Below, in pieces: positions 1 to 34,176 of a DNA stretch of 34,176 bases; position 1 is the first letter of the stretch, and every line of letters begins with the position of its first letter. The position numbers and the translations under genes are program-made. The DNA lies in IMG/VR virus record IMGVR_UViG_3300020469_000136, positions 1 to 34,176 of that record; one strand, written 5' to 3'. Below the pieces are notes generated by a model that was not told the origin of the DNA, searched no databases, and worked only from the letters and a program-made list of their open reading frames with translations. Origin of the DNA: a virus.

Positions 1-1152
1 GCTAATAAGCGCAAACATAAAGTCAGCAGTGGCAGGAAGACCGAAGCTCTCCGAGGTGTCTTCAAGGCCCACATCACTAGCCCCGAATCCAGATCTTGTT
101 GTTTGTGTCGCAGAGAAGATTGGCACGTTGAATTCCACTGCCAGACCTCTAAGTTCTTCTGCAATTGCTTTGACATACGTATACGAATTGACATTAGCCC
201 CAGCCCTTAATCTTGATGACATACATATATTCAGATAATCGATATATATAACTTCAGGTATAAAATTTCTTTTCATTTTAAGTTCATTTAATAGATGTCT
301 AAAATGACCAGCCCCTGCAGATGCTGTAGGATATTCTTTTATAACTAATTTACCTTTAGTCTTATCTGCAACTCTATTTAATTTTTTGTCAAACGCATCT
401 TTAGGCAACATATAAAGCTCTTCCATCGATACATTTAATAAGTTAGCATCTATTCTTTCAGCTATCTTTTCTTCAGCCATCTCAAGAGTTATATACAAAA
501 CATTTTTATTATTTAATAAGTTAGCAGATGCACAGTGGCACATGAATAAAGATTTTCCAACACCTGTACCAGCTAAAGCTATATTCAATGTTTTATTAGG
601 AACACCACCCCTAGTAATTTTATTAAGATAGTCAATATCAAATGGCAAGCGTGATTCTTTTCTTTGATAATAATCAAACCTATCATCAGAGTTTTCTATA
701 AAATCATGACCAACATTATTATCAAAAGATGTACCTAATGCATCACTTAGGAGCTGAGGGATCGCTCCTTTATCTTTTCCATCATTACTCTTACCATCGA
801 TAATTTGTATAGAATCCATGATAGCATTGTATATGGTTTTTTCTTGTACCCACTTTTCAGCATTGTTAAGTAGCCATTCAATATTAGTGTCCTCATCGAT
901 GGTGAGACTATTGATGCATTCGATAGATGATTGATGTAACGTATCGTTGATATCAGTTCTATTATCCAAGTCAATAAGTAATGCTTCACTTGATGGTAGT
1001 ACATTAAAAGTTTTGATATGATTGTCAATAATTTCATAAACTAATCTTTCTACATTATCACTGAATAATTTTGGATCAAGATAAGGTATAACCTTTCTTG
1101 AGAATTGTTCATTCTTTGCTAGATTTGATAGTATTGTTTGTTCTAAGTTCAT
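1..1152 (-). CDS. 41: Replicative DNA helicase gp41 (DnaB-like), 3' end outside window
   Basis: This reading frame is open from an ATG at 1152 to the window edge, giving 384 codons with no stop; T4 gp41 is about 475 aa, so roughly the last fifth is missing. It is the hexameric 5'-3' helicase that unwinds DNA at the phage fork and carries primase. The N-terminal helical domain (residues 1-140) is followed by a RecA-type ATPase core: Walker A AGTGVGKS at 194-201, ITLEM with the catalytic Glu at 221-225, and a Walker B strand VIYIDYLN further on. The segment GLPATADFM near the edge is a T4 gp41 signature. The start overlaps the end of uvsX by 44 bp and has only a weak ribosome site, which suggests translational coupling. 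Identity is secure. Confidence 0.93.
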   Translation of the reverse strand, partial: MNLEQTILSNLAKNEQFSRKVIPYLDPKLFSDNVERLVYEIIDNHIKTFNVLPSSEALLIDLDNRTDINDTLHQSSIECINSLTIDEDTNIEWLLNNAEKWVQEKTIYNAIMDSIQIIDGKSNDGKDKGAIPQLLSDALGTSFDNNVGHDFIENSDDRFDYYQRKESRLPFDIDYLNKITRGGVPNKTLNIALAGTGVGKSLFMCHCASANLLNNKNVLYITLEMAEEKIAERIDANLLNVSMEELYMLPKDAFDKKLNRVADKTKGKLVIKEYPTASAGAGHFRHLLNELKMKRNFIPEVIYIDYLNICMSSRLRAGANVNSYTYVKAIAEELRGLAVEFNVPIFSATQTTRSGFGASDVGLEDTSESFGLPATADFMFALIS

Positions 1153-2173
1153 CCGATTCTATACCATATAAAAATTCTTTTCGAGCAGCATCTTCAAGTC
1201 TAGCCATTATTTCCTCAGTAAAATATTTTTCAGGATCTGAGTTAATTGTCTTACCAAATACCTTTGATCCGTCAGGCAACTCAAATCTTGTAGATACTTT
1301 TTTAATTATACCATATTTTTCAGCTAATGGAAGTAAACCATAATATCTATCAAGACCTTTTTCATAATGTAACAATACTTCAACATCTTTATTTTCTTTA
1401 GATATTCTTGATTTATGCATTTTGCATTTAATAATGTTACCTACTATTTCTGTACCATCCCTTTCTTTTTTCTTAGAAAGATATGCTATAGAGGAAGCAG
1501 CATATTTTAATCCAGTACCTCCACCCATTTCTTTTGTCGGAATATAAGAACCTACTAACTCATATACATGATTGGTAACAATCATAGGCATTTTTACTTT
1601 AGCTAGTTTTAGTGTTAATACTCTAAATGTAGCTTTAATAACTTGAGCTTTAGTCATATCTCTAGTCTCTTTACCATCATTAGTATCTTCTAATTCTTTT
1701 GTCGTAGACATTAATCCCAATGAATCTAACACCATCATCATAGGAGGTCTTGAAGTTTCAGGTGATTTATCATACGACTCAATAACTTTGAGTGCGTGAT
1801 GTCTAAACTTTTGAATAGTATCTGGTTCAGCAATAATAACTCTTTTTGTATCAATACCTCTTGATTCCATCATTTCTTTTGTTACAGCTGCTTCAGTATC
1901 ATAATAAACAATACCACCTGTTGGATTGTTATCCAAGAATGATTTAACACAACTCAGGACAAAAAATGTTTTCCCTGTAGCTGATTCACCAGCAAACGCT
2001 GTTATCTTATTGTTAGGTATACCTCCATACAAACTACCACTTAATGCAGCATTTAATATAAAACTTCCAGTATCAACTGTTCCTGAAAATTCTGCTGATT
2101 GAGCTCCGTCAGCTGCTATAGATGTATCATCATCTTTTATATCATCAACAAGATTTCTAAAAAAATCACTCAT
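1109..2173 (-). CDS. uvsX: UvsX, RecA-like strand-exchange protein
   Basis: 354 aa, slightly shorter than T4 UvsX (about 390 aa). It forms the presynaptic filament for recombination-dependent replication and repair, and is loaded by UvsY. Walker A is GESATGKT at 62-69; a hydrophobic strand ending in LDSLGLM near residue 150 is the Walker B region; ITNHVYE/GGG followed by GLKYAASS matches the DNA-binding loop region of UvsX. The start overlaps the upstream 103-aa gene by 8 bp and gp41 overlaps its end, so the three form one operon driven from the promoter at 2494-2520. The C-terminus is polar with serines and lysines. Identification rests on the RecA core plus its position between gp43 and gp41, as in marine T4-like genomes. 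Confidence 0.93.
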   Translation of the reverse strand: MSDFFRNLVDDIKDDDTSIAADGAQSAEFSGTVDTGSFILNAALSGSLYGGIPNNKITAFAGESATGKTFFVLSCVKSFLDNNPTGGIVYYDTEAAVTKEMMESRGIDTKRVIIAEPDTIQKFRHHALKVIESYDKSPETSRPPMMMVLDSLGLMSTTKELEDTNDGKETRDMTKAQVIKATFRVLTLKLAKVKMPMIVTNHVYELVGSYIPTKEMGGGTGLKYAASSIAYLSKKKERDGTEIVGNIIKCKMHKSRISKENKDVEVLLHYEKGLDRYYGLLPLAEKYGIIKKVSTRFELPDGSKVFGKTINSDPEKYFTEEIMARLEDAARKEFLYGIESDELRTNNTIKSSKE

Positions 2174-2477
2174 TAATAGAACCTCTTAATTCTCTAACTC
2201 TATCTTCTAAGACACTAATAGTTGTATATAAGTGCCCAGTATCTTCAGGTTGTATTCTAGATTTAAGAATGGATATCTCATCCTTCAATATTATAATCTT
2301 ATCAACCTTTTGGCCATTACTTGTCTCATTAAGATACATTAACTTCTCCTCATAATATTTTGTTAAACTTTTTATTTGATCCTGTAACTGATGAACTTTT
2401 CTATTAAGTTCACTAGTACTCTCTTGTGCCATATATTCGGCAGTGTAACGTCTTGACAAATCGCAGTTATCAGTCAT
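2166..2477 (-). CDS. Hypothetical coiled-coil protein, 103 aa
   Basis: I do not recognise a family. The protein is charged and almost entirely helical by composition, with heptad-like spacing of Leu/Ile from about residue 22 to 98 (runs such as LNRKVHQLQDQIKSL and VLEDRVREL), so a coiled coil is likely. It starts with ATG behind a good ribosome site (GGAG about 8 bp upstream) and is the first gene after the sigma70-like promoter at 2494-2520. Its stop overlaps the uvsX start by 8 bp, so it is probably made together with UvsX and may act in replication or recombination, but that is inferred from context alone. It has no signal peptide or membrane segment. Confidence 0.75.
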   Translation of the reverse strand: MTDNCDLSRRYTAEYMAQESTSELNRKVHQLQDQIKSLTKYYEEKLMYLNETSNGQKVDKIIILKDEISILKSRIQPEDTGHLYTTISVLEDRVRELRGSINE

Positions 2478-2493
2478 ATCTTACTCTCCTTAT

Positions 2494-2520
2494 ATTATAT
2501 CATTATGAGTTTAAAGTCAA
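2494..2520 (-). promoter_or_regulatory. Sigma70-like promoter for the orf103-uvsX-41 operon
   Basis: The -35 box TTGACT is at 2520-2515. Two overlapping -10 candidates follow: TAATAT at 2497-2492 (17-bp spacer) and TATAAT at 2499-2494 (15-bp spacer). It lies in the only gap between gp43 and the 103-aa gene and has the same architecture as the gap promoters at 5031-5059 and 21964-21992. Confidence 0.65.
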
Positions 2521-2525
2521 GTTAA

Positions 2526-5024
2526 TTATACAAAAAAACTATCTAATGTTTGAGGTGGTTCTTCTACATTCCATCCAATAGCATTCATAATCGTTTTTAT
2601 AGGTTCTAAAAATGACTTATCAAATTGTGTATTAAAATCTATATATTTATGTAACCCAAATTTATTAGGTAAGGTACTAGATACAGAAATAACATTTTCC
2701 CTAACAGGATTAGGTAACAGTAGGTAACAAAACTTTATCTTATCACCCTCTCTAATTAACTCAAACTTGTTTCCAAGTTTACTTTTTTTTAATAATTCGT
2801 TATATACTAAAGCACCTCTTACATGAATTGGTGTACCTTTTCTATATATCATAGCCGCATCAGTATACTTTGATACACCTTTACAGCCACGTGGAAAGGC
2901 AACATCATCGAAAGGAAGTTTCTTAAATGCTTCTTTAAAATCCTCAATAAATTTAATAACAGCTTCTTCATCTTTATTAATTATAACATTAATACATTCT
3001 TTAATTTTTAATCTACAAGCAGCAGGTGTAGAAGATCTAACAGCTTCGATTCCCATCATCTTTAATTTAGGTTCTATATAACGAACTCCTTCACTATCAA
3101 ATACATTCATAATGTATCTTTTCTTAGCTGTCCATATAGCTTTGTTAGCTATGTTTTCTCTTTTCATTACCATCTTTTGATCATATGCATTCACATATGT
3201 TGAGAGCTCTTTATAAGATTTATCAATGTATGGTTCTAATTGAGTTTTACAAACCTTATCTAACCAATTTACAGTTTCTTCAATAGTGTGATTAGGATAC
3301 GCTTTAGTGACTAAATCATCCAGTTTTAAATACATTGAATCAGTATCAACAGCTAAAACATAATCGACATCAGTAGTATCCAATAGCTTATTAAGATAGA
3401 CATTAATTTTAGTTTCCATCCACTTGATTGATAGTTGACCACCTTTAGTAATTGACTCAGCATATTTCAAATCAAACCATCTAAAATACTTATTACCTAA
3501 TGCTCCATAAGCACTATTCAATTGAATCTTTTTAGCCATCTGCATATTATTACACTGAGCAATAGTTTTTTCAAGATCATAAGAAGGATTTTTCTCATAT
3601 AGTTGTCTAGCTTCTAACATCTTTTGTTTCCAAACTGTACGATCATTATACATGTTTTGCATTAGACTTGGAAGAAAACCAATATGATCTTTTGAGTATA
3701 GATCTCCTGTAGGGGCAATACAAGCATTATTATTAGTTAACATTTTTTTATACTTGTTCCACTCACCATCAATTATTTCATCTATTGTTGGTGTAGATCC
3801 TACATGCTTCATATGTGTTTCAGGTGATATATTATATTGCATTATTAAATGTGGATACAATGAGTTTAAGTCAAATGATACAACCCAATTGTGCATTCCA
3901 ACTTGAGGATCCTTTACATATGCTCCATCAGCTTGACGTTCTTTATCTGAGACTGAAGATTGTGGAATAACAATATTATTATCCATTAAGTGATTATGTA
4001 TAATCATATCCCACATACGTACAGAGCCAAATACATCAGAATAATTCACCTTACCATCATAGGCTATTGCATATGCTTGTTCAATTAATTTTAACTTATC
4101 TTCTAATCTATCAACTAGCTCAACGTCTTTTATATTATAGTCAATAAACTTTTCATAATCATTTTTGTATAGTTCAAGTAAGGATTCAAATTCAGAGTAA
4201 TCAATCTTACGTTCATTTAATTCAACTGTAGCTATATGATCAAGTCTATAAGATTCCTGCATTACAAAAGTAAACTTCTTATACAATTGCATATAATCAA
4301 GTATAGTAACTCCTAATGGATTATATACATTATTATCTTTACCAGCTATCGTTATTGTTCTTTCACGCAATATTTCCCATGGAGATAATTTTTGAGCAAA
4401 GTCTTTATCAATTATCCTTGCTATCCTATTAATAATATATGGTATATCAAAAAATTCAACATTCCATCCTGTAACAACATCAGGATCAATAGCTCTCCAT
4501 GCATCAATAAACTTTATTAGTAAATGTTGTTCATCATGACATTTTACATATGTAACATTTTCTTGCTTAGCTTTATAATCACCACAACCAAACACATAAA
4601 ACTTTTTCTTAAATGACATTGTAATAGCTGTAACAGGTTTGTCAGCAAGGTCAATAGAAGGGAATCCCTCATCTGCTGCAACCTCTATATCTACATTTAC
4701 AACTCTTATATCCTCAACATCATATTTTATCTCACCAGGATAAGCATCATTAATATAAGGATATTCAAATTGAGTCATACCATAAAATGGTGTTAGTGTA
4801 TTCTTATAAGCCTGCATCTTCTCTCTAGCTTTAGATGGCGAATCATAATATATTTTATCGACAAGTTTACCTTGTAGCGTACGATATTTAGAATTATTAT
4901 GCTTGGATTTTATAAAGAGATATGGCTTACATGTATCTCTGTATTGTACACGTCTTCCTTTATGATATCCTCTAACTAAAATATCATTGCGGTTCATATA
5001 TACACTTGTGTAAAAGTTTGTCAT
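2526..5024 (-). CDS. 43: Family B DNA polymerase gp43
   Basis: 832 aa (T4 gp43 is 898 aa). This is the replicative polymerase with 3'-5' proofreading. Exo I is DIE at 112-114, Exo II is the NVEFFDIP region with D193, and Exo III is YNIKD at 296-300. Polymerase motif A is DLNSLYP at 385-391, motif B KIQLNSAYG at 499-507, and motif C the catalytic DTDS at 560-563. The last residues, TLDSFFV, form a short hydrophobic/acidic tail like the sliding-clamp binding peptide at the end of T4/RB69 gp43, so it should dock on the gp45 encoded in this window. It is a complete single gene, not split as in some T4-like phages. Its own promoter lies at 5031-5059, in the gap behind the lysozyme gene. Confidence 0.97.
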   Translation of the reverse strand: MTNFYTSVYMNRNDILVRGYHKGRRVQYRDTCKPYLFIKSKHNNSKYRTLQGKLVDKIYYDSPSKAREKMQAYKNTLTPFYGMTQFEYPYINDAYPGEIKYDVEDIRVVNVDIEVAADEGFPSIDLADKPVTAITMSFKKKFYVFGCGDYKAKQENVTYVKCHDEQHLLIKFIDAWRAIDPDVVTGWNVEFFDIPYIINRIARIIDKDFAQKLSPWEILRERTITIAGKDNNVYNPLGVTILDYMQLYKKFTFVMQESYRLDHIATVELNERKIDYSEFESLLELYKNDYEKFIDYNIKDVELVDRLEDKLKLIEQAYAIAYDGKVNYSDVFGSVRMWDMIIHNHLMDNNIVIPQSSVSDKERQADGAYVKDPQVGMHNWVVSFDLNSLYPHLIMQYNISPETHMKHVGSTPTIDEIIDGEWNKYKKMLTNNNACIAPTGDLYSKDHIGFLPSLMQNMYNDRTVWKQKMLEARQLYEKNPSYDLEKTIAQCNNMQMAKKIQLNSAYGALGNKYFRWFDLKYAESITKGGQLSIKWMETKINVYLNKLLDTTDVDYVLAVDTDSMYLKLDDLVTKAYPNHTIEETVNWLDKVCKTQLEPYIDKSYKELSTYVNAYDQKMVMKRENIANKAIWTAKKRYIMNVFDSEGVRYIEPKLKMMGIEAVRSSTPAACRLKIKECINVIINKDEEAVIKFIEDFKEAFKKLPFDDVAFPRGCKGVSKYTDAAMIYRKGTPIHVRGALVYNELLKKSKLGNKFELIREGDKIKFCYLLLPNPVRENVISVSSTLPNKFGLHKYIDFNTQFDKSFLEPIKTIMNAIGWNVEEPPQTLDSFFV

Positions 5025-5030
5025 ATTCTT

Positions 5031-5059
5031 ATATTACAATCTATAGTATTATAAGTCAA
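5031..5059 (-). promoter_or_regulatory. Sigma70-like promoter for gene 43
   Basis: The -35 box TTGACT (5059-5054) and the -10 box TAATAT (5036-5031) are separated by exactly 17 bp. The pair fills the 38-bp gap between the lysozyme stop and the gp43 start, so the transcript leader would be very short. Confidence 0.65.
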
Positions 5060-5062
5060 CAA

Positions 5063-5509
5063 TTAATTTGCTACAGCTCTCATTCTTTCAACGAGTCGTT
5101 TTGCACGATTAGGTACTTGTTTGTACCAACGACTATCAACCATCTCGTCTGCAGCACGGTTCCAATCTTTTGCTAGTATACCTGCTTTCATGCCTTTAAA
5201 CCTAGATAATCTTGGTCTACCCATGTTAAACATCATATTAGCAATAATTAATTGTACCTCATCAGGTAACTCTTCAAAGTTTTTATACATTTTATTACAA
5301 TCACTTATAACAGTTAATACATCTTTATTAAAACATTCGATAACTCTTTGACTTGGTACTGGTGTTCCTACAGGTGCTTTGTACTCAGGATCTTTTTTTG
5401 TCACTAAATGACCAATACCAAATGTTGGAAGTCCAAGATGGTCGAGGTATATTTCTTGAACACAGCCCTCGTCAATTTCTAATTCTTTTCTTAATTGATT
5501 AGTATTCAT
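5063..5509 (-). CDS. T4-type lysozyme (endolysin, GH24 family)
   Basis: 148 aa (T4 lysozyme is 164 aa). It cleaves the peptidoglycan glycan strand at lysis. The T4 triad is present with identical spacing: E14 in IDEG, D23 in YLDH and T29 in LPTFGIGH, corresponding to E11/D20/T26. The end PNRAKRLVERMR matches the T4 helix that contains TPNRAKRV. There is no signal peptide, so release would need a holin, and no holin is visible in this window. A strong terminator lies directly upstream (5533-5564), so the gene is insulated from the Hsp20 cluster. I see no late-promoter consensus in the short gap, so how it is expressed late is unclear. AGGAG precedes the ATG at good spacing. Confidence 0.93.
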   Translation of the reverse strand: MNTNQLRKELEIDEGCVQEIYLDHLGLPTFGIGHLVTKKDPEYKAPVGTPVPSQRVIECFNKDVLTVISDCNKMYKNFEELPDEVQLIIANMMFNMGRPRLSRFKGMKAGILAKDWNRAADEMVDSRWYKQVPNRAKRLVERMRAVAN

Positions 5510-5532
5510 TACAATCTCCTATCATCAATAAT

Positions 5533-5564
5533 AAAAAAATAAGGAGCAATAAAAACTGCTCCTT
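5533..5564 (-). terminator. Intrinsic terminator after the hsp20-orf75-orf45 cluster
   Basis: A perfect 8-bp stem, AAGGAGCA pairing with TGCTCCTT (plus-strand arms 5541-5548 and 5557-5564), has an 8-nt loop. On the minus strand it is followed by A and seven Ts (5539-5533). It sits just past the stop of the 45-aa gene and before the lysozyme gene. Confidence 0.85.
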
Positions 5565-5576
5565 ATATATAGTTGT

Positions 5577-5714
5577 CTAATAACCTTTTCTTTTCAGATT
5601 CTTTTCTCTTCTTGCTAAATCAGCAAAGTCCACTGACTTACCTAAATATCTTTCAATTTCATTTTGTTGATATTTACGTAACATACTATTCAAGAATGAT
5701 AATAAATTACTCAT
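5577..5714 (-). CDS. Small DUF3563-like protein, 45 aa
   Basis: A short gene below usual ORF cut-offs. It starts with ATG at 5714, overlapping the TGA of the 75-aa gene by 4 bp (ATGA), and ends with TAG at 5577. The product begins MSNLLSFLNSMLRKY, an amphipathic helix, and continues IERYLGKSVDFADLARRE, ending in basic residues. The pattern YL-x(5)-D-x2-DL-x-RR resembles the small bacterial DUF3563 family, common in alphaproteobacteria; that assignment is from memory of the pattern. The tight overlap, intact frame and terminator immediately downstream support a real last gene of the hsp20 transcript. Function is unknown. A host-derived regulator or membrane-associated peptide is possible. Confidence 0.65.
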   Translation of the reverse strand: MSNLLSFLNSMLRKYQQNEIERYLGKSVDFADLARREKNLKRKGY

Positions 5715-5938
5715 TTAAAATCTTTCCTTCTCACTTGCTCATTTAACATATGAGTTAAACTTGTTACTGTATGATCTGGATACTCATGTATTAATAATTG
5801 AGCTACATGTCTATTTACTGACATCTGTCGCCCAATCATAAATGCTACGAGTACTCTTTTCAATCCAGCTTTAAACCTTTCAAAAAAAGTATTAAGAGTT
5901 TTCCCGCAATAGTTCGCGGTTATTGTTAGTGTTGTCAT
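5711..5938 (-). CDS. Small hypothetical protein, 75 aa
   Basis: I do not recognise the family. The protein is basic, with a central amphipathic helix around residues 18-40 (FFERFKAGLKRVLVAFMIG) and a His/Arg-rich second half. The ATG at 5938 is preceded by GGGGG at suitable spacing. The gene begins inside the 3' end of hsp20, overlapping it by 47 bp in another frame, and its stop overlaps the start of the 45-aa gene by 4 bp, so all three are probably co-translated. The overlap at its N-terminus makes the exact start less certain; a later in-frame ATG (around residue 34 or 39) is possible but has no clear ribosome site. Confidence 0.6.
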   Translation of the reverse strand: MTTLTITANYCGKTLNTFFERFKAGLKRVLVAFMIGRQMSVNRHVAQLLIHEYPDHTVTSLTHMLNEQVRRKDFK

Positions 5939-6368
5939 ATTGACCCCCGAGTTGATTAATTTTAATTTTACGGGGACGCATTTCTTCTGGGATACGACGC
6001 TCTAAATGAATTACGAGCATACCGTCCTGAAGATCAGCTCCTTTGACTTCTACAAACTCTGACAGCCTAAAAGATCTCTCAAATTGTCGACCTGAGATTC
6101 CTTTGTGGACATAAAGATCCTGATCTCTTCTTTGTGATCTATTACCTTTTACAGTTAATATACCATCATGAGTTGAGATATCAATATCTTCTTCCTTAAA
6201 GCCTACTACAGCTAATTCAATAAGATATTCATCATCAGAATGTTTTATTATATTGTGTGGTGGATAATGATCCTTTTGATGATGAGCTGCTAAACGCTCA
6301 ATGTCTCCAAAGATGTGATCGAATCCAACAAACGCGGAACGTGGAAATTTAAAAGTAGTGCCTGTCAT
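5892..6368 (-). CDS. hsp20: Small heat-shock protein (Hsp20/IbpA-like)
   Basis: An alpha-crystallin-domain holdase that binds unfolding proteins without ATP. The domain runs from about YPPHN (residue 36) to HLERRIPEEMRPRKIKI (about 140). Family hallmarks are visible: VVGFKEEDIDIS, a GILTVKG strand, GISGRQFERSFRL, and the C-terminal anchor KIKI (I-x-I/V). I place the start at 6368, not at the ATG 18 bp upstream, because AAGGAGG lies 4-6 bp before 6368 and would be inside the coding region of the longer form. Hsp20 genes are common in marine T4-like phages, where a role in capsid assembly or late-infection proteostasis is presumed. The leader carries a promoter-like TTGACT, a hairpin and a possible ribosome-site-masking structure, described separately. 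Confidence 0.95.
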   Translation of the reverse strand: MTGTTFKFPRSAFVGFDHIFGDIERLAAHHQKDHYPPHNIIKHSDDEYLIELAVVGFKEEDIDISTHDGILTVKGNRSQRRDQDLYVHKGISGRQFERSFRLSEFVEVKGADLQDGMLVIHLERRIPEEMRPRKIKINQLGGQYDNTNNNRELLRENS

Positions 6369-6372
6369 ATGT

Positions 6373-6426
6373 ACCTCCTTATGCAAGCAAGGTTAATTTA
6401 TACGGCTCGCCTACTGCGACACCGTA
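6373..6426 (-). promoter_or_regulatory. Structured 5' leader of hsp20 (possible RNA thermosensor)
   Basis: On the minus strand a two-part hairpin occupies 6426-6401: an outer 5-bp stem TACGG/CCGTA and an inner 4-bp stem TCGC/GCGA with a 5-nt loop. Downstream, the Shine-Dalgarno AAGGAGGT (6380-6373) can pair weakly with AACCTT at 6394-6389 (CCTT with AAGG, or ACCT with AGGT) across a short loop. TATAAATT at 6402-6395 also resembles a late promoter with one mismatch. The pairings are visible; thermal control is inference. Confidence 0.35.
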
Positions 6427-6428
6427 CT

Positions 6429-6461
6429 ATTATATATCTGTTCACTACTCTTAAAAGTCAA
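6429..6461 (-). promoter_or_regulatory. TTGACT promoter-like site upstream of hsp20
   Basis: TTGACT is at 6461-6456. The -10 candidates are TATATA (19-bp spacer) and TATAAT at 6434-6429 (21-bp spacer), so spacing is poorer than in the sister promoters. It lies in the 111-bp gap between the MazG-like gene and hsp20. Confidence 0.45.
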
Positions 6462-6479
6462 CAGATATAATAATTTTTT

Positions 6480-6854
6480 TTATTTTTCTATGATTTTTTT
6501 TAAGTCTGGTTCAAAGAATTTTGGACCCTTCATCACTTTACCATCATTTCTATATATTGGTTTACCATCTTCGCCTAACTTTGACATATTAGATGCATGA
6601 ACTTCTTTAAATGTTTTATCTAAATTAATACCATATGTATGACCAGCACCATATATTACATATAACATATCAGTAAGAGCATCAGCAATTTCAACCATAT
6701 CTCTTTTATTAACAGCCTCTTTAAATTCTTTAAATTCTTCATCAATTAGTTCTACTCTAAGTAATCTAGTTTTATGTTCTGGCCACTTTGGTTTCCTATG
6801 TACTTTTTGGCCAAACGCTCTCATAAACTTTGCTACACTAGTAAAGTTACTCAT
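6480..6854 (-). CDS. MazG-like nucleotide pyrophosphohydrolase
   Basis: 124 aa, all-alpha NTP pyrophosphatase superfamily (MazG/PRA-PH type), which hydrolyses (d)NTPs or related nucleotides to monophosphates using Mg2+. The metal-binding pattern is visible: EE-x2-E at E39/E40/E43 (IDEEFKEF) and E-x2-D at E55/D58 (EIADALTD). The segment HASNMSKLGEDGKPI resembles the tail of phage PRA-PH-like proteins. It is not full-length two-domain MazG. Marine T4-like phages often carry MazG-type enzymes, with roles proposed in nucleotide-pool cleaning or lowering host alarmone; the substrate cannot be read here. Its start is one base past the regA stop, so it belongs to the 45-44-62-regA operon. Confidence 0.82.
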   Translation of the reverse strand: MSNFTSVAKFMRAFGQKVHRKPKWPEHKTRLLRVELIDEEFKEFKEAVNKRDMVEIADALTDMLYVIYGAGHTYGINLDKTFKEVHASNMSKLGEDGKPIYRNDGKVMKGPKFFEPDLKKIIEK

Positions 6855-6855
6855 A

Positions 6856-7257
6856 TTATACTCTCTTTTTGCCTATATTATATTTTGGTGTAAGTTCCCA
6901 TTGATCTTTATACTTATGAGATATTATTTTAATTTTATTCAATGGTAGCTGTGTACTGAATCCTGGACTATCAGGATTCACTATCTTAACTAAATCCCAT
7001 TCTTCTAATAATTTTATTATTGAATTTCTTCTACCAATATCTTCTTGAGTTATGGTTGATGGTTTTCCATCTAGAGCAAACAGCTCCTTAAAGTGTACGA
7101 TATAATACCGACCCTGTTTGTGTAATATATGACAACTTTGAAATAATGTATTAGTACGACGAGATGCTACACCTATTCTAGTAAGTGTTTCTCTAACTTT
7201 TAAGAAGTCATCTTGTTTTTGCAGAGTAACTTCTATCATATTGTCTGTTGAATACAT
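6856..7257 (-). CDS. regA: RegA translational repressor
   Basis: About 133 aa from the ATG at 7257 (T4 RegA is 122 aa). RegA binds ribosome sites of early mRNAs and represses replication genes. The sequence follows T4 RegA closely: MIEVTLQKQDDFLKVRETL, QSCHILHKQGRYYIVHFKE, RRNSIIKLLEEWDL and a C-terminal WELTPKYNIG. The longer frame opens with GTG at 7266, but AAGGTGG just upstream of 7257 favours ATG there; a third ATG at 7239 (MIEVT) matches the T4 start but has no ribosome site. It follows gp62 with almost no gap, as in T4 (44-62-regA-43). Here three small genes and a lysozyme are inserted between regA and 43. Confidence 0.95.
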   Translation of the reverse strand: MYSTDNMIEVTLQKQDDFLKVRETLTRIGVASRRTNTLFQSCHILHKQGRYYIVHFKELFALDGKPSTITQEDIGRRNSIIKLLEEWDLVKIVNPDSPGFSTQLPLNKIKIISHKYKDQWELTPKYNIGKKRV

Positions 7258-7258
7258 T

Positions 7259-7642
7259 TCAACCACCTTTTTCTAATTTCTTTCTAATTAACTTTACATC
7301 TTCAGTAGAAAGTATAGACAGTGCTTGATATGCCTTTGTGTAAGAATATTGAAAATATTCTCTAATAATATCGATGTCATCACTTTCATCCTTTTTAGCC
7401 CATTTTGAGAATCTCTTTTGAGCTCTAATACTATTTAGAAAATAATCATATTGGAGTTTATTATCAACCTCATGTCTAATATTCATTTCATTAGCATAAA
7501 GGATTGTATCGATATATTGAGAGAAGGCCTTATTAGTTAAATAAGGTTGATATAATGATTCAGCAAGTTCATCATTATCTGTATCCTTCATCATATTATT
7601 CTTTTTGTGACTTAAACTATTTACATATTCGAAAGCACTCAT
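7259..7642 (-). CDS. 62: Clamp-loader small subunit gp62
   Basis: 127 aa, much shorter than T4 gp62 (187 aa). It forms a 4:1 complex with gp44 that opens and loads the gp45 clamp. Recognition depends on position between gp44 and RegA and on the segment YDYFLNSIRAQKRFSKWAK, which parallels the T4 stretch around RGKRYGKWAK; the rest is diverged. The N-terminus is polar and the fold looks helical. The start ATG overlaps the last base of the gp44 stop (TAATG) and the stop is next to regA, so expression is coupled. The short length may mean loss of a T4-specific region; there is no sign of a frameshift. Confidence 0.85.
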   Translation of the reverse strand: MSAFEYVNSLSHKKNNMMKDTDNDELAESLYQPYLTNKAFSQYIDTILYANEMNIRHEVDNKLQYDYFLNSIRAQKRFSKWAKKDESDDIDIIREYFQYSYTKAYQALSILSTEDVKLIRKKLEKGG

Positions 7643-8592
7643 TATTGAAACTCACATTGAACCATTATTTCAGTTAAACATGCAACAGTATTAATTTCTT
7701 GATCAGCTGCAAATGCAGATTTATATTGATAGTCTGCAAGGATAAGAACTAACTTAGGTATGGTATTAGTGGTTATATAATTATTGGATTTATCATATAT
7801 CTTTCTAAATAATACTGTTGAATCCTGGTCAATATTTTGAGCAACCCATTTTCTCATATCAGTAAACTTTTTATTCTTAAGAAATTCTATTAAGTTATCT
7901 ATTGATACATCTTCAATTCTACTTAGAATACCTGAATCAATTGCACCTGTTGAACTATATCTTTGCAATTCATTTAACACTCTTCTCCAATCAGGAAAAT
8001 GTTTATTAATGAATTCTGCGACAACTTTCGTATCATGTACAACATTCTCTTCAGATAATATATTGCACAATCTATCCCAGAAGTTCTTAGCCATCAAAGG
8101 ACGATCTGATATTGGTATAGTAAAATCAATAACACTACATCTTGAATGTAATGGTTGAATAATTCTATTCTTAAAATTACATGTTAGAATAAATCCACAG
8201 TTTTTAGAATACTCCTCCATAAAGTTTCTAAGTGCTGGTTGAGTAGAATTAGCATTTAAATAATCAGCTTCATCTAAAATAACATATTTTCTACCTCCAC
8301 TAAATGAAACTGCAGAGGCAAAGTTTCTTATTTCATATCTTAGGGTATCGATATTACCATTCATACTACCATTGACTATAATATAATCACATTTAAGTTC
8401 ATCCAACATAGCTTTAGCTATTGTCGTTTTACCTACACCAGGACCACCAGATAATAATAAGTTCGGTACATTATTCTGATTTACAAATTGCTGAAAAGTA
8501 TTTTTTAGATCATCTGGTAATATACATTCGTCAACAGTTTTTGGACGATATTTTTCAACCCAAAGAAAATCCTTATTGATATCTTTGGTCAT
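7642..8592 (-). CDS. 44: Clamp-loader ATPase gp44
   Basis: About 316 aa from ATG 8592 (T4 gp44 is 319 aa). AAA+ subunit that uses ATP to load the clamp at primer ends. Counting from an upstream in-frame TTG at 8604, Walker A is GGPGVGKT at 53-60, with YVILDEAD as Walker B and the arginine-finger SRC motif in LHSRCSVIDF. The conserved opening WVEKYRPKTVDE is typical of clamp loaders. I choose ATG 8592 over TTG 8604 because GGAG lies about 6 bp before it; the start is then one base past the gp45 stop. Confidence 0.96.
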   Translation of the reverse strand: MTKDINKDFLWVEKYRPKTVDECILPDDLKNTFQQFVNQNNVPNLLLSGGPGVGKTTIAKAMLDELKCDYIIVNGSMNGNIDTLRYEIRNFASAVSFSGGRKYVILDEADYLNANSTQPALRNFMEEYSKNCGFILTCNFKNRIIQPLHSRCSVIDFTIPISDRPLMAKNFWDRLCNILSEENVVHDTKVVAEFINKHFPDWRRVLNELQRYSSTGAIDSGILSRIEDVSIDNLIEFLKNKKFTDMRKWVAQNIDQDSTVLFRKIYDKSNNYITTNTIPKLVLILADYQYKSAFAADQEINTVACLTEIMVQCEFQ

Positions 8593-8593
8593 A

Positions 8594-9268
8594 TTATTCT
8601 CCAAATGTTGAATTAACCTCAGTTGCTATCCAATATATCATCTTAGCCCCTAGCTCATTTGTGCTAGTAAACTTTGCTATACCTTTTGATGATATTTCAA
8701 TTCTGTAATCCTTGTCGATTAACTTTAAGTTTTCTATCTTAAAAATAAACTGAAAAGTTTTATCTGTCTTGGATACGTTTTGTGTGTATGTATCTGCTGT
8801 TGGATTCTTTGAATCTATTGCAGCTATAGATATATTAGTACCATCCCCTATAACAGCTATTTCTGGTAGCTGCATAACTCCTGATGCCCTTAAAACATTA
8901 TTCATATCATTCCAATCAACATCTATAATAACATCAGGATTAGGAAATGCAATTTCCTTTTCAGGAGGAGTTACAATCATAGACTCATCTGCAAATGTAT
9001 AGTTTACTGATCTTCTTGTATCTTTAATTTCCATATGAGTTGGTTCAAAACTTATAATAGGTTCTTGAAATAATGAAAGAACCCCGAGGAATCTAGAAAC
9101 TTCATATATTCCTCCTGTAGCTTCAAATTGTTCATCTGTATTAGCAACTGCCATTATTGTCTTCTGCGGTGAGACTGTTGCTATAGTTTTACCAGGTTTA
9201 ATTAATAACGATGGATTTATTGTTGAAAAGTTCTTTAGAACATTCAATGTGTCTTCACTTAATTTCAT
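8594..9268 (-). CDS. 45: Sliding clamp gp45
   Basis: 224 aa (T4 gp45 is 228 aa). It forms the trimeric ring that tethers gp43 and, in T4, also activates late transcription through gp33 and gp55. The opening MKLSEDTLNVLKNFSTINPS closely follows the T4 start, and the all-beta composition without enzyme motifs fits. Position directly before gp44 and gp62 is decisive. The ribosome site is weak (GAAAG). A TATAAT-like stretch exists in the 28-bp gap upstream but no TTGACA partner is visible, so it may depend on transcription from the dUTPase/glycosyltransferase genes. Confidence 0.95.
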   Translation of the reverse strand: MKLSEDTLNVLKNFSTINPSLLIKPGKTIATVSPQKTIMAVANTDEQFEATGGIYEVSRFLGVLSLFQEPIISFEPTHMEIKDTRRSVNYTFADESMIVTPPEKEIAFPNPDVIIDVDWNDMNNVLRASGVMQLPEIAVIGDGTNISIAAIDSKNPTADTYTQNVSKTDKTFQFIFKIENLKLIDKDYRIEISSKGIAKFTSTNELGAKMIYWIATEVNSTFGE

Positions 9269-9296
9269 AATTTAATCTTTCAAATAGTATATTATA

Positions 9297-10172
9297 TTAG
9301 GCGTTAGGTTTACTTGGTTTTCCTAACTTACTTTTATCAGCTGTAGCAGCTACATCAATAGTAGCTAAGTCAGCTAATGACCCTCCAAATATGTATGCAC
9401 CAACATGTTGTAACTTCATCCATGGACATAACCATATTTTTAATCCAGCTTTTCTAGCCCATTGACAAAACATATAATCCTCTGATAAATATCTCTTTGT
9501 TTCTTCATCAATAAGTGCTTGGAAGTACATCATTATCTCTCTACTTCCATCGAAGTGTTCTGTTCTAACATGATCAGGTAAATACATTAACTCAGGATAC
9601 TTCTTAGCATATACTTCAAACGTATTTCTTCTAATAAGCATAAACCCAGTTCCACCCTCTAGCACTTCTGTTGGAGTATCAATTCTAATTCTTCCTCCAC
9701 CACCAGCTGGATTGAAGACATAATCACCAACAAACTTCTCTAATGTATTAGGATCTTCATCAGCGATACCTTTATCTACTGCAGCTTTAACTTTTTCCCA
9801 AGATATACATTTCTTAGGATAAGGACCACATAAAATGTCCATAGGTTTACCATCATCTATTTCAGGATGACCTTCAGATAAGGCTAACAATGTTATTACA
9901 TCCTTAGCTTCAAAGCCAATATCAGAATCAATAAAAATCATATGAGAACAATCAGATCTTAGGAATTCATCAACACAGTAATTCCTAGCTCTAGTAATAA
10001 GAGATTCATTAAATAAATAATAGAACCTTATTTCTATTCCATGCTGAGCACACATAGCTGATAAATCATTAGTAGATTTACAAAACATTCCTGCACATTG
10101 ACCTCCATACATAGGAGCTGCAATAAATAGTTTTCTCTTTCTTAATTCATTAATATCAATTTGTATTTCCAT
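9297..10172 (-). CDS. GT-A-fold glycosyltransferase (Anp1/GT2-like)
   Basis: 291 aa soluble glycosyltransferase. Visible features: a Rossmann-like start KLFIAAPMYGGQ (14-25), NESLITRARN near 55-64, the nucleotide-sugar/metal DXD as IDSD at 81-84, GGTGFMLIRR around 174-183, and SEDYMFCQWARKAG followed by a His-containing VGAYIFGG near the C-terminus, the usual acceptor-side E-D and metal-His region. There is no signal peptide or membrane helix. T4-like phages use glycosyltransferases to modify DNA, virion proteins or host envelope; no hydroxymethylcytosine gene is visible here, so the target is open. The start overlaps the previous stop by one base (TAATG). A glycine-rich segment (AGGGGRIR) at about 156-163 probably forms a loop. 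Confidence 0.75.
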   Translation of the reverse strand: MEIQIDINELRKRKLFIAAPMYGGQCAGMFCKSTNDLSAMCAQHGIEIRFYYLFNESLITRARNYCVDEFLRSDCSHMIFIDSDIGFEAKDVITLLALSEGHPEIDDGKPMDILCGPYPKKCISWEKVKAAVDKGIADEDPNTLEKFVGDYVFNPAGGGGRIRIDTPTEVLEGGTGFMLIRRNTFEVYAKKYPELMYLPDHVRTEHFDGSREIMMYFQALIDEETKRYLSEDYMFCQWARKAGLKIWLCPWMKLQHVGAYIFGGSLADLATIDVAATADKSKLGKPSKPNA

Positions 10173-10648
10173 TATTTCCCATCCTGGTATTGACCATCAT
10201 ATTTGTGATTAGTTTCAGCTTGCAATGTTACAAACTGTGCTATTCTTGTTTTAGGTGATAAGAAAAATTCACCTGATCCTACATGCATAACTCCACCTAT
10301 AAAGTTTTTGAAACCACTATCATATAAACCACTTGTAATAAAAATTCCATTTCTATTTAATGTAGATCTTGCTATTATCCATCCTGCAGTACCTTCTGGT
10401 ACTTCGACGTAATGCTCTGTTTCAAATTCATAGGATCCAGGATAAAGATGCCAGACTAGTTTATCTTTATCCTGAGGATCTTGAAACAATGGAACTTCAG
10501 TTTTATGTCTGTTTTGTTTATGACCTTCTGTTAATACAAATGGCTCACTTGTGATCATTAATAACTTAGATACTTTTAAATCAACTGCATTAGGTTGAAT
10601 GCAATCATCTGTTAAATCTGACACAAAATCTTTAGAGTGTACTATCAT
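10172..10648 (-). CDS. dUTPase / dCTP deaminase superfamily protein
   Basis: 158 aa of the trimeric all-beta dUTPase/dCTP-deaminase fold, which keeps dUTP out of DNA. Motifs: QPNAVDL at 18-24 (motif I), ARSTLNRNG at 93-101 (phosphate-binding ARSS-like), YDSGF at 109-113, RIAQFV near 135 and a C-terminal YDGQYQ at 150-155 that resembles the dCTP deaminase/dUTPase tail closing on the nucleotide. In dCTP deaminases the catalytic Glu lies in a LE(F/L) strand after the GF motif; here that strand reads GGVMHVG with no Glu, so deaminase activity is doubtful. The annotation stays at superfamily level. It overlaps the DUF3310-like gene by 17 bp; AAAGGTGA provides the ribosome site. Confidence 0.75.
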   Translation of the reverse strand: MIVHSKDFVSDLTDDCIQPNAVDLKVSKLLMITSEPFVLTEGHKQNRHKTEVPLFQDPQDKDKLVWHLYPGSYEFETEHYVEVPEGTAGWIIARSTLNRNGIFITSGLYDSGFKNFIGGVMHVGSGEFFLSPKTRIAQFVTLQAETNHKYDGQYQDGK

Positions 10649-10916
10649 TTACTTCACCTTTTTCATTATCATTAGCATATAGCATCAATACGATATAATG
10701 AATAGCTTTGAATAAATCCTTACGATTCCTTCCATTCTTTTTACCATATCTAGCTAAATATTTTATAGCTGTATCTCTGGCAGTAGTATCAAGACTACCT
10801 AACGAGTACCAAAAATCAACTGTTTGTACATCTTTGTTACCAACATAATGCTCACCATATGTTGACTGAATATATTGTTTCACTTCATCTAATATAATAT
10901 TTTCATTATATTTCAT
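10632..10916 (-). CDS. DUF3310-like small protein, 94 aa
   Basis: The core TAIKYLARYGKKNGRNRKDLFKAIHYI (split here as TAIKYLARYGKK, NGRNRKD and LFKAIHYI, residues 49-75) matches the pattern of DUF3310 proteins of phages: a-IKYL-x-R-x-G-K-K followed by DL-x-KA-x-xY. These are widespread in tailed phages and sometimes labelled nucleotide kinase-like, but no kinase motif is visible here. The N-terminal part (VDFWYSLGSLD) lies where the family has V(I)DFIE. It is first after the promoter at 10944-10972, behind GTGAGG, and overlaps the dUTPase-family gene downstream, suggesting a nucleotide-metabolism operon. Confidence 0.65.
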   Translation of the reverse strand: MKYNENIILDEVKQYIQSTYGEHYVGNKDVQTVDFWYSLGSLDTTARDTAIKYLARYGKKNGRNRKDLFKAIHYIVLMLYANDNEKGEVNDSTL

Positions 10917-10943
10917 TATCTAACCTCACATTTAATATACTTT

Positions 10944-10972
10944 AGTATCCTATAAAATAACATAAATGTCAA
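10944..10972 (-). promoter_or_regulatory. Sigma70-like promoter for the DUF3310/dUTPase/GT genes
   Basis: A consensus TTGACA (10972-10967) and GATACT (10949-10944) are separated by 17 bp. The TGA inside TTGACA is the stop codon of the TGT-like gene. It is the best match to the sigma70 consensus among the gap promoters of this window. Confidence 0.75.
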
Positions 10973-11820
10973 CAAAGATAATTCCTTGATAGCTTATCAA
11001 TATATTCCATATTATCAATTGCCATTTCAAGATTGTCAATTAACTCAGTGGAATAATTGAAATCAACTTCTAATTCAAATTTACCATCTCTACGACCTGT
11101 AGGGGTTCCATCGAATCTTTGACCGTTTAAACCTAACCATATAGCAGCAGAAGAGTCCCATGTATCAATATAATTCTTAAAAGGATTCATAAACATTATT
11201 TCATTAGGACCATCTAACATACCTAATAAATGTATTTTAATATCTTTGGATTTCAAATGATCTAATATACCCTCTTCTTTTAACATATACATTAAACGTA
11301 GACGTGAATTAAATCTTTGTAGTTTGTTACCTGATTCTACATTGTATGCAAGAGGAGCTGCTAGTATAGATATTCCAACGTAATCAATATAATTAGATTG
11401 TGTTGCATGTCTAAATCCATATATTAAATCTTCAATGTTTCCAGTTTCTCCTTGTGGAACATAAAAAGTTTTAAATCCAGCTTCTCTAAATACTGGACCT
11501 AACATTGAGGATGCTTCAATAGTTTCCATAGATTCAGATCCTGGATAATCTGACATCACTATATAATCTGCATTAATCTTTTTTCCCATGTCTATTAATT
11601 TACTGGGATCATACATTTCTTTTTTCATCTTAAACATCTCAAAAGCAGAGTTATCCATAATTAATGTACAATTATATCTTTCTTTTTGGTCTAAATAAAA
11701 GTCAATATATTTTTGATCCTGCTCTATTAAATGAGCAAGAACAAGATGTACAGGTCGTCCATCTGTAAGAGATAAATGGGGTGTAGGGGATATGTGGCAA
11801 AAGTCCATAGTCTTTTTCAT
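10969..11820 (-). CDS. TGT/DpdA-like TIM-barrel protein (putative 7-deazaguanine DNA transglycosylase)
   Basis: 283 aa from ATG 11820, which follows GAGG; the frame also opens at TTG 11835. The spacing of segments resembles tRNA-guanine transglycosylases and their DNA-acting relatives (DpdA): LIMDNSAFEM at 53-62 where TGT has a D-S-G-G-F loop, FYVPQGE at 119-125 (TGT: V-Q-G-G), IDYVGIS at 145-151, HLLGMLDGP at 197-205 (TGT: YLMGVG-x-P) and YIDTWDSS at 217-224 (TGT nucleophile region D-x-F-D). The C-terminal CxCxxC zinc site of tRNA TGT is absent. Three 7-deazaguanine synthesis genes lie 2 kb away, which supports DNA modification. The match is by motif order only; another TIM-barrel enzyme remains possible. 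Confidence 0.55.
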   Translation of the reverse strand: MKKTMDFCHISPTPHLSLTDGRPVHLVLAHLIEQDQKYIDFYLDQKERYNCTLIMDNSAFEMFKMKKEMYDPSKLIDMGKKINADYIVMSDYPGSESMETIEASSMLGPVFREAGFKTFYVPQGETGNIEDLIYGFRHATQSNYIDYVGISILAAPLAYNVESGNKLQRFNSRLRLMYMLKEEGILDHLKSKDIKIHLLGMLDGPNEIMFMNPFKNYIDTWDSSAAIWLGLNGQRFDGTPTGRRDGKFELEVDFNYSTELIDNLEMAIDNMEYIDKLSRNYLC

Positions 11821-11849
11821 AATATAAAGCCTCAATAATGTTTAATAAT

Positions 11850-12269
11850 TTATGTAACGTGTTGTATCTTTGTTGCTGTATGTAATGGAACAAGATGCAT
11901 ATTATTCTTATGATGTACTTTAGCATAAGTATGAGCACCCATTCTCATCATTCCATCATATTTACCTGTAACAGATTTACCTTTTTCATTAGTATGTGTT
12001 ACAGCTACATGACCACCTTTTGTTTTAGTCTTACGATGTAATGATTGTAATGTTTTCTTATTACTATTGTATGCTTTTGTAGCTTGATCTTGTTGAGCTG
12101 ACATACTATCTTCAGATGTAGCTTGAGCCCTCTTCATTTGATCAGGAGTAGGAGCTCCAGGAGCACCTTTCTTTCTCATCTTTTCTCCAGAACCTTTTTT
12201 GATTCTTTCTCTCTTTTTGTGGATATTATCCCAAAGACTTTCATCTAAATATTCTTTATACGTTTTCAT
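11850..12269 (-). CDS. Basic hypothetical phage protein with conserved N-terminal tag, 139 aa
   Basis: Strongly basic and His/Lys-rich, without catalytic motifs. Its start, MKTYKEYLDESLWDN, and the following IHKKRERIKKGSGEKMRKKG-APGAPTPDQMK resemble an N-terminal tag I know from various unrelated proteins of T4-like and other tailed phages; its function is unknown. The middle is Gln/Ser/Thr-rich and the last 60 residues (HVAVTHTNEKGKSVTGKYDG and HTYAKVHHKN) look like a small beta domain, perhaps an SH3-like or DNA-binding fold. ATG 12269 is immediately after the preceding stop (12270). Packaging with the virion or nucleic-acid binding is possible but not shown. Confidence 0.6.
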   Translation of the reverse strand: MKTYKEYLDESLWDNIHKKRERIKKGSGEKMRKKGAPGAPTPDQMKRAQATSEDSMSAQQDQATKAYNSNKKTLQSLHRKTKTKGGHVAVTHTNEKGKSVTGKYDGMMRMGAHTYAKVHHKNNMHLVPLHTATKIQHVT

Positions 12270-12746
12270 TTAATTATCCTTTGAATAAAAAGTTGATGAA
12301 CCATTCTCATCATCTTCACTTATTTCTATAGTTAAATCTCTATTAGGATATTTATCTTTTATTATAATTGCAAGTTCATCAGAGATCATCTCACAGGATT
12401 TATAATCTAGGTTGAGCACTTGCGTACTATAACTGCTTTGCTTATCATCTGTTCCAACAGTGTACAATCTTTGCAACCATCTGCTGAATTGTATAAACTC
12501 GATTTCTCTATCGTCATGAAACACTTCGATTGACACCCTGAAATAAAACATATGACGATGAGGATACCCAAGAAACGACACATCGTCCCATCCTCCTGTA
12601 GCTAATTTAGGATCATCTAAAGCAGCAGGGTACTTGTGTATTCCTTCTTTTTGAAACTTAACCCATATACTTTTCTTAGAATTCTTTATCATATTGGTTT
12701 CTCTCAATCTCCTAGACATGTATGCGAGATGTCTCTCATCCCGCAT
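12270..12746 (-). CDS. Hypothetical protein, 158 aa
   Basis: I do not name a family. After a basic start, the stretch from MIKNSKKSIWVKFQKEG (residue 19 on) through YPHRHMFYFRVSIEVFHDD, FIQFSRWLQRLY and SCEMISDELAIIIKDKYP reads as a compact alpha/beta domain, and the C-terminal tail is acidic. The position of the start is unclear: ATG 12746 overlaps the nuclease-like gene by 11 bp with a poor ribosome site, whereas an ATG at 12692 has GAGAG 8 bp upstream. A conserved structural or DNA-interacting role is possible. The gene ends one base before the 139-aa gene begins. Confidence 0.6.
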   Translation of the reverse strand: MRDERHLAYMSRRLRETNMIKNSKKSIWVKFQKEGIHKYPAALDDPKLATGGWDDVSFLGYPHRHMFYFRVSIEVFHDDREIEFIQFSRWLQRLYTVGTDDKQSSYSTQVLNLDYKSCEMISDELAIIIKDKYPNRDLTIEISEDDENGSSTFYSKDN

Positions 12747-13203
12747 TTTTATTTTTCATTCTAGCTACTGACATAAAAGAATAATTTTTCTTTCTTTCCC
12801 AAGCAGGAAGTACCATATAGTCTTTTGTGTAATCATAACTATCAGCCATCTCAGGTACACCATAATATACAATCCAACCTGTATTAGGATTCACATGAAA
12901 TATTCTATCACATTTAAGAGCTTTTTTACCTTGAAACCATTTCTTTTCAATACGAATATTACCCTTTTCATCCATGTTATTTTTTACATCACAAGTATAC
13001 TCATTTGCCCATTTAGGATTCTGAAACGAAATATCAATTCCTTGTATTTGCTTCTCTTTATCATCTTCATGATGAGTAGCATACCAACCCCATGAGTTGA
13101 ATACATCCATCATAAATAATTCACCTTCAAGGCCTTTTTTACCCATAGGTCCAAATGCTTCTTCTGCAGTTGGTGTCCATTCTTTAGTTCGTCTATCTGA
13201 CAT
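12736..13203 (-). CDS. PD-(D/E)XK-like nuclease-fold protein
   Basis: 155 aa with the hallmark arrangement of the restriction-endonuclease fold: a helix with Glu (KGLEGELF, E26/E28), then GIDISF with D57 and, after a turn, the strand CDVKNN with D72 and K74, that is D-x(14)-D-x-K. Downstream YVVY-like strands (GWIVYYGVP) and RIFHVNP complete an alpha/beta core. It may be a phage endonuclease acting on host or unmodified DNA, or a resolvase-like enzyme. Its company with 7-deazaguanine genes makes sparing of modified DNA an attractive but untested idea. The start overlaps the 63-aa gene by 11 bp. Confidence 0.6.
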   Translation of the reverse strand: MSDRRTKEWTPTAEEAFGPMGKKGLEGELFMMDVFNSWGWYATHHEDDKEKQIQGIDISFQNPKWANEYTCDVKNNMDEKGNIRIEKKWFQGKKALKCDRIFHVNPNTGWIVYYGVPEMADSYDYTKDYMVLPAWERKKNYSFMSVARMKNKNAG

Positions 13204-13384
13204 TCATATTCTCCAATATATAAATTCTTTTTTTAATTTCTAGGAACTTCTTCGAGCTAATATCTTCGCCAGCTCTCATCCTTGCAAAAAGTTCTTCTCT
13301 CTCATCAATTAACATTTCGAGTTCACTTTTCTTAGGCTTAACAACCTTAATAGGTTTATCTTGAATGGTTTTTTTCTTAGGCAC
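13193..13384 (-). CDS. Small basic hypothetical protein, 63 aa, GTG start
   Basis: The start is GTG at 13384 with AAGGAG 6 bp upstream, a strong ribosome site that decides the start. The product opens with a lysine-rich tail (MPKKKTIQDKPIKVVKPKK) and continues as a single long helix (LEMLIDEREELFARMRAGE and FLEIKKRIYILENM) likely to be a coiled coil or helical hairpin. No family is recognised. It follows the non-coding interval with its own promoter and hairpin, and its end overlaps the nuclease-like gene by 11 bp. Confidence 0.65.
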   Translation of the reverse strand: MPKKKTIQDKPIKVVKPKKSELEMLIDEREELFARMRAGEDISSKKFLEIKKRIYILENMNVR

Positions 13385-13414
13385 TTTTCACTCCTTTTCA
13401 TTATTATAAACAAA

Positions 13415-13445
13415 CTCACAATACCTTTTAGATCAGTATTGTGAG
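13415..13445 (-). terminator. Hairpin terminator or processing stem before the 63-aa gene
   Basis: A perfect 10-bp inverted repeat, CTCACAATAC and GTATTGTGAG (arms 13445-13436 and 13424-13415 on the minus strand), has an 11-nt loop and is followed by TTTGTTT. The stem is AT-rich and the T-run is interrupted, so it may be a leaky terminator or an RNA-processing site. Confidence 0.55.
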
Positions 13446-13596
13446 GGTAGTATCTATTGTGGATTATGATTCCTTGAGTCCTACCAGACTTGTAAATCTC
13501 CGTTGATGCCGTACCTACTGTACTCTCTTCTTCACCAACTCAATCCTTACTATCGCTATGTCATTTTATATATTCCTTTATCTTAATCTTTAACTA
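13446..13596 (-). ncRNA. Possible structured RNA or leader between folE and the 63-aa gene
   Basis: The 285-bp gap 13385-13669 has no usable ORF; the only good ribosome site (AAGGA near 13572) leads into ATG-ACA-TAG, a two-codon cistron. A promoter (13603-13631) would start RNA near 13596 and the hairpin at 13415-13445 would end it, giving about 180 nt. Inside, TTGAGT (13543-13538) can pair with ACTCAA (13479-13474), and TTGGTG with CATCAA (13508-13503, one G-U). These compete with other short stems, so the fold is unproven and I recognise no RNA family. Confidence 0.35.
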
Positions 13597-13602
13597 TAAT
13601 TA

Positions 13603-13631
13603 AGTATCACATATAAAAAGATAAAGGTCAA
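13603..13631 (-). promoter_or_regulatory. Sigma70-like promoter downstream of folE
   Basis: TTGACC (13631-13626) and GATACT (13608-13603) are 17 bp apart. The -35 to -10 layout and the TTTAT after the -35 box closely match the promoter at 10944-10972. It would transcribe the non-coding interval and, through the hairpin, the 63-aa gene and nuclease-like gene. Confidence 0.7.
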
Positions 13632-13669
13632 CAGTTTTTTTCACAAAAACAACATTTTTTTTAAATTAA

Positions 13670-14377
13670 TTATGTTCTTGTACCAGCAAATGTTTGTTGC
13701 ATTTTTATATAATCTAAGAACTCATTTTTTACAGATGGATTGAAGAATTGTCCACGAAGCTCAGTAGTTTGTGTAAGTGAACTGTGAGCATGTACACCTC
13801 TATGTTCCATACAACCATGTGTAGCTTGTACATAAACAGCTAAGTCTTTTGTACCTGTATACTTTTGCAATTCATTAGCTATACTCATAGTAAGTTCTTC
13901 TTGAAGAGTACCACGATTAGCACACCATTGAGCAATACGAGCATACTTAGATAATCCAATAACTTTTACACCAGCAAGTAGTCCTATGTAGGCTACACCC
14001 TTGACAGGCTGATGATGATGAGAACACATTGATATGAGTTCTGCTCTAGTAACAATAATACCTCCATATCGTGTATTAGGATCTACATTAGGAAAGGCAG
14101 TAACTTTTGGTGCTTTCTCATATCGTCCACCCATAATCTCATTAATATACATCTTTGCAAGACGACGAGGTGTGTCCATTGAGTTAGGATCGTTATGACG
14201 GTCAATCAACAAACTATCTAATACACCTTCAAACTTTTCTTTCAGCTCCTCTATAAGAGCTAGTTTGTTCTCTTCTGTAATATATTCTGATATGTTATCA
14301 CCAGCCCAATATCGCTTACCATCTTTTTCAAGTTTCTGTTTAATAATATCAGAGACACCATTACCATTTTTATTCAT
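13670..14377 (-). CDS. folE: GTP cyclohydrolase I (FolE)
   Basis: 235 aa. It converts GTP to dihydroneopterin triphosphate, the first step of both folate and 7-deazaguanine (queuosine/preQ0) synthesis. Motifs: DTPRRLAKMYINE around 68-80, SMCSHHHQPVKGVAYIG with zinc-binding Cys/His, GLSKYARIAQWCANRGTLQE, and THGCMEHRGV near the C-terminus with the second zinc Cys. All catalytic Cys/His residues appear present. The start overlaps the end of queD by 8 bp and AAGGAC lies upstream, so QueE-QueD-FolE form one operon. In this setting the product most likely feeds QueD, not folate. Confidence 0.95.
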   Translation of the reverse strand: MNKNGNGVSDIIKQKLEKDGKRYWAGDNISEYITEENKLALIEELKEKFEGVLDSLLIDRHNDPNSMDTPRRLAKMYINEIMGGRYEKAPKVTAFPNVDPNTRYGGIIVTRAELISMCSHHHQPVKGVAYIGLLAGVKVIGLSKYARIAQWCANRGTLQEELTMSIANELQKYTGTKDLAVYVQATHGCMEHRGVHAHSSLTQTTELRGQFFNPSVKNEFLDYIKMQQTFAGTRT

Positions 14378-14831
14378 TAATATAGTCCTTTTTTACAATT
14401 GCACTGTTAGCACCATGTTCTGCACATTCTACACTTTCAACCCAACATCTTCCATCTGTAAGTTTTTTAATTAACTCATCTGCATATTCAAAAGCATGCT
14501 GTGCAAATTTTTCAGCACCTACTCCATCAAATATTGTAAGCTCTGCAAGCCCATCTTCTTCTAAGACTTTAAAGTGAGTCATATATGGATCACTTTTGTC
14601 TACAACTAACTTATGATCAAAACTATCTACTAACCATTCTTTAAGTGGTTTAAGACCTCCAAAGTCAACTGCCCAGTTCTTATCATCTAATTCCCTACAC
14701 CCAAATACAAATGTGAATGCTAATGAATATCCATGTAAGAAAGAACAATGAGAATGAGAGGCCTTGGGTTGTCTAAACACTGCACTCAATCCAATTTCAT
14801 GACCATATTTTTTAGTTGATAAGTAAACCAT
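14370..14831 (-). CDS. queD: 6-carboxytetrahydropterin synthase (QueD-like)
   Basis: 153 aa, T-fold enzyme that turns dihydroneopterin triphosphate into 6-carboxy-5,6,7,8-tetrahydropterin, the second pathway step. C29 and H33 sit in HSHCSFLHGY, corresponding to the catalytic Cys and zinc site of C-x3-HGH enzymes; the second His of HGH is Y35 here. The motifs VDFGGLKPLKEWL and FDHKLVV (Asp/His relay) and ECAEHGANS near the C-terminus (substrate-anchoring Glu) are kept. The HGY variant seems to belong to a long-branched QueD subgroup rather than to a broken gene, because the rest is intact. The ribosome site AGGAG is 5-6 bp before ATG 14831, eight bases past queE. Confidence 0.85.
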   Translation of the reverse strand: MVYLSTKKYGHEIGLSAVFRQPKASHSHCSFLHGYSLAFTFVFGCRELDDKNWAVDFGGLKPLKEWLVDSFDHKLVVDKSDPYMTHFKVLEEDGLAELTIFDGVGAEKFAQHAFEYADELIKKLTDGRCWVESVECAEHGANSAIVKKDYINE

Positions 14832-14839
14832 TATATCTC

Positions 14840-15739
14840 CTATGTTCCTATCGCGTTTCCAAATAGATATACATGTACTCTTGCACTTACATGATATCCT
14901 CTCTTAAAAGCTAATTCAGCTACTTTTCCTGCTGTATCCACTTGCTCTTCTTCTCTAGCTCCAACAGGCATAATATATACAGGATAATCTACACCTTCAG
15001 CTCTAAAACTTTCCAATACTTCTTCCATCTCGTCCCACTGTTCATTATCTGAACCCATAACAAATTTTAAATGACCTCTATCAGTCAACTCTCTATAAAC
15101 ACTTACCAACTCAGGTTTTATAGCTTTCTCTCTTTTCTCTCCTGCAACAGACCATAACTTAGGACTCAAAGACATAAATAATTCATTCTGAGCCTCATGT
15201 TTCCAAAACTCTATAAAGTCATCTCTTAACTTTTGTGTACCATTAGTTTCATAGGTTACAGAACCAGGAATATTATTGTCATTATAAAAGTGTCTCAACA
15301 TCTGTACACTAGCCATCTGTGCATGAGCCATTAAAGGTTCACCTCCAGTAAAACACATATGTGATTTCATCTTACTTATAGGATGTAGAAACGTACCTTC
15401 TGGATTAGTTTCATTTGAAGCACATTCCTTAATTACTTCACATAGTTCTTTAGGTGTCTTTTTACCCATTAAATGTTTAAACTTTTTACTCCATGTATAA
15501 GAGCTATCACAACCCTTATCCCACACAGGTAAATCCTCAACTCTGTTAACTGTAGTAGCATCAAAACTTTCAAAAGGTAATTCATATGTTTCAGGTTTAG
15601 TAGGAAACAACTGACCAAAACCATTACATTGTAAATTACATAAAAAGAATCTTAACCAAAGAGTGTGCACACCTGTATATGTACCCTCTCCTTGAATACT
15701 GTCAAAGACTTCAGAATACAAATATTCTTTTTCACTCAT
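14840..15739 (-). CDS. queE: 7-carboxy-7-deazaguanine synthase (QueE), expanded cluster loop
   Basis: 299 aa radical-SAM enzyme that contracts 6-carboxytetrahydropterin to 7-carboxy-7-deazaguanine (CDG). The opening SEVFDSIQGEGTYTG (9-23) and LWLRFFLCNLQC (27-38) are typical. Instead of C-x3-C-x2-C, the third cysteine appears only at C77 in GCDSSYTW, after a 38-residue insertion, so the cluster motif is probably C34, C38, C77. FTGGEPL (about 160-166) is the SAM-binding GGE motif. At 299 aa it is longer than most QueE (about 210-240 aa), mainly because of that loop. The ATG overlaps the stop of the deformylase-like gene by 4 bp. QueC, the next enzyme, is not in this window. Confidence 0.88.
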   Translation of the reverse strand: MSEKEYLYSEVFDSIQGEGTYTGVHTLWLRFFLCNLQCNGFGQLFPTKPETYELPFESFDATTVNRVEDLPVWDKGCDSSYTWSKKFKHLMGKKTPKELCEVIKECASNETNPEGTFLHPISKMKSHMCFTGGEPLMAHAQMASVQMLRHFYNDNNIPGSVTYETNGTQKLRDDFIEFWKHEAQNELFMSLSPKLWSVAGEKREKAIKPELVSVYRELTDRGHLKFVMGSDNEQWDEMEEVLESFRAEGVDYPVYIMPVGAREEEQVDTAGKVAELAFKRGYHVSARVHVYLFGNAIGT

Positions 15740-16290
15740 ACTAGCTCTTTTATACTTTGTTTATCTATTTGACTATTTTCTATCTGTCTAATAATTGGTA
15801 TTGTACTATAGTTTGGATGCTTAGTCAACTTTTTTATTGCAGCTTCTTTATGAAATCTATTAGCTCTTTTAAAAAATCCTATACCATTTATGTAGTCCAT
15901 TTGTTGTAATGCATATCTAGCAGTCATTCCTGTAAATTTCTCAACAGTAATAGTTCCAGCAGGATCATAAAATCTTAATCTAATATGTTTCGGTCTTTTT
16001 ATCTTCATCACTAGACCTGGATGAGATACATCCATTTCATCAAGAACTACTAATTCATCGGATGTTGTGGTTATTTTAGGATTAAAGCAAACTAATTTAG
16101 GATCTGTATTCAGTGCAAATACACTATACGGCAATCCAATCTGAGAAGCTCCAACAGCTGCAGCTTTAAAATGAAGAACGTGATTTACTAATAAGCCAGC
16201 CAATTCTTTAGGATCAGTTTGAGGATTGTCGAATTTAAATTCTTCAGTAGGTTTTTTTAATAGTTCATTATCTTTTGCAATTTTTATCAT
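15736..16290 (-). CDS. Peptide deformylase-like protein lacking metal and catalytic residues
   Basis: 184 aa with clear deformylase architecture: motif I GASQIG at 47-52, a motif II position EMDVSHPG at 85-92 (family EGCLSxPx) and motif III LQQMDYINGIGFF at 128-140 (family QHExDHLxGxLF). Against the E. coli enzyme the metal Cys is D87, the two metal His are Q129 and Y133, and the catalytic Glu is Q130. The hydrolytic centre is therefore gone while the scaffold is kept. The gene is intact, with AAGGA upstream and 4-bp overlaps with gp46 and queE, so it looks functional in another role: binding protein, virion or ribosome factor. Active phage deformylases keep all these ligands. Confidence 0.8.
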   Translation of the reverse strand: MIKIAKDNELLKKPTEEFKFDNPQTDPKELAGLLVNHVLHFKAAAVGASQIGLPYSVFALNTDPKLVCFNPKITTTSDELVVLDEMDVSHPGLVMKIKRPKHIRLRFYDPAGTITVEKFTGMTARYALQQMDYINGIGFFKRANRFHKEAAIKKLTKHPNYSTIPIIRQIENSQIDKQSIKELV

Positions 16291-18002
16291 GATGCTATCC
16301 TTGAGAAATTTTTAACTTTTTCAAATTTTATTACACTATGAAACTTATCGAATAGTGCATCACCTTTATGACTAATAATAAATAAATTTGTATCAGCTGT
16401 AAGGTCATTAATTATTTTTAAGAATTCTTCTGTACCACTATTATCTAAAGATGAGTCAAATACTTCATCCATTAATAGTAAATTAGTACTGATACTATTT
16501 TTAATTTTAGCTATAGCTCTCCAAGTAAATAACAATGCTAGATCTATTCTCATTTTTTCACCTTCTGAAAATGAGTCGTATGTAAAATCATCCCTGTACC
16601 TTGATCTAATTTTCTCATTAAAATTCTCATCCAATTCAAACTTGACAAAAAAATCCATAGCAGCAAGATACTTATTAACTAATTTGTTTATGATAGGAAC
16701 ATATTGTTTAATTATTCTTGATTTGATACCTGAGTCTCTTAGTATCATTGATGCATTATCAAGTAAAGATTTTCTTTCTATTAAATTGTTCTTCTGTATT
16801 CTAAGCTGACCTAATTCTTTTTTTAGCTCTTTTAGAGTCTTATCAGCAGTGTTATCATCAGTTTGTTTCTTTTTAATATTATCATTATCATTCTTAAATT
16901 CATCTATAAGTCTTGTAAGAGCATTAATAGATGATTGTATATGACTATACTCCTTTTGCTTAATATCAATATTTTTTATAACATCGAGAATACTATTCAT
17001 AGTTTTATTCGTATTCATAAATTCTTCTTTTAATAAAGATAAGCCATCTTTCGATTCACTTAACTTTTCTTGTTTGGAAGACACATGATCACATTTAAAT
17101 TGTTCATCAATATCTTGATGACAAGTAGGACAGTTTTCATGGTTGTCAAAAAAAGATATCTCTTTTTCTAATGTTACTATTTTTTGTTCTATTTTAGTTT
17201 CAATTTTTGACATCTTATTTAATTTGTCTTCAATTTTATTTTTGTCACTAATATCTTTTTGTAACGTATTAATTTTTATATCAAGTTCTTCTAATTCTTT
17301 ATTAAACAATTGTATCTGTTTATTGTTATCCTCTATTTTTATATTATTATTCTTTATACGTTCTTCATTATTATCAGACAATGACTTAATATGATTCTCT
17401 TGTAACAAAATTTTGTCTTCAGATCCATTAATTTTATAATCATTTTCCAATGTATCATCTCTAGTTTGTTGAGCCTTTTCTCTCAACAAAAGATTCATAG
17501 TAGAGAATACCTGTAGATCTAATAGATCTTCTATAACTTCTCTACGATTTATTGTAGACAATTGCATGAATGGAGTGAATGATGCACTTCCTAAAACAAC
17601 TATTTGAGAAAACGATTTATGATTCAATTTCAAAATTTGTTTTTCTAACATCTCCTGATAATCTTTTGCTGCTGCATCTTGATTAATCATTTTATCATTT
17701 TGCCATACTTCAAATATTAAAGGTTTAATTCCTCTTCTTATAGAATAATTATGCTTACCAATTTTAAATTCAACAATAACCTCAGCATTACGAGCATTAA
17801 TTGTATTAACTAATTGTGACTTTGTAATTTTTCTAAATGCTCTTCCATATAAAGCTAAAGATAATGCATCAAGTAATGTCGATTTACCTGCACCATTTTC
17901 ACCTACTATCAAAGTTGTTTTGGATCTATCAAGATCAACTTCTGTCCAAGTGTCTCCGGTTGACAGAAAATTTTTCCACTTGATCGATTTAAATTTTATC
18001 AT
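16287..18002 (-). CDS. 46: Recombination nuclease ATPase subunit gp46 (Rad50/SbcC-like)
   Basis: 571 aa (T4 gp46 is 560 aa). SMC-like ATPase that with gp47 resects double-strand ends for recombination-dependent replication and host DNA breakdown. Walker A GENGAGKS at 34-41; a long coiled coil from about 190 to 420 with a zinc hook CPTC at 291-294; the ABC signature FSEGEKMRI at 478-486; Walker B LLLMDEVFD at 508-516. It overlaps the gp47 stop by 4 bp and the next gene by 4 bp. The coiled coil is K/N/D-rich, in keeping with the AT-rich genome. Identification is certain. Confidence 0.96.
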   Translation of the reverse strand: MIKFKSIKWKNFLSTGDTWTEVDLDRSKTTLIVGENGAGKSTLLDALSLALYGRAFRKITKSQLVNTINARNAEVIVEFKIGKHNYSIRRGIKPLIFEVWQNDKMINQDAAAKDYQEMLEKQILKLNHKSFSQIVVLGSASFTPFMQLSTINRREVIEDLLDLQVFSTMNLLLREKAQQTRDDTLENDYKINGSEDKILLQENHIKSLSDNNEERIKNNNIKIEDNNKQIQLFNKELEELDIKINTLQKDISDKNKIEDKLNKMSKIETKIEQKIVTLEKEISFFDNHENCPTCHQDIDEQFKCDHVSSKQEKLSESKDGLSLLKEEFMNTNKTMNSILDVIKNIDIKQKEYSHIQSSINALTRLIDEFKNDNDNIKKKQTDDNTADKTLKELKKELGQLRIQKNNLIERKSLLDNASMILRDSGIKSRIIKQYVPIINKLVNKYLAAMDFFVKFELDENFNEKIRSRYRDDFTYDSFSEGEKMRIDLALLFTWRAIAKIKNSISTNLLLMDEVFDSSLDNSGTEEFLKIINDLTADTNLFIISHKGDALFDKFHSVIKFEKVKNFSRIAS

Positions 18003-19063
18003 ATTGTATTAAGTGCTTCCGTGTATAGTTCTCTCATTAAATTAGAAAGTGCTTGTTTATCTGTATTATCGTTTGTAATTGATTCTACATATTTGTTTAA
18101 TATTGTTAATGTATCTTCTGCTTCATCGACTAAATTACCATCATCCTCTAAATCTAAATGTAAATGATCTTCAACTACTTGTAAATGAGCTGGTCCAGCT
18201 TTCTCAATTTTTTCAACATACATATCAAAATAGTATGGATTTGTCTTATCTTTTATTATTAATTTTATAAAACAATCATTTAAGTGACTAAAGTCTTCTT
18301 CAATTATACCAGTGGTATCTATATTGTTATCATTATACCACATCTTATGAAACATATTATATGGATTCTTAATAAAAGTCAACTCTCTTGTATCTGTATC
18401 AAATAAATGAAATCCTTTTTCATCATTCCAATCAGACCATATCATTTCATAAGGAGCTCCTAAATATGTAATATTTCCTTTTGATGATTTATGATGATAA
18501 TGTCCTGAATATACTATATCAAATTTTTTAAATATATCAGGATCATCCCCATGATCACTAACAGAGCCTCTAAACCATTCAAAGCCAATTAATTCAAGAT
18601 GGCCCATAAGAACTTGAGACTTTGTATTGTTTATAAGATTTAAAGAAGCCTCTTCATTTTCATGATTTATCCAAGGCATCATACATATATCTAAACCATC
18701 AATATTAATATCTGTTGGATTAGTATATGATGTTATATTGTTATAACTTTTTAATAATAATTCAACACTATTGCAATCATTCGTATTTTTGAAATATGCA
18801 TTGTGATTACCAACTAATGAATGTAAAGTAATATTCCTTTTATCTAATACATCATAAAACATTTCTTTAGCTGACTGCAATGAAAAATAATTTATATATT
18901 TTCTTCTATCAAACGAATCACCAAGATCGATTATAGTTGTTATATTATTATCTTCTATTGTTGGAAAAAATATATCTTTATAAAATTTTTTATAGTATTC
19001 TATGAATTTAATATTATCATTTCTTATGCCAAAATGCTGATCAGTTATCAGTGCTATCTTCAA
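17999..19063 (-). CDS. 47: Recombination nuclease subunit gp47 (Mre11/SbcD-like), TTG start
   Basis: 354 aa (T4 gp47 is 339 aa). Two-metal phosphoesterase partner of gp46. Metal-binding motifs are all visible: DQHFG (D8/H10), LGDSFDRR (D49), VGNHN (N86/H87), GHLE (H155) and SGHYHH (187-191). The start codon is TTG at 19063, supported by GGAG 6 bp upstream and by the conserved N-terminus KIALITDQHFG that begins right there; no ATG is available nearby. It overlaps gp55 by 23 bp. A rare start codon and the overlap should lower its translation relative to gp55. Confidence 0.95.
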   Translation of the reverse strand: MKIALITDQHFGIRNDNIKFIEYYKKFYKDIFFPTIEDNNITTIIDLGDSFDRRKYINYFSLQSAKEMFYDVLDKRNITLHSLVGNHNAYFKNTNDCNSVELLLKSYNNITSYTNPTDINIDGLDICMMPWINHENEEASLNLINNTKSQVLMGHLELIGFEWFRGSVSDHGDDPDIFKKFDIVYSGHYHHKSSKGNITYLGAPYEMIWSDWNDEKGFHLFDTDTRELTFIKNPYNMFHKMWYNDNNIDTTGIIEEDFSHLNDCFIKLIIKDKTNPYYFDMYVEKIEKAGPAHLQVVEDHLHLDLEDDGNLVDEAEDTLTILNKYVESITNDNTDKQALSNLMRELYTEALNTI

Positions 19064-19610
19064 TTATAACTCCACTAGTATTATTCTCATTTGCTTTACT
19101 ACGTCTTTGTTCTTTCTTTTCAGCTTCCTTATCCTCAAATGCTTTTATAAAATCAGTCATATACTCATTCTTTAAATCTATATAAGCAGGTTTAATAGAT
19201 TCATCCATATGTTCTGATTGTGTTACAATGTCGTCCAAAATCATACTGTTTTCAATAGACTTATGTCTAATATACATTTGTTTCTTTTCTTTTTGAATTC
19301 TTCTAAGAAAAGCAAAATATATTATTTGTGTAAAATATGCAAAAGGATTTTTAGATTTATCGGGATTAAAATTGTTTAAATAATTAATACAATTCTCTAG
19401 TCCATCTGATATCATTTCTTCTCTAAATGTATAATTAATAAAGTTTGGTTTTCTAGATAGTCTATTAGCTATTTGATGTAAACAGACTCCTACGTATTCA
19501 GGTACTCTAGGTTCTTCGTCTCCTCGTTTAGCTGCTTCTCTTCTTAAATCTCTATATTCAACAAGCGTAGCAAATAATCTCTTATTATCAACATAATGTA
19601 CTTTGGCCAT
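19041..19610 (-). CDS. 55: Late-transcription sigma factor gp55
   Basis: 189 aa (T4 gp55 is 185 aa). It directs host RNA polymerase to late promoters of the TATAAATA type, six of which are visible in this window. The sigma region 2-like core is clear: RLSRKPNFINYTFREEM, then NNFNPDKSKNPFAYFTQIIYFAFLRRIQKEKK, close to T4 gp55. T4 gp55 ends in a short hydrophobic peptide that binds the gp45 clamp; here the tail is long and charged (KEAEKKEQRRSKANENN...) and ends GVIIEDSTDN without such a peptide. The ribosome site is weak. The stop lies inside gp47. Confidence 0.93.
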   Translation of the reverse strand: MAKVHYVDNKRLFATLVEYRDLRREAAKRGDEEPRVPEYVGVCLHQIANRLSRKPNFINYTFREEMISDGLENCINYLNNFNPDKSKNPFAYFTQIIYFAFLRRIQKEKKQMYIRHKSIENSMILDDIVTQSEHMDESIKPAYIDLKNEYMTDFIKAFEDKEAEKKEQRRSKANENNTSGVIIEDSTDN

Positions 19611-19611
19611 T

Positions 19612-20043
19612 TTAATGAAATTTCTTTTTATCTAGGGTTAATAATTTAAAAAATTCTTCAAGATCTTGTCGGTCACCAGAAAATGTTTCTGCAGATATAG
19701 AAGAACCTTTATTATAGCTCTTATCTTCGTTAGTGTCAACATAAATATCTCCTGCTTCAAATTCCTTATCCACAACTGAGGTGTATTGTTCAATAATAGT
19801 ATCATGTATATTTGTATAGCTATTAATAACAAAATCTGTATTAACTGTAACAGTATCACCTCTTTTAATTTTACCAAAAGCCTGCCATGGTCCTACTAAA
19901 GCATATACTATTCTTCTACCATTGTTATTTAAAATATATAACCAAGGATCCTCTACAATTAGCATTTTGGATTGATATACAGGATTACGTGCTATAATGT
20001 TTTCCCCATTAGTAAGTTTTAAACAAATATATTTCTCATTCAT
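19612..20043 (-). CDS. Conserved small protein next to gp55, 143 aa (possible Sm-like domain)
   Basis: No firm family. The first 50 residues (YICLKLTNGENIIAR and MLIVEDPWLYIL) look like the first strands of an Sm-like barrel, in which short proteins of marine T4-like phages often begin with V-x-L-x-N/TGE-x-I/VIA. The middle is acidic and Ser/Thr-rich. The extreme C-terminus DLEEFFKLLTLDKKKF (from about 127) is hydrophobic/acidic, the kind of peptide T4 gp33 and gp55 use to touch the sliding clamp. Placed directly before gp55, it is a candidate co-activator of late transcription, by analogy only. It has AAAGG as a ribosome site and abuts uvsW (2-bp gap) and gp55 (1-bp gap). Confidence 0.65.
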   Translation of the reverse strand: MNEKYICLKLTNGENIIARNPVYQSKMLIVEDPWLYILNNNGRRIVYALVGPWQAFGKIKRGDTVTVNTDFVINSYTNIHDTIIEQYTSVVDKEFEAGDIYVDTNEDKSYNKGSSISAETFSGDRQDLEEFFKLLTLDKKKFH

Positions 20044-20045
20044 TT

Positions 20046-21506
20046 TTATACCTTTATATTGATTGTGTATATTTTATACTCAAACTTTTCTTCATTATAT
20101 GTTTTAAGTCTTTCAGCAAAATGTTGTATTGTATAATTATGTTTACTTTTATATGTCAAATCATCAGCTATATCATATAGTGTAGCTGATAATTTTGAAT
20201 CACTTTTTCTAAGTCCTCTACCTATTGATTGTAAATTTCTTATTCTTGATTTAGTTGGACTTGCAAAAATAATATTATGTAAGTTCTTTATATTTATTCC
20301 TGTCGAGAATGTTCCAAAAGATGCAACAATTATAGCATCTTTATCTTCTTCTACTAAAGCTCTTATATCTTCTCTATCATTAGCTTTTATATCTCCTGAT
20401 ACATAATATACTTGTCTTGGAAATATAGTATTATTTATTTCTTTTTTAATATCATTATACAACACTTTGCCATGTTTGTCAACGAATTGAAACAATAAAA
20501 GTGTATTTCCTTTTAAGGATAAAACTAAGTTTTTTATAAATGTATTTCTGGATAATAACCTTACTATATAATCCATTTCATCAGCATATGTTAATTTTAT
20601 AACATGCTTTCTAATATCTTCTGGATATTGTAATACAATTGCTTTTATTTTAAAATTGGATAAATGACCTTGATCAATTAATTCTGCTGATGAGGTTACT
20701 TTTTTAACTGCTCCAAACAAACCTTCTAATACTAATTTATGCGTTTGAGTTCCATCTAATGTTCCAGTAAAACCAAATCTATATTTACAATTATCTAATT
20801 TTGTCATTATAGATGTTAGGGATTTAGATTTAAATAAGTGTGCTTCATCCCCTACAACAACATCGAAATCTCTGAACCAAGTCTTTGGTTGTTTGTATAT
20901 AGATTGCCAAGTTGTAATAACTATGGGGGAATTAATCTGCTTCTTCCATTCCTTCGATTCTGACGCGGTTATGACGGTACAATCGCCATGATAACCGTAC
21001 TCAATAAAGTCTGACTGCATTTGATAAACAAGTGATGTTGTAGGAACAATTATTAGTTTACACCCTTTATAATATTGAGTCAACAAATATATTATTAATG
21101 ATTTACCTGACGCTGTTGGAGATAATAATAATGATCTATTATTTCTAACTGCATGTATAAATGCATCAATCTGATAGTCTCTAGGAACATATTTTAAGTT
21201 GAGTGATTTAATGAATTTTAATGCATCATTTTTATCATAAATGTTTCCAGATAGTGCTGGATCTAATTGTACAGTATATTGTCGTTCTTGAGCAAATGTA
21301 TAAACATAATTTTGTAGGCCTGCATATAATAATTGTGTAGCTACATTATATAATCTTATTTTTCCATCCCATACCTTATTACGTACTTGAGGCATAAACT
21401 TTGCCCCTGGTACTACAAATGTAAAAAATTCATTTAGCTCATAACCAATACCAGCATCTACATCTAATCTAATAAATGCTTCATTGTAATACTTAATATT
21501 AATCAT
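20046..21506 (-). CDS. uvsW: UvsW superfamily 2 helicase
   Basis: 486 aa (T4 UvsW is 503 aa). ATP-dependent helicase/annealing enzyme acting on D-loops, R-loops and stalled forks; in T4 it turns off origin-dependent replication late. An N-terminal domain of about 100 aa precedes YVPRDYQIDAF (Q motif), Walker A SPTASGKS at 129-136, DEAH at 220-223, FTGTLDG (motif III) and the C-terminal QSIGRGLRKSD (motif VI). The start overlaps the uvsY stop by 4 bp, as expected of partners in recombination. T4 UvsW is a late protein; here it lies behind the TTGACT promoter before uvsY, so its timing may differ. Confidence 0.95.
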   Translation of the reverse strand: MINIKYYNEAFIRLDVDAGIGYELNEFFTFVVPGAKFMPQVRNKVWDGKIRLYNVATQLLYAGLQNYVYTFAQERQYTVQLDPALSGNIYDKNDALKFIKSLNLKYVPRDYQIDAFIHAVRNNRSLLLSPTASGKSLIIYLLTQYYKGCKLIIVPTTSLVYQMQSDFIEYGYHGDCTVITASESKEWKKQINSPIVITTWQSIYKQPKTWFRDFDVVVGDEAHLFKSKSLTSIMTKLDNCKYRFGFTGTLDGTQTHKLVLEGLFGAVKKVTSSAELIDQGHLSNFKIKAIVLQYPEDIRKHVIKLTYADEMDYIVRLLSRNTFIKNLVLSLKGNTLLLFQFVDKHGKVLYNDIKKEINNTIFPRQVYYVSGDIKANDREDIRALVEEDKDAIIVASFGTFSTGINIKNLHNIIFASPTKSRIRNLQSIGRGLRKSDSKLSATLYDIADDLTYKSKHNYTIQHFAERLKTYNEEKFEYKIYTINIKV

Positions 21507-21937
21507 ATACCAACTTTAAATTTTTCCCAATCGATAGCTGATTTAATATTGAATCCTCTGCTTGTAAGTGATTTGATTATATTTTCTAAAAATTCTACTT
21601 TTTCTTTTGCTAGAAGTACTTTCATATTATGTTCGATTATTTGTTTATCAGAATCAATATATAAATTGATATCTTGTTTTAGTATTTTTAATGGATTGGG
21701 TTCCCATCCACGCTCATTCAATTCATCTATATCCATATGGCCAAGAAAATAATCCCATTTTTGTTTATACAAAATTTTATAATCAATTTCAAGTTTACGT
21801 AATTTTAATCTTTCCATTGAAAAAATTTTATAATACTTAGCATGAAGTTGTGTTATTTTTAATGACTCCTCTCCAAGTTCAGTTCGATCTATTTTAGAGT
21901 CAGCGGTCCATAATGTTATTATTTCATCAATATTCAT
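21503..21937 (-). CDS. uvsY: UvsY recombination mediator
   Basis: 144 aa (T4 UvsY is 137 aa). It loads UvsX on gp32-coated single-stranded DNA. The C-terminal SLTSRGFNIKSAIDWEKFKVG matches the T4 pattern SRGFxIKxIxD-x3-Fx2G, and the central KLRKLEIDYKILYKQKWDYFLG parallels the LRIEAQKKVALKARLDYYSG region. The whole protein is helical, fitting the barrel-shaped UvsY. It is the first gene after the promoter at 21964-21992 and has GAAAG as a weak ribosome site. Confidence 0.92.
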   Translation of the reverse strand: MNIDEIITLWTADSKIDRTELGEESLKITQLHAKYYKIFSMERLKLRKLEIDYKILYKQKWDYFLGHMDIDELNERGWEPNPLKILKQDINLYIDSDKQIIEHNMKVLLAKEKVEFLENIIKSLTSRGFNIKSAIDWEKFKVGI

Positions 21938-21963
21938 ATTATATCTTTCGAGTATATAATATT

Positions 21964-21992
21964 ATAATATAGTAATATAGGTTAAAAGTCAA
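21964..21992 (-). promoter_or_regulatory. Sigma70-like promoter for the uvsY-uvsW-55-47-46 genes
   Basis: TTGACT (21992-21987) and TATTAT (21969-21964) are 17 bp apart; an alternative TATAAT starts at 21966. The TGA inside TTGACT is the stop codon of the tube-fold gene. This marks the change from late to early/middle regulation. Confidence 0.65.
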
Positions 21993-22516
21993 GTAATTTT
22001 TTCTAATTCAAATAAATTAAATCTAAAAGATGCTGTTGCTTCAACAAATGGCACATCAGTAGCTCTATTGTCAAATTGAAGATCACTTATGTTTGTTGGA
22101 TATAATTGAAAAAACTTAGCTTGCATATTTGGATTACTATGACTTGTAAATATAGTTAGTGTACCATCTGCATACAATCCATCTCCAGTTCCAACTTCTT
22201 TGTTATTTAGTGACTTGAACTGATCAAAGTTTTCTGGATATCCAACTGCTACAATCCAATTATATAATTCTAAATAATTAGTCATATCTTCATCTACCAT
22301 AAATGTAATAACCAATTCACCAAAAGTCAAGTGATCGCCTGGGATAGGTATTTTAATGAAAGGTGTATCTTGTCCTTGAGTTTCTCCTAATGAAATGTTA
22401 GGTAGATTTACTGACTGACACATATATGAGGTGTGAGGTAATTTTTTAATATCTAATCTAAATTTTAAACTTGATAGAAAATTTTTATTTGCTGGAGCTT
22501 GTGATAGTACACTCAT
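21989..22516 (-). CDS. Tail tube-fold virion protein (gp19/gp54-like), after major capsid gene
   Basis: 175 aa. The pattern resembles gp19 and its paralogues: NFLSSLKFRLDIKKLPHT, CQSVNLPNISLG, IPIPGDHLTFGELVITFMVDED, NYLELYNWIVAVGYP, and a C-terminal ATASFRFNLFEL. The gp19 of this window shares LVKTAQLPASTLG, the glycine-Asp pair AGDR and EDFLIRNSMEQW at matching places, suggesting a common fold. In many marine T4-like genomes the gene after gp23 is labelled gp3 (tail completion); this one could also be a tube-initiator such as gp54. It has its own perfect late promoter (22547-22554) just behind the gp23 terminator, so it is expressed late and separately from capsid protein. Confidence 0.65.
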   Translation of the reverse strand: MSVLSQAPANKNFLSSLKFRLDIKKLPHTSYMCQSVNLPNISLGETQGQDTPFIKIPIPGDHLTFGELVITFMVDEDMTNYLELYNWIVAVGYPENFDQFKSLNNKEVGTGDGLYADGTLTIFTSHSNPNMQAKFFQLYPTNISDLQFDNRATDVPFVEATASFRFNLFELEKIT

Positions 22517-22546
22517 TATATTATCCTACTAATTATATTATATGTA

Positions 22547-22554
22547 TATTTATA
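22547..22554 (-). promoter_or_regulatory. T4-type late promoter TATAAATA before the tube-fold gene
   Basis: A perfect TATAAATA lies 31 bp upstream of the start codon and directly behind the T-tract of the gp23 terminator. Confidence 0.8.
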
Positions 22555-22557
22555 CAT

Positions 22558-22585
22558 AAAAAAAGGGTGGCAAAAGCCACCCTTT
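22558..22585 (-). terminator. Strong intrinsic terminator after gp23
   Basis: A perfect 10-bp stem, AAAGGGTGGC and GCCACCCTTT (arms at 22585-22576 and 22571-22562), has a 4-nt TTTT loop and a run of seven Ts ending at 22558. It lies 20 bp past the gp23 stop. Confidence 0.93.
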
Positions 22586-22604
22586 GAATATTAGTAAACT
22601 AACA

Positions 22605-23915
22605 TTACATGATGTTTGTAACCATTACTCTTCTGTAATATACATTAGAGTCTTTTGTTAAAGCACCATTACCAGCTGTTGCACCATCAGCAAATGGATT
22701 CGCTACAACACCATAACGTGTCTTAAATCCAATTTTTGGTTGAAAGGTGTTCTCGCCTACTGCACGAACCATTTGTAACGGTACGTATGGGCAATAAAAC
22801 AGACCAGCATCAAATGCACTTGAACCTTTGTATCCTAATGTGTAGTAGTTACCTGTTGTATATGGATCAATATATACTCTGTAACGACCATTAAGAACTC
22901 CAGCAAATGTATTTCCTGTGTCATCTATGTCTAAGTTGTTGCTATTTAAAGCTGGTGTATAATCTAAAACACCTGCCATTTGTAATGCAGAAGCAACATC
23001 GGAAGAACAGATTAACACGTTACCTTTCCCTCTTCTTGTATCTTTTGCAATTTGGTTAGCATCTCTTTCAATATTGAACATTAGTCCCTTGAACTTTTCA
23101 ACTGACCATCTACCATTTGAATCTGTATCTAGATCAAATGTACCTGGGTTAGTTGTATCTGTTTGAGCACCTTGCTTAGCAGTAATGTTGATAGTTCTAA
23201 TGATTTCTCTATTGATTTCAGCTAAAATTTCTGTTGAAAGAATATTTGATAATTCTGTTTCAGCATCTAAACCATGGATAGCTTTTAAGTCTTGTGCTAA
23301 TTCCATTGTGTATTCAGCTTTAAGAGCTCTTGAACCAGCTGTTACTGATACCTTCTCAATTGAGAAAGCCATTTCAGCAAATGCAACGTTTCCTGATGAA
23401 CCTAAACCTTCAGCTTGTGAAGTAGCCATTGCGTCACCAAAGTTATACAATCCAGCTTCAGCATTGTTTGCTGTTGCAGGAGCTGTTCCAACATGCTTGT
23501 CACCAAGTGTATTAGCACTGGCTGTTACTGTTGAAAATGTTGTATCTGCTTCGTTGTAGAAAACCTCATTACCTGATTGGTCAGTTTGTCTTGAACGCAT
23601 TGCAAAGATTAATCCTGTTGGACCAGTCATTGGCTGGACACCACATAAGTCATATGCAACTAAGTTAGGCATTGCTCTTCTAACTAAACTGATTAATACT
23701 GGATCGTAATTGTCGATACCAGCACCAGTTGCGTTAACAGGAGCTGCTTCTGATAATAGTGATTGAGTTGAATAAGTAGATCCTTCTCTAAGAGCTACTT
23801 CAGTGTTCTCAAGTAGTTGAGCTGTAACAGACCTTTTATGGGCATCTTTGATCTCAGGCAGATCATTATGCTCAATTATTGGCTGCCACTTTTTTGATAA
23901 TGTTTCTGTTAACAT
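22605..23915 (-). CDS. 23: Major capsid protein gp23
   Basis: 436 aa (T4 gp23 is 521 aa; shorter forms are usual in marine relatives). HK97-fold capsid protein. Hallmarks include LVRRAMPNLVAYDLCGVQPMTGPTG (split as LVRRAMPNLVAYD and LCGVQPMTGPTG), IFAMRSR, the F/YNEAD segment, EKVSVTAGSRALKAEYTMELAQDLKA and a C-terminal GENTFQPKIGFKTRYGVVANPF. T4 gp23 loses an N-terminal piece to gp21; the corresponding region here is the first 60 or so residues. A late promoter lies at 23952-23959 and GGGAG precedes the ATG, so strong late expression is expected, ended by the terminator at 22558. Confidence 0.97.
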   Translation of the reverse strand: MLTETLSKKWQPIIEHNDLPEIKDAHKRSVTAQLLENTEVALREGSTYSTQSLLSEAAPVNATGAGIDNYDPVLISLVRRAMPNLVAYDLCGVQPMTGPTGLIFAMRSRQTDQSGNEVFYNEADTTFSTVTASANTLGDKHVGTAPATANNAEAGLYNFGDAMATSQAEGLGSSGNVAFAEMAFSIEKVSVTAGSRALKAEYTMELAQDLKAIHGLDAETELSNILSTEILAEINREIIRTINITAKQGAQTDTTNPGTFDLDTDSNGRWSVEKFKGLMFNIERDANQIAKDTRRGKGNVLICSSDVASALQMAGVLDYTPALNSNNLDIDDTGNTFAGVLNGRYRVYIDPYTTGNYYTLGYKGSSAFDAGLFYCPYVPLQMVRAVGENTFQPKIGFKTRYGVVANPFADGATAGNGALTKDSNVYYRRVMVTNIM

Positions 23916-23951
23916 AATTGTCTCTCCCTTTAATTAACAGTTATTCCGTAT

Positions 23952-23959
23952 TATTTATC
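23952..23959 (-). promoter_or_regulatory. T4-type late promoter GATAAATA before gp23
   Basis: GATAAATA lies 37 bp before the gp23 ATG. It contains the TAA stop codon of gp22 (23957-23955). One base differs from the T4 consensus, in the first position. Confidence 0.72.
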
Positions 23960-24989
23960 TTTTTACGGTTCTTGTAATGGCTGCGGCATAATTTGACATT
24001 GTAGGATCGCTAGATACCTTCGTTGTCTCTTCATCAGTTTCGATAGGCTCTTCGTCCACAGACTCAGTAACCAATTGCTTTTCACCAAAATAATTTTCCT
24101 TGATTATTGTTACCTTCTTGGAAAATTCATCTATAGTTGATGCATCAATGCCTTCAACTAATGATTGTAATTTTTCTTTTTGAGTATCAACTAAACCATT
24201 TGAAGCTTCAATGATAACATCTTTTCTTTTATACTCTTCAACAACTTGTTGTAATTGTATTTTAGATTCAATTTCTTCATTTAGCTTTGCTTCTGATTCT
24301 TCTAAAGATGTTGCTAATTCAGCAGCTACATCTAATTTGTCATCAGAAATCTCTATATGGTTTTCAACGAAAAGTTTCTTTAAACCGGTCATTAAACTTT
24401 CGGCAATCTCTACTTTAAAATTTGATTCGATTGCTACTTCGTTATCTTTGACCCATTCTTCAGTTACATAGTTCAGATAATGATCTACTCTTGTAGCAGT
24501 ATCTTCTTCTATATCTTTTTTCATTTCATCGATCTTTGACTCAAACTCTTCTTCAATTCTAGCTGTCTCTGCTATTACTTTAGCATTAACTGCAGCTGAG
24601 AAAATTGTTTCAGCTTTCTCTCTGAAATTTTCATCTAAATCTGTTCCAAACATATCATCGATATCTTCTTTGTATGTTACGGATTTAGCATCCCCTTTGG
24701 GTTTAATTGAAGCTGCATTTTTTCCCATCATGCTGCTATGAAGTTTCGTAAGATCTCCTTTAGACATCTTATTACCTTTTATCACCATTGCGGCTATCAT
24801 TTGAGATTTGGATTGTCCAGGTGTCTTATCATCTAGTTTAGGCGTAGATTTATCACCAGCAGACTTATCAGCTTTTCTTGAATTATTTTTTGTTGCAGTA
24901 GGCTCAGGCACTTCTGAAGGCTCACCAGTGGCCTTAAACTCGTCTAGCTGCTCATCCTCTGCAATTTGCTCTAGTTCTTTATTAGACAT
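23955..24989 (-). CDS. 22: Prohead scaffold core protein gp22
   Basis: 344 aa (T4 gp22 is 269 aa). Internal scaffold on which the capsid shell forms and which gp21 then degrades. The sequence is highly charged and helical without cysteine-rich or catalytic features: an N-terminal Lys/Pro/Ser-rich part (about 1-100), then long coiled-coil stretches such as FREKAETIFSAAVNAK, IEEEFESKIDEMKKDIEE and VVEEYKRKDVIIEASN. The tail DPTMSNYAAAITRT is conserved in marine relatives as I recall them. Identification rests on this composition and on position between gp21 and gp23. The longer N-terminus is the main difference from T4. A perfect late promoter (25026-25033) precedes it. Confidence 0.85.
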   Translation of the reverse strand: MSNKELEQIAEDEQLDEFKATGEPSEVPEPTATKNNSRKADKSAGDKSTPKLDDKTPGQSKSQMIAAMVIKGNKMSKGDLTKLHSSMMGKNAASIKPKGDAKSVTYKEDIDDMFGTDLDENFREKAETIFSAAVNAKVIAETARIEEEFESKIDEMKKDIEEDTATRVDHYLNYVTEEWVKDNEVAIESNFKVEIAESLMTGLKKLFVENHIEISDDKLDVAAELATSLEESEAKLNEEIESKIQLQQVVEEYKRKDVIIEASNGLVDTQKEKLQSLVEGIDASTIDEFSKKVTIIKENYFGEKQLVTESVDEEPIETDEETTKVSSDPTMSNYAAAITRTVKR

Positions 24990-25025
24990 TTAAAGACTCC
25001 CTTATAAAGTAAATATCTTTCATAG

Positions 25026-25033
25026 TATTTATA
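25026..25033 (-). promoter_or_regulatory. T4-type late promoter TATAAATA before gp22
   Basis: A perfect TATAAATA is just past the gp21 stop (25037) and 37 bp before the gp22 ATG. Confidence 0.8.
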
Positions 25034-25036
25034 CAT

Positions 25037-25690
25037 TTATGAAATTAGCGATTTCAGAAACTTATCAAACAGTCTGAGCTTCTGCTCACTGAGCTCTTTT
25101 ACAGAACGATTACCTGTCTCCAGAATTTCTTCAACTACTTGTTGTGCTTTCCAGCTTCCATCTATGTTTACCCATTCAACACCTTCCATAATACCTTTTA
25201 CAAAAGCATCAGGAGCTGATGGATCAGCAACAATATCAGCTGCTGTGGCAAGATGAAAATCATCCTGCACTTGCATGATTCCATTTTTATTATTTAATGA
25301 ACCCATACCTCTTGAAGAAACTGCTAACTCACAGTTTTCTTTCATTAAGTTTTTTACGATTGTACCATATGGTGTTTCCATAATTTTAGCTTTACCTACA
25401 ATATTTGGACCATCAGGTTTTAAATCAGTTATCTTGTGAGATACTCTCTCTAAGTTTATTGTTGGTCCACTTGGATGACCAAGTTCACCAAAAGCTCTAT
25501 TCTTAGTTACCATCTCTTTATTATATCTTGCTGTTTCTTTAATTAATACTTCTTTAGGATACATTCTACCATTACGGTTTTTTATGTCTCCTTGCATAAA
25601 AATGCCTTCAATAAAAAAACTCTTTTCACCTTTATCATCTTCTTCTTGTAATATTTTTACATCTTCAACGCGTTCAGTAAAAAGTTTCAT
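25037..25690 (-). CDS. 21: Prohead maturation protease gp21
   Basis: 217 aa (T4 gp21 is 212 aa). Serine protease that cleaves capsid, scaffold and core proteins during head maturation. The expected His and Ser are H72 in AFGELGHP and S125/S126 in ELAVSSRGMGS, with the family opening IEGIFMQGDIKNRNGRMYP at about 28-45. It follows the 153-aa core-like gene after 9 bp and lacks its own promoter, so it is expressed from the late promoter at 26539-26546 or further upstream. Confidence 0.94.
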   Translation of the reverse strand: MKLFTERVEDVKILQEEDDKGEKSFFIEGIFMQGDIKNRNGRMYPKEVLIKETARYNKEMVTKNRAFGELGHPSGPTINLERVSHKITDLKPDGPNIVGKAKIMETPYGTIVKNLMKENCELAVSSRGMGSLNNKNGIMQVQDDFHLATAADIVADPSAPDAFVKGIMEGVEWVNIDGSWKAQQVVEEILETGNRSVKELSEQKLRLFDKFLKSLIS

Positions 25691-25699
25691 TTTACACTC

Positions 25700-26161
25700 C
25701 TATTGTGAGACAGTTGCAGCAAAATCTAACATCTTCATAAATGATACATCACTTTCCTCAAGTGACTTAATGAAAATTTCCAAATTCTTATCTGCTAACT
25801 CTTCTGATACAGCAATTAGTTTAGATGCTGTTTCCACATCTACATCTAGTACTTTACCATCTTTGAAAGTAATTTGTAGTGGTGTATCTGATTCAACAAC
25901 TTGTCTTAATGAATCTATAATACCCTCTGTAATCTCTTCTTCGTTTTCTTCATATACTTCTTGATCTTGACCATCTTTATATCCAGATATTTTAGAATGA
26001 TCTTGCTTCATTGTATTTCCATTAAGTATGTCCCAGATTTTCTTACCATCTTGAAATGGTGGATATGTATCCTGGACGACATGCTTATCTTTAAAGTTTT
26101 TATCTCCTTCACTCTCTGGTTGAGCTACTTCAGAAATTATGTCTTTTAGTAATTTAGCCAT
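25700..26161 (-). CDS. Putative prohead core protein (gp68 position), 153 aa
   Basis: No sequence motif lets me name it, but it lies exactly where T4 has gene 68 (between 67 and 21; T4 gp68 is 141 aa). The protein starts MAKLLKDIISEVAQPESEG, has a polar stretch with QDTYPPFQDGKKIWDILNG, an acidic middle (EVYEENEEEITEG) and a C-terminal part with a small beta-rich element ITFKDGKVLDVD followed by helices. Its start overlaps the end of the gp67-like gene by 8 bp. A structural or scaffold role is inferred from synteny. Confidence 0.6.
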   Translation of the reverse strand: MAKLLKDIISEVAQPESEGDKNFKDKHVVQDTYPPFQDGKKIWDILNGNTMKQDHSKISGYKDGQDQEVYEENEEEITEGIIDSLRQVVESDTPLQITFKDGKVLDVDVETASKLIAVSEELADKNLEIFIKSLEESDVSFMKMLDFAATVSQ

Positions 26162-26516
26162 CAGTTTTTTCCTCCGACTCTTCGTCGTTTGTTGTAGGCT
26201 GATCTTCTTCTTGTTCTAAATCTTCTTCATCATTATCATCTTCTGATGTTTCTTCTGCGTCTATTTCAGCTTCCTCTTCAGGAGTCAATTCAGCAGTTTC
26301 TATATCATCATTTTCTTCTTCATTTTCTTCTTCATTTTCTTTTTCACGTTCATCTGCAACATTAGCAAATTGGTTAATGAAATCTCTTTTTTTACCAGCT
26401 ATAGTATCTCTCACTCTATCTAACATTGCATCATTAAAATCATTAACGATTCCAACTGGTTTTGCATTAACAGCATTCTGTACTATCTTTAGAGCTTTAT
26501 CAGTGTATTCAGCCAT
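26154..26516 (-). CDS. Putative prohead core protein gp67-like, very acidic
   Basis: 120 aa (T4 gp67 is 80 aa). The first 60 residues form basic/neutral helices (ALKIVQNAVNAKPVGIVNDF, VRDTIAGKKRDFINQF), and the rest is extremely Glu/Asp-rich, as in T4 gp67, a core protein cleaved to an internal peptide. Position between gp20 and gp68/gp21 agrees. The acidic tract is encoded by a 12-bp direct repeat (26309-26341), so its length could vary between related phages. A perfect late promoter lies 23 bp before the start. Confidence 0.68.
   Translation of the reverse strand: MAEYTDKALKIVQNAVNAKPVGIVNDFNDAMLDRVRDTIAGKKRDFINQFANVADEREKENEEENEEENDDIETAELTPEEEAEIDAEETSEDDNDEEDLEQEEDQPTTNDEESEEKTDG
26309..26341. 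repeat. 12-bp tandem repeat in the acidic tract of the gp67-like gene
   Basis: The plus-strand unit CATTTTCTTCTT occurs twice exactly (26309-26320, 26321-26332) and a third time in part (from 26333). It encodes an ENEE-type acidic run and stays in frame because the unit is a multiple of three. Confidence 0.8.
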
Positions 26517-26538
26517 AATTATTATCTCTCCAAATATT

Positions 26539-26546
26539 TATTTATA
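26539..26546 (-). promoter_or_regulatory. T4-type late promoter TATAAATA before the gp67-like gene
   Basis: A perfect TATAAATA sits in the 38-bp gap after gp20, and a second overlapping AAATA follows. It would drive the gp67-like, gp68-position and gp21 genes. Confidence 0.78.
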
Positions 26547-26554
26547 TAATTTGA

Positions 26555-28063
26555 TTATCCTAACTCTTCTTGATCTGGATCTTGTTGTCCTTCTTGACCT
26601 ATTTGTTTTTCCATATCTTCAATTTCTTCTATATTTAAGTTTAATACGTGCTTCTTAATATAGGCTTCTGAAAAGTATTTACCAACAAATGGATCAATAT
26701 CATTTAGAGTTTGTAATCTTTCTCTCAATATCTCTGTTTTCTTTAGTTCTGCAAAATGATTATCAGATACAAAATCATAATTAATTTTATCTTTCATCAT
26801 TCTCCATTCATCCATAGTCATAATACCTTTTAATGATACTTGCTTTTCCATAATACTATCAAATACTTCAGTAAATTTTAATCTTAATCTACCAACAAAT
26901 TTTGAAAATTTAAGTTCATCTCTTGATATTTCTGATGCCCTACCTAATGTAAAACCAGCTTCTGGTTCTAATCTTGATATAGGAACATTTAATGACTTGT
27001 ACATTTTTTTCTGGAAGTAAATAACATCATCCATTTCGCCTAAGTTAGTTCCTCCAGCTAATGTTGTTATTTCAGTTCCTCGGCCACCTTCTCTTCTTGG
27101 TAACCAAAAGTCTTCTAACATAGTCATAAATTTACGATCATCACGAACTTCACCAGTCTGTGCATCATATACTAATCTGTTTTTATGCTTTGTCATCATA
27201 TCTCTTAGATATTGCTCAGCCTTCATTTTAGGAAGATTACCAACATCTATATAAAATATTCTTCTTTCAGGTGCTCGTGATATTCTATATATCACTGATG
27301 CATCTTCTAATACTTGTAATTGATTCAATGGTTTGATAGCTTTATGTAAATGACCAATAACTAATTTATTGTTTTCATCCATAATACCAGATGTAGTATG
27401 AGATATTGAATCTTTAGATATTTTTATTCCAGACCTATTACCCATACCAGGTTGTATCTCAACCATAGTTTTCTTATTGTTAAATCCTTTTTCATTAAAA
27501 ATATAATATTCATTTTTAATATCTGTAACTACTACTTGACCCTTTTTTCTTTTAGCTATCTCTTTAACTTTTCTTATTTTACGTGGATCAATATATCTTA
27601 ATTCTTGTATACCAGCTGAAGGATCTCTTTCATCAATTATGATATGAAAGTAAATTCTTCCATCAATATACCATCTTCTAAATACATCATATGCTTTTGA
27701 TTCCATCTTTAGCATTCTACAGACGTTATCAAATTCATCTCTAATTTTTGTTTTTATATTATTCGATAGTTTAGTAAAATCAAGATTGATATCAACGACC
27801 TTTTCATTTTGATCTGATACAATTGCTTCATTAACAATATCATCAACGGCAATCTCCACATCTGGATTCATAGCCATTTTTCTATATCTTGATACTAATT
27901 CAGCTTCATTTTTTGCTGCACCCTCTAAATCAACGTATTGTCCATAGGCACCACCTGCAGCGATAGACATTGCTCCATCGTTTTCTTCAGGGGCAACAAA
28001 AGATTGAATTTGGGGTTGTGTGTTGTCTTTACGTTTTATCTCAAAACCAAATAGCTCAGCCAT
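26555..28063 (-). CDS. 20: Portal protein gp20
   Basis: 502 aa (T4 gp20 is 524 aa). Dodecameric portal at the unique capsid vertex; it initiates prohead assembly and DNA passes through it. Signature segments: YVDLEGAAKNEAELVSRYRKMA, EIAVDDIVNEAIV, YFHIIIDERDP, ELRYIDPRKIRKVKE, LEDASVIYRISRAPERRIFYIDVGNLPK (split as LEDASVIYRISRAPERR and IFYIDVGNLPK), EDFWLPRREGGRGTEI and LEPEAGFTLGRASEISRDEL. These are the blocks used in gp20 diversity surveys of marine myoviruses. It has its own late promoter and leader hairpin (28083-28117). The C-terminus is Gln/Asp-rich. Confidence 0.96.
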   Translation of the reverse strand: MAELFGFEIKRKDNTQPQIQSFVAPEENDGAMSIAAGGAYGQYVDLEGAAKNEAELVSRYRKMAMNPDVEIAVDDIVNEAIVSDQNEKVVDINLDFTKLSNNIKTKIRDEFDNVCRMLKMESKAYDVFRRWYIDGRIYFHIIIDERDPSAGIQELRYIDPRKIRKVKEIAKRKKGQVVVTDIKNEYYIFNEKGFNNKKTMVEIQPGMGNRSGIKISKDSISHTTSGIMDENNKLVIGHLHKAIKPLNQLQVLEDASVIYRISRAPERRIFYIDVGNLPKMKAEQYLRDMMTKHKNRLVYDAQTGEVRDDRKFMTMLEDFWLPRREGGRGTEITTLAGGTNLGEMDDVIYFQKKMYKSLNVPISRLEPEAGFTLGRASEISRDELKFSKFVGRLRLKFTEVFDSIMEKQVSLKGIMTMDEWRMMKDKINYDFVSDNHFAELKKTEILRERLQTLNDIDPFVGKYFSEAYIKKHVLNLNIEEIEDMEKQIGQEGQQDPDQEELG

Positions 28064-28082
28064 AATATCTCCTAAGTAGTTT

Positions 28083-28106
28083 AGAAGGGGGGATTAAACC
28101 CCTTCT
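28083..28106 (-). other. Hairpin in the gp19-gp20 gap
   Basis: AGAAGGGG (28106-28099) pairs with CCCCTTCT (28090-28083) around an 8-nt loop. No T-tract follows on the minus strand, so it is a poor terminator; it lies at about the predicted start of the late gp20 transcript and may instead cap and protect the mRNA. Confidence 0.7.
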
Positions 28107-28109
28107 CAC

Positions 28110-28117
28110 TATTTATC
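28110..28117 (-). promoter_or_regulatory. T4-type late promoter GATAAATA before gp20
   Basis: GATAAATA begins directly after the TAA stop of gp19 (28118). The predicted start point, about 6 bp further on, falls in the left arm of the hairpin. Confidence 0.7.
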
Positions 28118-28666
28118 TTATATACCACCAGCGTCGCCGGTAGGTCCAGATACTGTCCAATAATCATATTGAAACTCAATCTGAAATTCTTCAATTTGAT
28201 CTACAGATTCCCAACTTACTTCAATTTCAGTAATAAGAGTTGGAAATAATCCATTAAACTCATATGTACGAACTGGAGTACCTGTTTTTGAATACTGTAC
28301 GACCTGTGCTTGTGCTTTGTACAAACTTGGAGCAGAACCTCCAGTTGTACGTAAATTTCCTTCAAGTGAGTTAATAGAATTTACCCACTGCTCCATTGAA
28401 TTACGGATAAGAAAATCTTCGTCGTTTATTACTGTAACCGTCCAAGGATTAAAAACCCTATCACCTGCTAGTCTAACTTTTCTACCAAAGTATGGTACTT
28501 CAATAATTCCTAAAGTTGATGCTGGTAATTGAGCAGTTTTAACCAAGAATGGTACCTTCAAATCTGCTGTAGCGTTGGCAGGGTTTTGAATAGTCACTTG
28601 GAATAGTGACTGTCTAGCTCCACCAAGGGCTAATTGAGATCTTATTTCATTTATATTAAAAGCCAT
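28118..28666 (-). CDS. 19: Tail tube protein gp19
   Basis: 182 aa (T4 gp19 is 163 aa). It polymerises into the inner tube of the contractile tail. The opening MAFNINEIRSQLALGGARQSLFQV and then FLVKTAQLPASTLG, VPYFGRKVRLAGDR, PWTVTVINDEDFLIRNSMEQWVN are characteristic of gp19, and the C-terminus GDAGGI is glycine-rich. It follows the sheath gene after a 16-bp gap holding a GGAGAG ribosome site, so it is co-transcribed with gp18. The fold is shared with the protein at 21989-22516. Confidence 0.95.
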   Translation of the reverse strand: MAFNINEIRSQLALGGARQSLFQVTIQNPANATADLKVPFLVKTAQLPASTLGIIEVPYFGRKVRLAGDRVFNPWTVTVINDEDFLIRNSMEQWVNSINSLEGNLRTTGGSAPSLYKAQAQVVQYSKTGTPVRTYEFNGLFPTLITEIEVSWESVDQIEEFQIEFQYDYWTVSGPTGDAGGI

Positions 28667-28682
28667 TTCTCTCTCCTATCCC

Positions 28683-30593
28683 TTAGAATTTACCAATGAT
28701 TTCGGAGAACTCAACGCCTGTTCTAACTGCTACAAAGTTGAGTTGAATAAAATTGATAGATTTTGCTGGCTTAATATATATGTCAGCTATAAATTCATTT
28801 CTATCAATCACTTCACCAGTATTGTTTGTTCCGTCACAAACTACTGCGAAGTCATATATTCCTCTTCTTCCTTGTACATCTCTTAGGAATGGTTCAACTA
28901 AATTTTTGAATTGTGCTCTAGTAAACTCATCGTTTAATTCAAACAATGAAAACTTAGCAGCTGTCGCAATTGCCTTTTCAAGAACAATGAACAATCTTCT
29001 TACATTGATTCTATCGAATGCACTTGGCTTACCTAATAATGTTTTGTCTCCAAATAAGATTGTACCCTGACCTGGAAAATTTACTATTGGGTTTATATCT
29101 GCTTTATAAAGCACATCTCTATCTGCTTGTCTAGGATTATAAGGCAATTTAACAATGTTTTTAATAATACCTCTATTATAACCTGCTGGTGAAAACCAAG
29201 GATCTCTTAAATCATCAGTTCTTACTGCAAGTCCAGCTACGTCACCATTAAAAGGTACATATCTATATACATCATTATACTTATCATATTGGTACTTATA
29301 TCCTGAATCTAATACAGCATATGAAGAAGCTGTTAATGAATTTCTAAATGCAACTGAATCTGTTGCTTCATCTCCAGCATTATTAATAACATCTGCTCTA
29401 TCTGGTGATATAAATGCTACACAATCTTTTCTTGATTCACAAATATTATCAATTATATAATTTGCAAGACCAGTATTATTAGTACCGTTTGTTGCTTTAC
29501 CTTGTAAGATCATTGATACATCTACGTCTGCACCATCTTTATATAAATTATATCCAACAGCTAAATCTGCTAATGATATTGAAGATTCACTTGCTGAATC
29601 AACACCTCCTGTTAAACTTGATGTTAATGGAGCTGTTGTACCTAGAGCTGTCATATTAACAGCTGTATTTACGTAAGCAGATCCACCTCTATGATTCACT
29701 GCCCATACCCATCCTGACCTATTATTGATGGCTGTAGTATAATATATGTATGATCCATCTGGAGATTTTGCATCTGATGCTCTTGACAAGCCTTCAAATA
29801 CTTCAATAACTTGACCAGATGTTCCAGTAATGTCACCATCTTCATCAACTACTACTACATGGATTTCATCGCCTGCTCCACCTTTAGTTGTAGTCCATGA
29901 TGTTGTTCCTGGAGCACCATTCACGTTATTGTAAAATTCCCATTTTCTAACAGCGTTACCTGTAAAGTCTGTACTTAAAGTAAATTTAGATTTGAATGTA
30001 ATTACAGATGTGTTTACTCCTGTAACTTTCATATCTTGTATACCAATTGTACTGTTACCTACTGGAATTATATCTCCAATATTAACTACTGTAGATTCAT
30101 CATCTGTAGTGTTTGCTGTTGTACTACCAACACCTATTACTATTGTATTGGCTAGAGCTGAAGAAAAAGCATCAGCAGTATCACAAATCGATACTTTAAT
30201 ACTATTACCTAATACTCCTGGATACTTTGCTGCATAGGTTAATGCTGATTCTGAAAATGTGCCATTTTCAAATGTATCTTCGTTTTTAATAGTTACTGGT
30301 GTTGCTCCAGATACTACTGCGTTCTTTGCGTTTGTGTCAACAATCCTTGTCACATATAATGCATTACCATATGCTAAAAAGTTTGCTGCTGTAAAAAATG
30401 TTTCGAAGGTGCTGTTGTTAGGCTTACCAAATCTGGCAACTAATGCTGCTTCAGAATCAATAAGTACTCTTTCTTCTACTGTTCCCCAGTTAAAAACGCC
30501 TGCAATAGCGCCTTCAGTCGTTGAGACTGCTGGGACAACTGTAGTAAGATCGATCTCACTAACTTTTACACCTGGGCTAACTTGGAATCCCAT
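28683..30593 (-). CDS. 18: Tail sheath protein gp18
   Basis: 636 aa (T4 gp18 is 659 aa). Contractile sheath subunit. The N-terminus MGFQVSPGVKVSEIDLTTVVPAVSTTEGA (here split after SEID) is typical, with IAGVFNWGTVEERVLIDSE, and the C-terminal part carries the conserved blocks WFSPAGYNRGII, NPRQADRDVLYKADINPIV, GTILFGDKTLLGKPSAFDRINVRRLFIVLEKAI and FAVVCDGTNNTGEVIDRNEFIADIYIKPAKSINFI. The variable middle (about 100-330) is Thr/Ser-rich and would form surface domains. A late promoter lies 43 bp upstream, and GGAGAC precedes the ATG. Confidence 0.97.
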   Translation of the reverse strand: MGFQVSPGVKVSEIDLTTVVPAVSTTEGAIAGVFNWGTVEERVLIDSEAALVARFGKPNNSTFETFFTAANFLAYGNALYVTRIVDTNAKNAVVSGATPVTIKNEDTFENGTFSESALTYAAKYPGVLGNSIKVSICDTADAFSSALANTIVIGVGSTTANTTDDESTVVNIGDIIPVGNSTIGIQDMKVTGVNTSVITFKSKFTLSTDFTGNAVRKWEFYNNVNGAPGTTSWTTTKGGAGDEIHVVVVDEDGDITGTSGQVIEVFEGLSRASDAKSPDGSYIYYTTAINNRSGWVWAVNHRGGSAYVNTAVNMTALGTTAPLTSSLTGGVDSASESSISLADLAVGYNLYKDGADVDVSMILQGKATNGTNNTGLANYIIDNICESRKDCVAFISPDRADVINNAGDEATDSVAFRNSLTASSYAVLDSGYKYQYDKYNDVYRYVPFNGDVAGLAVRTDDLRDPWFSPAGYNRGIIKNIVKLPYNPRQADRDVLYKADINPIVNFPGQGTILFGDKTLLGKPSAFDRINVRRLFIVLEKAIATAAKFSLFELNDEFTRAQFKNLVEPFLRDVQGRRGIYDFAVVCDGTNNTGEVIDRNEFIADIYIKPAKSINFIQLNFVAVRTGVEFSEIIGKF

Positions 30594-30635
30594 TTCATGT
30601 CTCCTTCTAGTGTATAATCAAAAGAATTCTATACG

Positions 30636-30643
30636 TATTTATC
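30636..30643 (-). promoter_or_regulatory. T4-type late promoter GATAAATA before gp18
   Basis: GATAAATA is the only promoter-like element in the 61-bp gap between gp17 and gp18. Confidence 0.72.
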
Positions 30644-30654
30644 ATATTGAGTGA

Positions 30655-32286
30655 TTAGAAGACTCTGTCACCTGTCTCCCAATCTATAACTTCCATACCA
30701 CCTGATTCATTATGATAATCATGTCCATCCGATATAATTCCAAATGGTGATACATTTTCTTCAATGTATCTCAAATTTTGTTGTTCAATATCTCTTCTTA
30801 TATCTATGTTTGTTAGTTCTTTGAAGTATTCTTGATTAGCTAACCAACCAAATAATACCATACACATCATTAAATCATCATGATAACCTTCTTCTGCTTC
30901 CCATGATTCACCCTTTGAAATAAATCTTGTCATTTCCTCTAACAACGGATAATCAACAAATAATAATTTATTTCCTTCTATCAATGTCTTCAATTGAAGA
31001 CATCCAACTCGTTTGACTTGTTTAGTAGTTCTTACCCCTAAATATTGTTGACCTATGCCTCCAAAACCTGAACTAAGTACCTGACCTGCTCTACCTCTAG
31101 CTGCTGACATTAATATGTTTGGAGCCTCTAAATCTTGCTGCATTGTCGATGCAACAGCCATTCCAATATCATTTGATTCTATTAAAACATATGCTTCATT
31201 ATACAACTTTTGAAACTCAAATACAACATTTGGATACACCATAGGAGCTATTTCTTTATTTTGATAGCAAGCTACTACTCTATATGGTATTTCAGATACA
31301 TCTAATATAATGAATGCAGAATAATCCCCCATAGTTCCTCTAGCTGTATCAACTATAATTGTGTATATATGATTCTCTATTGCCTTTTCATATATTCTAA
31401 CATGCTCATTTTGTTGAATAGGATTTTTATACACTAACATCCTTAACTTTGAAGGACTTATCAAAGTATTACTTGAACCAATAAATTCACATTCAAATTC
31501 AATTCTGAATTGATCTTCAGAAGTATTCATTATTGTTTCTTGTTTCCATTTATCATCACGTCCTGGAACATCAGACCAATGGACATCTATTCTTTTATAA
31601 CTATTTCTATTCTCTTCAGAATTGACCCACAGTTTATAAAATAAATTTAAACCATTGGGAGTAGATGTGATTAATACTTTAGATGTTTGCCCTGAAGATA
31701 TTGTTGGATAAACTGATGAAAAGAATTCTTCTTGAATGTGAGTAGGTACGAATGCAAATTCATCTAAGTAAATTAAATTATATGATCCACCTCGAACAGA
31801 ACTTGCAGATGTTGAAGCTGCTAATATTTTAGAGCCATTTTCTAATTCTATATTACCTTTATTCCATTCAACTATACCTTGTTGTAACCACCTAGGAAGA
31901 TGTTCAAATGCTAATTGTATACGTGCTAATATATCTCTTGATTGAGCTGATTTGTGAGCTAATATAGCAATATTAAAATTCTCATGAAACATTGCATACC
32001 ATAATATAGTAGCCCCTACAGTTGTTGTTTTACCAGACTGTCGTGGCATTTTACATATAACAAATCTTTCTTCTGTGACTAAATTAACTATGTCTTCTTG
32101 AAAGTCATATAAATTAAAATCAACAAGACCATCATCTATATTAACAATTTTTATATATTTTTTAATAAAATAGACTGCATCTTTAGAGCATTTAATAAAT
32201 TCTTGTATTTGTTCTTCAGTGAACTCAACTGGAACATTAGCTCTTTTTAAATTAGGATTCCCTAAATAATTTTCTCGTTCATTCAT
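30655..32286 (-). CDS. 17: Terminase large subunit gp17
   Basis: 543 aa (T4 gp17 is 610 aa). Packaging motor ATPase plus headful nuclease. ATPase: Walker A PRQSGKTT at 81-88, Walker B LIYLDE at 171-176, coupling STPNG at about 208-212. Nuclease (RNase H fold): D313 in IIVDTARG, E370 in YVLIESND and D470/D471 in YHDDLMM, matching the T4 D-E-D triad. It overlaps gp16 by 8 bp. No intein or intron interrupts it. Identification is certain. Confidence 0.97.
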   Translation of the reverse strand: MNERENYLGNPNLKRANVPVEFTEEQIQEFIKCSKDAVYFIKKYIKIVNIDDGLVDFNLYDFQEDIVNLVTEERFVICKMPRQSGKTTTVGATILWYAMFHENFNIAILAHKSAQSRDILARIQLAFEHLPRWLQQGIVEWNKGNIELENGSKILAASTSASSVRGGSYNLIYLDEFAFVPTHIQEEFFSSVYPTISSGQTSKVLITSTPNGLNLFYKLWVNSEENRNSYKRIDVHWSDVPGRDDKWKQETIMNTSEDQFRIEFECEFIGSSNTLISPSKLRMLVYKNPIQQNEHVRIYEKAIENHIYTIIVDTARGTMGDYSAFIILDVSEIPYRVVACYQNKEIAPMVYPNVVFEFQKLYNEAYVLIESNDIGMAVASTMQQDLEAPNILMSAARGRAGQVLSSGFGGIGQQYLGVRTTKQVKRVGCLQLKTLIEGNKLLFVDYPLLEEMTRFISKGESWEAEEGYHDDLMMCMVLFGWLANQEYFKELTNIDIRRDIEQQNLRYIEENVSPFGIISDGHDYHNESGGMEVIDWETGDRVF

Positions 32287-32677
32287 CTGATACTGTTTTC
32301 TTGATTAATTTTTGTAAGTCATTAGTGCTACCAACAAATAAATTATTGTTTATTGTTTTTGGTCCAGTTGCTCCGTCTAAATCTCTTTTACGTTTTTGTA
32401 ACTCTAATAAATCTTTATTTGCATCTGATAAGGCTCTAACAAGAATTGCAGCTACTTCATATGTTCTTGGGTGTTGACTTTGTTGAGCCAATTCAACTAT
32501 CCCATTAAGAGCATCTTGTCCCCTTTCAATTATACCATATAAGTTTTCCCTAGCATATTGAAAATCATTATCAGAAGAGTTTGTTGATTGTTTTAATTTA
32601 GATGTTGCATCATATAGTTCAGTTTTGACATTGTTTATGTCATCCATATTCAAAGCATCACTTATTTCTTTAGCCAT
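32279..32677 (-). CDS. 16: Terminase small subunit gp16
   Basis: 132 aa (T4 gp16 is 164 aa). It forms a ring that recognises DNA and stimulates gp17. The sequence is helical with DINNVKTELYDATSKL and a central coiled-coil region (ENLYGIIERGQDALNGIVEL, ELQKRKRDLDG), followed by a short tail NNNLFVGSTNDLQKLIKK, as in marine T4-like gp16. It is shorter at the N-terminus than T4. The start overlaps gp15 by 8 bp and the stop overlaps gp17 by 8 bp. Confidence 0.88.
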   Translation of the reverse strand: MAKEISDALNMDDINNVKTELYDATSKLKQSTNSSDNDFQYARENLYGIIERGQDALNGIVELAQQSQHPRTYEVAAILVRALSDANKDLLELQKRKRDLDGATGPKTINNNLFVGSTNDLQKLIKKTVSDE

Positions 32678-33509
32678 TATTTATATCCGATCGAGTCACA
32701 ATTATACCAGAATTAGCATTTACATCAATTAATGATCTATCAACAGTCACTGCTGAATTAGTAGTTGGATTTCCATTTGCATCTAATCCTGGTGTTATAA
32801 CAATACGATCACCATCAATTGGATTAGTATTAGAAGTGTTAAAGCTACTTGTAGTATTTATATCTTCAAATATATTTGTATTTGCAAGTGTTATTATACT
32901 TGAGTTTGAAGATACAGGACCAAACAAATAACCTTTAACGACAAATTCTAATGTATGTATAATTGCTCGTCTTGTTTCAAAATCTCCTTCATATGTATCC
33001 TCAGTTGAAAATCCTTGAAATACTATTGGTATATCAAAAGGCATATCCATTGTATCTAACAATTTAATTGCTACTGTATATTCAGGAGTAAAGAAAGGAA
33101 TAATTTGTTCAATTATTCTGAGTCCATCTTCTTCATTCTTTACCATTATATTTAATTGAAAGTTTATATCAAAAGGAGTTGGAGTGAATACAGATTTAAT
33201 AGTATTAATTGATCCACTTGTAGTTTGAGAAAACTTACGTGTGGGATTTAATCTTCTAGCAGAGTCATAATTAAAACCTGTCATTTCAAAAGACATTCTT
33301 GGTAATTGAATAGCTACTTGTCTTGTTAATGCTGGATCTTCTTGGGTTCTAACTAAATATTTTTGAGAAGGCCCATAATTTACAGGTACTCTCATAGTTT
33401 GTTTTACTATACCTTGCTGTTCCCTATCTATTTCAATATCATTAATTAGTGTACCAAACATAACAATATATTTTCTTAGCAATCCATTATAAAATTTTTG
33501 TCCTAACAT
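32670..33509 (-). CDS. 15: Tail sheath stabiliser/completion protein gp15
   Basis: 279 aa (T4 gp15 is 272 aa). Forms the hexameric terminator ring at the head-proximal end of the tail. The opening MLGQKFYNGLLRKYIVMFGTLINDI and VPVNYGPSQKYLVR, followed by LPRMSFEMTGFNYDSARRLN, are close to T4 gp15. The centre has FTPTPFDINFQLNIMVKNEEDGLRIIEQI and the C-terminal 60 residues are low-complexity Asn/Ser/Thr. The ATG overlaps the gp14 stop by one base (TAATG). Confidence 0.94.
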   Translation of the reverse strand: MLGQKFYNGLLRKYIVMFGTLINDIEIDREQQGIVKQTMRVPVNYGPSQKYLVRTQEDPALTRQVAIQLPRMSFEMTGFNYDSARRLNPTRKFSQTTSGSINTIKSVFTPTPFDINFQLNIMVKNEEDGLRIIEQIIPFFTPEYTVAIKLLDTMDMPFDIPIVFQGFSTEDTYEGDFETRRAIIHTLEFVVKGYLFGPVSSNSSIITLANTNIFEDINTTSSFNTSNTNPIDGDRIVITPGLDANGNPTTNSAVTVDRSLIDVNANSGIIVTRSDINNG

Positions 33510-34176
33510 TATTCTATTTCTCCGAATGGATTCTTCTCACTGAAATCTAGTATACCTGCTGCATCGAGTTGAAATTCATCAGATCTATCAGTTTTATCTG
33601 TATCTCTTATAGAGAATCCATCATTGATAATTTCAACTGATCCCTCAGTAACAAATTTTGTTCCATCTTCCATTGCTATTACACTCTTTGCTAATGCAAA
33701 TGGTATTGATAATTGTTCTTCAGCCTTGTCTATATCTTGTATACCAGTATTGAGTTGCTCATTACTATATTCGAATAATTCACAAACAATATCATATGTT
33801 TGTAAAGAACCCATTTGATAGAAAATAGATTCATGTTCAACATATTTAACTTCATATAATTTTTGATTCATATTAAAGTGAATAAGATCTCCTTCATGAG
33901 GTAGATTTTGAAATGTTGTTTGAGATATATCTTGTTCAAATCGTCTTTTAGCTACTGTAAATGTTATTCTATCTCTATATTCCAACCCAAATCTACTAAC
34001 AAAATCTCCTTCACCTTCAAATCCCTCAACATTTTTTATGTATACTTCAATTAAATATGTGTCTTCAAATTTAGTCAATGTATCTTCATTGAATACATCA
34101 TCTAAATCCACTACTGCTCTTGGCAAATAATAAACTTCATGGCCATACATTTTAATTGATTCTATAATTAAATCTT
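33509..34176 (-). CDS. 14: Neck protein gp14, 5' end outside window
   Basis: The frame is open to the window edge. An ATG occurs at 34150, but upstream in-frame codons read DLIIESIK before MYGHEVYYLPR, and T4 gp14 has LVAESIQMRGVECYYVPR at this point, so the true start lies beyond base 34176. The remaining part (about 222 codons) carries DDVFNEDTLTKF, KNVEGFEGEGDFVSRFGLEYRDRITF, GDLIHFNMNQKLYEVKYVEHESIFYQMG and the C-terminal FSEKNPFG, following T4 gp14 (256 aa), a component of the neck that joins head and tail. No late promoter is visible within the window because the start is outside it. Confidence 0.93.
   Translation of the reverse strand, partial: DLIIESIKMYGHEVYYLPRAVVDLDDVFNEDTLTKFEDTYLIEVYIKNVEGFEGEGDFVSRFGLEYRDRITFTVAKRRFEQDISQTTFQNLPHEGDLIHFNMNQKLYEVKYVEHESIFYQMGSLQTYDIVCELFEYSNEQLNTGIQDIDKAEEQLSIPFALAKSVIAMEDGTKFVTEGSVEIINDGFSIRDTDKTDRSDEFQLDAAGILDFSEKNPFGEIE

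Follow-up and report, generated by a model that had tools for sequence, protein, structure and literature searches.

The window analysed here, meaning the whole stretch of DNA under study, is a complete IMG/VR record of 34,176 bp and represents a fragment of a virus genome. Judged by eye from its gene content (recombinase, family B polymerase, clamp, clamp loader, terminase, sheath and capsid genes), the source reads as a T4-like phage. The genes of the locus are as follows:

10632 to 10916, minus strand: DUF3310 protein (Pfam DUF3310), directly downstream of the DpdA-like gene
10969 to 11820, minus strand: predicted small zinc-less DpdA-like DNA-guanine transglycosylase (translation, family alignments, AlphaFold2, Foldseek and profile match to the CP220/immuto DpdA family)
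11850 to 12269, minus strand: small ORF separating the T-fold gene from the DpdA-like gene, no Pfam family above cut-off
12270 to 12692, minus strand: QueD/PTPS-like T-fold protein of 140 aa, PHROG 17812, function unknown (AlphaFold2, Foldseek and context)
13670 to 14377, minus strand: FolE, GTP cyclohydrolase I (Pfam GTP_cyclohydroI 2e-39, PHROG 2197 1e-45)
14370 to 14831, minus strand: QueD-like 6-carboxytetrahydropterin synthase (Pfam PTPS 5e-13, PHROG 2389 1e-38)
14840 to 15739, minus strand: QueE-like radical SAM protein, 7-carboxy-7-deazaguanine synthase (PHROG 2076 5e-53 and sequence)

The folE, queD and queE genes (13670-15739) lie on one strand and overlap or nearly so. The original prediction had placed them about 2 kb from the DpdA-like gene on its own strand, and folE indeed starts 1.85 kb upstream of it, followed by queD and queE. 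In the QueE-like protein (14840-15739) the third cluster cysteine is displaced, with about 40 residues separating C-x3-C from CDSSYTW; the QueE proteins of phages phiST and immuto have C-x3-C-x7-C spacing. The QueD-like proteins of the window (14370-14831) and its relatives carry CxxxHGY as against CxxxHGH in QueD, with Tyr at one metal-ligand position in 5/5 compared. An ORF at 12736-13203 (155 aa) matched no family, and its GIDISFQ...YTCDVKNN resembles, by eye, a PD-(D/E)xK nuclease motif. Upstream of this ORF, the non-coding stretch 13390-13660 contains strong stems (z -2.2), including CTCACAATAC...GTATTGTGAG, with no Rfam match.

The DpdA-like ORF runs on the minus strand from an ATG at 11820 to a stop codon at 10969-10971 and encodes 283 aa. 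All of the motifs quoted in the original prediction are present, in the order of tRNA-guanine transglycosylase (TGT): MDNSAF (55-60), VPQGE (121-125), GIS (149-151), LLGMLDG (198-204) and DTWDSS (219-224). The only cysteines are the three scattered residues C8, C51 and C283, and the protein is therefore without a CxCxxC site, as predicted. Both the CxCxxC...H zinc site and the C-terminal tRNA-binding subdomain of TGT proper are absent from the 283-aa sequence.

Searches of Pfam, NCBIfam and PDB sequences with the DpdA-like protein returned nothing credible, Pfam TGT (PF01702) did not match, and a Pfam match to TcdA_TcdB (E 0.02, 43 residues) was rejected as chance. PHROG 887, whose name is queuine tRNA-ribosyltransferase, matched weakly (E 0.006). 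The window family was aligned by hhalign at probabilities of 0.7% to TGT, 5% to the DpdA of phage 9g and 6% to DpdA2, none of them significant; in these non-significant alignments the catalytic motifs are in register, and H197 is aligned with H196 of 9g DpdA. A phmmer search of the PDB with 9g DpdA found nothing.

The fold was predicted using AlphaFold2 with a 70-row family alignment as input. The resulting model (pLDDT 95.8, pTM 0.92) is an eight-stranded barrel with strands at 6-9, 24-28, 52-56, 86-88, 117-120, 147-151, 195-199 and 220-223, and the conserved residues are modelled in or directly after the strands, where the active site of a barrel would lie. A Foldseek search of the PDB gave TGT structures at all of ranks 1 to 10, and 7ui4, 'DNA preQ0 insertase DpdA', was also listed at E 3.6e-7; at rank 11 was a D-psicose epimerase (8xiv/8xix) with a similar E-value and a lower TM. 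Against BFVD, the hits were a phiST protein (TM 0.82/0.89), nt-1 DpdA2 at 3e-6 and annotated queuine transferases. As modelled, the fold is a (beta/alpha)8 barrel closest to TGT. The original prediction had hinged on a TGT barrel with an Asp pair in its pocket, and the model has a TGT-type barrel with D56 and D222 at the C-terminal ends of strands.

Relatives of the protein were found by pattern scan at 494 loci in IMG/VR and at four in GTDB. Full-length relatives identified by tblastn, nearly all annotated as 'hypothetical', occur in Vibrio phage D479, Aeromonas phage Ahp1, Rhizobium phage RHph_I1_18 and Vibrio phage Bakedbeans, and remotely in Cellulophaga phage phiST. In RHph_I1_18 a single ORF (L003 8001-9269) encodes the DpdA-like protein joined to a DUF3310 domain. 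Remote relatives from Gram-positive phages, namely Bacillus phages BSP7/BSTP and Weizmannia phage Youna2 (H23-H27, H40), carry unrelated annotation names. Across 70 dereplicated members D56, N57, D91, Q123, G149, H197, L199, G200, E207, D222, S223 and S224 are invariant, and across 10 highly divergent members P12, L28, Y38, D56, N57, D91, Q123, H197, L199, G200 and D222 are. With this many loci and these invariant residues, the motif pattern goes beyond chance. Read from these alignments, the invariant set matches the catalytic set of TGT, with D56/D222 as the putative Asp pair; D56, D91, Q123 and D222 are, we assume, equivalent to TGT residues D102, D156, Q203 and D280. Among the aspartates originally put forward, D222 is invariant together with D56 and D91, while the D58/D59 region and D219 are not.

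A TIM-barrel hydrolase or isomerase, acting for example in base or nucleotide salvage and TGT-like by fold only, would also account for a barrel that has no significant direct sequence match to TGT and for which epimerases score at similar Foldseek E-values. This explanation is very improbable, given that the six TGT motif positions are all conserved, in the TGT order, and that the gene lies where other loci have recognisable TGT homologues, described below.

The family could be extended, by way of a WWE3 relative, to proteins of Flavobacterium phage vB_FspM_immuto_2-6A and of Campylobacter phages CP220, CPt10, CP20, CP21 and others. The immuto proteins are annotated as 'DNA guanine transglycosylase, DpdA', and QueD, QueE and FolE are encoded close by in the record, as in the window; CP220 has queD, queE and folE in the same genome as its DpdA homologue. 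By hhalign the window family matches CP220/CP21/immuto at 99.3% (E 1.2e-20). With an HMM built from CP220, CP21 and immuto only, the window protein scores 4e-11 as against 0.02 for the best non-family ORF, and reciprocally an HMM of the window family detects CP220 at 6e-17 (best unrelated ORF, 0.1). The link that the original prediction had sought by HMM-HMM comparison was found with the immuto/CP220 DpdA family and not, at a significant level, with TGT, 9g DpdA or DpdA2. The assignment to the TGT/DpdA-type transglycosylases is upheld by the predicted TGT-type barrel, the invariant D56 and D222 and this profile link to an annotated DpdA, and homology and context alike place the window protein in the small phage DpdA family. 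The WWE3 relative lies on a bacterial MAG contig (L137 9294-11532) with folE, queD and queE on the opposite strand and queC, which is either the remnant of a phage or a cell-encoded modification locus. The start of another small DpdA relative was seen near queC on a Methanothrix MAG contig (L138), possibly an archaeal virus.

The DpdA of immuto_2-6A (YP_010114477), CP220 gp056 and CP21 gp069 (PHROG 19058) share with the window protein a length of about 260-283 aa, the lack of a zinc site and the motifs DNS.F, PD/SD, QG, HLLG and LDTSN/WDSSA. This immuto/CP220-type small DpdA family presumably corresponds to the subfamily DpdA3 described in Cui et al. 2023. Identity to the window protein is about 22-24%, and in the tree the window clade is separate from the CP220/immuto clade with support of 100/98 for 24 rows, the bootstrap being not fully settled. 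Unlike the window clade, immuto and CP220 encode QueC, accompanied in immuto by an annotated QueF, and no T-fold partner lies near their DpdA gene. DpdA as a kind is already known, and the window clade, called a new variant because of its separate position in the tree, looks together with its T-fold partner like an undescribed one. In CP220 and CPt10 DNA, 100% of dG is reportedly replaced by dADG (PMC8306585), and a 2019 survey found no DpdA in CP220-type phages (PMC6884629). CP220 gp056 (L140 8899-9675, unannotated) is, by homology, a candidate for the enzyme inserting the fully substituted dADG of CP220.

PhiST_gp042 of Cellulophaga phage phiST (PHROG 20335, unknown function), the protein at TM 0.82/0.89 in BFVD, matches over its whole length at E 1e-4 with 25% identity and a long branch; its locus resembles the window in having queD-queE-folE and a T-fold gene alongside and no QueC. 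The DpdA2 proteins of Vibrio phage nt-1 (YP_008125322), Acidovorax phage ACP17 and Xanthomonas phage X1 (PHROG 10773) share the predicted barrel, with HxLG and YDS in register, and in X1, ACP17 and BUCT-ZZ01 DpdA2 adjoins the same T-fold gene as in the window. Unlike the window protein, they are 416-464 aa long and retain DSGG and FDEIP motifs, without a significant sequence match; neither PHROG 10773 nor homology to nt-1 DpdA2 places the window protein in DpdA2. The DpdA of 9g (PHROG 887) and the bacterial DpdA (7ui4) also share the barrel, and the DSSS of 9g aligns with the DSSA of the window protein, although the sequence alignment with 9g is the non-significant one. TGT shares the fold and has the catalytic Asp, Gln, LG and Asp motifs in the same order; in contrast to it, the window protein lacks the zinc site, is about 100 aa shorter and falls below Pfam TGT detection.

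Genes for 7-deazaguanine synthesis adjoin nearly all relatives: folE, queD or queE was found nearby in 61 of the 66 with at least 4 kb of upstream sequence, in keeping with the claim that the protein is the natural insertion enzyme beside these genes. queC was found in the loci of 3/137 relatives. Among complete phages, QueC is absent or below cut-off in Ahp1, RHph_I1_18, Bakedbeans, phiST and six others. The first four all encode FolE and have a QueD match, weak in Ahp1, and Pfam TGT is absent from them. The window being a genome fragment, QueC may be encoded elsewhere in its source phage. The original claim of a completed modification system holds for the neighbouring folE, queD and queE, whereas QueC is missing and the QueD-like T-fold partner had been overlooked.

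Synthesis genes of this kind also serve tRNA queuosine, and a TGT fold together with the name of the weakly matching PHROG 887 would suit a tRNA-guanine transglycosylase with which the phage raises the queuosine-type modification of tRNAs, whether its own or the host's. This is unlikely: the zinc and the C-terminal tRNA-binding part of TGT are missing, QueC, required for tRNA queuosine synthesis, is not encoded by the complete relatives, the closest annotated kin is DpdA, and CP220, the nearest relative of known DNA chemistry, carries fully substituted DNA. We infer instead, at a probability of roughly 0.87, that the window protein is a DNA transglycosylase of 7-deazaguanine in the TGT superfamily, with DNA rather than tRNA as its substrate.

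The T-fold protein was modelled with a pLDDT of 89 as beta-beta-alpha-alpha-beta-beta, and its best Foldseek matches are all QueD/PTPS. Its conserved residues are H19, H45xH47, S99-C100-E101 and E126-D127-x-E129-N130-G131. The metal-binding His pattern (H19, H45, H47, all invariant) is retained, SCE and EDxENG are invariant motifs of its own, and the catalytic CxxxHGH motif of QueD is not present, LxxxHRH standing in this position with no Cys four residues before H45. Of the 107 relatives whose upstream sequence covers 1 kb or more, 89 have a T-fold homologue in the locus, mostly just upstream. That the gene replaces QueD was rejected, as complete genomes with the T-fold gene mostly have QueD too.

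An independent search with the T-fold protein revealed a second group of phages, in which the T-fold gene lies beside a protein of about 500 aa in about 70 IMG/VR loci (L252-L331; e.g. L259 7675-9201 and L276 7547-9040). This protein has DSGGFQ, LQG, MGG and FDC motifs, is matched by no Pfam or PHROGs family, and aligns by hhalign to TGT at 95% (E 2e-8); an earlier assignment to PHROG 887 was dropped once the scan found no PHROG. In an alignment of only 2% probability with the DpdA-like protein, five motif pairs coincide (DNSAF/DSGGFQ, SDYP/LDIP, VPQG/VLQG, HLLG/HFLG and WDSSA/FDCAS). Counting only T-fold loci flanked by 4 kb or more on each side, the partner is the ~500-aa TGT homologue in 46, the window type in 37 and DpdA2 in 3, with none detected in 1 and two types in 0, so the three transglycosylase types beside the T-fold gene are mutually exclusive. 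Among loci of at least 8 kb, the T-fold gene was present in 138 and queC in 28, never both, in clades that are not independent of one another. Vibrio phage D479 has the T-fold gene and, elsewhere in its genome beside NAD genes, a QueC-like gene. The lack of any shared locus suggests that the T-fold protein acts in the place of QueC on 7-carboxy-7-deazaguanine (CDG), for instance as a decarboxylase; we suppose that it could be a CDG decarboxylase, either DpdL (Cui 2023) or a new one.

In the proposed mechanism, FolE, QueD and QueE, encoded 2-4 kb upstream, would make CDG, and the transglycosylase would remove guanine from phage DNA after replication and put in the 7-deazaguanine base, with D222 as the probable nucleophile, D56 as acid/base and D91 and Q123 holding the base. 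The identity of the inserted base is much less sure than the enzyme class. Because these phages are without QueC, the base is most likely CDG, or decarboxylated 7-deazaguanine if the QueD-like T-fold protein has acted, and the predicted route would end in dCDG or deoxy-7-deazaguanosine. Alternatively, the same enzyme would insert preQ0 or a compound derived from it, the host contributing QueC; a QueC gene is expected in most hosts of these phages, and nt-1, immuto and CP220 encode their own. We consider this possible but the less probable course, as a phage able to borrow QueC could also borrow FolE, QueD and QueE, and the separation of T-fold and queC loci, within its non-independent clades, also speaks against it. 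Beyond the window, and with odds that we put slightly short of even, the QueC-free route may form a module widespread among large phages of marine and freshwater origin, in which FolE-QueD-QueE yield CDG, the T-fold protein tailors it, by decarboxylation or in some other way, and insertion falls to one of three or more interchangeable transglycosylases (the small window type, DpdA2 or the ~500-aa TGT homologue).

From these results, roughly 490 'hypothetical' phage genes would gain a functional assignment, as would PHROGs 20335 and 19058, and the Campylobacter CP220-type phages would gain a candidate insertion enzyme. The T-fold enzyme, as yet unstudied, is a likely determinant of which 7-deazaguanine reaches the DNA. 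The modified phage DNA would resist host restriction, and since 7-deazaguanine bases block many restriction enzymes, the module may represent a common counter-defence.
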